From: a virus
Strand: one strand, 5' to 3'
DNA: 54,916 bases
Virus record (IMG/VR): IMGVR_UViG_3300035698_016290
Coordinates: 1 to 54,916 of that record
Shown: piece by piece, positions 1-54,916 of the stretch
Layout of the letters: each line of letters begins with the position of its first letter
How positions within the stretch are numbered: the stretch's first letter is position 1
Notes under the pieces: generated by a model
The model's input: the letters and a program-made list of their open reading frames with translations, nothing else
Told to the model about the DNA's origin: nothing
Database searches by the model: none
Program-made: the position numbers and the translations under genes

Positions 1-290
1 ATGATAGGAACACCCATTTTATCACCAGGCTTTAATTCTATAGCTGAAATCCATGTCCAGTTTATGCCATCTTTCAACTTAGCCCAAACCTTATGGTCGT
101 GAGTCATATCCATTGGTTCTGAATAGTTGGCAACTTTAATTCTGGTAAGCTCTGCTCTAAATCCGTTATCAACCACTTGGTCTACTTCTACATATTGTCC
201 CTTATTGTCTATACAGATATCTCCAGGTTGTATTTCTGTGACAGGAACAAGACCTTTGTTTGTAGTAACAAGATAATCTTTTGCAAGACA
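1..290 (-). mobile_element. Intein (N-terminal part) inside the actin-like ATPase gene
   Basis: Directly after FSTTK of the ATPase, Cys (codon 288-290) begins a typical intein block A: CLAKDYLVTTNKG followed by VPVTEIQPGD. About 70 residues later MTHDHKVWAK matches block B (T-x-x-H), and ELKPGDKMGVPI resembles the end of the N-terminal Hint region. About 96 residues are visible; the endonuclease part, if any, and the C-terminal His-Asn are beyond base 1. The insertion point is just after the phosphate-2 loop of the ATPase, a conserved active-site region of the kind inteins usually occupy. The family assignment rests on sequence motifs read directly from the translated frame. Confidence 0.85.
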
Positions 291-899
291 CTTTGTAGTT
301 GAGAAGCGGAGTACCGGCTCACCTGACGACATAACGCAGATATTAACCATTCCAGCCCCAAACGACAGGCAAATGCCAGTATAGTCTTCATTTTCTAACT
401 CCGAATAGCAGATAGCTTCTGCTTCGTTAAGAGGCTGAGGTGCCCAGCCAAGCTCACTCAGGTCCTTCTTGAGAACATCTTCGTGAAATCCAGTATTAAA
501 TTCTTCATCATCCTGGTCCATTGGTTCGGCGGGAACTGAATAGACTAGGGTTTCATTTGCAACAGTAGGCTTACCAACCAATTCTGTAAGAATGAATTTG
601 AGAACTCTACGAGCATCTGTCTCGAGTGGGTTAATTACCCCGCGTCTCAGTGGACGCAAAGCTGTTGAGTTTCGTTCGATTGACTTCTCGATGGCATCTT
701 GTCCTACAATTACGTAGGACCCATCTGTGTCTTTGAAGTATGCTAGTCCTTTTAGACCTCTTTCCATCATCTTCCCAGCAATAGCAGTAGCTGGTTTCAT
801 ACGAAAGAATGCATCTCTGAACTCTTTGTATTGTACTCCATCCTCTTCTTCCTGAGCTTTAATCAAGAAGGAGGTGCCTACATCTAACCCGGTACCCAT
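1..899 (-). CDS. Actin-like ATPase (ParM/MreB-type fold), interrupted by an intein; truncated by window edge
   Basis: Reading the minus strand from ATG at 899 gives an open frame to the window edge. Residues 1-203 are the N-extein and look like an actin-superfamily ATPase: GLDVGTS near the N terminus (phosphate-1 loop), RPLRRGVINPLE around residues 80-91, NEAEAICYSEL (the E-x-A-x-x-Y connect-type motif), and LSFGAGMVNICVMSSGEP (phosphate-2 loop). At Cys204 the sequence switches to an intein. Actin-like proteins in phages and plasmids polymerise to move or position DNA; the role here is inferred only. The start has a clear AAGGAG seven bases upstream, overlapping the stop of the preceding membrane-protein gene, so the two are probably co-translated. 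The ATPase C-terminal half lies outside the window. An Hsp70-like or other sugar-kinase-fold ATPase is the main alternative. Confidence 0.78.
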   Translation of the reverse strand, partial: MGTGLDVGTSFLIKAQEEEDGVQYKEFRDAFFRMKPATAIAGKMMERGLKGLAYFKDTDGSYVIVGQDAIEKSIERNSTALRPLRRGVINPLETDARRVLKFILTELVGKPTVANETLVYSVPAEPMDQDDEEFNTGFHEDVLKKDLSELGWAPQPLNEAEAICYSELENEDYTGICLSFGAGMVNICVMSSGEPVLRFSTTKCLAKDYLVTTNKGLVPVTEIQPGDICIDNKGQYVEVDQVVDNGFRAELTRIKVANYSEPMDMTHDHKVWAKLKDGINWTWISAIELKPGDKMGVPI

Positions 900-903
900 A
901 ATT

Positions 904-1308
904 TCACTCCTTATCTTTTCTTCCGGCGAGGAGGCCGGCAAGTCTAGATTTACTCTTTCCAATGGATTTGTCAACGATTTTCTCTCTCGTTGCTGCTCCG
1001 TCGAGCCCGGTAGCTTCGACATTAACATCGATGCGTTGCGGGATGATTGATTCGTCCATACTAACCTCACTCCGTTTTTCGTTTTCATGTCTACCTCTTG
1101 GGAGAGTCTTCAGAGCATCTCTAACTGCTTCTTGTACAGCTTCTTTTATATCAGCACGTAGAAGCTGGACAATATGAGCAGCTAATTCTTCGTAGTCTAA
1201 TGAGGGGGATTCAAAGGTCTTGAATTCTTCGCCTTTATTGTGTTTCATAGCAGTCACCGCAATTCCAGATATAATTAGTATCAGACAGGCAATGCCTATG
1301 AGTTCCAT
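904..1308 (-). CDS. Small single-pass membrane protein next to the actin-like gene
   Basis: A 134-residue protein. Residues 3-20 (IGIACLILIISGIAVTA region) form one strongly hydrophobic segment at the extreme N terminus, followed by a charged, probably helical body with repeated A/L/E/R (about residues 40-75) and a basic C terminus. This is the look of a membrane-anchored protein with its body on one side. The start ATG overlaps the stop of the upstream fibre gene (TAATG). Its own TGA sits inside the ribosome-binding region of the actin-like gene, so the pair is tightly coupled. I do not recognise a family. It could be an adaptor or membrane anchor for the filament, or a lysis accessory such as a spanin or pinholin; no lipobox cysteine is evident after the hydrophobic segment, which argues weakly against an o-spanin. 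Confidence 0.65.
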   Translation of the reverse strand: MELIGIACLILIISGIAVTAMKHNKGEEFKTFESPSLDYEELAAHIVQLLRADIKEAVQEAVRDALKTLPRGRHENEKRSEVSMDESIIPQRIDVNVEATGLDGAATREKIVDKSIGKSKSRLAGLLAGRKDKE

Positions 1309-2309
1309 TAAGCACCTTCTAATTCTGTTACTCGAGCATTAAGCTTCTGTACCTCATTGATAAGTACGGAGATGAGACGACTATAATGTACACCACCTAT
1401 TTGTCCATCCTTATTATTAAAAACCATTTCTGGTCTTACAAGAATAACTTCTTCAGCAATTAGTCCCCACGAGGTAAGGCCAGGGACATCCCACTCAAAC
1501 TCAAAGTTAACAGGACGTAGTTCATAGAGCCAGGAAGTATCTTCCATATCTATAATGTTACGTTTGACACGTTGAGTAGATGAGTCTAATCCAAGCTGTC
1601 CTGTAATTATATTAATATAAAGATCACTAGTTGTAGCAGTACCAGCAGTAGCAGCAGCTAAACAATAAGTCTCTCCAGTGATGGTCATGGTTCCACCAAC
1701 TGTGGCATTACGACCAAGATAAATATCTCGAATCTTATTAGTAGCAGTACCTAGGTCATAAAGAAGAGAAGTGGCAGGAACGTAGTGTCGTGCTACAGCT
1801 GACAAATCAAGATACCGTTCCATTGCAGCAATACTAGTTGCTACCTCTGCCAAACAAGATTCAACATTGGTTGATACAAAAAATGAAGCAGCATCTGCAA
1901 CAGAAACCACATCAGCAGTAAGAGCTGTATTATTGATATCAGCCTGAAGGATATTCTGTGTTTCTGTGATTGTTGTATAGATATCACCAAACTGTTCAAA
2001 AATCGTATTGGGTCTTGACTTAGATGTATTGTAATAGGATGTATTTAATAATGCTGTGGCATTTTGTTTAACATAGAGATTGGCTCCATCTAGACCATTT
2101 GCAAAAGCATCCACATTTACATCATCTACACCATTTGGAATAGAGTCTGTAAGTGGAACAAGACGATTATTCCATTGTGTATTTAGCGTAGTCAGGTCAT
2201 TAGCAATCTCTTCTGTCATATCGTTAATATGGTCAGAGGATGTAGGGCCCCTCTTTCTGGCATTACGTACCTGAAATTGAACCTGAATTTCTTCAATCTT
2301 ATCAGTCAC
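1308..2309 (-). CDS. Tail fibre/spike protein with C-terminal S74-type intramolecular chaperone
   Basis: A 333-residue protein starting at GTG (2307-2309), chosen because GAGGAG lies a normal distance upstream. The last roughly 90 residues match the S74 intramolecular chaperone: SSTQRVKRNI, then ELRPVNFEFEWD, GLIAEEV, RPEMVF, VHYSRLISVLINEVQKLN and a short terminal coiled coil ARVTELE. In this family the domain trimerises beta-stranded fibres and is often cut off by a Ser-Lys dyad; a Ser and a Lys are present at the start of the domain, but cleavage is not proven. The middle part (about 150-240) is low-complexity and beta-rich, with a YDLGTATNKIRDIYLG motif typical of fibre shafts just before this chaperone. 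The N-terminal part probably attaches to the baseplate. Confidence 0.85.
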   Translation of the reverse strand: MTDKIEEIQVQFQVRNARKRGPTSSDHINDMTEEIANDLTTLNTQWNNRLVPLTDSIPNGVDDVNVDAFANGLDGANLYVKQNATALLNTSYYNTSKSRPNTIFEQFGDIYTTITETQNILQADINNTALTADVVSVADAASFFVSTNVESCLAEVATSIAAMERYLDLSAVARHYVPATSLLYDLGTATNKIRDIYLGRNATVGGTMTITGETYCLAAATAGTATTSDLYINIITGQLGLDSSTQRVKRNIIDMEDTSWLYELRPVNFEFEWDVPGLTSWGLIAEEVILVRPEMVFNNKDGQIGGVHYSRLISVLINEVQKLNARVTELEGA

Positions 2310-2321
2310 TTAGGTCTCCTC

Positions 2322-4658
2322 TCATCCAAGCTTGATTTTGTATGAATGAAGTGCTGGAGATACATCAGCATCCTCAGTATTCAAAACCGCTTTTAGTCTT
2401 AAATAGTTTCGTAATTCATTGATTAATGTAAATCTTAACACAAAACGTTCGTTCTGAAAATCAGGATTAGCTTCGTCAATCTTCATCACGATGACAGTTG
2501 TTGGATCATTATCGCTATTTGGTGCCACATGTGACTTAGGTGCATCCACATCTTTGGCATATACATCCCATTTGTCTGTTGCAATATTGGTAGTCATATC
2601 AAAAATGCTGACTTGTGTCATAACAGTTTCAGCAAACATATCAGCTCCACCGTATATCTGTAGAGAGGTAGAAGGATAACTAGTACCGTAAAGATATCCT
2701 TCAATCAATAATTTGTGATTGTATGGGTAGAGAATATCAGCAGCCTTGAGTGCTACAAATGTATTGAGACTTGGCGTTACTTCTTTCCAGTTATCCTTGT
2801 GTATCTTGACGGTGTGAACTCCACTATCCTTCTCACCATCGCCTGTCAATCCAGACTTGCCTGTCAATATTGTATTAGGAACTACGTTGGAGTAGGCTAC
2901 GTCATCAATGAAAATCTTGCTATCACCCACATCAATTGTCATACCTGTAGAGTTCTGAATCTCAATCACACAGCTATAATATGGATCGCTGAATTTCCAG
3001 CCTCTCTGATAGTCTCTCACCTGTGTTATTGTGTTATTTGGAGTGCAACCCTTCTTGCCCACGTTACGAAAGATTACAAAGCTATTATTATTGATGTTCA
3101 GAGCAGAATCGGTCAGTCCACTATCACTCTCTTTGAGTTGATAGTTTAATATTCTCTCATTAGAATTTTCAAACGTATATCTCATAATAGAACTAGCTGA
3201 ACGATCTTCTGATGTAATAACCCCTAAAGTTGGGTGTCTATATAACAGCTTAAAACTAGCAGCGGGGTTTAGATAATCTGAGATTACACCAGCTACTGGA
3301 GTAATTCTACTGTCATAGGAGACCTTGAGAATCTCACTGTCAACAGTGTCTAATTCGGTATCTCCAATGGTAGTCTCTACAGCATCACCAACATTCAGGA
3401 TATGTGGATGCAGTCTCTCTGTTCTTTGAACTGGAGAAATAGCTGTCCATACACTTATTGCCGGAATACCATCTGTATCTAAGGGTACACCAGGAACATT
3501 GCTTACTGCAATATAGAACTCTATAGAAGTGTCATCTTCAATCCTCTCACAGGTTTCAAGAGTTAGTTTCTCGAACCCAAGCACTGCTCCTGATACATCC
3601 CTAATAGACATTGGTTCAGTAATTAGAATATTATCTGTATCAGCAGTAAAGCTTTGAGCAAAAAATGCAATACTCTTGAATCCAAATTGATAACTGAAAT
3701 AGCTTGCTCCACTTGATGCGTCTGGTCCTGTCTTGGTCAATAAGAATTTTACATATTGAGCATCTACTTCTTTAAACGAGAAGGTGGTTATAGTTCTAAT
3801 CTCAGCAGTATAAGTAACACTTGGAATCTGAGTCCATGTCTTATTATCAACTGAATAGAGAGGAGTAATACTCATCTTGCTAGACTCTACTGAGTCATGC
3901 AGTTCGATGGCGATTCTTGAGATAGGAATAGCTTCATTGGGATTAAGACGAACAGTCAGCTCACATGTAATAGGTTTTCGAACCTTCATATTTACCGATG
4001 TCCACCATATCTTAGACTCTTGAGCAAAGATATCAGCTAACGATGTTTCTATTGCATCTACACGAGAAAGCATGTCAGTAGTAGTTCGCACTTTGAATGT
4101 GATGTCAGCATTCACGTCTAGTTCATTAAGGAACTGCCTTGTAGTAGAGTCAGCGTCACCGCCTGGCTTGGCTAATTCAACTGTCTCTGAATTGAGATCT
4201 ATTTCTGCAGTGGTGAAGTCAGTATCAACAAGATTAGTATCGGTGAAGTTATCAATCAGAATTCCGTAATACCCTTCTGTGTCTTGGGTTAGGATGAGGA
4301 GATTTTCAATCCTCTCTTCCAAATCAATTAGACGCTTCTCGATATTGTCCGATTCAAGACTCCATCTGGAGAATGCCTTCTGATTTACACTGGATAATAC
4401 AAGCATTTCTTTATAGAGTGTTCTGACATCTTGTCTCATATCTAGAAAAGTTGCTCTAAAATCCTGAGCAGATGAACTATTTCCTCGAATTACATAATGA
4501 TTTACAGCAGAGAATTGAGCTTCAGTGAGATCTAAGTCTTCTAGTTGTGTTTCTATAAGAGTTATTACTTCAGCAGCTGTTACAACAACACCTCTTTCAA
4601 GCTGGTCTTTGATATAATCTTCTACAAGAAGAGTCCTGTATGTATTCTCAATTGACAC
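2322..4658 (-). CDS. Coiled-coil / discoidin-like baseplate-peripheral structural protein
   Basis: A 778-residue protein starting at GTG (4656-4658). That GTG overlaps the TAG stop of the upstream gene (TAGTG) and has AAGGTG just upstream. Residues 1-135 are helical and heptad-rich (ENIEKRLIDLEERIENLL). From about residue 200 there is a beta-sandwich stretch with WWTSVNMKVRKP, ISRIAIELHD and DAQYVKFLLTKTG, a pattern resembling F5/8-type-C (discoidin) galactose-binding folds. The last roughly 250 residues are beta-rich and carry VKIHKDNWKEVTP, as in carbohydrate-binding structural proteins. It shares its overall plan with the next two genes upstream, suggesting a paralogous family. A virion role is inferred from position and composition; no enzymatic motif is seen. 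Confidence 0.65.
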   Translation of the reverse strand: MSIENTYRTLLVEDYIKDQLERGVVVTAAEVITLIETQLEDLDLTEAQFSAVNHYVIRGNSSSAQDFRATFLDMRQDVRTLYKEMLVLSSVNQKAFSRWSLESDNIEKRLIDLEERIENLLILTQDTEGYYGILIDNFTDTNLVDTDFTTAEIDLNSETVELAKPGGDADSTTRQFLNELDVNADITFKVRTTTDMLSRVDAIETSLADIFAQESKIWWTSVNMKVRKPITCELTVRLNPNEAIPISRIAIELHDSVESSKMSITPLYSVDNKTWTQIPSVTYTAEIRTITTFSFKEVDAQYVKFLLTKTGPDASSGASYFSYQFGFKSIAFFAQSFTADTDNILITEPMSIRDVSGAVLGFEKLTLETCERIEDDTSIEFYIAVSNVPGVPLDTDGIPAISVWTAISPVQRTERLHPHILNVGDAVETTIGDTELDTVDSEILKVSYDSRITPVAGVISDYLNPAASFKLLYRHPTLGVITSEDRSASSIMRYTFENSNERILNYQLKESDSGLTDSALNINNNSFVIFRNVGKKGCTPNNTITQVRDYQRGWKFSDPYYSCVIEIQNSTGMTIDVGDSKIFIDDVAYSNVVPNTILTGKSGLTGDGEKDSGVHTVKIHKDNWKEVTPSLNTFVALKAADILYPYNHKLLIEGYLYGTSYPSTSLQIYGGADMFAETVMTQVSIFDMTTNIATDKWDVYAKDVDAPKSHVAPNSDNDPTTVIVMKIDEANPDFQNERFVLRFTLINELRNYLRLKAVLNTEDADVSPALHSYKIKLG

Positions 4659-7600
4659 TAAATCACCTTACCTTTAGTAAGAATCCTAAGAGCATAATCC
4701 TTCAAGACAGGGGTGAATTTGTCTTTCAAGTCTCCTATGTCTTCTCTCGTTTCCTCCACATAGTCATAGTTTACCAGGTAAAGAGGTTGTCTGCCATCCA
4801 TACTACTCTGTGGTGTTTGCATATGTCTTAAGATTTCTTTGTCGTGAATAGTTACTTCTTGACCTGTGATATTCACATCGTATGAATTAAGATCAAGAAA
4901 TCTAGCCATTTTATATTCTGCTCTGTAATCAGTGTACTGATAATCACATGTTAGTTCATACTCAGCTACACTTGCAGCATTAATCTGTCTCTGTGTAAAT
5001 ATTCTGCCTAACTTGTAGTCTACAGAATAAAGTCCATTGTCATTAAAATTAGGAGAAGCATAGAAATAAGTAACTCGTCCTGGCTTTGATTGAAATGATG
5101 TAGTATAAAACCATACTTGACCATAGGTAGCACTTGTTGCAACTCTGTCAACAAAGTAATCTCCTGTACTTATTACTGCTCCTGAACTACCAACTAATGT
5201 TTGAAAGAGAGTAATATTAGAAAAGGAAATAGGATGTTCTGAAGTCTGAGTAGAAATATTTTCATTTAGATTAAAAGTTGCCACATCGGCAATTGGAGTA
5301 ATACCTATTTGAATGTTTTCTCTTGTTTTTAAGAACTCTCCACCCAATTCTTCAGCTCCATTGATGTAATCAACTTCTTTTACAAACGGATAATCAGATG
5401 ATTCGATAGACATTATAGTCCCTGCTATTTCAATATTAATTGTCAAAGTATCTTTGACAACAGACATTTTAGAAACATCTAAAACTCTCATACCAGAAAC
5501 AGCAAGAAGTTCTTCATCTTCGATTGGTGCAGTTTGCCATCCCGTATTTCGGATAGACACACTATCTCTCAGAACATCAGTATCTGCCCATTCCCAATCA
5601 CTTGTAATTAATTCTATAATTGGTTGATAGGTATATGTAATAGAAGCATCCTGTATGGCAGATGTAGGTCTACCTAGATAAATAATTCCATTATTTGTAT
5701 CGATAGACCAGTCATTGATATCAATAAGTTCATCTTTACCATTCACGAAAGTATTGGCAATAGCATCGAATCCTTGTCCTATTGCACTTAAGGCTCTTGA
5801 AATATCTGTTGTATCTAAAACAAACTGATTCTCTAAATGAATTACTGTTGCCTTACGAGGTAACGTTTCAGTATATGATTCAATTGGATCATATCTTTTA
5901 ATAGTAAAGTCATCCTTGTTATTACTAGTTTTAAAATCTAACTGAGCCATATGATCATTATCTACTTCGGACGGAAATAATCTCTCAGCATCAAAATAAA
6001 CACCAATTGGTTGATCCACGGCTGGAGCTGTAGTGTTGGAAATACCATCACCAAACTGGAGAATACCTGTATTTGGATTGAATGTGTAATATTTAAAATC
6101 TTCTAGACGAGTTAAATCTATCGTATGATTATGAATTGGTACAGTACCATGTGTCCATTCATCTCCCCCAATTTCAATATGCATCCACTCATCGGCACGC
6201 ATAGGTTCAACATGATAGATAGGAGGATTCCAGTCGTTAGAAACCTTCTTCATGGGCCTTGGGAAATAAGTAAGTGGTAATCTGAACTTACGCATATCCA
6301 GACCTTCAGATGCATGTCCTACAATATACTGTGCTTCAGGTATGCCCCGACTACCAAATAGTGGATCAATAACCATGACCGTACCATCAACAGGAGGATA
6401 CTCTAGACTAAGAGTAAACGGCGATGCTTGTGGTACTTCTTTTAATTCAGCTCGAGTAACAATTGTTTTGTTCAGAGAAGAAGATCCATCTTCGAAATGT
6501 TCATCTTCTCGAGAGAAGACCATCTTCATACGTATTGCTTTGACAGGTACAGCAGTTTTAATTTCATCTACATCACCTGTATTGAAATCCAATACCTCTG
6601 GTACAGTCTTCAAACCAATAGGACCGTTAAATGTATTAGGTTGAATCTCATGCCAGGACGAACCATTATCTGGAGAAACAAAGTATTGAATATTTGCAAG
6701 TTCGGATATTTGAGTTGGATTCTGATTGGTATCCAATAGAACTTTTCTAATCTCTCTAGCTGATTCGAACGGTGTTGAAATAAGCTCACCCTTTGAAAGA
6801 TAAGCATAACCACGAATATCAATATCTCTGATACCAATAGCATATCGAAGACGTATACCTGCAGGGGTAGAAATCACATATGGTTCAGTCTGAGAAAATA
6901 CAAATCGAATGTAGCGTACTTTACGTGGAGTAAATGTATATAGACCCTGTCCAGCAAACTTTGAAGTTGACGGAGCTAAAGTAAAGATATTTTCTTCGTC
7001 CTGACTAGTAAATCCTGCAACAGGAATATCATCTTTGATTGAAGTATAAAATTGACCATCAATACTTGTGTCAATTTCATTAATATGAATCGTAGTTTTT
7101 GTTCCAAAATTATTTGGATTAATACGAATGTGATTAATAATGCTTTCTTCACCCAAATTCATAGTGATATCTAAAATTAATGCATCGTTCGTATCTAGAT
7201 TCTCTTGAACTACACGTTCATATTCGAACCATGAGTCAGGATTATTGTCGAGAAGTACAGTCATATTACCGTTATATGCAGTACCAATCTCCTGATTGTT
7301 TCCGACAACACCATTGGAATGAGGATTGATGATTGGCAGTTGTTTGACAACTACGAAGGAGTCTTCCTCATTATTGGTTGGGAGAGTCACAATACCTTCA
7401 GCCTGAGATACACTACACTCGTCTGAATTGAGAAGCTTGCTGTTGACGTCTACCTTAGAGAGGTCATTAAAACTGTCCTTGAAAAAGAATGTGTCTTTGC
7501 TTGGGCTCAAGGAAAATAGAATGTAGTCTCCAAGCTTAGAGTCCACTGCCTTTAGTCTAGTGGTCAAACGGTTTGATTCGGTGGTAATGAAGTTGAAATT

Positions 7601-7921
7601 AGCTACTGTAAGATTTTCAATATTTTCCAATTCTGTAAAAACTGTAATTAGATCATCAATTACTTGCTGCCATATTTTGTTAAACCTGTCAGCATCTGGT
7701 AAATCATCTACTCTAATTGTTTCAATCAGCTCCTTATCCAGAAGTGGATCTTGCATAGACTTATAGAATTCATTCAGTATCTTAACTGTTTCAAGAAGGT
7801 ATTGCTCTTGTGTTTGAAGTGTTTCATTACCTAAACCTCCAGCTAGTGTGGCTGTTAAACCTTCAAGTTTTTTCTTGAGTAGTTTGCTTTTATCAGCTAG
7901 AAGATATTTATTTCCAGACAT
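4658..7921 (-). CDS. Large coiled-coil / discoidin-like virion protein
   Basis: A 1087-residue protein starting at ATG (7919-7921), just after the upstream TAA and preceded by GAGGAAG. An N-terminal helical part (about 1-150, with LDKELIETIRVDDLP and FTELENIENLTV) leads to a beta-sandwich with NPDSWFEYERVV, ILDITMNLGEESIINHIRI, YTSIKDDI and VRYIRFVFSQTEPY. That reads like an F5/8-type-C domain: a surface-exposed aromatic, a long beta strand, then the conserved 'YIRF' strand. The remainder is beta-rich with no catalytic motif recognised. Its plan matches the genes at 2322 and 7925. Likely part of the baseplate periphery or of a short-fibre attachment network; glycan binding is possible but not shown. 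Confidence 0.65.
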   Translation of the reverse strand: MSGNKYLLADKSKLLKKKLEGLTATLAGGLGNETLQTQEQYLLETVKILNEFYKSMQDPLLDKELIETIRVDDLPDADRFNKIWQQVIDDLITVFTELENIENLTVANFNFITTESNRLTTRLKAVDSKLGDYILFSLSPSKDTFFFKDSFNDLSKVDVNSKLLNSDECSVSQAEGIVTLPTNNEEDSFVVVKQLPIINPHSNGVVGNNQEIGTAYNGNMTVLLDNNPDSWFEYERVVQENLDTNDALILDITMNLGEESIINHIRINPNNFGTKTTIHINEIDTSIDGQFYTSIKDDIPVAGFTSQDEENIFTLAPSTSKFAGQGLYTFTPRKVRYIRFVFSQTEPYVISTPAGIRLRYAIGIRDIDIRGYAYLSKGELISTPFESAREIRKVLLDTNQNPTQISELANIQYFVSPDNGSSWHEIQPNTFNGPIGLKTVPEVLDFNTGDVDEIKTAVPVKAIRMKMVFSREDEHFEDGSSSLNKTIVTRAELKEVPQASPFTLSLEYPPVDGTVMVIDPLFGSRGIPEAQYIVGHASEGLDMRKFRLPLTYFPRPMKKVSNDWNPPIYHVEPMRADEWMHIEIGGDEWTHGTVPIHNHTIDLTRLEDFKYYTFNPNTGILQFGDGISNTTAPAVDQPIGVYFDAERLFPSEVDNDHMAQLDFKTSNNKDDFTIKRYDPIESYTETLPRKATVIHLENQFVLDTTDISRALSAIGQGFDAIANTFVNGKDELIDINDWSIDTNNGIIYLGRPTSAIQDASITYTYQPIIELITSDWEWADTDVLRDSVSIRNTGWQTAPIEDEELLAVSGMRVLDVSKMSVVKDTLTINIEIAGTIMSIESSDYPFVKEVDYINGAEELGGEFLKTRENIQIGITPIADVATFNLNENISTQTSEHPISFSNITLFQTLVGSSGAVISTGDYFVDRVATSATYGQVWFYTTSFQSKPGRVTYFYASPNFNDNGLYSVDYKLGRIFTQRQINAASVAEYELTCDYQYTDYRAEYKMARFLDLNSYDVNITGQEVTIHDKEILRHMQTPQSSMDGRQPLYLVNYDYVEETREDIGDLKDKFTPVLKDYALRILTKGKVI

Positions 7922-7924
7922 ATA

Positions 7925-9991
7925 TTACACTTCCTCGAATTTGGATGTGTCTTTACGACCAGCTACTAGTGTATATTCTTCAACTGCTGGCGTCAAAGTC
8001 TGTTGTGGAGTGTTTTGTCTCATTAATATAACAAGAAACACGTTAGACACTGTTCCAATACTTTTTCTATTTATTCCTATCACTTGTCCTGCGTTAGCTC
8101 GGGCTGATAGATCACCAACTAAATCTACAACACCAAGTCCACCAATTTGAGAGAATTCTGTAATGGTCTTTGGAATTGAATTGGTTGATGATAATACAGG
8201 AGTATAAGATACAGTGAAGATATCACCAGGTAAATAGGAAGTAATCTGGATATTAAATGACATAGGTGAACCAGTATTTGCTATTCTGTCTGACGTTTCT
8301 GACACATTTGTCCATTCTAATAAATCATAGTCTAAAAGGAATCCATTCCTAAAAACCTTAATATCTCCATCTGTAATCGTAGTAAAAAACATAGTTGAAC
8401 CCAAATTATTATGATTAAGATTTGTACTACTTTTCTCACTGAGAACTAATCGTTCATGGATAACTCTATCTGTATCTAAAGGAAGGATTGGAAAAATTGT
8501 AGTACGATTGAGTATTCCATCTTTGTTCAAGTCTAATTTGAATATCCAATATTCAATGCTGCCTTGAAACCATGTATTACTTCTTTCTCCAGCAGTCAAT
8601 GTATTATCATCAATCAACGAAGAATCTTGATCAATATCGTATGTAGTATTTGTAAACTTAGCTTGTAAAGAATTGGCTTCTAGATAAGGACGAGACTCTA
8701 CTGTCTTGACACCTAATTCACCAAGGTCTTCTATTGTCAGAGGAGCAGATACGTAGATGCTTCTTTCATTGTGTTTTGCTATTCCTACTTTCAGATTATC
8801 TATACCAGTTAGAAACTCATAACTGCGACGCTTATTTCTTACTGGATGACGAGGCGCAATGACATCCAAGATATTCTGTGATGGAATTACTTCTTGTAAC
8901 TCAGCATTAATATATTGAACAGATGGTATGTAACCAATTGTTGGTTCCTCTATAGCCTGATTAAAAACTGGTGGAATAATAGAATATTCAAATTCTACAT
9001 ATTTGGAATTTTCATTGCGAAAAACAAAAATTAAACGATTAGAAGAGATTTTTTTTGTTTTAATAGACATAGGAGAATCAATAAGCTGTTCTTCAATTTC
9101 TAAGTCAGTAATGACACCTGCTAAACCATTGTAGAAAATAGCTTCCAATACCAATGCTTGTTTAGAAGCTGGTTCTATCTCAACATAATTAATTTCCTTG
9201 GTACTTCCAAGATCGATTTCAAGCTTTACTTTTACATATGGTCGAGGTTTATTGAATAAGAGAGACTGAATCCAATAGGTTCCTGATGTATTGTCAATCA
9301 TGTTCTGTAAATTAGTATTAGGGGGCTCTACGATTAACTCACTTTGTTGAGCTTCAGAATCAAAGATTTGGCGTACTGCCCCAATCTTATGTTGAGTAGT
9401 ATTATTTACAGCAAGCACTAATCGTTCACCAACTAGCTCAACAGTAGCATCTTGAGTATTAGGGATTAGTTCATTATTTTTACGAGGGTCTTTGAACAGA
9501 ACTTCTGCTGCTAAGCTTTGTCTAGTAGTTCGTTCAGCTTTGGATTCACGGAATGTAGAAAAGATTGCCGCATCGAATCCTCTGATATCTTTGTTTAGAA
9601 ACTCAAATAAATTCATTTTAGCTTCTAATTCTGCAACACCTGCCTTCAGATTCTTGAGTATTACATCTCTTGTAATAGCTTCGTGAGATCGCTGAACTTC
9701 ATCAATGTTACCAGCCTCTTCGAATGCTGCACCTAAATCATCTTCAACACGATCGAGCATGAAATTAAAGGATTCTGAATCGATGTCTTCTCCCTTTTCA
9801 CCAGCCCATATTTTTAGAGATGGAGTTAAGGTAGTAGATGTAATTTCACTCATTAGCTTTTCAAGCTTGGAAGTAAACTCCTTGACCGAACGAATCTGTC
9901 CTGTGTTTTTCTGCTTATTAAGGAGCTTTAGAATCTGGTCGGCCTGGTTCTTGTTAATAGTCCCGGCGAACTTGTCGAGATACTGTCCCAT
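7925..9991 (-). CDS. Coiled-coil / discoidin-like virion protein
   Basis: A 688-residue protein. Its ATG (9989-9991) overlaps the stop of the upstream gene (TAATG). Residues 1-165 are helical (KEFTSKLEKLMSEI, LKAGVAELEAKMNLFEFL). Around residues 230-340 lies the discoidin-like pattern SGTYWIQSLLF, VKVKLEIDLGSTKEINYVEI and SKYVEFEYSIIPP. Later sections are beta-rich (VIHERLVLSEKSS, DGDIKVFRNGFLLDYDLLEW). It is the first of three consecutive genes with the same N-terminal coiled coil plus discoidin-like plan, so these three probably assemble in one structure. No enzyme motif seen. Confidence 0.65.
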   Translation of the reverse strand: MGQYLDKFAGTINKNQADQILKLLNKQKNTGQIRSVKEFTSKLEKLMSEITSTTLTPSLKIWAGEKGEDIDSESFNFMLDRVEDDLGAAFEEAGNIDEVQRSHEAITRDVILKNLKAGVAELEAKMNLFEFLNKDIRGFDAAIFSTFRESKAERTTRQSLAAEVLFKDPRKNNELIPNTQDATVELVGERLVLAVNNTTQHKIGAVRQIFDSEAQQSELIVEPPNTNLQNMIDNTSGTYWIQSLLFNKPRPYVKVKLEIDLGSTKEINYVEIEPASKQALVLEAIFYNGLAGVITDLEIEEQLIDSPMSIKTKKISSNRLIFVFRNENSKYVEFEYSIIPPVFNQAIEEPTIGYIPSVQYINAELQEVIPSQNILDVIAPRHPVRNKRRSYEFLTGIDNLKVGIAKHNERSIYVSAPLTIEDLGELGVKTVESRPYLEANSLQAKFTNTTYDIDQDSSLIDDNTLTAGERSNTWFQGSIEYWIFKLDLNKDGILNRTTIFPILPLDTDRVIHERLVLSEKSSTNLNHNNLGSTMFFTTITDGDIKVFRNGFLLDYDLLEWTNVSETSDRIANTGSPMSFNIQITSYLPGDIFTVSYTPVLSSTNSIPKTITEFSQIGGLGVVDLVGDLSARANAGQVIGINRKSIGTVSNVFLVILMRQNTPQQTLTPAVEEYTLVAGRKDTSKFEEV

Positions 9992-10419
9992 TATTCAATT
10001 CTCCATGACACCTTACCATCTTCGATTTCAATCCCGAGCCATTTACCAACTTCATTTCGGATAGAATGAACCACCATTGAGCCCATGGTATACAATGGAA
10101 CACCAGCATTACACTGTAGAGTCGTCCCGTTCTTCATGGTATATTCAATCATCCAGCGATCCCACATGTGGAGTTTCTTCATCAGTGTACGCTTGACTAG
10201 ACAGCCTTCGTTCACGAGAAGTCTAGCTTCCATAATATCAGCCTGCCAATAATCACCTTGACCTTTGATGGTTGCACCAATATCATCGACCTGAATGGAT
10301 GCTCCAATCATCTGCTCGAGTCTGCCTCGACTCCAGCTAGCTAGTTTTCTTTCTACTAGACTATCAGAGCCAACCTCTTGAGTGCCATCAGCAAAGTATT
10401 TTATCCAACCGTTTTCCAT
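9991..10419 (-). CDS. Conserved-looking small virion-associated protein, function unknown
   Basis: A 142-residue protein. The start ATG has AAGGAG at the correct distance, and that motif overlaps the TAA of the upstream gene. It opens with MENGWIKYFADGTQEVGSD and contains SWSRGRLEQM, a compact alpha/beta composition with several tryptophans and no signal peptide or membrane segment. The DGT-x-E-x-GSD opening resembles short proteins seen in baseplate regions of other large phages, but I cannot name the family. Its tight coupling on both sides places it in the baseplate/fibre operon, perhaps as an assembly or attachment factor. Confidence 0.6.
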   Translation of the reverse strand: MENGWIKYFADGTQEVGSDSLVERKLASWSRGRLEQMIGASIQVDDIGATIKGQGDYWQADIMEARLLVNEGCLVKRTLMKKLHMWDRWMIEYTMKNGTTLQCNAGVPLYTMGSMVVHSIRNEVGKWLGIEIEDGKVSWRIE

Positions 10420-10427
10420 AATACTCC

Positions 10428-10964
10428 TTAGCTTGTAAAGGTATAGCGTAGTTTCTGATCGAATTGTCTAATACCTGCAGTATCTTCAAGGTACGGAATT
10501 GCAATCCTACATTTGAATCTAACGTTAGGAGAAGAACTATTTGGAATATTTCCAACTGTTGAGAGTCCCATAGCAGTAGGTAAATTAATTTTATTGTCTG
10601 CTGAATCACCAGTTCCTGTACGAAATACATTAAAATTAGTTCCATACTTAGCATCATATGCTGGCCAACTACCTGTATAAGCTCCTACTGCATCCATGTT
10701 AAGTTGAAATCCACCAAATAAATATTGACTTGTTGAATTACCCCAGGCTAAAATCTCTGCAAGATCATCAGCAGCAGATAAATCACCACCATAAGGAGTA
10801 ATAGCATCAAGATAAAATCCACAGTTTGTAATAGGATTATCACCATCATGACGTACAAAAATCTCTTGTGCTGTCAAAGTTTCATCATTTGTACCTGTTC
10901 CATGATCCTTAGCTGTTATGGCAAATCCACCATTAGTTGAACTCCATATGATGTTTACTGACAT
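10428..10964 (-). CDS. Small beta-rich protein following the LamG fibre, function unknown
   Basis: A 178-residue protein starting at ATG (10962-10964) with AAGGAG nine bases upstream, itself overlapping the end of the preceding LamG fibre gene. The sequence is rich in G, S, T, N and aromatic residues (NIIWSSTNGGFAI, GFYLDAITPYGG, YLFGGFQLNMDAVGAY) and ends in FKCRIAIPYLEDTAGIRQFD, consistent with an all-beta virion domain. No transmembrane segment or catalytic motif is visible. Its position right behind a lectin-type fibre suggests a fibre-tip, fibre-cap or fibre chaperone role, which is inference only. Confidence 0.6.
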   Translation of the reverse strand: MSVNIIWSSTNGGFAITAKDHGTGTNDETLTAQEIFVRHDGDNPITNCGFYLDAITPYGGDLSAADDLAEILAWGNSTSQYLFGGFQLNMDAVGAYTGSWPAYDAKYGTNFNVFRTGTGDSADNKINLPTAMGLSTVGNIPNSSSPNVRFKCRIAIPYLEDTAGIRQFDQKLRYTFTS

Positions 10965-10973
10965 GTCTTCTCC

Positions 10974-13277
10974 TTAGGATATATCGTAAATTTTAAGATC
11001 AGAAATAACACCATTCAAAGGATTAGAAATTCCATCAAAGGCAACTCCTATGAGAATGTTATCAATGTCATCTGGAACATCATTTAATGTCATATCAGAC
11101 TCAACAGCATTATCTAAAAGAAGTCTTATGTATGGTATGGTATAAGACAATCTATATGAATAAACTATATCATATAAGCTACTTCCCCCAAGTGGTATAT
11201 TTTGAGATACGCTATCTGCTGTTATGAATCCAAATGCTTGTCCACTCAAAAGACCAGCACCAATTCTATTATTTAATGAATCACCGCTATCTACAGCGGA
11301 AACAAAGTAGTTTGTAGATGTTGAAGTCTTTTGATAAAAATCGAGAGTTATACGACCAATTTTGTTGTTCGTAATATTTCCATCATCACCTTTATACGTA
11401 AGTACATCTGCTTCTCTGGTCAATGCGGCTGCACCGGCATTTGGCATGTATGAAGATGGATATTCTACGTCTACTTCAACCATAAGTCCCCAAATATAAA
11501 AAATATCTTGGTTTAATCCATCATAAAAAGCAGCAGTAGCATCAACACCATTAGTTGCTCCAGATACACCAGCAGATAAAGTTCCAGTTTGATCTGCTGT
11601 ATGTTTTACCCAACAACGATACCAACCATCTCCCCAATCTTCTATTCCACTATCATCTGTTGTAGAACCATTTATTGTACCATTATCAATATTAAATATT
11701 GTATAGAATACATCAGACCATGAACTTGCTCCACCTGCAGTTGTAAGCAATAATGCAATATAGTTTCTATTGATTGCTTTAACAAATACACTAAATACAA
11801 CAACGTCTCCAGATGCAATATTGTTTGGTGTATTAATTTGTACAATTCCATGAATATCTGCTGCAGTCACATCTTCGTGAAATAAATCAGCTGTATTTAA
11901 TTTATTTGGTGCAGCTGTCTGATCTACAGTTGTAGAACCATGATAATCTGTAAAAGCAGAAAAATCTTCAGTAGTAGTAGCCAATGTTTCAGTTTCATTT
12001 TCTCTAAGAAACCCTTTAATTAAAGTACCTTCATTATCTTTTCTGCTAACTAAACGAAGCCAATTGTCTCCTACTAGATAAAGTTTTCTTGTACTACTTT
12101 CTACTTTATCTATATAGGCTACAGAGGCACGAGTTCTTGTTGTTGGAGTAGGAGTTCCATCACAGTCTGCATAGAATCCAGTCAATCTTTCAAACCGTTC
12201 ACTAGCCACAGTAGCCCATTCAGCAGGACCTAAAGCTCCCGCCTGATGCCAAGCAGCTTGTTTCCACATTGCCATGTAGGCTATATTGCATAGCCCATTC
12301 AAACCACCTCCATCATTTGCACCTACAGTAAAAAAAATAGCATTAGATATACTTGCTACTTCTGAAGAAAAATTACCTCCAGCACCACTAGCTACACCAT
12401 TAATATACCATTGAACACCATTATTAGAATTTTCATCACGATTTAGAAAAACAATAGCATGGTACCACATGTTATTTACCAAATTTGTATTACATGTATT
12501 ATAAATACCAGCATCTATAGCGAAAGTAATAGCAGGGTTGTTTACACAAATAGACCATCCCAACAAAGCACCATCTCGTTTCGAACAAATGAAATCATGT
12601 GAACCATCACTTATATATTTGAAGACTAATTCAACAACCATATCTTCAGTTGTTACGTCTCCAGTAACCATTTCATCTGCTTGATAATAATCTCCAGCAT
12701 TGAACTTAACAGAATCATCATTGTTTCCTAATAAAGGAGAACCTTGAGCAAAATCTCTATTAGCTCCTGCGCCGCGAGCTGTTATTTTTGCTCCGTAAGT
12801 CCAAGCTATCCAATCAGGACTTGTAGCATTTATAGCACTATATCGAAAGTCAGGAGTCACCGCAATTCCATTAATCGTTAAAGAAGCTGGAAGGTTATCT
12901 ACTCCATAAGATCCGCTAGAATCGAACGCAGAAAAAGTTGGTGATGCTATAGTAACAGTAAATTGTTGTCCTAGAGTAATCGTACCATCTTGTTCAGGAA
13001 GAAATGTTTTAACACAGTAGGAAGGTATAGAAGTATCACCGATTGCTACGGCGCCAACTGCTCGAGGACCAATTGGTTGATCTGCCATTGACAAAAAATC
13101 TCCTGTCAATGCATCAATCTCACCACCTACTATAGAAACATAATAACGTTGATTAGAATTAAGACCTGTAATTGTATAACTATTACCAGTTGGGTCTTGG
13201 TTAAGTGGAGTATTATTAGCAAGAGTCCACGGACCACTTGCCGTAGTTGCATAATAGACATTATATTTAGAACTCAT
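10974..13277 (-). CDS. Tail fibre with FN3-like N terminus and LamG-type lectin unit
   Basis: A 767-residue protein. I chose ATG at 13275-13277, with GGAGTGG upstream, rather than an earlier start lying inside the upstream gene. Residues 1-75 look like a fibronectin type III domain (YNVYYATTASGPW, YTITGLNSNQRYYVSI). From about residue 115 comes a concanavalin/LamG-type unit: YGVDNLPASLTINGIAV, DSVKFNAGDYYQAD, TTEDMVVELVFKY and WYINGVASGA. It is clearly homologous to both units of the fibre at 49884-54554. Then follow the linker YLVGDNWLRLVSR, a spike-type beta domain ending in TREADVLTYKGDDGN, and a second LamG-like domain. It lacks the galactose-binding insert found in the other two copies. 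Likely a receptor-binding or glycan-binding fibre. Confidence 0.8.
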   Translation of the reverse strand: MSSKYNVYYATTASGPWTLANNTPLNQDPTGNSYTITGLNSNQRYYVSIVGGEIDALTGDFLSMADQPIGPRAVGAVAIGDTSIPSYCVKTFLPEQDGTITLGQQFTVTIASPTFSAFDSSGSYGVDNLPASLTINGIAVTPDFRYSAINATSPDWIAWTYGAKITARGAGANRDFAQGSPLLGNNDDSVKFNAGDYYQADEMVTGDVTTEDMVVELVFKYISDGSHDFICSKRDGALLGWSICVNNPAITFAIDAGIYNTCNTNLVNNMWYHAIVFLNRDENSNNGVQWYINGVASGAGGNFSSEVASISNAIFFTVGANDGGGLNGLCNIAYMAMWKQAAWHQAGALGPAEWATVASERFERLTGFYADCDGTPTPTTRTRASVAYIDKVESSTRKLYLVGDNWLRLVSRKDNEGTLIKGFLRENETETLATTTEDFSAFTDYHGSTTVDQTAAPNKLNTADLFHEDVTAADIHGIVQINTPNNIASGDVVVFSVFVKAINRNYIALLLTTAGGASSWSDVFYTIFNIDNGTINGSTTDDSGIEDWGDGWYRCWVKHTADQTGTLSAGVSGATNGVDATAAFYDGLNQDIFYIWGLMVEVDVEYPSSYMPNAGAAALTREADVLTYKGDDGNITNNKIGRITLDFYQKTSTSTNYFVSAVDSGDSLNNRIGAGLLSGQAFGFITADSVSQNIPLGGSSLYDIVYSYRLSYTIPYIRLLLDNAVESDMTLNDVPDDIDNILIGVAFDGISNPLNGVISDLKIYDIS

Positions 13278-15330
13278 CGCTGTGCCACTCCACGGTAATT
13301 GATGTTCCACCTGGATAAACTCCAGAGACATCAATATCTATACCATAAGCTTTAGTAACTGGATATACACCTGCTGCCGTATGTCTATTTACAATATTCC
13401 TTACCTCTTGCTGAGTAAATTCTCCACCTGCATTATCTAGTATATCAACTGGAACTTCCACAAAATAGGATGCATTAGCAGGATATGACATTCCATCCCA
13501 AGATGATTTATCCCAATACCATTTGGCTTCACCTTGTGCTGCTAAAGCTATAGCGAAAGAGTCCTCAGCAATACCGCCACCTCGTTGACGTGAATCAATA
13601 TTAGTAAGTTGATCAGGTCTTGTTGCAGGTCCAACTGTTACGTCTCCTAGGATTAGAATTTGAGATAATGAGGAAGGATCAGAAGACTCAATACTAAACA
13701 AATCCACATAGCTTAAATAATTCTCAATTGGTCTCCATCCTGATGGATATGTGTCGTAGTAGATAGAATGAGATTCTCCTAAATAATCTACTTGAACTCC
13801 ACTTACAGGATCATATACAGCAAAGGCTCCATCGATATTTCCCCAATTCATAGCTCTATCTGTTTCATTCCATTGAAGATAGGTCATATTAGTACTAAGA
13901 GGATAAGTAAGTGTTGAAGGACTAATTGCAAATGTAGTTTTAAGATTCAAGATATCAGGATTATTGATTGGGTTGAAATCTATCATAGTGAGTTCGAACA
14001 TTGTTTCGTCAAAATAGTATGATGAGGTTACAACCCAAGTTGTTTTCATGGGCAATCCCTCGATATCTACAAACCCTGTCTTATGATCTACACTCTTAAT
14101 TCCATATCTATTTGTGTTAGTCCATGTTGTCCAAACTTGACCATTAGCAGCTAACGTCCCTACAAGGGTGAAATCTGTTGTTAGTGCAGCAATTGCAGTA
14201 CCATCGCTTTTCTCAAACTGAAGATAAACAAATAATTGTAAGTCATCTTCTGCTCCAAAACGAGATTGACTATTTTCTCTGATATTTTCGTGATCAAGCT
14301 TAACTAATATTTTATTAAGAATGATTGAACTTTCGTTAGTTACCTTCTTAACTGGAGGTTGTGGGAAAAATGATTGGTTGAGAAATTCTGTAATATGATA
14401 TTTTCTTTTATCAGAATAAAGAGGCTGTTCTGGACCACCCATTAAAGAATAGAAACCTATTATTACAGGTGGTGCCCAAAATGAACCATTCGTTATACGA
14501 CAAAACCATGGACTAGTTTCATCTGCAGATACAGGAGGAAGTAATCGTAATCCAGATTGATCAGCTGGACGATACGAATATGTGTTTTGGATTGGTAAGG
14601 TTACCTGAAATGAAGATCCAGTTTCTTCTACAAGATAAACCTTACGACCATCTTGTTTAATTGTCATTAGAGCAGTTAAATCATCTATGTCTGCTTGTTC
14701 ATATGTAGAAACATTGTCTAACAAGTCAATATATGTATTAATTACACCATTATTATTAACAACGTATCGTACATAATAAACATTGTAATCTTGGCTACCT
14801 GTATACTGAGGAGTCAGATTGTTATATACAATACCTCTATCAAGATCCATTGAAGATTCAACAACAAGAAGTGGTTGTAACAATGAATCTAGAATATGAA
14901 TTTCCGTAACAGACACATTCCATTCTATAACCCCAAGTATATTTCTTGGAACACGATTTTCGTTAAGAACATGTTTAAAATAGAGTGGAACAATTGTTCC
15001 TGTATCTATTCCTGTTGAAAACACATCTGTAACTAAAAAATCTTCATAGTCAGTTGTAAACGTGTTTATAGATGTAATAGTTGTAGAGTCTTGTTTAAAT
15101 TCTCTATTAGCAGCAATTGAATCAGACCTGTCAAAAATAGATAGATTTCTGTCAGATGAAATCGCCTCTCCACTTAAAAATGCAATATTAGATGCTACAG
15201 GTTCAATGCTACTCTTAAAAATAATTTGTTCTCGTCTCTTTGTAATGTTACAAAACGTATTTACATCACGTTGAATATCTACAGAACCAACAGTAAACTG
15301 ATGGCCAAGAGTCTCATAGATTGTTGCCAC
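13267..15330 (-). CDS. Large beta-rich baseplate/fibre structural protein
   Basis: A 687-residue protein. The most likely start is GTG at 15328-15330, because GGAG sits five bases upstream; an earlier TTG in frame lacks a ribosome-binding site. It is beta-rich throughout, with runs such as DFLVTDVFSTG, YYVRYVVNNNGVINTYIDLLD and GFVDIEGLPMKTTWVVTSSYYFDE (split here for length). No enzyme or membrane motif was found. It ends in VSGVYPGGTSITVEWHSDEF and overlaps the start of the next fibre gene by about ten bases. Likely a baseplate-periphery or fibre-connector protein; the family is not recognised. Confidence 0.65.
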   Translation of the reverse strand: MATIYETLGHQFTVGSVDIQRDVNTFCNITKRREQIIFKSSIEPVASNIAFLSGEAISSDRNLSIFDRSDSIAANREFKQDSTTITSINTFTTDYEDFLVTDVFSTGIDTGTIVPLYFKHVLNENRVPRNILGVIEWNVSVTEIHILDSLLQPLLVVESSMDLDRGIVYNNLTPQYTGSQDYNVYYVRYVVNNNGVINTYIDLLDNVSTYEQADIDDLTALMTIKQDGRKVYLVEETGSSFQVTLPIQNTYSYRPADQSGLRLLPPVSADETSPWFCRITNGSFWAPPVIIGFYSLMGGPEQPLYSDKRKYHITEFLNQSFFPQPPVKKVTNESSIILNKILVKLDHENIRENSQSRFGAEDDLQLFVYLQFEKSDGTAIAALTTDFTLVGTLAANGQVWTTWTNTNRYGIKSVDHKTGFVDIEGLPMKTTWVVTSSYYFDETMFELTMIDFNPINNPDILNLKTTFAISPSTLTYPLSTNMTYLQWNETDRAMNWGNIDGAFAVYDPVSGVQVDYLGESHSIYYDTYPSGWRPIENYLSYVDLFSIESSDPSSLSQILILGDVTVGPATRPDQLTNIDSRQRGGGIAEDSFAIALAAQGEAKWYWDKSSWDGMSYPANASYFVEVPVDILDNAGGEFTQQEVRNIVNRHTAAGVYPVTKAYGIDIDVSGVYPGGTSITVEWHSDEF

Positions 15331-15340
15331 AGTATCTCCT

Positions 15341-17050
15341 TTATAGCTGAGTACCAACTATTACCCAAGTAGCACCAACACCTACACCTGCTACAGTACA
15401 TATATAGAGTTTACTGTCACCTGATTTGACATAGAAATCTCCTACTTGTGAGCTACCTGTTGGTTCTGCTGCTTGAGGTACAATTCTAAAAGCAGACCTA
15501 ACGTTATCAGCTGCTTGAACTATTAGTCCATAGTCACCTGAAACTGCCGACAAAGCAGTAATACCGTCAGATGAACCGGAAAGATTATTGCCACTATGAG
15601 CACCAAAGTAGATAGGAAAGCTTCCAGATGCACAATTTATATCAAGATAGCTAGCAGTATTTGAGTTAGCCATAACAAGACATCCAAGCATTGCATTATC
15701 ATTTGCCTCACGACGTGAAGCATCTGCTCCACCAAAGGAACCTGCACGACTAAGTAAAGAAGTATGGTCATCATTGGCCCATCTACTTGGTGCCCAGACT
15801 GGAAGGTCATTTGAATAGCGTCCAGTATGTTCATGATGAACAGAAGTTGGAGGATTGAGACCAAGAAGACTCTTATGATCTACAGCATCCTCAAACGTAC
15901 CATCACGACGATGACCATGACGATAGAATGCACTTGCTAGAGTCCAGATACTACGACTTAGTGGCGACCCACAAGCAATGAGAGTAAAATGTGAACCACT
16001 ATAAGTTGCTTCTGCTTCATCTGTAGTCAAAACTCCAAATACTGAAGTAGGATCATCATGATCTATCTCAATAACATAATCTAGATACACAGCTGGAGCT
16101 TTTTTGAAACGAACACCTTCGACTATTGTATTATTGGTTTGATTCCATAGAAGAAACATTCCTGTAGGCATATTGTCACCAGCAACATAGCCAGCATAAT
16201 AGTCAAGAACATCTTGTGGTAGTCTATAGCGATAATGTTCACTGTCTATACCAGTTAATCCAGAGACTTCATCTTGCCAATAAGCTGGAGGACTAGAAAC
16301 AGAAGAATCACGATTTTCTGTTGCTGCTGCTTCTGCTAAAGTTGGATAACGACTTGGCATCTCTCGTGGAATAAGAGTAAGAGGCTGACGTGGAGGTAAA
16401 TGAAGCAGATATGTACTTCCATCTTTAGAAATACGACAACTGGTAAATGTTGCTTGATTAGGATCAGGAATAATACTTGGTAAGGTTTCTTCACCAATTA
16501 CCCATCCACTAATCGTTGTTGGATCTATTTCATATGTAATTCTGTCAGCTGAAGCTAGTACTCCAAAGACACGGAAGCGTCCTGTATTCTGGTCTACCCA
16601 AAATTCACCTGCTGAGTCAACTTCGTATTCACTATCAACACCAACTGAAAAGTTAGCGTTTGTGTCTTGAACAACTGTCCAGCTAGCAGGTATACCAGCA
16701 TCACCAGAATCTGTTCCATCGCTTGGTGAGAATAAAAGAAAGCCAGTACTTTCTGATACATATCTAACACCGACGTCTTCAGTAAATAGAAAAGCATCTT
16801 CACCAGGATAAATAGCTGGATTCAGATAGGAGGCTGGACCAATTGTACGAGCAAGGTTTGGGATTTGAAGAGGAGTATGATCTGTCCATGAATCACCACT
16901 TTGATTCCATGGATCGCCAACAACATGTTCAATCACACTAAGACCATTTCTGGCTTGAGTTGCCACAGAAGTTAATTTCTGTGAATTTGGTTGTTCTCCA
17001 TCACTAAAGGTAATAGCTAGTGGCGCAGTCTTTCTTAATTTATCAGTCAT
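15341..17050 (-). CDS. Baseplate-peripheral / fibre protein with C-terminal attachment repeats
   Basis: A 569-residue protein starting at ATG with AGGAG six bases upstream. The middle contains a conserved-looking stretch FYRHGHRRDGTFEDAVDHKSL (split: FYRHGHRRDG, then DAVDHKSLLGL) and VHHEHTGRYSNDLP. This is histidine-rich and similar in flavour to the metal-binding segments of phage short-fibre and baseplate proteins. The C terminus (about 525-569) has GSSQVGDFYVKSGDSKLYIC, a small beta unit common near the ends of phage fibres. Metal binding is an inference from clustered histidines. The adjacent genes are also fibre or baseplate components. Confidence 0.6.
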   Translation of the reverse strand: MTDKLRKTAPLAITFSDGEQPNSQKLTSVATQARNGLSVIEHVVGDPWNQSGDSWTDHTPLQIPNLARTIGPASYLNPAIYPGEDAFLFTEDVGVRYVSESTGFLLFSPSDGTDSGDAGIPASWTVVQDTNANFSVGVDSEYEVDSAGEFWVDQNTGRFRVFGVLASADRITYEIDPTTISGWVIGEETLPSIIPDPNQATFTSCRISKDGSTYLLHLPPRQPLTLIPREMPSRYPTLAEAAATENRDSSVSSPPAYWQDEVSGLTGIDSEHYRYRLPQDVLDYYAGYVAGDNMPTGMFLLWNQTNNTIVEGVRFKKAPAVYLDYVIEIDHDDPTSVFGVLTTDEAEATYSGSHFTLIACGSPLSRSIWTLASAFYRHGHRRDGTFEDAVDHKSLLGLNPPTSVHHEHTGRYSNDLPVWAPSRWANDDHTSLLSRAGSFGGADASRREANDNAMLGCLVMANSNTASYLDINCASGSFPIYFGAHSGNNLSGSSDGITALSAVSGDYGLIVQAADNVRSAFRIVPQAAEPTGSSQVGDFYVKSGDSKLYICTVAGVGVGATWVIVGTQL

Positions 17051-17068
17051 ATCATACTCCTATGTTGA

Positions 17069-19417
17069 CTATACGTTAAAATAGCCTGATGGTAAATGAT
17101 CGTTTGGATCTAAGAATGTTACTTGGTTTATGATTGAAGCTACAGTAATAGAGGAATTCTTTAACTGAAAACCTAGTGGAATTTCAGCTATATAATCCAC
17201 TGGAGTAACAGTAGTCAAACCAGATAAAGTCATAGCATTGAGACCTACTGTATCACCTCTCTTTGTTCGTAAAAACCATTCAGAATATTCTTCGTAAATA
17301 CCTGAAACTAACAATCTTTCTTCCATATAATCTCTATAAATAGTATCGTATCCAGAAGTTGCATCAATCTGAGCTGTAGTCATTTCGTTGATATTACCAA
17401 CTTTAGTTAGCATGCCCGTAGTAATATCAGTCAATGCAGTAGAAAAGAAAGTTCCATTCATAGAATCAGGAATCTGAATATTTATTTCAATTATATTTGA
17501 ATAGATATGTTTATTAGTTTTCTGGTTTGTAACATATGCTCTAATGCGAGTAGTTGCATCACCAACCACAAAGTAGTTCTTTGTATCATTAGTTCCAGGT
17601 AGATCAAGAAGAACACTAGAATATGTCATTCTTAGATCTGGACTAGATACTGTTCCCAAGCTAACAATAGTTGATGCATACAGAGGAGAGAATAGATTTA
17701 TCTCAATCTCACCTGTATGTGGATTCATAATACCAGTAGTAGTAGTAAGCACAATGGTCTTCTTCCCAATAGACATATCCGTTGCTTCGTAAGTTGTGGG
17801 ATTGGCTATTAGTTCCCAATCATTACGCCAAGCTATTTCTTCAGCTTCTGTCGCCGCATCCATTAGCTGTTCAGCTAAATAATCTGTATAGTGCTGAGAT
17901 AAATCTTCTTCTGGTATACCCAAGACAGTATCTGTCTCGTGAATCTTGAATAAAAAAAGATCTCTTACAAGAGTTGGTTCTGAAATTTCTTGTACGTCAA
18001 TAATAGTATCAGCTCCAGAATGAAAAACAGATGTTATTAATTGACCAAGACCCTCTACAGTTTGAGGAGAATTAAAATATGTATTTGCGAGACCATTACT
18101 ATTTGTTGAAGATATTGATGTTTCTTCTGTAACTCCAAATGTACCAATTTTAGGATTTAGAATTTCAAACGTAACAATCTGTCCTTCAAGAACCGTACCT
18201 TTAGAATTTGTAACCTCAGCGATTATTTCACCCACACTGTTTCCAAGACTAACGATATATGGATTAGGAACAGTTCTTGGTAGACTAGATGAGAGTGAAA
18301 TGGATGATGGTTCAGCAGATTCTGTATGGATTTGTACGAACCCATTAGCAGTAGATCTAACAGGATTAATATCCGCTTCGTTATTGTATGCTATAACATG
18401 ATCAAATGAATCCTTTGGTTCATAAAATACAGAAACGGTATTGGTATAATAACTACCAACTCTTGTACCTTCGTTTGGAACAAGACCTGAGCCTGTACTT
18501 AAAGATGGATTATGATCTCCAAAGAGTAAGGTTCCACGATCATTGTCTATCTTTACCTCAAGACCACTTAGAGTAAAATTATCTAATGGATCTAATATAG
18601 TCCACTGTGTTGGCCAACGAGGATCAATCCATGTCCAAACTTCAATATCTTGACTTGAATCTATAGGAGAATGGATCAATGAGAATTCTTGACTTATGCT
18701 TCCATCAGAATCTCCAACATGTTCAAGAGCATAGATGTTGTCTGCGTCTGTAGTACCAGATGCAGTAAGTATAATTGGTGCACCAATTACTTCTGTATAT
18801 TCTCCATCCAAAATTATTTTTGGTGGATCAAGAGTAAGGTCTAATCGAAATTCAGGTCGTGTAGCACTATCTGAAAATTCAATTTTTCTTCTGAAATCTA
18901 AATTCACTTTATGACGGGCGTCTTGTTGGCTCCAAATGAAATTACGAACCTGAATTGGAATGGTTGGTTTGAATGAGTGAGAAAGGGTTAGAACCTGACT
19001 GCCACTCTCCACTCCTGTAGCAGTAAAATATTCAGTTAAATAAGAGTCTGCATAGAGATACCATTCTTCATTAAAAACATAGAAATAACCATGTTGAACA
19101 TAAGGTGCCCATATTTCAACGTCATCTGAATTGATACCTACTATATCTAACAATGCCAAATTATTATTATCGCCATATCCTGATTGATACAGAGCTTCTT
19201 CAATACCAGATGTAGATGGATCCCAAATAGATGGAGCATAGGCAGTAGATTTAAATTCACCTTCAAGTGGCCATGTTCTTTCATTCCACTTCCATCCTTC
19301 AATCATTTTATTACTACCTAAATGAACTTCGTCTACATATTTAGATTCGTGTCCAATAAGTACATCATTAGAATGTGTATATATTGCTAGAATGGTATCT
19401 GTATCAAGTTCTGTCAT
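17069..19417 (-). CDS. Large structural protein with an Ig-like (Big_1/invasin-type) domain
   Basis: A 782-residue protein; ATG at 19415-19417 follows the upstream stop almost directly (TAATAATG). The first roughly 340 residues are beta-rich with many tryptophans (GWKWNERTWPLEGEF, WIDPRWPTQWTILD). Around residues 355-460 there is an immunoglobulin-like domain: EIIAEVTNSKGTVLEGQIVTFEI, here seen as IIAEVTNSKGT and EGQIVTFEILNPKIGTFG, followed by SSTNSNGLANTYFNSP. That pattern, with the 'G-x-A-x-x-x-F' strand, is typical of bacterial Ig-like group 1 domains used as spacer arms. The C-terminal part is helical and mixed (YTDYLAEQLMDAATEAEEI). Likely an arm or extended baseplate spacer. Confidence 0.65.
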   Translation of the reverse strand: MTELDTDTILAIYTHSNDVLIGHESKYVDEVHLGSNKMIEGWKWNERTWPLEGEFKSTAYAPSIWDPSTSGIEEALYQSGYGDNNNLALLDIVGINSDDVEIWAPYVQHGYFYVFNEEWYLYADSYLTEYFTATGVESGSQVLTLSHSFKPTIPIQVRNFIWSQQDARHKVNLDFRRKIEFSDSATRPEFRLDLTLDPPKIILDGEYTEVIGAPIILTASGTTDADNIYALEHVGDSDGSISQEFSLIHSPIDSSQDIEVWTWIDPRWPTQWTILDPLDNFTLSGLEVKIDNDRGTLLFGDHNPSLSTGSGLVPNEGTRVGSYYTNTVSVFYEPKDSFDHVIAYNNEADINPVRSTANGFVQIHTESAEPSSISLSSSLPRTVPNPYIVSLGNSVGEIIAEVTNSKGTVLEGQIVTFEILNPKIGTFGVTEETSISSTNSNGLANTYFNSPQTVEGLGQLITSVFHSGADTIIDVQEISEPTLVRDLFLFKIHETDTVLGIPEEDLSQHYTDYLAEQLMDAATEAEEIAWRNDWELIANPTTYEATDMSIGKKTIVLTTTTGIMNPHTGEIEINLFSPLYASTIVSLGTVSSPDLRMTYSSVLLDLPGTNDTKNYFVVGDATTRIRAYVTNQKTNKHIYSNIIEINIQIPDSMNGTFFSTALTDITTGMLTKVGNINEMTTAQIDATSGYDTIYRDYMEERLLVSGIYEEYSEWFLRTKRGDTVGLNAMTLSGLTTVTPVDYIAEIPLGFQLKNSSITVASIINQVTFLDPNDHLPSGYFNV

Positions 19418-19419
19418 TA

Positions 19420-20310
19420 TTATGGTCCAAAGTTAGCTGGAAAAATACTCATTAGTTCATTAATAATATCAGCACCGAGTGTGGTTGGAAGGCCATAGCC
19501 TGACTCCACACCATCTGTCTGAAACATCTTTGTCTTAAAATCATCAGATTGAAGATTATTGAATATGACAGGACTAGCTCTAGCAATAAACTTATCATCT
19601 CTGTAGGCATAGCGAATGGTTGATCCAGGAGATGGTACACCAACGGTGAGCAAGATACCTGATTCGGGCTTGACCATGTAGGCTCCAGAGAATGTTAACT
19701 CTGCTTCAGTAGCTACCTGGCGTGTCATATTAGATGAACGAACAGTTATACTGTTACTGATTAGATTTTGATTTTCAAGAACAATTACTGACCCTGCACT
19801 AGCAATATCTTCTGCTGGTACCCACACCGCAGAACCTTGATTAAAGATAGTCATGGAACGTTTCTGAGATTCAGCCTCCTCGAGCAGAACAGCAGTGAAA
19901 TATCCAGTACTATTGATTTTGTTTTTCAATTCTCCTAGAGTCCAAGCACCATCTGTTCTGTTCCATCTATCAATCGAGAGAAGTACTGTACCAGCTATGT
20001 AATCGCTGTACAATTTACACTTGGTGTCTATGAATTCAATAGCTGGATCAGCAAGAAGTGGAACATCATCTCCATCTACAATAGGCACGATGCTCATTGC
20101 ATCAATAATGGAAAGACCAAGCTCACGAGTAATACTATTGATTAAACCTTGTTGAGTTGAGTTAGCTCGATTAACAAACACATCCATCAGTCTACGTTTG
20201 TAGGCTGGATTACGCTCTCTACGAATTCGAGGTAGAGCCAGCAGAAGACCATGACGATCGAATTCATTAAAAACCAAGTGAGGTTCAGGGGTTGCGGTCG
20301 TTCTAACCAT
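19420..20310 (-). CDS. Baseplate-associated structural protein, family not recognised
   Basis: A 296-residue protein whose ATG overlaps the TAG stop of the upstream gene by four bases, indicating coupling. The N-terminal third is helical and basic (RIRRERNPAYKRRLMDVFVNRANSTQ, read as RRERNPAYKRRLMDVF and NRANSTQQGLINSITREL). The rest is mixed alpha/beta, with WNRTDGAWTLGELKNKIN and a beta-rich end FSGAYMVKPESGILLTVG. No catalytic, membrane or signal features. Its place directly after a wedge-type gene and before the large fibre proteins suggests it links the inner baseplate to peripheral structures. Confidence 0.6.
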   Translation of the reverse strand: MVRTTATPEPHLVFNEFDRHGLLLALPRIRRERNPAYKRRLMDVFVNRANSTQQGLINSITRELGLSIIDAMSIVPIVDGDDVPLLADPAIEFIDTKCKLYSDYIAGTVLLSIDRWNRTDGAWTLGELKNKINSTGYFTAVLLEEAESQKRSMTIFNQGSAVWVPAEDIASAGSVIVLENQNLISNSITVRSSNMTRQVATEAELTFSGAYMVKPESGILLTVGVPSPGSTIRYAYRDDKFIARASPVIFNNLQSDDFKTKMFQTDGVESGYGLPTTLGADIINELMSIFPANFGP

Positions 20311-21943
20311 CAGTATTTATACCCACCTGTTCATATTCTTCTTTGAAATAGATGATTTTGTTTTCATAATCAATTAACATTATATCTGTATGTAGCCCAA
20401 TCTCATAGTAGTCAGACCCTGATTTTACCCAAAGTTTTTGGTCTGCATCAAAATCAATACCATCGACAGTACCAGGGACAATGGAACTAAGGTCTAGGAC
20501 TACTAAAGGTTGTTTATAGTTGACAGAAAAGATTTTTCTATACTGTTGTACCTCTCCGTCTACAAAGGTTGCTTCGAAGACTATGAGATACTCTCCGCGC
20601 TGGGTGGTAGTAATAGACACATATTCTTCAATAGACCTGGTTAATTTGACACCATGAGCAATACTTTTTGTAAAATCAGATGTAAATGCTACAGGAGAAC
20701 CGTCTAGGAGACCATATTTGGTTCCATCTGGTTGTTTATACCAGATACGATAAGTAAGAAGTTCCTTGAGAGGACGTGCGTGCCATGGTACGAACTCTAT
20801 GTTTTCACCCAGTACGATACGGCTTTCTTCGGTATCTATATGAATATGGGCTCCAGGTGTAGCGTCACGAAGGTCATCCACACCTGACACCATTATATCT
20901 TCTAGACTATAGCAATAAATCTTATTGGAGTTAGTAGCTACCCAGATACGGTCTGTATAAGGTTGTACTGTCATGTCCACGCCGCTGACAGTGATATTAA
21001 TACCACTAACAGGATTATCCGTTTCGTCCAGCAGTTCCCATCTATCTAATGCTACTTTGTCTGAGAAACCAAGAACAAGTTGTTCCCATTCGTCACTACC
21101 GTATTCTAGTCTCTCAAGAACAGGAATATTATCGTTATGACCAAGGTCCCAGAACTCATCAATCTTCTTTCTGTTTTCAGAGTATTTGATATTCCAGGGT
21201 GAGATATAGGGACCGCCATTAAAGTCGGCAGAGCGTACATCAATTTCAACTTCATCTTCGATATTAAATGTGTGGACTTCTTCAATGAGTTTCCACTCTT
21301 TCATTGTGTGTTGCTTTTGATCCCAAGGGAAAACAAGAGTCTCTTCTTCTTTGGTTCCTTTTCTAGTTGTACCCTTGATGAGAACCAGCCCTCGATGAAT
21401 AAGATTCTCATTGAAAGTCATATACTCGACACCACCAGTTGCTTCAATCCACACCATACCACCAGTGAGATGATGGTCCCATAGACCAGTAACAGTAGTA
21501 TCGAGTCCATCAAAGATGGTTAGTTCATGGTTTACACCACTAATGACCTGCGTCAAACTGACCCTGTCTGGAATAGAGGTATACCAAAATGATTCAACAT
21601 TATTGTCTACAGCGTTCACAACAGTATGCCATGTACTATTGAGAAGCCCACTGACTTCAGGAACAAGAGGACAGTCAGAGATAGGATCAAGACTACAAGA
21701 GTCAAATGCGAAGTCTTCATCTAGTTTGACACGAAATGTCTGATCGATTTCATCTAGGTTAGCTGTAGTGAGATACTGATTATCACGAACACGAATAAGC
21801 TCCTTCTCCATCTTCTCCATGGCTACGGCAGATGCATTGAGAAACTGGTACCCCAGAGACTGGGGGTCTGTGCGAACCCTACTCCATGATGGATAGGTAT
21901 TAACTAGCTCTTGGGTAACGTCACTCTTTTTGATTTTAGTCAC
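20303..21943 (-). CDS. Baseplate wedge-type protein; start displaced by HNH insertion
   Basis: A 546-residue protein. The protein-like sequence begins TKIKKSDVTQELVNTYPSWS. Upstream codons in this frame lie inside the HNH gene and read as unrelated hydrophobic sequence, so I place the start at GTG 21941-21943 (a second GTG is at 21944-21946). This GTG overlaps the HNH stop (GTGACTAA), so translation is probably by coupled reinitiation; no strong Shine-Dalgarno is at ideal spacing. The N-terminal 70 residues are helical (AVAMEKMEKELIRVRDNQYLTT), the rest beta-rich. Following gp25-like and gp6-like genes, it is likely a wedge or baseplate-to-fibre connector. The first ten codons duplicate the start of the HNH gene, showing where the endonuclease was inserted. 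Confidence 0.75.
   Translation of the reverse strand: MTKIKKSDVTQELVNTYPSWSRVRTDPQSLGYQFLNASAVAMEKMEKELIRVRDNQYLTTANLDEIDQTFRVKLDEDFAFDSCSLDPISDCPLVPEVSGLLNSTWHTVVNAVDNNVESFWYTSIPDRVSLTQVISGVNHELTIFDGLDTTVTGLWDHHLTGGMVWIEATGGVEYMTFNENLIHRGLVLIKGTTRKGTKEEETLVFPWDQKQHTMKEWKLIEEVHTFNIEDEVEIDVRSADFNGGPYISPWNIKYSENRKKIDEFWDLGHNDNIPVLERLEYGSDEWEQLVLGFSDKVALDRWELLDETDNPVSGINITVSGVDMTVQPYTDRIWVATNSNKIYCYSLEDIMVSGVDDLRDATPGAHIHIDTEESRIVLGENIEFVPWHARPLKELLTYRIWYKQPDGTKYGLLDGSPVAFTSDFTKSIAHGVKLTRSIEEYVSITTTQRGEYLIVFEATFVDGEVQQYRKIFSVNYKQPLVVLDLSSIVPGTVDGIDFDADQKLWVKSGSDYYEIGLHTDIMLIDYENKIIYFKEEYEQVGINTDG
21906..21931 (-). repeat. 26-bp direct repeat, downstream copy (start of wedge gene)
   Basis: On the minus strand this copy encodes the KKSDVTQEL segment of the wedge protein. 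It matches 22609-22634 at 24 of 26 positions. Both differences are third-position changes that keep the same amino acids (AGT versus AGC, GAC versus GAT). The two copies flank the HNH gene at a distance of 703 bases. Confidence 0.9.
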
Positions 21944-22637
21944 CACCTTTTGAAATATTATCTTCAGCCCAAAGTGGCTGAAGATTAGAATAATGACAAG
22001 CTTCAAGTAGTTGTTTTCTATCAGTTAAATCGAAACTAGATAATGGTTTAATGTGGTCAATGTGCCAACCAGTTCTTCCCCAATTATCCCATGTCATACC
22101 TGATTGAAACTGAGATTCAAGATATTGTTTTAGTTCAGGGATTAAACATCCAAGATCTGTAACTGCAGAACCTGTCTTATATTGTCCTTTAATTGCTCGA
22201 TGTAACCGAGAACGTAAATTACAAGTTATGCGAAAATAGATATCTTTCTTTCTCCTATTATTAGAATATTGCTTTGCCTTATTACTAGTCTGTCTGTAAA
22301 TCTTTTGTGTAGCTAATTTTTTCTTCTTATTGCGAACATAAGATTCTTTGCTAGACTGTAATACATTGCCCCAATTATTCTTTCTCCATGTTTGCTTAAT
22401 TGCTTTAATTTTTTCTCTATTATTGTTCAGGTATTGTTGTCTATGTAACTGTTTTTCTTCAATAGACATTTTAATAAGCAAAGGATGTGTAGACCTATAT
22501 TTTGTACGTTGACACTGTTTACAAGATGACGTATAACCGCTGGTTTTTTGTTTATCTTTACTAAACATTTTCAAAGATTTCTGTTCCTTACATTTAGAAC
22601 ACATCTTCAGCTCTTGGGTAACATCGCTCTTTTTCAT
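21936..22637 (-). CDS. Free-standing HNH homing endonuclease
   Basis: A 233-residue protein. After ten residues borrowed from the neighbouring wedge gene (MKKSDVTQEL) it has a zinc-finger pair CSKCKEQK and CKQC (about 12-42), a long lysine- and asparagine-rich basic linker, and a C-terminal HNH nuclease motif: WHIDHIKPLSSF, then EACHYSNLQPLWAEDNISKG. Such proteins cut a phage lacking the insertion and spread by repair; they usually sit between or inside conserved genes, as here between the gp6-like and next wedge genes. Its ATG overlaps the TAA of the upstream gene (TAATG), a junction it has taken over from the wedge gene. The coding region is visibly more A-rich than the flanks, consistent with transfer. 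Confidence 0.92.
   Translation of the reverse strand: MKKSDVTQELKMCSKCKEQKSLKMFSKDKQKTSGYTSSCKQCQRTKYRSTHPLLIKMSIEEKQLHRQQYLNNNREKIKAIKQTWRKNNWGNVLQSSKESYVRNKKKKLATQKIYRQTSNKAKQYSNNRRKKDIYFRITCNLRSRLHRAIKGQYKTGSAVTDLGCLIPELKQYLESQFQSGMTWDNWGRTGWHIDHIKPLSSFDLTDRKQLLEACHYSNLQPLWAEDNISKGGD
22609..22634 (-). repeat. 26-bp direct repeat, upstream copy (start of HNH gene)
   Basis: Encodes KKSDVTQEL directly after the ATG of the HNH gene. It is the probable original start of the wedge gene now at 20303-21943, left attached to the inserted endonuclease. See the matching copy at 21906-21931. Confidence 0.9.
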
Positions 22638-23857
22638 TATGCAGACCGAAATAGAACCGGAGTGGCTCCTCCATACACATTCTCTATGATAACCCTTTCA
22701 TCAGTTGCAGCAACATAATCATCTAACAAGCTACTACGAACCTTATTGTCTTCTAGTCTAGAAGGACGGAATATAAATATGTTGTCAAATGGCTTGAGAG
22801 TAGTTCCTATTTTCTTGATTAGATCAGAGGTTGTTAGAACCTTTTCAAGCACTTCTTGAAGGATCAACTCTTCCCCAATGTCTAGACTATTCACATAGTT
22901 AGTTACGTTGCCAATAGTATTATCAAGAATACTAGTTTCTTCTTCTGTGTTAAGGACCCTACGGTATTGTAATGTTCCTACAATAGAGAATCCCATTTCA
23001 ACAGGACCACTCACTCGAGGGACCAATCCTCCTGATGTTACTTGAGCTACTGCTACCTGTACTGCAGATATGAGACCTGCTGATACTGTAGGTGTAGTAG
23101 ACTTAATAAGCATATCGAAGGTCCCGATTCCACGATGGAATGGAAGATAAACAATGTCTGCTACGCCAGGGACTGCTAGTGCAGCCAGTCTTAGAGCTGT
23201 GTCATTGGCATACTCTGCTGCTATTACCTGGTTAGCAATTCTGAATCGATAGTTAGTATTAGTTTCAATGTCCCCGCCGTTGGTGATGTCTGCTTCGTTA
23301 GTTACCTTCAGAGTTTCATTCAAATAGTCTGTATATCCATTGAAGTCATGATGACGTAACATGCCTTTGCCAACGTTCTGTGCACTTCCTGTACGTACTG
23401 CTTGTACTGAAACGTATGCTGAACTAGAGGCTGCTGGTAGTACTGTAGAGATTACTACACGGTAACGAATGCCACCGCCACTTGCTGCTGTACTGATGAT
23501 AGTACCAGAGGTCAGAGTGATAGATGCTCCACCGTTGATGTCTCCAAACGTTCCAACATCAACAACCATCTTGAGATTACGGTCTAGAGCAGTGACAGCT
23601 GCTGGTTGCTCACCCAATTTGGGTAGCCCCATCATGTCTCCAATGAACATCAGCCATTTACCGTCAGCACCATCCAAGAATGCCTGTCCAAAGTTTAAAT
23701 CGAATGTACTTGACATCCTTCCTAACTTCTTACTCATGGCTTCTATCAAGGCTCTGGTTTTACTACCAGGCGAACTTCTAGTGATGTTGGTGGCATTTAT
23801 CACATCGTTTAATATGTCACCAAAAATCTGGTCTTTACTTTCAGCAAAAAGTGCCAT
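22637..23857 (-). CDS. Baseplate J / gp6-like wedge protein
   Basis: A 406-residue protein. I chose ATG 23855-23857 over the GTG one codon earlier because AGGAG lies six bases before it. The order of segments fits the baseplate J family (T4 gp6, P2 gpJ, Mu gp47): a helical N terminus with SPGSKTRALIEAMSKKLGRM, a beta domain with GASITLTSGTIIST and YVSVQAVRTGSAQNVGKGML, then NEADITNGGDIETNTNYRFR, and the ferredoxin-like part VPGVADIVYLPFHRGIGTFD. These proteins form the ring of the baseplate wedge. The neighbouring upstream gene is gp25-like, which is the usual order. The HNH gene follows by TAATG overlap. Confidence 0.9.
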   Translation of the reverse strand: MALFAESKDQIFGDILNDVINATNITRSSPGSKTRALIEAMSKKLGRMSSTFDLNFGQAFLDGADGKWLMFIGDMMGLPKLGEQPAAVTALDRNLKMVVDVGTFGDINGGASITLTSGTIISTAASGGGIRYRVVISTVLPAASSSAYVSVQAVRTGSAQNVGKGMLRHHDFNGYTDYLNETLKVTNEADITNGGDIETNTNYRFRIANQVIAAEYANDTALRLAALAVPGVADIVYLPFHRGIGTFDMLIKSTTPTVSAGLISAVQVAVAQVTSGGLVPRVSGPVEMGFSIVGTLQYRRVLNTEEETSILDNTIGNVTNYVNSLDIGEELILQEVLEKVLTTSDLIKKIGTTLKPFDNIFIFRPSRLEDNKVRSSLLDDYVAATDERVIIENVYGGATPVLFRSA

Positions 23858-23866
23858 CACTTACTC

Positions 23867-24340
23867 CTATTTTTGATACTCTCTTTCATACTTGGATGGA
23901 GCCAAAAAGAATACACTATCTTCTAGACTATCGTACAGGAATGTCACAATCAAAGGCTGACCAACAGTCAGCTTGTTAGCAGGTGTAGCCATAGCAGAAA
24001 CTGTAAGTACTACCATTACTTGGGACACTCCTACTGGAACTATTCTAACTGCTAGGTCTGATGGGTAGACAAGGCCAGCAGCAATGATTCTAGACTCGAT
24101 ACGTTCCTTTAGTGCTTGACCTACTTCTCTAGTATTAGGTTCACCTCGAAACTCTGAGATGTTAGTTGCGATATTAGGATGAAGTTCCCAATCATCAAAC
24201 TCAGACCTGAGTATTGTATGTAGCTCGTTCCTGAGAGACTGAATCAGGTCGTCACTGGTATCTCTCAAATCTCCATCGTCTCCAAGAATGTAGTCCCCGT
24301 CCCAGGTCCAAGAACAATCTATGCTGTCATACAATGCCAT
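23867..24340 (-). CDS. gp25-like baseplate wedge protein
   Basis: A 157-residue protein starting MALYDSIDCSW at ATG 24338-24340; GTGAG lies seven bases upstream, while an earlier in-frame start would lie deeper in the endonuclease gene. Length and pattern match the gp25/W/XkdS family: DGDYILGDDGDLRDTSD near residue 15-30, then DLIQSLRNELHTILRSEFDDW, and the helix EVGQALKERIESRI, read directly. In known myoviruses this protein joins the wedge to the sheath-initiating ring. It precedes the gp6-like gene, the typical order. Its TAG stop overlaps the ribosome-binding site of that next gene, and its first codons overlap the end of the GIY-YIG gene. Confidence 0.85.
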   Translation of the reverse strand: MALYDSIDCSWTWDGDYILGDDGDLRDTSDDLIQSLRNELHTILRSEFDDWELHPNIATNISEFRGEPNTREVGQALKERIESRIIAAGLVYPSDLAVRIVPVGVSQVMVVLTVSAMATPANKLTVGQPLIVTFLYDSLEDSVFFLAPSKYEREYQK

Positions 24341-24956
24341 ATGGATTCTCACTATTCAATATATTATAGATTGTTTGTTTAACAACATGGTAATCTTTAG
24401 CAATCTTTATGACAGGAATTCCCATTTTATAATCTGTTCGAATTTCTTGCTTATCTATTTCTAATATCTTTGTATTATGATTTAAATCACCTATTCTTTT
24501 TTTGCCTGCTGCTGATATTTTTTGTCTAGCTTCTTTCGAATGTGTTTTTCCATACATTGAATTTCCTTTGCCCGTTCTTTGCTTAGACCATATTTCCCTA
24601 GTTGAATCAGATGGTTTATAATTTTTCATTCGTTCTTTAGTAGCTAATCCAATTTTAAGTTTTACTTCTGGAAGTTGCGAAGGGTTAAAATCACCTCCAG
24701 GAGTACAATTATATCCATTTTTAAAGGAATCGAATTTTTCTATCCAAAACACCTCTTTGTCGTTTAATTCAGAAATCTCTACAGAATCTATTATTGTCCA
24801 TCTTAATTGATCTTCATATCGTCTAATAGCTCTACAAAAAGGTAATCTATAAGCATTTGATTTTAAATTGAACGCCACACTTAAGTGGCGACGTTTTCTG
24901 TGATCTAAATTAAAAATTGTTTGACCAACATAAACTTTTCCAGATGGAGAAGTCAC
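24327..24956 (-). CDS. GIY-YIG homing endonuclease; start codon problematic
   Basis: The GIY-YIG domain actually begins upstream of 24956: the open frame after the preceding TAA (24984) reads NYGIIYK, then SPSGKVYVGQT, giving GIY and YVG motifs. HRKRRH supplies the catalytic Arg region and DKEVFWIEKFDS the conserved Glu. A NUMOD3 motif (SMYGKTHSKEARQKISAAG) and a C-terminal helix-turn-helix (GIPVIKIAKDYHVVKQTIYN) follow, as in free-standing phage homing nucleases. The first canonical start in frame is GTG at 24954-24956, which would remove the GIY strand. Translation from ATT/ATA or readthrough of the upstream TAA (same frame) would keep it. The 3' end overlaps the gp25-like gene start. A-rich composition agrees with transfer. 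Confidence 0.88.
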   Translation of the reverse strand: MTSPSGKVYVGQTIFNLDHRKRRHLSVAFNLKSNAYRLPFCRAIRRYEDQLRWTIIDSVEISELNDKEVFWIEKFDSFKNGYNCTPGGDFNPSQLPEVKLKIGLATKERMKNYKPSDSTREIWSKQRTGKGNSMYGKTHSKEARQKISAAGKKRIGDLNHNTKILEIDKQEIRTDYKMGIPVIKIAKDYHVVKQTIYNILNSENPYGIV

Positions 24957-24983
24957 CTTATAAATTATTCCATAATTAGCGAT

Positions 24984-25367
24984 TTACTCTTCCTCCTTCT
25001 TACTAGCAAGTGCAGCGCCTACAGCAGCACCACCTGCTAAGGCTAGCAAGAATGGCATGTCTTTGAGGATGCCCATTATGAAACCCAGAGGTGGAAAGGG
25101 AATCTGATTTGGCATAGGAGTAACTAGTGTGGTTGGGATCATCTGTGTAATATCATTCATCTTTACAAAAAGTCCACCATTCCTGATATTCTCTGACGAT
25201 GTATTTAGAACAATGGATGAACCAGAGATAACAGTGCCGTTAGGAGTTGCAGAGACATAGTTCTTACTGTCTGCGATGAGCATGGCCTTCTTCTCAGTTA
25301 CCATTACACCTGCTTGAGCGTCCTGCACAGCAGTCCAAATCTTTACGTGTTTCTTATCTCCTGCCAT
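24984..25367 (-). CDS. Small baseplate/spike-region protein with hydrophobic C terminus
   Basis: A 127-residue protein; ATG 25365-25367 with AGGAG upstream. Residues 1-80 are beta-type with turn-rich GTVISGSSIVLNTSSENIRNG and MNDITQMIP. Residues 85-122 are hydrophobic with a glycine-alanine zipper (PFLLALAGGAAVGAALASK) and a charged end KKEEE. Located between an OB-fold hub protein and the gp25-like gene, it might be a central-spike tip or a membrane-interacting hub component. I do not recognise the family with certainty; it lacks a clear PAAR motif. Confidence 0.6.
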   Translation of the reverse strand: MAGDKKHVKIWTAVQDAQAGVMVTEKKAMLIADSKNYVSATPNGTVISGSSIVLNTSSENIRNGGLFVKMNDITQMIPTTLVTPMPNQIPFPPLGFIMGILKDMPFLLALAGGAAVGAALASKKEEE

Positions 25368-25376
25368 ATTTGTCTC

Positions 25377-25859
25377 CTAAAAATTGACTCCACCTGTGAA
25401 TATATCGTGCGGTCCTGTAGCAAGCTCATTGGACCTAGCCTGTTGAGAGCCAGATTTGAACTCCTCTATTGTAACATCCGTGATAACTTCAGCAACACTT
25501 TCTGACCCAGGAGCGTTCTTTCCTCGCCAAAAGACACGTACTCCAAGGCCCTTCCTGAGTGAACCAAAAAGAATGTGAATGATCTTAAGGGGTTGGATGA
25601 GAGGAATCCAGATTCCTTCCTTGGTTCCTGGAGATGTAGCTCCAAGTCTGACAGGTTGCCCACCTCGGCTAGTGATATCAATCTTCACCCTATTGGTCTC
25701 TTCATCCACCTTAGCTATAACACCATAGTCTAATCTCAGTTGTTCGTCGGCAGGTGCACCTGCTTGCTGTCGATTAGTCTTCGCGCTCTTTGCTATCGGA
25801 TTGGTATCAAGAGGCTTTGAACCTTGAACTCCTGCGAACTGTTGTGCTGGTCCTGACAT
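25377..25859 (-). CDS. OB-fold baseplate hub protein (gp5/gpV-N-like)
   Basis: A 160-residue protein; ATG overlaps the stop of the hub/lysin gene (TAATG). After a low-complexity N terminus (about 1-40) it has LDYGVIAKVDEETNRVKIDI, a beta-barrel opening characteristic of phage OB-fold spike domains (read as LDYGVIAKV and NRVKIDI). Then come KEGIWIPLIQP, VRVFWRG and VAEVITDVTIEEF. In contractile tails such OB domains cap or thread the hub trimer. Here the enzyme part is on the adjacent hub polypeptide rather than on this protein. The C-terminal tail, about 25 residues, is flexible. Confidence 0.65.
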   Translation of the reverse strand: MSGPAQQFAGVQGSKPLDTNPIAKSAKTNRQQAGAPADEQLRLDYGVIAKVDEETNRVKIDITSRGGQPVRLGATSPGTKEGIWIPLIQPLKIIHILFGSLRKGLGVRVFWRGKNAPGSESVAEVITDVTIEEFKSGSQQARSNELATGPHDIFTGGVNF

Positions 25860-28800
25860 TATTTTGCATTTCCCTTAAAACTATCTTCCAAGCTACCTTG
25901 AGTCTTCTTGTACCAATTATTAGGTCTCATATCTTCGTACATATCATTCAACAGCAGGCCAGCGCCATCTTCAGCTTCTTTGACCCACTGTTTAATACCT
26001 TGTAAGAAGGTACCACCTGTTCTCTTGATAGGCAATGCGCCGACCATAGCGTTACCATGTTTGACCAGAGGGCTATATCTAAATGGGTGAGCTAGCTGAC
26101 TACGAGTGATGAGCTTCTTAAAGATGAAGCTTCCAAGCAATCCGAATGCACTTTCCCCATTCTGACCTGTACTGTTCGCTGTGCTGTTAAAAAACATATT
26201 GGCAATAGGAGAGAAGGCAAAATCGAACACAATAGCAGCTGTTCCAACTGCACCTGCAGCTATACCAACTGCACCTGCAGCAAGTACAGCTGTCCCTGCT
26301 ACCCCTGCAACTACTGAGCCTGCAGCAAGCGAACCAGCTGCAACCTGCGCAGTAGTGCTACTAAGAGTAGATCCCAGACTCTGTAGGTCCATCTTACGCA
26401 GTGCTGCTTCTGCAACCAAGCCCATCGCATCACCGCTACTCATTGTAGTATGCTGGTTCACGTGGACAACCATGTCTGGTGTAACCTCAGTAACAAATCC
26501 AGTCTGTTGTGAGAATGAATGAACTACTTGTTCAACTTCGATTGGACCATACATGTCAGTATATTCATCAAAGATGTAGACAATGTCGTACGGCTTAATC
26601 TTCGGATTGCCAATCATCACCAGTGAGCCACGATAACTCTCTTTGAGAGAGTAAAAGAGAAGCCCAACAGCATACAACTTAGCCATTTCATACCCTACAC
26701 AATTTGGATACTGAGCAAAGAGTTCCTTCACCTCTTCGTCTTGTACTGCTGCATCACACTTGAGGGTGAACGTTTCCAGGTCACCAAACGTAAGCTGCCT
26801 AGAAGCATCATCCACTTCAGCATTATCGTCTCCATATTGTAATGTAACAGTATTAAAGACATTGCTAGATGACTCGATATTGTTCATCAGGATATGTTGG
26901 GTACTGGTAGCTACATGGTAACTCCTGAATGGTTTAATGAAACCCTGGTCTAGAGCAAATGATTTAACCTTACCCTTCAACCAAAACTCTCTAGCCTTCT
27001 TGATAGAATCATCATCATTACTCTCTAGATCTTTTTTAACATTTTCTGCTTCTGGAGTCTTAGATGGATCAGAAGCCTCCTCTATACTAGACCTATTATT
27101 CTCTAGAGCCTTATTTGAATCTTTAACAAATTGCTTTATTCCATGAATGGCTGTAGTTTCTTTATGCGTTGGATCTCGCGCGAAATATAGTTGGTCAGGT
27201 ACACCAAAGAACATTGTTTGTCTTGGTCCAAAAAGTCCTTGATAAGGTACAGCATAGGCTACGTAGGATGGGTGGCGAAGAGTCATCTCTTGGAAGACAT
27301 GCCAGATGGTCCTCTGATAGAGAGAGTACTTAGCTGTTGAGTCGAAGAGACCAAGGATTCCGCGTCCCGTTGGTGCAAAGATGTTGTCATCCATTGGGGT
27401 TGGATTGAACTTCCAGCTGCTTTTTAATACTCCACGAACTGTATTCTTAGCAGCACCACCTTCCCAACGACCAAAGTGAACGACTTCAGGAAAAGACATA
27501 AGCTGCTCGAGGAGTGGACCAGTACGACCATCATCATCAAGGAATCCACCAAATGTCTTAACCTTGCCATGAGTATTCTGAACTAGTTCGATACCAAAGC
27601 TCTGACAGGTAATCTGTACCAAGTCATCGCATTCAGTAAACTGTACGTCTGTGATTACACCGTTGAAGACAGGCTCTAACTCATCAGGATGATTGTTGTA
27701 CCCTAGACGCAGCTGCATCTGAATACCAGGTTGGAGCATCAGTGACTGAATAGGATTCTCAGCTGTTGTATTAGTCTTCTGAAGATGATGTGCATCCTCT
27801 CCTGACGCACCGCCTTCATAATTTGCAGTCGTGGCTAGATCCTTTTCGTATCCATCAGGGTCGGTTGATGTCTTATTTCTGAATCTTCTGTTGGATAGCA
27901 CACCGGATACATTCGTTAGAGTAATCATCGCTAGATCAGCTGCTATCTTGCGACTTCTAATCACCTTGAGACTTTCCACTGAGCTGTACTGGAAGAAATC
28001 ATCAAAGCTAAACCTTCTTCGCTCACCCATATCTGACTCGATAAAGAAGAGTTTAAAGGTTGGATATGCACGCATGAGAGAATATCCTTGTCCGCTATGC
28101 AGATCCTTCTCGAGCTGCTCAACACTCTTAGTGAACATTGATTCATTGTCAGGGTTAAGACCCTGTTTTGGACCTTGAGATTTATAAGGAGGTCTTGCTG
28201 CATTGACAGACAAGAGACTTCCAAGACCAGGTACCAAGAGTGGGTCAACGGGAGTTCCATTTCTTCTTACTTCAAAATGAAGATGTGGTCCTGTACTACC
28301 TCCAGTAGAACCGATAGAACCAATATTTTGACCCATAGTTATGGGGTATGCGCCGATGGCATGGTAGGCTAAAGAGATCTCTTCAAACTTAGAGTCCCAA
28401 AGCATGTGTGCATATCTTGTAGACACACCATTGCTGTGCTTAATAATAATCCAATTGCCATAACCTTTTGTAGATGGCTCTGAACTCTCTTTGTTGATTC
28501 TTGTAATCTCACCATCAGCTACAGCATAAACAGGTGTCCCAGACTTACCTTTCAAGTCTTGACCTGAGTGTTCTCTCATCTCTTTGTAGATTGGATGGAA
28601 CTTAAGTCCAAAGCCTCGCGAGCTTAACTGTTGACCTGGTGGTCCAGGTGCAACAAAAGTGGGATCTTCATTTGGATCGAATCGTTGTTGAGGCAAGACA
28701 GACGACTCACCTTTCATGGCGATCGAATCAGCATTAAAGAAATGTTGGCACTGACCATGATAATCAGCATCTGGTTTCAAAGAAACATTAGCACCGCGCT

Positions 28801-31603
28801 CACGAAGCGTCATTGCCCCAGGCATTCTTTTAGTGCTTGTTAAGTCACTAACAGATGTTAATTTATTAACAGATTCTGTAGATATCTCTACAAGCGAAAC
28901 AGGCTCTGACATAATAAAACATGTAAGTCCTCTAGAACCTTCTGTTGCCAGAGTGTTAATATGAAATGCCTTATTCGTAGATTCTAATTGCCGTGCTGCA
29001 GCTTCTTCAACACCTTCCTTCTTCCAAAAGGGATCGAACATGGCATCTCTGCTATCAGCAGTAATCTGTTTTGCTAGTTCATCTCCAAGAATATTCTTTT
29101 CATATTGCTCTTTTATCCAAGTAGTTTCTGAAGCTGCTTGATTACCAGACTTTGAATTACCCTGATTCTCAAGAATAATTCTTACAGCTTTGTCTTGAAC
29201 CTTCCAGGGGATAATAGTTTCAATATCATCTGTAAGACGATTGTACATATAGAAGTCAGGCTGGATAAGAAGATCTAGGCTAGCATAACGAAGACCAAAA
29301 TTACCACTGTTCTTAGCATCCTTCAATTCCTTAGCTGCCTGCTTCATAGCATCACTTCCTTCGTTTTCAAGCAAGTTAGCTACTTGTCTAAGAGGAAAGT
29401 CAGGATAGCAGCCAGTTGAGAAGTTGGATGCAGCTTGAGCATCCATGGCACCACGTACTAGTTCAAATTGTTTTAATTCGAGATGGCCTCCATAAATGAT
29501 ACGATCAAGGAACTTACTACTCCAGTTGATCCAGTCTTGCATAAAGTCTTCTATAAATTCATTAATATCAGCTTCAGTTGCATTCTCTTTTATATCAGAG
29601 CCCACTCCCTGAGTAGTAAAAAAGTCTGTTGTTTCAGTGAATCTGATTTGTTTTTTACTCTGCTTTAAAATCTTGTAGATGTCAGCTTGCAATTTGGTTG
29701 TCCCAGGTGAATCATCGTTAGTGAGAGAAAAGAAGCCTTGCATGTTTTTGGAAATATAAGGAGTACTTGTTTGCTGCAATCCCTTAACTAACTTAGCCCA
29801 TAAGAAACCCAGGCGTCGACCGTATTGCAAACATAATGTTTGGAAGTTTACATCTCTAGGATTCGATGTATTTTTACCAGATGGAGTATATACGTAGAAC
29901 CCTGTAATCAACTTGTTTCCTTGTAAGACAATAGGACGATCTTTGCCATCTACTTGATCAAACTCTTCGTTAATTTGTTTATCGATTGCAAGGGACTCTT
30001 CTAGAGTCTCGTTATCCTTATGTGTATTGAGAGATAGAGCAAGAAGAGAATTTTCATAGCTTTGAACTTTTACTTCGTCAGTCCCAATTGTACCCTCATC
30101 GATTACATCGTCATCCAACGTCAAATTTTTGAGCATGATATCTGAGATCATGTTTCTAATGTCTTGAGTTGTAGAGAATGCATTAGCAGGAGTTATTGCC
30201 TCTGCTGTCTTAGTGTCGAGAGGATTGTCGATCAGAGTCAACACAGCCTGATATGTACCTGGTTGTCCAGGAACAGTCTGAGATGAATAGTTGATTGGAA
30301 TGAATTCGTGGAGACCACACAAGTTGACTAGGTCATTCACTACACCCATATTGCGGTGCCCCTGAGGAACCATTCTGAACTTCATTGCCTGGTCTTCAAC
30401 GAGAGAGTAGAGATTGCTCAGAGCCTGGAGAGCCGCTTCACTTGTTGTCATGATTGACAATGTGACTACTGCATCTATGCTACCGATGTGCTGATAGGTT
30501 GGATAAGCATGACCAATCAAGGGTAGCTCTGCGAGAATGTTTTCGAAACTAATGCTCAGTCCAGTGACAATGAGGCCGGTAGCAGACATGTCCAATACCT
30601 GCTTCTTCTCTACCATGATGATATCATTTGATTCAAATTTCGCGTTACTTTGATTAGATGCTGACATGTTAGTCTTATGTCTAATCATACCAGCTGGAGT
30701 TACTACAGGAGAAAAGCCTACAATTTCCGCATACCTAGTAGCAGAGATAGGATCTATAGATTTATCAATAAGAGTTACTATGTCAGATGTTGTTAAAGGT
30801 ATCTGAGAAGTAGTGTCACCAAACAATTCTTCAACAGCAGCATCACCGTCATTCCCCAGTTGCTGCCTCAAACTATATTTGAAAGCATTGGCATCTATCA
30901 TATCAAATGATGGTTTTATCATCTCATCTCTAAGCACACGCAATATTGCAACTTCTTTCTCAAGCTTATTAAATCGTTCCACAGAGCAAGAGGCATACTG
31001 GGTGTAGGACAGCTTGGTATCACTGTTCAGATTTACGTATCCATTAGTTCCACCTGCGTACTGATTGCGTTCCTGCTCTGCCCAATACATGAGCTTCCAG
31101 GGATTGGACTGCCTAGGGTCTTTGACAGAGATAGACGAGAACATGTCCTGCTTGTATGACCAGTCTCTCAGGAATGGGAAGTAGTTGAACCAGGCAAATG
31201 ACATAACAACCTCAACCGTGTTGGTGGAGGTATTGTCCTTGAGGACTTGGAGTTGTCTCAAAGCAAGAGCCATGGACGGGGTGGGTGACCCACTGAGTAC
31301 CATATTGCGGAGATACCGATTCTCAACGTAGCAGAATGGAGTAACTCTGAACTGAGACACTAGGTCTCTGAGCTGATGGAATCCGTTAGCTACACTGTCT
31401 CTTGCTCTTACAACATTGGCTGTAGAGAACGTAGCTCTAACCTGGATTGAAATGGAAGAGAATCCGGAGTTGCTCTTGATGGACGAATTTGTACGTAAGG
31501 TCTGCCACTGATGGACCGTTGACTGTTTTTCCACAGAAATGTGCTGTGGTGGGACGTTGAGAACAACGTCGTTGAGTTGAAAGAAACCAGAATCACTACC
31601 CAT
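25859..31603 (-). CDS. Giant baseplate hub protein fused to M23 endopeptidase (tail lysin)
   Basis: A 1914-residue protein, ATG preceded by AAAGG. Residues 1-200 include ISIQVRATFSTANVVRARDS, typical of a hub/tube-initiating domain. Residues about 990-1125 are a complete M23 metallopeptidase: HSGQD (His1012, Asp1016), GTPVYAVADGEI, YAHM (His1066) and GPHLHFEV (His1107, His1109), the zinc and catalytic set of lysostaphin-like enzymes that cut peptidoglycan cross-bridges. Downstream, QPGIQMQLRLGYN, VFNGVITDVQF and ITCQSFGIEL match the gp27/gpD hub fold. Near residues 1750-1805 an alanine/glycine-zipper hydrophobic region (VAGTAVLAAGAVGIAAGAVG) could insert in membrane. It follows the tape-measure-like genes, as hubs do. 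It probably opens the cell wall during injection. Confidence 0.88.
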   Translation of the reverse strand: MGSDSGFFQLNDVVLNVPPQHISVEKQSTVHQWQTLRTNSSIKSNSGFSSISIQVRATFSTANVVRARDSVANGFHQLRDLVSQFRVTPFCYVENRYLRNMVLSGSPTPSMALALRQLQVLKDNTSTNTVEVVMSFAWFNYFPFLRDWSYKQDMFSSISVKDPRQSNPWKLMYWAEQERNQYAGGTNGYVNLNSDTKLSYTQYASCSVERFNKLEKEVAILRVLRDEMIKPSFDMIDANAFKYSLRQQLGNDGDAAVEELFGDTTSQIPLTTSDIVTLIDKSIDPISATRYAEIVGFSPVVTPAGMIRHKTNMSASNQSNAKFESNDIIMVEKKQVLDMSATGLIVTGLSISFENILAELPLIGHAYPTYQHIGSIDAVVTLSIMTTSEAALQALSNLYSLVEDQAMKFRMVPQGHRNMGVVNDLVNLCGLHEFIPINYSSQTVPGQPGTYQAVLTLIDNPLDTKTAEAITPANAFSTTQDIRNMISDIMLKNLTLDDDVIDEGTIGTDEVKVQSYENSLLALSLNTHKDNETLEESLAIDKQINEEFDQVDGKDRPIVLQGNKLITGFYVYTPSGKNTSNPRDVNFQTLCLQYGRRLGFLWAKLVKGLQQTSTPYISKNMQGFFSLTNDDSPGTTKLQADIYKILKQSKKQIRFTETTDFFTTQGVGSDIKENATEADINEFIEDFMQDWINWSSKFLDRIIYGGHLELKQFELVRGAMDAQAASNFSTGCYPDFPLRQVANLLENEGSDAMKQAAKELKDAKNSGNFGLRYASLDLLIQPDFYMYNRLTDDIETIIPWKVQDKAVRIILENQGNSKSGNQAASETTWIKEQYEKNILGDELAKQITADSRDAMFDPFWKKEGVEEAAARQLESTNKAFHINTLATEGSRGLTCFIMSEPVSLVEISTESVNKLTSVSDLTSTKRMPGAMTLRERGANVSLKPDADYHGQCQHFFNADSIAMKGESSVLPQQRFDPNEDPTFVAPGPPGQQLSSRGFGLKFHPIYKEMREHSGQDLKGKSGTPVYAVADGEITRINKESSEPSTKGYGNWIIIKHSNGVSTRYAHMLWDSKFEEISLAYHAIGAYPITMGQNIGSIGSTGGSTGPHLHFEVRRNGTPVDPLLVPGLGSLLSVNAARPPYKSQGPKQGLNPDNESMFTKSVEQLEKDLHSGQGYSLMRAYPTFKLFFIESDMGERRRFSFDDFFQYSSVESLKVIRSRKIAADLAMITLTNVSGVLSNRRFRNKTSTDPDGYEKDLATTANYEGGASGEDAHHLQKTNTTAENPIQSLMLQPGIQMQLRLGYNNHPDELEPVFNGVITDVQFTECDDLVQITCQSFGIELVQNTHGKVKTFGGFLDDDGRTGPLLEQLMSFPEVVHFGRWEGGAAKNTVRGVLKSSWKFNPTPMDDNIFAPTGRGILGLFDSTAKYSLYQRTIWHVFQEMTLRHPSYVAYAVPYQGLFGPRQTMFFGVPDQLYFARDPTHKETTAIHGIKQFVKDSNKALENNRSSIEEASDPSKTPEAENVKKDLESNDDDSIKKAREFWLKGKVKSFALDQGFIKPFRSYHVATSTQHILMNNIESSSNVFNTVTLQYGDDNAEVDDASRQLTFGDLETFTLKCDAAVQDEEVKELFAQYPNCVGYEMAKLYAVGLLFYSLKESYRGSLVMIGNPKIKPYDIVYIFDEYTDMYGPIEVEQVVHSFSQQTGFVTEVTPDMVVHVNQHTTMSSGDAMGLVAEAALRKMDLQSLGSTLSSTTAQVAAGSLAAGSVVAGVAGTAVLAAGAVGIAAGAVGTAAIVFDFAFSPIANMFFNSTANSTGQNGESAFGLLGSFIFKKLITRSQLAHPFRYSPLVKHGNAMVGALPIKRTGGTFLQGIKQWVKEAEDGAGLLLNDMYEDMRPNNWYKKTQGSLEDSFKGNAK

Positions 31604-31612
31604 TATTTACCT

Positions 31613-34600
31613 TTATAACAGTTTACCAGCAACCTCATGTGGATGCAATCGGGATCTACTATCCCTCAAGTTTACACTAGTATTACCATTCATACCACCT
31701 AAGGAAGAGCTGATTGAAGATGCATTTGCATTAGCTGGAAGCCGTGCTGACACCCTCATACTTGTCTGTGGTTGATTCAGTGCCATCCTAACTGTCTGGT
31801 TTCTCACCATTTGTGGAGCTGTAGGTCTACCTACAGACTGACCAGGCGGGTGAACTGCCTCTGGAGTCATTCTACCTGACGCTTTACCTCTGTTCATATT
31901 TAGTCTAGCAGGAGGAATCCCGGCGCCTCCTGGTCCTACCAACTGTGGAGGAGAAGACAACACTGATGCCAGAGCAATAGACCCTGCAAAACCAAGACCA
32001 ATTGCCTTGTGATGACGAATCATCCCTCGACCCAATGCACCTAGCTTGTTACTTGCTGAAGAAGCAGCTGCAGCTACCTTGTTCATCATTCCAGGAGCGT
32101 CTTGAGCACCTTCACGGAAAGCACTCTTGGCTGCCATCTCTGCAATCTGTCCCATCTTAGCTCTACCAGAGCGACCAGCTTGGAGCTTCCTCATAGCTGT
32201 TGCACCAGTAGCATCTGATTCCTGGAGGACACGCATCAGTTCTTTGCTACCTGCGGCGATGTTAACACCACTGATCTCTGTGCTTACCTTGGTTCCTAAT
32301 GTTCTAGAAAGCTCTTTAGCACTGGCCTGGTCCAGGAACACGTTCCCAGTCAACATAGCCTTAGCTGTCGCGTCATCTTTCACAATGGATGCAACGTTAG
32401 CCTGCAATCTAGTAGCCTCTCTGTTCTGCATAGAAGATGTAATACTCTGCATGAGAGACTGGAGACCACCGCCTGCAGCTTCCTCAGCACGCATATGCTT
32501 GGCAGAGATTGGAGTCTGCTCCAACCACTCAAGAAGGAAACGTGCATCCGCTGCTGCCTGACCCTGTCCGAAAGAAGAGAGAGCTTGTTTAGCAGATGAC
32601 ATCTCAAGAGAGAGTGGAGCAATCCACCTATTACCAACGCTCAGCTTTTCTACTTCAGCAGCCATCTGTGCTACGTTTGGAAGAGCTTTACCTCCTCGAG
32701 CCTTACCTGCCTTGAACAGCTGCATTCTGACCTGATGCTGTGCATATCTACCAGCGAACTCACTATTGTCAGCAAGTAATTTAGTTCGAATCTGTTGTTC
32801 GTTTCTAGGACTTACCATTGCAAGAGCAAACGAGTCAGCATCCTTGTCACCAGCTAGACCAACAAGAGGTCCTAGTGTCAGAGATTTCTCTGTCATTGGA
32901 CCACCAGTCATGGAATACTTAATACTTCTTTTAATCTCAGGAATAACAATCAAGTCATCAGCACCCTTCACCATTTTCATCTGGACAGGCTGCATAGAGA
33001 ACTCGCCAATGAATGGGTGACGAGCAAGCATTCCACCTACCGCACCACCTGCTTCGAAACGTTGGAGCATCTTACTCATATCTTTCTTACCATACAATCC
33101 AGATGAAGACATCTCTTCCCACATATTCCGGAACTGACCTGTTGTAATTCCTACCGTTTTAGTATTTCTAATTGCAGTTCCAGGGTCTTCCATGGATGAA
33201 ACACCACGTAAGAAACGAGAACCTAACATCTTTCCTCGAGCTAGACCCCCTATACCTTTACCTGCAGGAGCAAAGTCTTTTGCAAGAACTCTAGCTGTAC
33301 CCGTCACCTCTTTTTGGAATTGTTTAGATGTAATTTCACCTTCAGATAACTGACCAGCCTTGTAGGCTAAATCATGATAAGCATCACTTACGTTACCTGT
33401 AACATTGGCTCCACTTGGAGTTTCAAATGGACGCATAGCCTGCATTACATCTGCACCAGGAACATAGATATCAGCTGTATTCTTAGCTCGAAGAATACCT
33501 CCACCTGCTTCAATAAACTTTTGAAAGTCGTCTCCGTACTGAAAAACGTTTTTACCAGCCATGTTGACAGACCCACCAGTTAGAGTTGATAGTGTCTTTC
33601 CTATTTCTGTATGAGCAATTGCAGTTTCAGGGCTGGTTATGTTTAGTCTAGTCAAAAAATCATCGCTGATATCCGCGCCAGTACTGCCAAAGGCTCCACC
33701 TTCGAGGATGTTGAATGCCCGAGCCTCGAGAGAGCCCATGACACCAGACTCTAGTCTTGGACCACCATAAGCCAGTTCTGCCAAACCACCGGCAGTACCA
33801 CCCATAGTCATAGCCAACGCCATATTGCTGGAAGCACCTGCACCTATAGCCAGCTTGGCTGCACTCTCTGCACTACCTAAGACATGAGGAACAGCTCCAA
33901 ATACGCTACCAAACTGCTTGGCAGATAGATTCTCTTCCACAGCAGCAGACATCGTTCGACTTAACCACTCATCATGTGACGCTGTCTCTTGTGCCCATCT
34001 ATTCTTAGCAATTCTACTCCAGTTAGACTTGGTCATCTCCTCAAGAGAAGAAATGATCTGAGCCTTGTGAAGACTCTTATTCTTTTTCAACTCATCCATG
34101 TTGAGTAGTAGGTCAGTGTCGACTCCAAGGCTCTTGAACAAAGCATCCTCTCTCATCAACAGGTCAGCCTTTGCACCATGGAAGACCTTATCTCCATGTC
34201 TCAGCTGATGACGCAGAGTGTATTCAATCTGAGCAGCATCTCCCATTGGACGGACACCCGTAATGGTAGCACCCTTAGGAACGGTGAAGACCTTACCGGC
34301 TGCGGTCTGACCTAAAACTTCGCCTTCTTTAAGACTCCTAAAATTCTCAATGTCCAATCTAGCTGACATAAGCTTTACCGACTTGGATTCTTCGAATGCT
34401 ATTTGCTCTGCACGTGAGCGACGGATGATACCTTCACCTTCACCCATAGACATGTCTTCCAACATAGAGCTGTAGATATCAGGATTGATGTATGTAGTTC
34501 TGAGCTTTGGTAGAGCTACGTTGTCATAGGCTACCATAGAATTTACCATCTCTCCTGCTCTAAACTTCTGTCCAGTCTTAGACTGACCTAGATTTTCGAG

Positions 34601-35887
34601 GGTTTCTTTGGTAGCCTGGAATTCTCTGAATCTTTGTTCTGGTCTACGACTGTAGTCTACAGGACCAATACCGAATCGTTCCCAGTCCACTGTGCTCAGA
34701 CGCCCAGCAGCTAGACCCTTTGGACCAATACCACCAGTCAGTCCCATTGCTCTGCCTTCTTCTGATTGCATTACTTTGGAGACTTCAGCAGCAGTTGGTT
34801 CACGGAAGCCAGGACGATACTCAGCACCATAGTGTTTGGCATCGCTCTCCATTACTACTTGGACACCCATGCCACGAAGAGCCTCTCTCTGAGCTTGAGC
34901 TGCAGTCATGTTGTGAGCCTGTAAGTTAGGAGTAACCTCAAGCTCTCCAAATACTTTAGCTTTCAGCTGATTGATAGCCTTATTTACCTCATACTCAGTT
35001 TGGAGACGTCCACCGATATGAGGAGCAATAGACTTCTGCATCTCTTTCAAAAAGAATTCAGTACGATTCATACGAGTCATTCCACCACCAGAGCCCATAT
35101 GTAGAATGTCTGGAGCAATGTGCCTAGTCTGAAGATCAGATCCTGTCAGCATCATTCCACCTTTGATTTGAGGAAGAGAGATTTCGAATTCACCAATCTT
35201 ATGACTGAAGGTTGCTTTCCAAACTCCAAATCCACTATCAACATCTGGTCTAGTAATACCATAGAGAGAATGACCTCTACGAGATGGAGTCTGTACTCCC
35301 ATCACCTCGGCTATACCCTGTATACCAGCCTTGAATGAAGCTGGACCTTTGTCCATATACATAGGTCGACGCGGAGCAAACAGTTCAGATGCTGCTTCAA
35401 ATTTGGGTAATGTACCAGTAATGGCCATCTGACTTGATAGTTTGGCAGAGATACTTTGGAACTTGTTCCATACTCTGTTCATTGCAAAGGATTCATTAGA
35501 GGTAATGGTTTGAGTGATGGCAGAACGTACTTCTGCAGACGACATACGATCGAGGCCTTCTGTATATCCAAACATTCTGCCTTGAGTAAAAGGGTCTACA
35601 GTATTGGAAGCCATTTCCCATGCTTGTTTAGACAAGTCTCCTGGCTGATTGTTCATAAAGCTAGAGACATCTTTCATGGTTGGAATACGTGGACCCTTCT
35701 TGGATGCCAATTTGTGCATCGCTTGGTCAAGACCAGCTTCAACAGGTTGTTTGAGAGAACCGTCAGCTGCTACACCCTTCATAGCCAGGGTGACACCTAC
35801 AGCTAGAGGGGTGGCTGCAATACCAGCTTTGAGAAAACTACCTGTACTTCGTTCCGGAAATTGCGAACCTTTCTTTTCTTCGGCCAT
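31613..35887 (-). CDS. Tape-measure-like tail protein, second of two
   Basis: A 1424-residue protein, ATG overlapping the stop of the previous gene (TAATG). The N terminus has a hydrophobic stretch (AGIAATPLAVGVTLAMKGVA). The body is alanine-, methionine- and glycine-rich with helical parts and a second hydrophobic cluster around residues 690-720 (IGAGASSNMALAMTMGGTAG). Near the C terminus another appears (AIGLGFAGSIALASVLSS), followed by a proline/serine-rich tail ending in SVNLRDSRSRLHPHEVAGKLL. Great length, hydrophobic helical segments and placement between chaperones and hub fit a tape-measure component that sits inside the tube and is ejected into the membrane. No enzymatic motif found. 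It could instead be a separate internal tail or injection protein. Confidence 0.6.
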   Translation of the reverse strand: MAEEKKGSQFPERSTGSFLKAGIAATPLAVGVTLAMKGVAADGSLKQPVEAGLDQAMHKLASKKGPRIPTMKDVSSFMNNQPGDLSKQAWEMASNTVDPFTQGRMFGYTEGLDRMSSAEVRSAITQTITSNESFAMNRVWNKFQSISAKLSSQMAITGTLPKFEAASELFAPRRPMYMDKGPASFKAGIQGIAEVMGVQTPSRRGHSLYGITRPDVDSGFGVWKATFSHKIGEFEISLPQIKGGMMLTGSDLQTRHIAPDILHMGSGGGMTRMNRTEFFLKEMQKSIAPHIGGRLQTEYEVNKAINQLKAKVFGELEVTPNLQAHNMTAAQAQREALRGMGVQVVMESDAKHYGAEYRPGFREPTAAEVSKVMQSEEGRAMGLTGGIGPKGLAAGRLSTVDWERFGIGPVDYSRRPEQRFREFQATKETLENLGQSKTGQKFRAGEMVNSMVAYDNVALPKLRTTYINPDIYSSMLEDMSMGEGEGIIRRSRAEQIAFEESKSVKLMSARLDIENFRSLKEGEVLGQTAAGKVFTVPKGATITGVRPMGDAAQIEYTLRHQLRHGDKVFHGAKADLLMREDALFKSLGVDTDLLLNMDELKKNKSLHKAQIISSLEEMTKSNWSRIAKNRWAQETASHDEWLSRTMSAAVEENLSAKQFGSVFGAVPHVLGSAESAAKLAIGAGASSNMALAMTMGGTAGGLAELAYGGPRLESGVMGSLEARAFNILEGGAFGSTGADISDDFLTRLNITSPETAIAHTEIGKTLSTLTGGSVNMAGKNVFQYGDDFQKFIEAGGGILRAKNTADIYVPGADVMQAMRPFETPSGANVTGNVSDAYHDLAYKAGQLSEGEITSKQFQKEVTGTARVLAKDFAPAGKGIGGLARGKMLGSRFLRGVSSMEDPGTAIRNTKTVGITTGQFRNMWEEMSSSGLYGKKDMSKMLQRFEAGGAVGGMLARHPFIGEFSMQPVQMKMVKGADDLIVIPEIKRSIKYSMTGGPMTEKSLTLGPLVGLAGDKDADSFALAMVSPRNEQQIRTKLLADNSEFAGRYAQHQVRMQLFKAGKARGGKALPNVAQMAAEVEKLSVGNRWIAPLSLEMSSAKQALSSFGQGQAAADARFLLEWLEQTPISAKHMRAEEAAGGGLQSLMQSITSSMQNREATRLQANVASIVKDDATAKAMLTGNVFLDQASAKELSRTLGTKVSTEISGVNIAAGSKELMRVLQESDATGATAMRKLQAGRSGRAKMGQIAEMAAKSAFREGAQDAPGMMNKVAAAASSASNKLGALGRGMIRHHKAIGLGFAGSIALASVLSSPPQLVGPGGAGIPPARLNMNRGKASGRMTPEAVHPPGQSVGRPTAPQMVRNQTVRMALNQPQTSMRVSARLPANANASSISSSLGGMNGNTSVNLRDSRSRLHPHEVAGKLL

Positions 35888-38800
35888 TACATTAGTTCCT
35901 TAAGCATACTGTCTATATCTACTTCCTGTTCTAGGTCTATTGAATTAGAAGCTCCACCACCCCAAGAGGTTCTCATGAATACATCAGGACGAATCCTATC
36001 TGCTAGCATAACATTATTTACACGACTTCTCATCTCTCTTTCAGACATCTGTTCTGGCTCTTGAATTGGAGCAATAGCCTCATCGTCGATGTATGGTTTA
36101 TTAGCAAGTGCTCTTGCCCTACTTGGCCACAGGTCATATTCGTGCATGTCGGAATTATGCACTAGTCCACAATCTGTTAGATACCAATGAGGTTTTTCTA
36201 CATGTAAATCATATACATAACCTTTATAATATTCTTTTCGAATATTTTTTATTCCAATCCAAAAATATCTTTTCCAAGTATAATTTCTTGTTATAAAATT
36301 AAATTGCTCTTCTTTTCTTCCAATCCTTATTCTATAAGAATTATTGTTGCTCCATTTATTATTGTTTCTAACAGTTTGAAATCTAGGTTTATATCCCAGA
36401 CTAGATAGAATATACCAACTTTGCTTTGCGAGCTTATTAGAAGATGTTCCAAATACAAATTCCTTATCGGTTTTCCATCCATCTCCTTCTTGCCATCCAT
36501 GTAAAAAATCGAGAAGAAAATTAATTGGCATATCTAAAATAGTTTGACTAAGTTCTTTATTTAAACTTCCTCTACCCATTAATGCAACAAATAGCTCAGC
36601 AACAGGTCTTGAGAAAAAGCTTACAACTATTGAATTTTTCTTAGGATATTTCTTTATTTTAGGATTACCTCCAAAATGTTTTTTTAGAATTTCGACTATT
36701 TGTATTGCAATATGTTCTTCTTTTACAAGATTTAATGAGAATGTAATTTGTTTTAACTTTTCTTTAACAGTATTTGTTCCACCTTCTGCAAGCCACCATC
36801 CCATAACATACGCTAAATCAGAAGTTAGTTTAACCTCTATTGGCCAATTGTATTTATCACGAGAGGACTGTGATAATTTTAATATCTGTGTAGTTTCATT
36901 AAAATTAATAGATGGAAATGCTAGACGATACCATTTTTTTAAATTTCCTGCACATCCATATTTTGTCTTATGATTACGTAACTGATATGGTAATATATGA
37001 TTTGGGGTTATTTGAATATCTTCAAAAGGTGAGCCAGTTAAATGAATATTTAATACATCTCCACAATATTTAGTCTTTTTTGTATTAAGAACTTGAATTT
37101 GTTTACCTTCTTCACCCATAATAAAATCTCCTGTACAAATGTTTTGAATCATAGTCGTATCTATACAATCCAAATGTATCATAGTATCAGGAAGCAAACA
37201 ACCCATGGTTTGAACTAGCTTGAGTTTAACGTCCTCAAGGTCTACCGATGGGTGCCAACCTACCCAGTCAGATCCAGGAAGAGGTGTACCAGCTAGTAGC
37301 TTGGTACGTCGGTACCAGTCACCGTAGTTCTCACCTGGAGATTTCGTCTTCAGATACTCTGCATACAACTCCTTACTGGATGGCATTCCTTCGTTCTCAG
37401 CTTCAGCATCTATCTGGGCAATCATGAGGTCAGCTTCATTAGCCTGATTCTCAGACAACAATCCAGCCTTGAGGGCAGTCTCTGCATCTTGCTTAAACTG
37501 CATTTTCCATCTGGCCGTATACATAGCCTTCTCGTTCTCTGGAACAAGGTCTAATATCTTCGATCTCTCGTCTGCTGAATCAGCAGCAGCGAAGGCATTG
37601 AAGTAGTCCCTCTCTGTTCTAGGGAGAGCACGGAATATACTGCTATAGTTTTGAGTGAAAGGATTGATCCCGAATAGGGTCTCATGCTTTCCTCTTTCAA
37701 ATTCTGTTGTTGCTTTTGCATCTCCGTGGAACCTTGCAAGGTTAGCTAGGCGAGACTGTTTCACATACTTGAGGGTGTCGAAGTACTGCTCGACGCCTCT
37801 CCTTTCCTTGAGGTGACTTGGAATACCTTCGAATCCAAAAGCTACTCCAGCCTTGGTAAGTGCTGGACGGATGAAGTCTCTCATAGGATGAGACCAGAAT
37901 GCGTTCTCTGTACCATGAACCTGGGTGGTTTGATAATCCTCGATAGCTGTTCTCTGATGAACTAGCTTGGCACCTGGAGAGACGGGTGTCATTACATCGA
38001 GTGCTGTCTCTGCATTGTGAGAAAGGGCTTCCCAATAGCCACCGAATAGTCTAGTGAATACACCTGGCTTTGTTTCACCAGCTGCTTTCATCTCATTCAG
38101 CTGGGCCATGAGACCAGTAGACTCTTCTGCGTATGTTTGAGAGTCGCCGAATATATCACCCATTGGAGACAGATACTTGTACTCTTCGAACTCCTTCTTG
38201 ATCTGACGTTGCTTTATCTGCTCAGAGGTACTGGAGAGAATGTTCTCTTCATACTCACTCCACTCACCTGCGCTACGTGCAGCAAGAACCTGTTGCTTAG
38301 TGCGACCAAACTTGCTAGAGTGAGGAGCGATATCTGCAAGTACCTTATATTTGTGGATAAGAGGGTAATCTTCTGCAGAGAGGCCTTCCAATTCAGGGAA
38401 TCGTGCCTCGTATCCTCTACCTGGCAACCTGAGTTCACCCTCCGGAATCTTGGTGTAGGGGTCGCCATGCAAGAAATCGGGCGATCTCTCACCAGGTCCT
38501 GGCATCCATTCAGGCATCGTATTTCTAATCGGATTGTACAGAGGAATCTGGCGCCTTCTATGTGGATAGAGACGTCTTACAGCTTCAGTAGTACCCATAC
38601 CACCGCCGATCTCAAGGTCCCAATAGGATCTCTCAATACCGTAGGCTCTACGTGCAGACTCGAGTTGAGCTACCTGGTCATATAGGTCAGGAGTACCAGT
38701 CAGTGCTTCCTTAATGGATGTCATGGCAAAGCCGGGCAGACCCATCATTTCTGTTAGTCTATATCCCTGCTCACCAATCATAGCCTTCGTACTACCTGGA

Positions 38801-40770
38801 GAGATAGGCATAGCACCTGGAGCTTCACCAATCTCTGTAGCTATACGCTCACCATATCCAGGAGCCATGACCTTGACGCCACCTGATCCCATCCATTCAT
38901 CTGCATGCATCAAAACCTGAGGCTTGATAAGACTACCGAATGTGTTGGCTAGGAGAGGACCTATGAAGGGAACATCTTCGAATGGAAGAGAAGAAATTGG
39001 GTATGGTCTATCCTCATAGTGCTCTTCTTCGAGGTCATATGTAAATTCTTTCCTCCACCATTGTTGAAGTGGGGTAGGAGATTTGTCACCCCAGATGCCA
39101 GCTTCCTTAGCATCCATCTGCATCCTTGCATACCAGTGAGGTCGGTAATGAGATACACGATTTCCTTCCCATGCAGATCTTCCAAACTCCCACCATCGAC
39201 CCTTGCGGACTTCCACTTCTTTCTGTCCAGAATAGAGAGCAGCTAGTTCATCAGGTCGTTCACCTGGAATCAAAGCACCAGGAATAAATGGAGCAACCAG
39301 TGCTGCACCAATAGCACTAGCAGCAAGAGCACCAAGTTTAACAGGAGTCATCTTACCAAGGAATTTATAACTCAACTTTCCTTCCATGTCTGGACTGGCC
39401 ATAGCTCGAACAAATCCACCCAGCATACCAGGCTTGGCATAGAGACCTTCTGAGGAGCCAATGAGCTGACCCATCCTCCCCATCAATCCTTCTTCACCCC
39501 ACTTGGCAATCTTCTCAGAAGCTGCAGTACGAGCTGCAGCTGCACCCATACCCTTTCTCTGAAATTTGAACATTGCTCTGACTTGGGCTGCGTACCCTAC
39601 ACCGGCACCACCAAGTGCTCCCATTAGAGGAAAGGCTAGAAGTCTTGACATGTCTGTACTACCTGGAGCCAGTGCTTCCTGACCTTCACGATAGGAAGAT
39701 AATCCAGTCGCTTCTGCTACATTGGCAGCTGCCATATTGGCAGTAGTCAGTCCAGCGGCAAGCATGCCTGTGATACCTTCACCAGCTACTGACCCTTCCA
39801 GTGTATCAAAACTCTCTAGCGCATAGTCTATAGACTTGTAACCTAAACCAATAGCTCCAGCCATGGCGCCATATTTCATGGCTAGACTGCCCATCATTCT
39901 CATACCACCAGCAGAAGGAACAGCGAACTGAAGTTTGAATCCAAAATTCTTTTCTAGAAATTCCTGTCCTGCACCAAAGACAGTAGAGAAAGGTTGCATT
40001 TCAAATGGAGCCTCAAGTAGACGATTGAAACGAGAGACTAGTTCAGTACCCCAGCCACCTGCCTGTCGTAGGACATGTTGGGTCCTACTCTTTCCACCAG
40101 TGATTTGACGATGAAACATTCCACCTGTCTCTTCAACTGTATCGCCAAATAATCGTGCATCAGTAGCAGAGATATCACCTTGCTGACGTAGTACATTACC
40201 CATAGACCTGGCATATCCAGAACCAAGATGTTTACCTGCAATGTATCCAGACTCGTCACCAACCTTGGTAGCAACAGGAGATATCATAGCAGAAGCATAT
40301 TTGAGAGCTAAGTCACCACCACCGTAGAACAGCTGTCCACCCTTGAGAGTTACACCCTCTCGTAGAATCTTTTGATGTACAGGTACATCTGTAGCTGTCT
40401 CTCCAATGAGAGTGGCTAGATAGTTAGCATAGCCAGCATTAATCTTGTCTGGAGCAACATGGAAGCCAGCCTTAGCTTGAGAGCTGAATTGAGAAAAGAA
40501 TGTTGAAGTCTGAAATGTACGGAAGATGCCACCAGGAGAATATTCTTCGATGGCACGCATACCTTTGACATAACTGTCCCAAACGTTGCCTGTCTTGGTA
40601 GGAATGAATCCACTAGCAAAGGCTCCAGCAGTAGTCCCTAATGCTAGGAGTCCAGTTCCGCGATCTTCGTAGAATGGAGTGGCTGGACGACCAGTCCAGA
40701 GTTCAGGCTGTTTGCCTCTGGCTGAACCTGAGTAACCCTTGCCACCATCGAATGTTGGGTAGATTGGCAT
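35887..40770 (-). CDS. Tape-measure-like tail protein, first of two, containing an intein
   Basis: A 1627-residue precursor; removal of residues 1191-1539 would leave a 1278-residue protein. ATG overlaps the chaperone stop (TAATG). The N-terminal 500 residues hold several alanine/glycine-rich hydrophobic segments (SLAMKYGAMAGAIGLGY, MLAAGLTTANMAAANVA, LLAFPLMGALGGAGVGYAA, LAASAIGAALVAPFIPGAL), typical of tape-measure proteins that enter the membrane. A middle region with WWEFGRSAWEGNRVSHYRPH and later helical parts (EENILSSTSEQIKQRQIKKEF) follow. The intein lies 90 residues from the end, between VQTMG and SDMHEYDLWPS. The position after two chaperone genes and before the hub supports the tape-measure assignment, but no formal domain was matched. 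Confidence 0.68.
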   Translation of the reverse strand: MPIYPTFDGGKGYSGSARGKQPELWTGRPATPFYEDRGTGLLALGTTAGAFASGFIPTKTGNVWDSYVKGMRAIEEYSPGGIFRTFQTSTFFSQFSSQAKAGFHVAPDKINAGYANYLATLIGETATDVPVHQKILREGVTLKGGQLFYGGGDLALKYASAMISPVATKVGDESGYIAGKHLGSGYARSMGNVLRQQGDISATDARLFGDTVEETGGMFHRQITGGKSRTQHVLRQAGGWGTELVSRFNRLLEAPFEMQPFSTVFGAGQEFLEKNFGFKLQFAVPSAGGMRMMGSLAMKYGAMAGAIGLGYKSIDYALESFDTLEGSVAGEGITGMLAAGLTTANMAAANVAEATGLSSYREGQEALAPGSTDMSRLLAFPLMGALGGAGVGYAAQVRAMFKFQRKGMGAAAARTAASEKIAKWGEEGLMGRMGQLIGSSEGLYAKPGMLGGFVRAMASPDMEGKLSYKFLGKMTPVKLGALAASAIGAALVAPFIPGALIPGERPDELAALYSGQKEVEVRKGRWWEFGRSAWEGNRVSHYRPHWYARMQMDAKEAGIWGDKSPTPLQQWWRKEFTYDLEEEHYEDRPYPISSLPFEDVPFIGPLLANTFGSLIKPQVLMHADEWMGSGGVKVMAPGYGERIATEIGEAPGAMPISPGSTKAMIGEQGYRLTEMMGLPGFAMTSIKEALTGTPDLYDQVAQLESARRAYGIERSYWDLEIGGGMGTTEAVRRLYPHRRRQIPLYNPIRNTMPEWMPGPGERSPDFLHGDPYTKIPEGELRLPGRGYEARFPELEGLSAEDYPLIHKYKVLADIAPHSSKFGRTKQQVLAARSAGEWSEYEENILSSTSEQIKQRQIKKEFEEYKYLSPMGDIFGDSQTYAEESTGLMAQLNEMKAAGETKPGVFTRLFGGYWEALSHNAETALDVMTPVSPGAKLVHQRTAIEDYQTTQVHGTENAFWSHPMRDFIRPALTKAGVAFGFEGIPSHLKERRGVEQYFDTLKYVKQSRLANLARFHGDAKATTEFERGKHETLFGINPFTQNYSSIFRALPRTERDYFNAFAAADSADERSKILDLVPENEKAMYTARWKMQFKQDAETALKAGLLSENQANEADLMIAQIDAEAENEGMPSSKELYAEYLKTKSPGENYGDWYRRTKLLAGTPLPGSDWVGWHPSVDLEDVKLKLVQTMGCLLPDTMIHLDCIDTTMIQNICTGDFIMGEEGKQIQVLNTKKTKYCGDVLNIHLTGSPFEDIQITPNHILPYQLRNHKTKYGCAGNLKKWYRLAFPSINFNETTQILKLSQSSRDKYNWPIEVKLTSDLAYVMGWWLAEGGTNTVKEKLKQITFSLNLVKEEHIAIQIVEILKKHFGGNPKIKKYPKKNSIVVSFFSRPVAELFVALMGRGSLNKELSQTILDMPINFLLDFLHGWQEGDGWKTDKEFVFGTSSNKLAKQSWYILSSLGYKPRFQTVRNNNKWSNNNSYRIRIGRKEEQFNFITRNYTWKRYFWIGIKNIRKEYYKGYVYDLHVEKPHWYLTDCGLVHNSDMHEYDLWPSRARALANKPYIDDEAIAPIQEPEQMSEREMRSRVNNVMLADRIRPDVFMRTSWGGGASNSIDLEQEVDIDSMLKELM
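36154..37200 (-). mobile_element. Complete 349-residue intein with LAGLIDADG homing endonuclease
   Basis: Block A starts at Cys1191 of the host protein (CLLPDTMIHLDC). Block B is DIQITPNHILP. Two LAGLIDADG motifs are visible, LAYVMGWWLAEGG and LLDFLHGWQEGDGW, each with the acidic residue expected at its end. Block F is VYDLHVEKPHWYLTDCGLVHN, ending in the penultimate His and terminal Asn, and the +1 extein residue is Ser. All residues needed for class-1 splicing are therefore present (Cys1, block-B Thr and His, His-Asn, Ser+1). Codon frame is continuous through both junctions. The stretch is richer in A and T runs than the flanking coding DNA, as expected for an imported element. Confidence 0.95.
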
Positions 40771-41768
40771 TATCTACGTCGTCGAGCAGCTTGCTTAGCC
40801 TTCCTTTTCCTGGCATCCTCACGAACCTTGAGCAATTTTGGTAACTCTGCTTTTGCAGCAGCAACAGTTTGTCTGTGTGTCTCAAGATTCTTAAGTCTAT
40901 TTTGTTCCATTCTAGCTTCTGCAGCTACCTTACGTTCCTCCGGTGTCTTGATTTTCAGCTCACCATCTTGAATCTGTTTAAAATACTCAGAATAGAACTG
41001 AGCTGTCTTATCGGTTGATTTTTGATGAATAGCAGTTTCTTTGTCATGACCATCCATCACACCCATATGTTCTATCATATCAGATCTCTTAATGATTGTT
41101 TGCTCTTGAGTTTTGTCTGGCACAGAAGGAGGACGAGGATGACTGATAATCTTTTCACGACCAGCCTTCTTGATCGAATCGGGGATTTGCATACCCTGCT
41201 GTTCATAGAATTTATTAATCATCTGTTTGTTTTCTTGCAGACGTTCACCTTGATCAGCTTGTTGTTCAGGAACAATCTCAGAGAAGTTCAGAGGTTCTGT
41301 AAGGAAACCAGATTTGAGCATCTTTGATTCTGCCTGAGCTGCACGAAACATCATGTCACTGTAGGACATGGCTTCAACGTCTTCTGGTTTATACGCAGGG
41401 AACGCAGTACAGATGAACATGACTAGATCGTTCAATGCTTCACCAGCCTTGGTACGATTGTAGTCTAGAACTAGATTCAGTTCTTCAGTGGAGTTTGGCC
41501 CGGAATAGGCCATTATTGTGGCAGACACTGTGGTTACAATGCCCGCCTTTAGGTTACCAATCTTGTCTACTAGGACCTTGTCAAGAACACACTTACAGAA
41601 GATCTCGTCTTCAATAAATGCTATTGGATGCTGCCCTGTTTGAAACAGTGAACTGTACTTTAGATACTCTGCAACAGAAAGAGGTTTCCATGGAATATCT
41701 TGGCCAGAAGGTAGCTGTGTGACATAAACATCACCGTGCTGCCTTCTAAGATAGAGAAGTTGGTCCAT
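40770..41768 (-). CDS. Probable second tail assembly chaperone (GT-like)
   Basis: A 332-residue protein. I use ATG 41766-41768, four bases after the GIY-YIG stop; a longer TTG-started version reads into the endonuclease end and looks spurious. The N-terminal part includes VTQLPSGQDIPWKPLSVAEYLKY, read as LPSGQDIPWKPLSVAEYLKY, a layout typical of tail chaperones and of baseplate-loading proteins encoded before tape measures. The C-terminal third is highly charged and helical (EERKVAAEARMEQNRLKNLE) and ends in a poly-basic RKRKAKQAARRRR. In many phages the two chaperones come from one gene by ribosomal frameshifting; here they are separate, with an endonuclease between them. Confidence 0.6.
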   Translation of the reverse strand: MDQLLYLRRQHGDVYVTQLPSGQDIPWKPLSVAEYLKYSSLFQTGQHPIAFIEDEIFCKCVLDKVLVDKIGNLKAGIVTTVSATIMAYSGPNSTEELNLVLDYNRTKAGEALNDLVMFICTAFPAYKPEDVEAMSYSDMMFRAAQAESKMLKSGFLTEPLNFSEIVPEQQADQGERLQENKQMINKFYEQQGMQIPDSIKKAGREKIISHPRPPSVPDKTQEQTIIKRSDMIEHMGVMDGHDKETAIHQKSTDKTAQFYSEYFKQIQDGELKIKTPEERKVAAEARMEQNRLKNLETHRQTVAAAKAELPKLLKVREDARKRKAKQAARRRR

Positions 41769-41772
41769 AGCA

Positions 41773-42411
41773 TCATTTCTCTTTTTTAGAAAAATTTCTA
41801 TTTTTCTGAGCAAGTCTACGAGCTTCGGACCAAGGAATTCCTTTATGAGCTATTGATAATTTTTCTTTACGTTCAATTGAAAATTGGACTCCTTTATTTC
41901 CAAAACCATTCTTATTATTTTTTAATGCGACCGAAATTTTCTGTTTAGTTTTGTCAGAAAGTTTTCTTCCACTTAACCCTTTCGATATTTTCTTTTTTGT
42001 TTCTTTAGAAACTGGTGCTCTACTTTCCCAAGATTTAGACATCCGTTTTTTTGTTTCTTCAGAATGTTTCTTTCCATAAAAAGGATGATTTTTTCCTTTT
42101 CTTGCTTCAGACATTCTTCTTTTAGATTCTTCAGAATGCTCTCTATTTTTATGTCCACCTGAATCTAAATTGTATCCATTTGGAACCAAAGTATTTAGTT
42201 TCTGAATATAATAGCATTCTTGACAATCAAGTTGATCAACTGGGAATTCACCAATGATTTCCCAGACCATTAGTTCTCCATACTTGTTGAGAGCGTTTTT
42301 AAAATAGCCTCGATAACCACCTCTCTTACGTTGTTTGAGAGTTTTAGTGGATTGACCAACATATTGCTTTCCAGAGGGAGAAGTTGCCTTGTAAATAATT
42401 CCTGTTTCCAT
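41773..42411 (-). CDS. GIY-YIG homing endonuclease with NUMOD3 repeats
   Basis: A 212-residue protein starting METGIIYKA at ATG 42409-42411, overlapping the chaperone TAA (TAATG). The GIY-YIG domain occupies residues 1-95: GIIYKA, SGKQYVGQS, KQRKRGGYR and the conserved Glu in CQECYYIQKLN. Several NUMOD3-type DNA-contact motifs follow: EHSEESKRRMSEARKG, HPFYGKKHSEETKKRMS, KLSDKTKQKISVAL and EKLSIAHKGI. This is the usual form of a mobile phage endonuclease. It is related to the one at 24327, with the same SPSG and YVGQ core. It sits between two genes that are normally adjacent and co-translated. Confidence 0.93.
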   Translation of the reverse strand: METGIIYKATSPSGKQYVGQSTKTLKQRKRGGYRGYFKNALNKYGELMVWEIIGEFPVDQLDCQECYYIQKLNTLVPNGYNLDSGGHKNREHSEESKRRMSEARKGKNHPFYGKKHSEETKKRMSKSWESRAPVSKETKKKISKGLSGRKLSDKTKQKISVALKNNKNGFGNKGVQFSIERKEKLSIAHKGIPWSEARRLAQKNRNFSKKEK

Positions 42412-42866
42412 TAAAGTTTAACAACGAACTGGGCTGCATAGGCAGGATTGACGAAGTTGGATGCCTGGAGAATCTGCTCATGTAGAGTAGAATATGTTCC
42501 AGCCTTCTTCTCTAGTGAGTCAACGCCTGGAGGTGAAGCCCACAAGACACAAGTTTCAACAATCTTTGTCTCGATTTCAAGCGCACTAACCTGCTCAGTA
42601 GATTGGGCAATATGTGCTTGAAGGTTAGTCCATTCAGCTCTGGTCACTGTCCTGAAAACAAATAGTTCTGTTTCAGACAGACCAGAACACAGCACTTCAC
42701 CATGAGTCTGCTTCCACGCTTCGAGTTGAGGTGCATCAGGAGCGTCGGCAAATTCCGCCAATACATCTGCTAACGTCTTATCTTCCTTAGCCTTTTCTTC
42801 TTTCTTCTCTTCTTTCTTTTCTTCTGGCGGTGACGCCAAATCTACATTCTCAAGTTCTTCAGTCAT
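42411..42866 (-). CDS. Probable tail assembly chaperone (G-like)
   Basis: A 151-residue acidic protein; ATG with AGGAG upstream. Residues 1-35 are low-complexity Glu/Lys (EEKKEEKKEEKAKEDKT). The remainder is helical with WKQTHGEVLCSGLSETELF, FRTVTRAEWTNLQAHI and KIVETCVLWASPPGVD, a pattern seen in phage tail chaperones encoded just upstream of tape-measure genes. These proteins coat the tape measure during tail assembly and are not in the mature virion. No in-phase slippery heptamer leading to the next chaperone was found. The gene is followed immediately by the GIY-YIG gene. Confidence 0.65.
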   Translation of the reverse strand: MTEELENVDLASPPEEKKEEKKEEKAKEDKTLADVLAEFADAPDAPQLEAWKQTHGEVLCSGLSETELFVFRTVTRAEWTNLQAHIAQSTEQVSALEIETKIVETCVLWASPPGVDSLEKKAGTYSTLHEQILQASNFVNPAYAAQFVVKL

Positions 42867-42884
42867 GTTAATCTCCTAACTTTA

Positions 42885-43646
42885 TTATATCAGGTCTCTG
42901 CCAATGAACGAATATTGTTCTTGAATTGGCATTCCATCAATTACAATTTGCTTTGACTTCCCTAAGATAGTCACAGTATCAATTCTTTCAATGGTATGAT
43001 TAACTGTACCATCTCCAGCAAAGTCACCAAAACCTAGATAGATATCAAAGGGGTTCATTTGCGGTGAATCAACTCTGCGATTTATCAAATACTTCTCAGT
43101 ATTCTTCTTCCCCCACACTGCGTCTTCGAATGATTCAAAAATATTCTCAGCATTTCCCATTCCTGTACTACGCTTAATATCTGAGAATCCAGTCAAGCTA
43201 GCATTGTTACCTATGTTGGCATTAGCCTTAGCATCACTAAGTTGTTTTTCAGATATATTTTCTTTTGTAGCTAATTCCTGATAGATTCTGTTTCTTTCAA
43301 AAACAGAGGTTTCATTGTTAATTAAGTTTTCAACTGTTTCCTTAGTTGCCAAACTACTATTTTCAAATGGTGAATGTAGTTTTTTATAATGTTGAAGAAC
43401 TAGCCATAGATAACCAGCCTCTTTGAAATTAATTGTGAATGAACCTTGAATGAGATTTTGTCCTTCTGACAAATCATCGTACAAGGTGGAAGCATATCCA
43501 AAGATAGGCTTCCTGCTTTGTTGATAGCCATAACTAATCGACGTAACCTCATCAATCCAGATGTCTCCAATGTAGAGAGAGACCTGTGCACCAGAGAAGT
43601 ACTCGATGTTATACATACCACGTTTGTCTATGGTTCCTTCAATCAT
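42885..43646 (-). CDS. Tail tube-fold protein, third of three paralogues (tube adaptor?)
   Basis: A 253-residue protein; ATG overlaps the previous TGA (ATG-ATTGA). The N-terminal half carries IDEVTSISYGYQQSRKPIFG, then YASTLYDDLSEGQNLIQGSF and TINFKEAGYL. This lines up with the tube protein pattern (ISYSVTREKAPLYTMGSADP, then GTLIFIVFDEHAL). A helical insert of about 100 residues separates this from a beta-rich end (INRRVDSPQMNPFDIYLGFG, IERIDTVTILGKSKQIVI). Likely a tube-initiator or tube-to-baseplate adaptor similar in role to T4 gp48/gp54; the role is inferred from fold and position. Confidence 0.65.
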   Translation of the reverse strand: MIEGTIDKRGMYNIEYFSGAQVSLYIGDIWIDEVTSISYGYQQSRKPIFGYASTLYDDLSEGQNLIQGSFTINFKEAGYLWLVLQHYKKLHSPFENSSLATKETVENLINNETSVFERNRIYQELATKENISEKQLSDAKANANIGNNASLTGFSDIKRSTGMGNAENIFESFEDAVWGKKNTEKYLINRRVDSPQMNPFDIYLGFGDFAGDGTVNHTIERIDTVTILGKSKQIVIDGMPIQEQYSFIGRDLI

Positions 43647-44833
43647 CTGTTAGTTAACCTTCTACGTACACCTAGTTTGTCTAGGAACTTAACATAATCT
43701 GCATTATCAAACATCAAGCTTGAAGCCGATTTGTCCTTGTCATCATTAGTATTATGCATACCACGTTGAAGTCTAGATATTTCTATCTGTCCACGAGATG
43801 TCATTGGATCATAATCTCTAGCCACGAAGTTCATTGACTCCTCAGTTAAGAGGTCTTCAATAGACAGAACGATTCCATCTGAAACGAATTCAACACCATA
43901 GAGGCGGAATTCTGACAATGCTCCATACTCGTTGGCAAAAGCAATAGTCAAATCGATTGGTGGTAGCTGGTCTGCTAACAGGGTAGATAACTCTGAATCT
44001 TTCTCTCCTGATCTAAAAGCAGCCGAAGTACCCATTGATCTAATTAGTCTAGAGAGGGCATGTTCGTTGAAAACAGTAAAGATACAAGACCCGCCGATTG
44101 TCCTAGTACCTCTTGTATATCCTTTTGCATAGGCATGACCCAGTGCTCTAACAGCATGTTTTTCGCGGAATGACTGAACAGACATTGTTTGTAACGTACC
44201 AAGAACTACCGTAGAAGAAGATTCTGTATCTGCTTTGGAAAGAGCATCCAGCTGATCAACATATTCATTAACTAAATTCACGTACATTTGTTGTAATGTA
44301 TTAGCACTTCTATTAGCTCTAGCTATTCCAAGGAAAGACCAATCACCTTTATTGAATAAATTAACAGTCAGAATACGAATTGCTTTCTGATTCTCTAGAC
44401 TAGAAGGAGAGATTCCAGTTGCAAATACAAAATTTTGCTTTCTAAGATAATAGCTAGTTTCATTTACACCTAGAGCAAATAAAGTATTAAATCCACCTGA
44501 AAGTAAGGCAGTAGCTCCATCACGTACACCCAAGGCTACCGTTTTATTAAACTCAAGTTCTTCCTTCCTTCTATCTCCAGTCTCTTCAACATCATACAAA
44601 TGTGCAACCACCTTGACATCAGCACCAGAGTAAGAAGAACCTAGAAAATTAATATTGGACTGATTGCCTTCAGCAGCAGGTAACCGCTTCATATCTCTAA
44701 GTGTAGATTGTAAACTAGATCTTACAGGATCAGAAGGATCAGAAAGAGAAGTTGCACCATAAGCAGAACTACCATCTAGAGTAACAGGATAGATATCTAA
44801 TCTATTATCACTGTGTCCAGTTCCACCAGGCAT
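43643..44833 (-). CDS. Tail tube paralogue with N-terminal extension
   Basis: A 396-residue protein; ATG with AAAGGAG upstream, just below a terminator. The C-terminal half is plainly related to the main tube protein: GTRTIGGSCIFTVFNEHAL, LLADQLPPIDLTIAFANEYG and VLSIEDLLTEESMNFVAR match the tube's GKRGIAGTLIFIVFDEHAL, WFADQIPPFDITLAAANEYG and YGVSIDDIVSEQQMTYVAR. The first roughly 200 residues are an extra domain, with a helix around AVALGVRDGATALLSG-type sequence. Probably a specialised tube ring, for example at the tail end or the baseplate junction. Confidence 0.72.
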   Translation of the reverse strand: MPGGTGHSDNRLDIYPVTLDGSSAYGATSLSDPSDPVRSSLQSTLRDMKRLPAAEGNQSNINFLGSSYSGADVKVVAHLYDVEETGDRRKEELEFNKTVALGVRDGATALLSGGFNTLFALGVNETSYYLRKQNFVFATGISPSSLENQKAIRILTVNLFNKGDWSFLGIARANRSANTLQQMYVNLVNEYVDQLDALSKADTESSSTVVLGTLQTMSVQSFREKHAVRALGHAYAKGYTRGTRTIGGSCIFTVFNEHALSRLIRSMGTSAAFRSGEKDSELSTLLADQLPPIDLTIAFANEYGALSEFRLYGVEFVSDGIVLSIEDLLTEESMNFVARDYDPMTSRGQIEISRLQRGMHNTNDDKDKSASSLMFDNADYVKFLDKLGVRRRLTNR

Positions 44834-44849
44834 GATTCACTCCTTTGTG

Positions 44850-44874
44850 AAAAAAGGGCCCCGAAGGGCCCCTC
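44850..44874 (-). terminator. Rho-independent terminator after the tail tube gene
   Basis: On the minus strand a GC stem GGGCCC pairs with GGGCCC around a TTCG tetraloop. It is extended by a G-T and an A-T pair and followed by six T's. It lies 5 bases after the tube stop codon and about 20 bases before the next gene's start region. It would end many transcripts after the sheath and tube genes while letting some read through to the lower-dose genes downstream. It is the only clear stem-loop terminator I found in the window. Confidence 0.85.
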
Positions 44875-44879
44875 GTTCG

Positions 44880-45566
44880 TTAGCTAGTTGTTGGACTTGT
44901 AGCCCCACTCCTAGCGAGTGCTGCTACAACAGTTGCATCATCTACTGGACGCCAACCATGCAATGTACGAGCAACATAAGTCATTTGTTGCTCAGACACG
45001 ATGTCATCAATCGAGACACCATATCCTTCATTCAAAATTTCAGCACCAATAACTCTCATAACCGCCATAGAACCATACTCATTGGCTGCAGCCAAGGTAA
45101 TGTCAAATGGTGGAATTTGATCTGCAAACCAAGGAGCGACAACTTCCTGGTCACTACCAATACTGGTTAGAGGGGATTCCTGATACTGCACTGGTGCAGT
45201 AGGGTCACCACCAGCCAATTGCAATGACAACGAAGAGTCGTCAATTACATTGACAAGTGCTTCTGGTCTAACATCATCTTTGTCAGACAAGAAAAGCAGT
45301 TGCTGTGCAGTTGGAGCATCTAAACCAAAAGTGCTGAGTAGAGCATGTTCGTCGAACACGATGAAAATCAACGTGCCGGCAATACCACGCTTACCACGGG
45401 AAAAGCTTCTTGGGTCAGCTGAGCCCATAGTATATAGAGGTGCCTTTTCTCTTGTTACTGAGTAAGAGATAGCTTGCAATTCAGCAATAACTTTGTTACC
45501 AAAAACGCCTTTGATATCGACGCCTGAAAAACTGTTATAGCCCTTTGAAATTCTATTTGCTGCCAT
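44880..45566 (-). CDS. Major tail tube protein
   Basis: A 228-residue protein; ATG with AGGAGG at good spacing, directly after the sheath gene, the standard order in contractile tails. The pattern of ISYSVTREKAPLYTMGSADP, RGIAGTLIFIVFDEHAL and WFADQIPPFDITLAAANEYG fits the tube fold (a beta sandwich with one helix) found in large myophages. A roughly 50-residue loop (FLSDKDDVRPEALVNVIDDS) is inserted in the middle. The gene is followed by a strong terminator, consistent with its need for high copy number. Two downstream genes encode paralogues. Confidence 0.87.
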   Translation of the reverse strand: MAANRISKGYNSFSGVDIKGVFGNKVIAELQAISYSVTREKAPLYTMGSADPRSFSRGKRGIAGTLIFIVFDEHALLSTFGLDAPTAQQLLFLSDKDDVRPEALVNVIDDSSLSLQLAGGDPTAPVQYQESPLTSIGSDQEVVAPWFADQIPPFDITLAAANEYGSMAVMRVIGAEILNEGYGVSIDDIVSEQQMTYVARTLHGWRPVDDATVVAALARSGATSPTTS

Positions 45567-45578
45567 GAGGTCCTCCTA

Positions 45579-47498
45579 TTATACCGCTGCCAAAGCAACA
45601 ACAATGGTGATTTGTCGCAGCTCAAACGCTGGTACGATTTTCAGTTGCAGAGTTGCTTGACCCAAGACTCTCTGCTGAGTAGTAGAAGTCAACTGGAATT
45701 GATATCTGTTGATAAGATGCTGTTTTACAAGCGCCTTCAACCTGCCATCAATAGCGGTCTCCAGAGCTGCTATTATTGCACCGCTCATTCCTTCACCAAG
45801 GAACGGTTCGCCGACAACTCGAATAGCGTCTACAGCAGCCTTGACCTGGCGAACGGTAGACAAACGCTGGTAATCAGAGTCAGGACGAGCCGCAGTTGGC
45901 GCATCCGAAACAACGATACCTCTAGTCTTTGCATGAAATGTTACATAGCGCTGACCTGCAAGATTATTCAATTTCGTATGGTTAATACGGAATGGAAGTC
46001 TTACACTTCTCAATACCTTATTGGTTGGTGCAGATACGGGACTCAACACGGAGTAGAAGCCACCATAAGTAGGAGCACCAGTCACGGTATAAGCAGTTGT
46101 CTGGCTAGGATTGGACAAGATTGGATAGCTAGCAACTACGTTGATATACTTTCCAATATCTACTATGTGATCGTTGTCATCTTCGATATGGAGGTCATCC
46201 AGCCAGCCTGTAGCTGACGCAGCAAACCCACCATGATAGAGACCGTCAATCGCATGGACTGAATGTCCAAGTAGAGTAGCACTGGTACGACGACCTGACA
46301 TAAACTTGTTACCAAGCAAGCCAGTTCCGTTACCTGTGGTTGTAACAACTGTAGATCCAGCAGTATCAACCTCGGTAGTTGGCAATGCGCCAACCCACAA
46401 TGCAATATCCTTTGGACTATATGAGTCCGGTGGAAGGACACCGACAACACCAGTCATTTCACTGTTGTCACGGCTCTGTATGTAGCAGTGATTAGCTAAC
46501 TGATAAGCAAAATTGACTTCATGGAAGTCACTGCCTGTCAGGGCTGTAGTACCATCTGTTTTCAAAGATGCTGTAGCACCTCCTGCTGTTGGAAAAATAC
46601 CGGCTCCAACATCAGCAAGAAAAGTTGTATCTCTGTCTGCTGTAACATCACTTGGGAACCACCACCAAAAGTAGTTAACTCCTTCGTATTCTTCTGTATA
46701 CAGAAGACCAAGAACATCAGTTGGTTCAGCAGCTGCTGGATAGTCAGATAAAGCATCAAGACCCAAAGCAACAGATGCAGCTACTGTTATATCTAAAATA
46801 TTCAAATCGTCAAGATATACATTCATTGGAACAACAACATCAGCCTGTTGATCGCTCAACAATTCATACGCATTGTACAATGATTCATACATCTCCATTC
46901 TGGACAGTTCAAGTCCGTCTGTTCCTGCAGTGAAAATTGCAGGACCATCACCAATACCATCTGCTGCCAACAAGGTGATTGGGGTTGCCAAAGAACCAAT
47001 ATCAACAGCTGGAGCACCCGTAGGTGTAATCCCGCCCAGAACTACTTCGCCAAGATCCACTGTAAGCAATGGATAGGCTGGGTTATTATCATAGACTAGC
47101 ACATCATCAGATGCTCGATATACTCTCACTCTTCCAGTACTTGCTTCGTAGAAGACTGTATAGTCGGTACCTGCTGAATCATCTTTACTGATGGTTTCCA
47201 GCGTGTAACCTGGGCTACTACCGATATCGATCAGAGTGGCTGTGGTTGCACCGATTCTAAAGAGAACAATATTTCCTGCACCTGCAATGGAAGTCTCGTA
47301 CAATCCTCTAGTCAATGTGCCAGAGTTGGCAAATGTAGATGCCGCGTCCGCAATGTTGGTCACAGCAAACTGAGTTTCAGCGAGCCCTTGTGAGGCTGTA
47401 CCCAAAACTAGTACGATTGGACTATCATTGACCGGAACGATCGTAATATTGCCATCTTGTTCATCTTTCCAGATGCCTGGTAGATTAGTGTAAGGCAT
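45579..47498 (-). CDS. Tail sheath protein
   Basis: A 639-residue protein with a strong AGGAGG eight bases before ATG. The N terminus (GITIVPVNDSPIVLVLGTAS-like: NITIVPVNDSPIVLVLGTAS) and ADAASTFANSGTLTRGLYE form the usual opening. The C-terminal domain is diagnostic: LNNLAGQRYVTFHAKTRG, YQRLSTVRQVKAAVDAIR, IDGRLKALVKQHLI, and TLQLKIVPAFELRQITIVVAL, where strands exchange between subunits. A middle domain (about 110-330) is larger than in minimal sheaths and probably faces outward. The protein contracts around the tube during injection. Confidence 0.93.
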   Translation of the reverse strand: MPYTNLPGIWKDEQDGNITIVPVNDSPIVLVLGTASQGLAETQFAVTNIADAASTFANSGTLTRGLYETSIAGAGNIVLFRIGATTATLIDIGSSPGYTLETISKDDSAGTDYTVFYEASTGRVRVYRASDDVLVYDNNPAYPLLTVDLGEVVLGGITPTGAPAVDIGSLATPITLLAADGIGDGPAIFTAGTDGLELSRMEMYESLYNAYELLSDQQADVVVPMNVYLDDLNILDITVAASVALGLDALSDYPAAAEPTDVLGLLYTEEYEGVNYFWWWFPSDVTADRDTTFLADVGAGIFPTAGGATASLKTDGTTALTGSDFHEVNFAYQLANHCYIQSRDNSEMTGVVGVLPPDSYSPKDIALWVGALPTTEVDTAGSTVVTTTGNGTGLLGNKFMSGRRTSATLLGHSVHAIDGLYHGGFAASATGWLDDLHIEDDNDHIVDIGKYINVVASYPILSNPSQTTAYTVTGAPTYGGFYSVLSPVSAPTNKVLRSVRLPFRINHTKLNNLAGQRYVTFHAKTRGIVVSDAPTAARPDSDYQRLSTVRQVKAAVDAIRVVGEPFLGEGMSGAIIAALETAIDGRLKALVKQHLINRYQFQLTSTTQQRVLGQATLQLKIVPAFELRQITIVVALAAV

Positions 47499-47515
47499 TA
47501 ACGAATCCTCCTAAA

Positions 47516-48238
47516 TTATAAACTTTCTTTTACGCTCAGATTGATTACAATGTCTTCGATTGTCTTTTCTTGGAACATCCTGATTTTTTCGGTTCTAACA
47601 AAAAAATCGATGGGTCTACCATACCATTTATTGTTGTTGACTTCGGTAACAATGTCGCTGCTCCTTCCCCAGAACAGAACTCTGTCTACCCCTTGCAACT
47701 TAAACCACCAGGAATACTCTTCCATGAAATCCTCGAACCATTCAGCTCGAGTATTCGCAGACTTATTTGTTCTAGCCCAAGAGGTAAACCTTACAATGTT
47801 GTCGTAATAATACCCAAGGGCAACTTTCCGATAACCTGGATTTTCCAAATCATCGAACTCTTCACGAAACATTGGCCGCAGATTTATATTTTCCCGCGAC
47901 ATTGGCTTTCCCTGTGCAAATTGGCCAGGTACTCTATTTATCAAACTGAAGACTATGCTTTCAGTCTGTGACTTCTCGTCTGGTTCCTCTTCGGTGAAAG
48001 TCACCTGATTAACCTCTGAGATGCCACTCCTGCTTTCATAGTCATTAATCGCTTGACGTACCAAATCATAAAATTCTAGTAATGACTTAGTATTACCAAA
48101 CGTTGTGGCACGACTGCCTTGTGAGCGAGTGCGTGGCGATGTATCGCTACTGATTTGATCATAGACCATGTTAACTGTAATCTTTTGTGATTCAGTCAAA
48201 CCGTCGTCTAATAGATCTAGAACAGTAGTACTTCCCAT
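47516..48238 (-). CDS. Probable tail terminator / tail completion protein
   Basis: A 240-residue protein; ATG with AGGG upstream. It lies immediately before the sheath gene, the place of the tail terminator in many myophages. Helical N terminus (TESQKITVNMVYDQISSD), then a mixed fold including GYYYDNIVRFTSWARTNKSA, WFEDFMEEYSWWFKLQGVDR and YGRPIDFFVRTEKIRMF, ending in TIEDIVINLSVKE. The alpha/beta composition and the ending strand IEDIVINL resemble gp15/gpU-type terminators, but the assignment rests mainly on order. The protein would cap the tail and dock to the neck. Confidence 0.6.
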   Translation of the reverse strand: MGSTTVLDLLDDGLTESQKITVNMVYDQISSDTSPRTRSQGSRATTFGNTKSLLEFYDLVRQAINDYESRSGISEVNQVTFTEEEPDEKSQTESIVFSLINRVPGQFAQGKPMSRENINLRPMFREEFDDLENPGYRKVALGYYYDNIVRFTSWARTNKSANTRAEWFEDFMEEYSWWFKLQGVDRVLFWGRSSDIVTEVNNNKWYGRPIDFFVRTEKIRMFQEKTIEDIVINLSVKESL

Positions 48239-48240
48239 TT

Positions 48241-48819
48241 TTATCCCTGTGGACCGTTGAGAAACTTAACCTGTTCCTCAAAGCAGTCTAGCTTATAATA
48301 CTCTAGCTTACCACGATCTCCTCGAAAATCAATCGCAGTTCCAATACGATATATAGTTTTTCTTTGATATGGTCTATTTGGTTGTCCAGCTTCGTCTGTC
48401 ATTAGTTCTACAATCTTGTCTGGAGAAACTTGTTTAGGGAAAAGATTAAGAGATAGATTGTATCGAAAGTAGAAAGAAACATAGGCTAGATTGGAAGTAC
48501 CCGGCCCATGGAGCTGCTCCTTGGTAGCCATACCAACAGAGCTGCGGATTGCTACTTTATATCCGTCGACAAGAGTTTCATCCCAGAGATAGGATTCGCC
48601 GAGACAGATTGGACAGTACTTGTCTTTATCAGACTCTCCTGTCAGGTCATTTACACATGGACAACGTACTAGTATACCGCTTGATGTTTGCATCTTGCGA
48701 TGGACAAACTTCTGCTTCTTAGCAATTTCTGGATAGCCGCCATCTAATGTATTGAATAGTTCTTCCCTCATATTGGGTTCTGTTCTCAACGTAGCATATG
48801 GGTCAAATTGACGTATCAT
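48241..48819 (-). CDS. Neck/connector protein with zinc-ribbon-like cysteines
   Basis: A 192-residue protein. I choose ATG 48817-48819, which overlaps the upstream stop as TAATG, over an earlier TTG. Four cysteines lie in CPCVN and CPICLGE, separated by about a dozen residues, a knuckle pair likely to bind zinc. Before them is HRKMQTSSGILVRC, after them YLWDETLVDGYKVAIRSS. The rest is beta-rich (LAYVSFYFRYNLSLNLFP, IYRIGTAIDFRGDRGKLEYY). Position between neck and terminator-type genes suggests a head-to-tail joining (head closure) role. Confidence 0.6.
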   Translation of the reverse strand: MIRQFDPYATLRTEPNMREELFNTLDGGYPEIAKKQKFVHRKMQTSSGILVRCPCVNDLTGESDKDKYCPICLGESYLWDETLVDGYKVAIRSSVGMATKEQLHGPGTSNLAYVSFYFRYNLSLNLFPKQVSPDKIVELMTDEAGQPNRPYQRKTIYRIGTAIDFRGDRGKLEYYKLDCFEEQVKFLNGPQG

Positions 48820-49811
48820 TACCAATACTTCTTGCGAGTTGGGTTACTCCAAGTACGCTTGTGTCGTCTGGTTCCGCTTTCACGAATACGGTCATTTGCA
48901 GCAGGCATTCTACGGTTAAGGTTCCCGCCCGCTGTGCTCTCCCAAGACCTTGAGACTATTGGTCTATCGGGGTCCCATGCTCCCTTGACCACATGAGCTG
49001 GAGATCTAGCTGCTTTAGCACCACCACCAGCAATCAACTGAGGTAGCCACTTGTCCATGCAATCACGCAACTTGTCCATTGCATCTCGTACACCATTAGT
49101 GTCGTATGTAACACTGAGGTCGGCGAGTGTCTTACTTCTCAACAATAGACTACCGATATTAGTAATCATCATAGAAGCAGCAATACATGATACATATTCA
49201 TATCTAGCATGCTTATACAGAGGATCATTATAATTGGATGGAGCCCAAGTTAGAACATCCGCCTCAAGAGATGCATCAAGAATAGCTAGTTCAATAATAT
49301 AATCGGGGATATCACTAATAAATCCACCTACTTCCATCCTAACTTTACGAGCAGAAGAGTAAGAAGGAAAGGTAGTTAGCATGAACTCAGACTCAAAGGT
49401 TTCCTCGAGTCCACCAGCTCCATCAGAAGCTTGAACACCAGACGTAATTGTGATTTGAACTAGATCGTTAGTATTCAGTTGATCTTCAATAGCTGCATGG
49501 GAACCACCTGTTGTGACATCAAAAACCATTACTCCAGATATTGCTTGGCAGAGAAGATTGCCGAACCATACATCATGCCAGATTCCATCAGGACCACAAG
49601 CAGGAGTAATGAATTCATATTCGAAGATACCCTGGCCAAGATAGGTAGGAACACCAGAGACTACGAATGCATCAGTAGGAGAGACAGTTTCTACATCAGG
49701 CTTAAAAATATGGATCACCACATCTTCGGCTTGTGCAATTTCTCCGTAATCATCTTTAAACTGGGAACGAAGAGAAATCGTCCCACCAGCCCTGATCATT
49801 CTTTTAGCCAT
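48819..49811 (-). CDS. Neck/head-tail connector-type protein
   Basis: A 330-residue protein; ATG with AGGAGG seven bases upstream. The first 110 residues form an Ig-like beta domain (GTISLRSQFKDDYGEIAQAE, ISGVMVFDVTTGG). Residues about 165-260 are helical (YIIELAILDASLEADVL, YEYVSCIAASMMITNIGSLL, MDKLRDCMDKWLPQL), resembling head-tail adaptors that sit below the portal. The C-terminal 60 residues are basic and proline/arginine-rich (RRMPAANDRIRESGTRRHKR) and end in NPTRKKYW. The N-terminal beta domain may decorate the neck. Function inferred from order. Confidence 0.6.
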   Translation of the reverse strand: MAKRMIRAGGTISLRSQFKDDYGEIAQAEDVVIHIFKPDVETVSPTDAFVVSGVPTYLGQGIFEYEFITPACGPDGIWHDVWFGNLLCQAISGVMVFDVTTGGSHAAIEDQLNTNDLVQITITSGVQASDGAGGLEETFESEFMLTTFPSYSSARKVRMEVGGFISDIPDYIIELAILDASLEADVLTWAPSNYNDPLYKHARYEYVSCIAASMMITNIGSLLLRSKTLADLSVTYDTNGVRDAMDKLRDCMDKWLPQLIAGGGAKAARSPAHVVKGAWDPDRPIVSRSWESTAGGNLNRRMPAANDRIRESGTRRHKRTWSNPTRKKYW

Positions 49812-49830
49812 TGGTTATCCTCCTCCGTGA

Positions 49831-49881
49831 TTATACCCTACTTTTAGGTTTTACCTGTTTACATCTGGTACAAGTTTTCAT
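49831..49881 (-). pseudogene. 17-codon mini-frame, possible relic of an HNH endonuclease start
   Basis: Between the LamG fibre gene and the connector gene an ATG (49879-49881) just after the fibre stop opens a frame of 16 residues: MKTCTRCKQVKPKSRV, then TAA. The CxxC followed by a lysine-rich turn is the form seen at the start of phage HNH proteins (compare CSKCKEQK at 22.6 kb). It may be all that remains of a deleted endonuclease, or a chance frame. No other gene lies in this 72-base gap. Confidence 0.35.
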
Positions 49882-49883
49882 AA

Positions 49884-52214
49884 TTATTTCTTTCGCGTAG
49901 GAACGCGGAATAGTTTGATGTCGGAGATTACGCCATTTATCTGACCTGCACCAGCTACACCTTGCCCTATATCTATCTCATCCAAGTCATCAGGTATTCC
50001 ACAATCCGTATCTTCTGCACCCTCAGCTACTTCATCAACATAGTTGTTTACACTATCAACTTCCCAAGTAGTTCGAATGGAATGAACAACTCCATCAACT
50101 ACATCTGTTATGCCGGTAACGTCTGAGTTATTTCCGACAGTTGCTCTAGTTAATGATACTGCTTGATCACTCGCGTTTATATACTGATAGATCCTATCAG
50201 TAACATTCCCTCCATCACTTAAAGCTACTAATCTAACAGTCGCAGGTAAATTATGATCAGGTAATAAGATTTTTGTAGCGATACTCCCTTCCTGCTCACT
50301 CCCTACTCCACCTAGATTACCATCATCACCCTTATAGGTAAGCTCGTCTTTGTTACGAGTAACAGCAGCTGTAGTAGTAGGGATTAGACTAGTAGGATAT
50401 ACACCGATTTCACACTGCATTCCCCAGGCATAACTATTAGCAGTTGCACCATCGCCAGCAAAAGCATTGTCTGTATCAGCTTCAGCAGGTTGTACATAGA
50501 ATGTATGAGCAGCTGCGGTACCAAGGAACTCTATGAAGCAACGGTACCAGCCATTACCCCAGTCCTCGATTCCAGAAGAGGTAGCACCAGCACCCTTGGT
50601 CCCTACAACTCCATTAGCTAGATCGAAGTAACAAGTGGCATTGGCCACTGTTTCATCTGAAAGGTAGAACCAATCCTGGTCTCCCTTCTTAACTAGTACA
50701 GAGAAGGTCCATTGAACTGCTGTGACTGTAATGTCCTGAGTCATCCCGTGGATACCATCAGTTGCGTCACCAATGATACCAGCAAGAATGCTAGTTGAAC
50801 CGTCAGGTAAAGTTACTGAACCTCCAACAGTGTCACCACCATCTAAGAGTGTCCACGTTGTGTCAAGATCAGCACTTTGTAAGCACAAGTTCTCCGCAGC
50901 GGTTTCAGACAAATACCCGCGGATACTAGTACCTGCTGAGTCTACTCTCTCAACAACTCTCATCCAGTTCGGGCCGCAGAGATAAGGTTTGCGAGCGTAT
51001 TCTTTGACGGACACTTGATCGAATTCAACGAAGCCGACACTTGATACTGTTAAAAGTCTAATATCAGGATTAGTAGACAATCTCTCTAAATCAAAATACT
51101 GCCATGCAATAGAAGCTGAACTTGTCCATAAAACTGTTCCACCATTACTTAATTTAGCAGTATTAGCTCCATCGGTTCTTGCCCATCCAGTTATACGGTA
51201 TGTTTTCCCTATAGTCATAATGGTTTGGTCGGCTCTAGGATTAGCCGTTCCATCATAGGCTATACGAAGAATTTGAGTTCCAGTATCTAGTGGACGAGTA
51301 AGAGTTTCCTTCGTTAAAACGGCGTCATTACTTGCCGTCCAATCAGTAACTCCTGTTGCCTCCATATCTCCATCAACTAACAGCTCAGGACCGTGTTGTT
51401 TATCTAGATAGGCTACAGTAGCTCTAGTCTGAACAGTAGGAGTAGCAGTACCACCCGCTCTGTTAGGTTGGATGCCTTGGAGCAAATTGAAACGTTCGAG
51501 TGCTATGTCGGCATTTAGATGTGTAGATAGCCATGCGTCACGTTTCCACATGGCTAGATAGGCTACAGTGTGATCAGAATCATTAGCACCATTAGGATCA
51601 GCACCTATAGTGAACTCATTAGCTGTAGTAATAGATCCAGCAGATGTAGAGATATCCGCTGCCACTCCAGCAACGCCATCTACATATGCTATTCCAAATC
51701 CAGACCTGTCTAGAAACCATATAACGTGATGCCATACATTAGAACCTAGTCCAGTGGCAGACACTGTAGAGATATCACCATCACTAAGAAGAAGTCGTAC
51801 AGTATCTGATGCTAGCTGGTTCATTCTCCAGCCATTAGCGGACAGTCGAGTACCCATTACAAAATGAGCAGAAGTAATATCGTCTAGCTTAAAAACGGCT
51901 TCAACTACCATATCTTCTATAGTAACGTCGCCTAATCCTGCACTAGCTATTTGATAATACCCACCGTCATTGAACTTCACAGAATCATCATTATCCCCTA
52001 CACAAGGACTTCCGTCGTGGAATGTAGGAGCTGTACCTGCTTGGAGGGTTAGGGTCTCGCCGTAATCCTCTGCTTCCCAATCTACTGAGTTAGCATCCTT
52101 ACCGTTGTATCGAAACGCGGGATCTACACTGACCCCATTTATCTTTAGACTAGAAGGAAGAGCATCTACACCGTAGTTAGCGTCTGGACTGAATAATTGG
52201 AAGGTAGGTGCTAT
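49884..52214 (-). repeat. Second LamG fibre unit (C-terminal copy)
   Basis: C-terminal half of the fibre, from about residue 780 to the end. It aligns over its whole length with the first unit. Divergence is clear at the protein level, so the duplication is not recent. Confidence 0.8.
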
Positions 52215-54554
52215 TAATTGTTGAGTATCGGATATGCGTACCTTGGATATTACGCTGTTTGGTTGGAATAGTGCAGACCTACTTTGTCCTAAATCTATTT
52301 CATCAATATCATCAGGGATTCCTACATCAGTATCAGAACCTTCAGAAACTCCATCGGCTAACAACTGAATATCGTCTGTCTGCCACTTCATCTGAACATT
52401 ATGAATTACGTCATCAGTAGGAGTAACTGGACCTCCAGTGATAGCACCACCACTTTCCCCAGTAGCAGCAGTTTGAACTCTGTATTCATCATTCGTAGTA
52501 AGACTATACAGTAGCATTCTATCAGCAGCAGCAGCGCCATCAGAAAGTGCGAAATACTGTTTAGTTGCGGAAGGATCATAATCAGGTTCTAGAAGTTGTA
52601 AAGAAATTTCTCCTCGATTATCCAGAACATTTCCATCGTCTCCCTTATACGTCAACTCATCCTTATTCCTAGTAACTGCTGCTAAAACAGTTGGAACATA
52701 CGAAGACATGTATGAGCCGATTTCACACTGGGCTCCCCAGAAATATGTGTTGATTGCTGCTCCGTCACCAGCAACTGTAGTTGTTCCATCTTGTTGGGTT
52801 GTATATATGCGCATTGAATGTGCAGCCGCAGTACCCGTGAATGAGAACCCACAACGGAACCAACCATTACCCCAGTTTTCAATAAATGAATCTACAGTTG
52901 TACCTATATCACTACCAAGAACCCCTGTAGATAAATCAAAATACTTACCAGCAGTAGTTCCTGTGTTATTGTATATCGCAAACCAGTCCTTATCTCCCTT
53001 TTTAGCAAAGCAAGAAAAGGTCCATGTCACTGCAGTAAGAGTGATACTTTGTTCTACGTAATGAGCACCACTGGTAGAATCGGCGATGATTCCTGCAAGA
53101 GCAGAAGTCGAACCATCAGGTGCGACAACAGAGCCTCCAATAGAATCGCCAACATCGTTCAGTGCCCAAGTAGTACCCATATCCTCGCTCTGCAAACATT
53201 TATTCTCTGCAGCAGTTTCGGCGAGGTATCCCTTGATAGACTTACCATTCGAGTCATAGCGTTCTACTTGACGCATCCAGCCAGGACCAACAGAATAAAG
53301 CTTACGTGTTACTTCTTTTACTGAAATGTTGTCAAACTCAACCCACTCCGTAGCATTATCTTGATGACCTAAATCAAGCCTAGTACCCGGATAAAGAAGT
53401 TCTAAGTGTTCAATTCTCTGCCATTCTGTTGATGTAGTAAGTGTCAGTAATGTATTCCCAGCACGCCATACTACAGGTACTGCATTACCATCAGAACGAG
53501 CCCACCCAGTAATTAAGCAAGGTCTACTTAACACAAAAGCAGAGGCAGCATATGCTCTAGGATTAACTCCATCATGAAGGACTCTCAATACTTGTACACC
53601 ATCTCCATCAGGACTAGTGCCTGTCTCTTTAGATAGAATAGCATTAGAATCTGTATACGCTCCAGTTCCTACGTCCTCTTGGTCTCCATCAACTAATGTC
53701 TCTGTACCTAACTCTGCCTTATCCAACATAGCAACAGTAGCTCTAGTTGCTACTTCTGCCAAAGCTGTACCTTCAGATTTATTAGGGTAAACACCTGTGA
53801 GTTTATCGAAACGTTCTAGGGCTATATCTAACCATTCTACTGGTCCTGCTATTCCTGCTCTCATCCAGTCAGCTTGTTTCCACATTGCAACATAAGATAT
53901 GTTAGAATCCCACTCAGAAGATCCTAGTCCAGCACCTAGGTTCAATGGACCTGCTTTTGTAACAGATCCTACAGTAGATATAACCTCCGCCGCGCCACTC
54001 ACTACTCCATTAATGTACCATTGAGCTGATCCAGAGCGATCCATAAAACACATAGCGTGATACCAAACACCTGTAGTAACAGCAGCTGAGTTAGTGCTTT
54101 GGGGGGCGGTAGTCCCATCGTCTAGTAGAAATCTAAAGGATCCACTCAACCAGTCCAGCAACCAACCTTGTCCTCCCCAGTACTTATTAACTATTCTAGC
54201 TCCATTAATAGATGCAACTTTAACAACACACTCAATTACAATGTCTTCTGTAGTTATGTCAGCGAAAGTATTATTACCTGCTTTGTAATACCCACCACCA
54301 TTAAACAGCGCACTATCATCATCCACACCTAATAGCGGAGAACCATCATTGTACGTAGGAGCAGTACCAGCCTGTAACGTAAGAGTTTCGCCGTAACCAT
54401 CTGCTACGAGGTTGGTAGCATTTGCGTCACCTAGCTTATACCGAAAATCAGGATCAACAGTCACACCATTAATTGTAAGTGGACCAGATAGGTTGGCCAC
54501 GCCAGAACGGCCATCAGCCAATTTGAATGTTGGATTCTTGTTAGATCCTAACAT
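49884..54554 (-). CDS. Giant LamG-type lectin fibre, two tandem units
   Basis: A 1556-residue protein; ATG overlaps the stop of the upstream gene (TAATG). It consists of two homologous units of about 775 residues. Each has a LamG/concanavalin-like domain (LTINGVTVDPDFRY, ITTEDIVIECVVK, WYINGVVSGA; second copy LKINGVSVDPAFRY, VTIEDMVVEAVFK), the hinge ATRATVAMLDK or QTRATVAYLDK, and a galactose-binding-like domain (ITGWARSDG / ITGWARTDG). Then come GPGWMRQVER / GPNWMRVVER, a spike-type domain (ENWGNGWFRCGF / EDWGNGWYRCFI) with WGAQCEIG / WGMQCEIG, and a second LamG domain ending GIPDDIDEIDLGQ. No signal or enzyme motif. Likely host-surface glycan binding. Confidence 0.87.
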   Translation of the reverse strand: MLGSNKNPTFKLADGRSGVANLSGPLTINGVTVDPDFRYKLGDANATNLVADGYGETLTLQAGTAPTYNDGSPLLGVDDDSALFNGGGYYKAGNNTFADITTEDIVIECVVKVASINGARIVNKYWGGQGWLLDWLSGSFRFLLDDGTTAPQSTNSAAVTTGVWYHAMCFMDRSGSAQWYINGVVSGAAEVISTVGSVTKAGPLNLGAGLGSSEWDSNISYVAMWKQADWMRAGIAGPVEWLDIALERFDKLTGVYPNKSEGTALAEVATRATVAMLDKAELGTETLVDGDQEDVGTGAYTDSNAILSKETGTSPDGDGVQVLRVLHDGVNPRAYAASAFVLSRPCLITGWARSDGNAVPVVWRAGNTLLTLTTSTEWQRIEHLELLYPGTRLDLGHQDNATEWVEFDNISVKEVTRKLYSVGPGWMRQVERYDSNGKSIKGYLAETAAENKCLQSEDMGTTWALNDVGDSIGGSVVAPDGSTSALAGIIADSTSGAHYVEQSITLTAVTWTFSCFAKKGDKDWFAIYNNTGTTAGKYFDLSTGVLGSDIGTTVDSFIENWGNGWFRCGFSFTGTAAAHSMRIYTTQQDGTTTVAGDGAAINTYFWGAQCEIGSYMSSYVPTVLAAVTRNKDELTYKGDDGNVLDNRGEISLQLLEPDYDPSATKQYFALSDGAAAADRMLLYSLTTNDEYRVQTAATGESGGAITGGPVTPTDDVIHNVQMKWQTDDIQLLADGVSEGSDTDVGIPDDIDEIDLGQSRSALFQPNSVISKVRISDTQQLIAPTFQLFSPDANYGVDALPSSLKINGVSVDPAFRYNGKDANSVDWEAEDYGETLTLQAGTAPTFHDGSPCVGDNDDSVKFNDGGYYQIASAGLGDVTIEDMVVEAVFKLDDITSAHFVMGTRLSANGWRMNQLASDTVRLLLSDGDISTVSATGLGSNVWHHVIWFLDRSGFGIAYVDGVAGVAADISTSAGSITTANEFTIGADPNGANDSDHTVAYLAMWKRDAWLSTHLNADIALERFNLLQGIQPNRAGGTATPTVQTRATVAYLDKQHGPELLVDGDMEATGVTDWTASNDAVLTKETLTRPLDTGTQILRIAYDGTANPRADQTIMTIGKTYRITGWARTDGANTAKLSNGGTVLWTSSASIAWQYFDLERLSTNPDIRLLTVSSVGFVEFDQVSVKEYARKPYLCGPNWMRVVERVDSAGTSIRGYLSETAAENLCLQSADLDTTWTLLDGGDTVGGSVTLPDGSTSILAGIIGDATDGIHGMTQDITVTAVQWTFSVLVKKGDQDWFYLSDETVANATCYFDLANGVVGTKGAGATSSGIEDWGNGWYRCFIEFLGTAAAHTFYVQPAEADTDNAFAGDGATANSYAWGMQCEIGVYPTSLIPTTTAAVTRNKDELTYKGDDGNLGGVGSEQEGSIATKILLPDHNLPATVRLVALSDGGNVTDRIYQYINASDQAVSLTRATVGNNSDVTGITDVVDGVVHSIRTTWEVDSVNNYVDEVAEGAEDTDCGIPDDLDEIDIGQGVAGAGQINGVISDIKLFRVPTRKK
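52215..54554 (-). repeat. First LamG fibre unit (N-terminal copy)
   Basis: N-terminal half of the fibre, residues 1 to about 780. It is homologous to the second unit and, apart from the galactose-binding domain, to residues 115-767 of the fibre at 10974-13277. Confidence 0.8.
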
Positions 54555-54916
54555 TAGCTAAAGTCCTGCGCTACTGTCATGAGATAGTTAGTACCGTCAT
54601 AGACTAACTCTAATTGATCTACTGCCAAGGCTCCTGCTGAAATAACTGGGATGACTCCACCTGGATGAAGAACTGAAGCAGGATAGATTAGGTCACGAGC
54701 TACGGCAGCATCTTGAATCACTTTCAACTTGTATACAAATCCATCTTTAGGATTAGACAACGTAAGTGTAACATCTCCTGTGCAGTCTGAAAGATTGATT
54801 ACCTGTACATTACCATTATCCCAATCGATAGTTTGAACAACACCAGCAGGAGTACTAGTAGTAGATAGTAATGACCCTACCTGTCCATCAGCTTCTACGT
54901 TACCACCAGTCGTGAC
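54554..54916 (-). CDS. C-terminal part of an upstream structural protein (truncated at window edge)
   Basis: The frame is open to the right edge, giving about 120 residues and a TAA that overlaps the fibre's ATG. An in-frame TTG at 54760 is not needed as a start, because the upstream codons read as protein (TPAGVVQTIDWDNGNVQVIN, CTGDVTLTLSNPKDGFVY). The sequence continues KLKVIQDAAVARDLIYPASV and LELVYDGTNYLM, a small beta domain found at the ends of phage fibre or capsid-decoration proteins. It probably belongs to another fibre or head-fibre gene. Confidence 0.7.
   Translation of the reverse strand, partial: VTTGGNVEADGQVGSLLSTTSTPAGVVQTIDWDNGNVQVINLSDCTGDVTLTLSNPKDGFVYKLKVIQDAAVARDLIYPASVLHPGGVIPVISAGALAVDQLELVYDGTNYLMTVAQDFS

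Follow-up and report, generated by a model that had tools for sequence, protein, structure and literature searches.

A putative homing intein in a phage gene for a volactin-family actin-like ATPase

Mycobacteriophage inteins occur in terminases and in DNA and nucleotide enzymes, often at ATPase motifs (PMC5050341). Volactin of Haloferax volcanii is a cellular protein with a role in disk-shape formation (PMC10869688). The locus described here, in which an intein interrupts a phage gene of the volactin family, lies at the base 1 end of a linear virus record of 54,916 bases; the window, as used below, denotes this whole stretch of DNA. An Rfam search of the window detected no known RNA family, and no tRNA genes were found in it. 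The reading favored here, to which a probability of roughly 0.9 is assigned, is that a mobile class-1 LAGLIDADG homing intein of ~358 residues resides in the phage volactin gene, that a second contig, G001, carries its missing half, and that the element splices and homes. The relevant features of the window are given below, where a slash within a sequence marks a junction.

291 to 899, minus strand: N-extein, covering residues 1-203 of an actin-like ATPase of the volactin family (Pfam PF25216; identity to the intein-free actin L002)
290 to 291, minus strand: N-extein/intein junction, site b, TTK/SGDWID in the intein-free allele (read-through in L002 and L003; complete allelic inteins)
1 to 290, minus strand: first 96 residues of a class-1-type intein, truncated at the contig end (match to the inteins of L089 and L090)
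87 to 107, minus strand: intein block B, MTHDHKV (TxxH), read from the sequence and aligned with THDHR, TGDHK and TSDHR of allelic inteins
904 to 1308, minus strand: gene directly upstream of the actin gene, 134 residues, with an N-terminal hydrophobic segment and the C-terminal tail SKSRLAGLLAGRKDKE (recurrence of the tail motif)
1308 to 2309, minus strand: tail-fibre or baseplate-type protein (PHROG tail families, best E 9e-11)

The minus-strand frame starts with an ATG at 899 and is open up to the contig end at base 1. Its first 203 residues read, in order, MGTGLDVGTS...NEAEAICYSEL...LSFGAGMVNICV...LRFSTTK. The original prediction had recognized GLDVGTS, LSFGAGMVNICV and NEAEAICYSEL as actin-family motifs, and these are correct in kind and position; the Pfam model Volactin (PF25216) matches residues 1-203 with 116.7 bits against a cutoff of 35 (E 2e-33), far above chance. 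A phmmer search of the PDB with the half protein of the window returned nothing useful. The intein-free actin L002, a protein of 332 residues, is 81% identical to the N-extein of the window and matches the Volactin model over its full length with 221.5 bits (E 2.5e-65), and the uninterrupted actins of L003-L005 are 58% identical to the window half. Related proteins are encoded on no fewer than 551 stretches of viral contigs, and the cellular matches are mainly haloarchaeal volactins with 32-36% identity.

The predicted structure of L002 (pLDDT 92.4, pTM 0.90) has the actin fold, here seen on the 81%-identical protein in place of the window product. Its best Foldseek matches are MreB, MamK and BeeR, with an E of 1e-14 for MreB and a TM-score of 0.70 for MamK, and the first ParM appears at rank 37. 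A profile search of the PDB gave MamK as the nearest solved sequence (E 6e-9); MamK, BeeR and MreB are the best matches and ParM is absent from among them. A comparison with ParM, MreB and Alp had been proposed, of which the actin fold, on the intein-free allele, and the proximity to MreB hold good. Membership in the ParM or Alp group was dropped, as the closest proteins by both sequence and fold are MamK and MreB; the family is volactin.

The intein begins at Cys204 (nucleotides 290-288), which is Cys1 of block A, CLAKDYLVTTNKGLVPVTEIQPGD, and provides the nucleophile of a class-1 intein; the TxxH of block B is likewise present in MTHDHKV. The fragment reads CLAKDYLVTTNKGLVPVTEIQPGD...MTHDHKV...GDKMGVPI to the contig end and aligns over its whole length with the complete inteins of L089 and L090, which occupy the same position in actin (E 9e-23). 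These allelic inteins bear out the central proposal of an intein inside a phage actin-like ATPase gene, with block A at Cys204 and block B at MTHDHKV. Generic Hint models see the 96-residue fragment weakly (Hint_2, E 1e-3, below the cutoff of that model), and a search of viral contigs with this fragment alone gave no matches, the patterns being too specific. The exact insertion point is fixed because L002 reads straight through TK/SGDWIDR; L002 and L003-L005 all read TKSGDWIDRMA uninterrupted across it. The intein had been placed at the phosphate-2 region. It is situated ~20 residues past that loop, at TTK/SGD, while the placement is right for other phage inteins, which do lie inside the loop.

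The window ends at base 1, and therefore blocks C-G were sought, and found, in another contig. The locus L099, the end of the 59,982-base contig G001, begins where the window stops and supplies 262 more intein residues and the C-terminal half of actin, through to the actin stop. The terminal frame of G001 starts with IKEINRKSNFYFG..., reaches the end of the intein at VYDLVMASETHCFSSPGGIVHN/SGDWIDRMAAQSTAQKD and continues into actin. The intein blocks on this contig are FFGRFLGD, GLFESDG, VYDL..THCF and VHN/SGDWIDR. The first two are the LAGLIDADG blocks C and E (Pfam LAGLIDADG_3, E 1.4e-6), and VYDLVMASETHCF...VHN/S comprises blocks F and G, the terminal His-Asn and the +1 residue; all of these are located in G001, outside the window. 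The +1 residue is Ser, which is acceptable for class 1, versus Cys in most allelic site-b inteins. The original prediction had proposed to look beyond the contig end for the remaining intein parts and the C-extein, and this check comes out positive: blocks C and E, a terminal His-Asn, a +1 Ser and the C-terminal half of actin exist in G001, starting where the window stops.

Several comparisons bear on the relation between the two contigs, which were kept unjoined. The 96 residues in the window and the 262 in G001 add up to 358, the length of the allelic intein of L107; the G001 frame starts at the equivalent intein residue, and the sequence GVPIIKYDG...YYFG of L107 spans the break. The two fragments rank known inteins in nearly identical order, with all site-b copies on top. 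The contig ends have four bases (TCAT) in common with the frame kept, although so short an overlap proves little by itself. In the 126-kb relative G004, 29 matches to window proteins fall on one side of the actin gene and 25 matches to G001 proteins on the other, and genes of G001 also match genes on the other side of actin in G002. Apart from one weak match with 23% identity, window and G001 have no proteins in common. The GC content is 0.407 in the window and 0.392 in G001, versus 0.479 and 0.34 in relatives, and the tetranucleotide distance between window and G001 is 107, taken as within-genome, the other comparisons giving 67 and 106 within genomes and 130-226 between genomes. With the total of 358 residues and the agreement in gene order and composition, G001 probably continues the genome of this phage, or of a very near one, as the contig next to the window.

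The window itself holds half of an actin gene and 96 intein residues, and its link to G001 is by position, synteny and composition together with the four-base end overlap, which would also suit a dead or truncated actin, with a degenerate intein or a gene end near base 1, and a G001 that merely comes from a related phage. That account is quite improbable; no stop interrupts the frame before the contig end, Cys1 and TxxH are intact, and the position, size, frame, gene order and composition of G001 all fit. The break inside the intein at a contig end might also suggest a fusion by chance or assembly of an actin fragment with an unrelated Hint domain. Such a chimera is scarcely credible, given that other contigs show the fusion at the identical residue, within a single open frame that covers the intein and the two halves of actin, and it is refuted by independent loci that span the whole intein.

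The favored reading, a homing intein in a phage volactin gene, was followed through viral contigs. A first homologue scan put intein-free genes on top, and DNA patterns of the junctions were used instead (HN followed by GDWID, and HN followed by GAGM); the viral-contig stretches so matched were scored with the family profile. Six of the 43 gave no actin match. Intein-bearing phage actins were thereby found in which an open frame of ~700 residues covers the intein together with the two halves of actin. Dereplication by C-extein leaves 29 distinct phage actins with an intein, of which 19 use site a and 10, counting G001, use site b; this is a lower bound because the patterns require exact motifs. 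The intein of the window is not a one-off, with 29 distinct cases at two sites. Site a, LS/xGAGM, lies in the phosphate-2 loop, and site b, TTK/SGDWID, is the site of the window. Against the MamK sequence, site a falls within the phosphate-2 loop at IVDI/GAGTTD and site b at TK/AGNYVD, in the loop before the next helix. Both loops presumably line the nucleotide site.

At site b, eight loci have a complete intein in a single open frame with the flanking actin. Every complete copy has Cys1 and a terminal His-Asn, although HN was part of the search pattern, and both LAGLIDADG motifs are kept in most complete copies. The precursor model of the site-b locus L101 (pLDDT 83; pTM 0.55, which makes the arrangement of its parts relative to one another uncertain) matches the TliVMA and PI-SceI inteins best and then actins, while phmmer gave no PDB sequence match for the L101 intein. 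We also note that L109 (371-1867) carries a site-a mini-intein of 163 residues without LAGLIDADG motifs, the sole such copy seen. In a different gene, a DnaB-like helicase of L004 (5077-7218), the P-loop looks interrupted (GSGK/CSVRD...) and a later frame ends ...FTNGVLSHN/SHFLVM, suggesting an intein or an intein remnant.

The inteins of L089 and L090 are 100% identical in DNA in exteins of 81% identity. The exteins of L006 are 31-44% identical to those of other site-a hosts, with inteins 54-64% identical to most of them. In a tree of the exteins, intein-free L002 is the partner of the window (SH-aLRT 97). L006 falls within a clade that otherwise lacks inteins, and the distribution of the element requires nine changes of the intein label, as counted on a quick tree with some long branches. 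Homing is indicated because identical inteins occur in diverged actins and intein-bearing genes are nested among intein-free ones. The sporadic, horizontally spread distribution is the pattern of a homing element, whose cutting of DNA we infer.

An intein could instead have been retained for a conditional form of splicing, slowed or triggered in infection by redox, timing or ATP, through which the phage times the formation of actin filaments. Since the two insertion sites align with nucleotide-site loops, the unspliced precursor should be inactive, and conditional splicing is reported for the RadA and DnaB inteins (PMC5790916, PMC7360933). Against such a switch stand the sporadic, horizontally spreading pattern, with inteins in none of the 80 nearest relatives (in a scan with the N-terminal half, which imposes no penalty on a site-b intein), and the retention of endonuclease motifs in most copies, L109 being the only mini-intein seen without them; these are the marks of a selfish element. 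The switch is unlikely, and regulation of actin by splicing is possible but unsupported.

The actin gene stands at the end of a cluster of tail-structure genes, and the stop of its upstream neighbor sits 4 nt ahead of the actin ATG. No recognized domain was detected in the upstream protein of the window. A tail like SxxxKLAxLKKxK ends the upstream-gene protein in 64 of 83 actin loci versus 26 of 313 control proteins, a ratio that overstates the significance because the motif was picked after viewing the data. The shared tail (SxxxKLAxLKKxK or KLKNLKR) recurs on otherwise dissimilar upstream proteins, most of which have an N-terminal hydrophobic segment, and a second phage clade (L007, L114, L120 and L125) has a different tail, IPDFxSGxxxxFGKK. 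In a brief look at the neighbors of haloarchaeal volactins, the same upstream tail was not seen. The upstream protein may be a putative membrane anchor that docks on the filament, a proposal made because it is analogous to adaptor-actin pairs such as AlpA-AlpC (PMC4446434).

Elsewhere in the window, an ORF of 233 residues (21906-22638, minus strand) has zinc-finger-like CxxC pairs and is possibly an HNH-type homing endonuclease, with no match to a Pfam family. A 30-nt direct repeat of 90% identity (21906-21935 and 22609-22638) flanks it and codes for the beginning of the structural gene that comes next, and the ORF seems to have been inserted with duplication of the target start. Two free-standing ORFs between tail genes (24327-24956 and 41773-42411, both minus strand) have NUMOD3 motifs and GIY-YIG-like starts and are probable homing endonucleases. 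A tail protein of 1914 residues (25859-31603, minus strand) contains an embedded M23 peptidase domain.

The mechanism proposed for the favored reading is as follows. The homing intein of ~358 residues, composed of a Hint splicing domain and a LAGLIDADG endonuclease, would invade the volactin gene at the conserved loop after the phosphate-2 hairpin (TTK/SGDWID). The precursor would be translated as a single chain and the intein excised by the ordinary class-1 route through Cys1, the block B His, the terminal His-Asn and Ser+1. Residues 203 and 204 would thereby be joined to give an actin of 330-odd residues, which could then bind ATP and polymerize. Where a co-infecting phage has an intein-free volactin gene, the endonuclease would cut that gene at the same sequence and copy the intein in, and the upstream protein would tether the filament to the membrane. 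For the window phage we infer that splicing takes place, that the endonuclease is active, that the actin binds ATP and forms filaments, and that these are tethered to the membrane. A working actin probably arises in these phages only after protein splicing, and it is sound to expect, as was originally proposed, that filament formation would depend on it. A broader picture, of a widespread volactin cytoskeleton in large tailed phages that is membrane-tethered via the C-terminal tail of the upstream protein and in some phages gated by conditional intein splicing, is doubtful.

The word "actin" is absent from the mycobacteriophage intein survey (PMC5050341) and from the main text of a eukaryotic intein survey (PMC5784728), and a search of the open-access literature turned up no paper that describes an intein in a natural actin. 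The type of intein is already known; actin as its host is new as far as searched, and the actin superfamily thereby joins the known intein hosts within that literature. Insertion at two positions aligned to nucleotide-site loops is in line with the preference of inteins for ATPase active centres. The natural paired alleles of phage actin, with and without the intein, offer a direct way to ask whether splicing switches on a cytoskeleton, and hundreds of phage contigs carry actins of the volactin type, which is known from haloarchaea.

Like the mycobacteriophage inteins (PMC5050341), the present ones are mobile, occupy conserved ATPase motifs, are sporadic and horizontally spread, and in some cases have homing endonucleases. 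This is in contrast to the hosts: the mycobacteriophage inteins sit in P-loop terminases, in helicases and in enzymes acting on DNA or nucleotides, and the present ones in an actin-fold cytoskeletal ATPase. The Hint plus LAGLIDADG fold of the modelled L101 precursor is shared with the TliVMA, PhoVMA and PI-SceI (VMA) inteins, its best structural matches, the hosts of which are instead VMA subunits of V/A-type ATPases. The phage actin, like Haloferax volcanii volactin, matches PF25216 over its full length; the haloarchaeal volactin matches, however, have ~321 codons and no intein, whereas the phage version neighbors tail genes and is preceded by a partner gene. As in AlpC/AlpA of prophage CGP3 and ParM/ParR, a phage or plasmid actin adjoins a small adaptor gene, which is located upstream as in alpAC (PMC4446434). 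AlpA and ParR bind DNA, while the partner protein described here starts, in most of the phages, with a hydrophobic segment.
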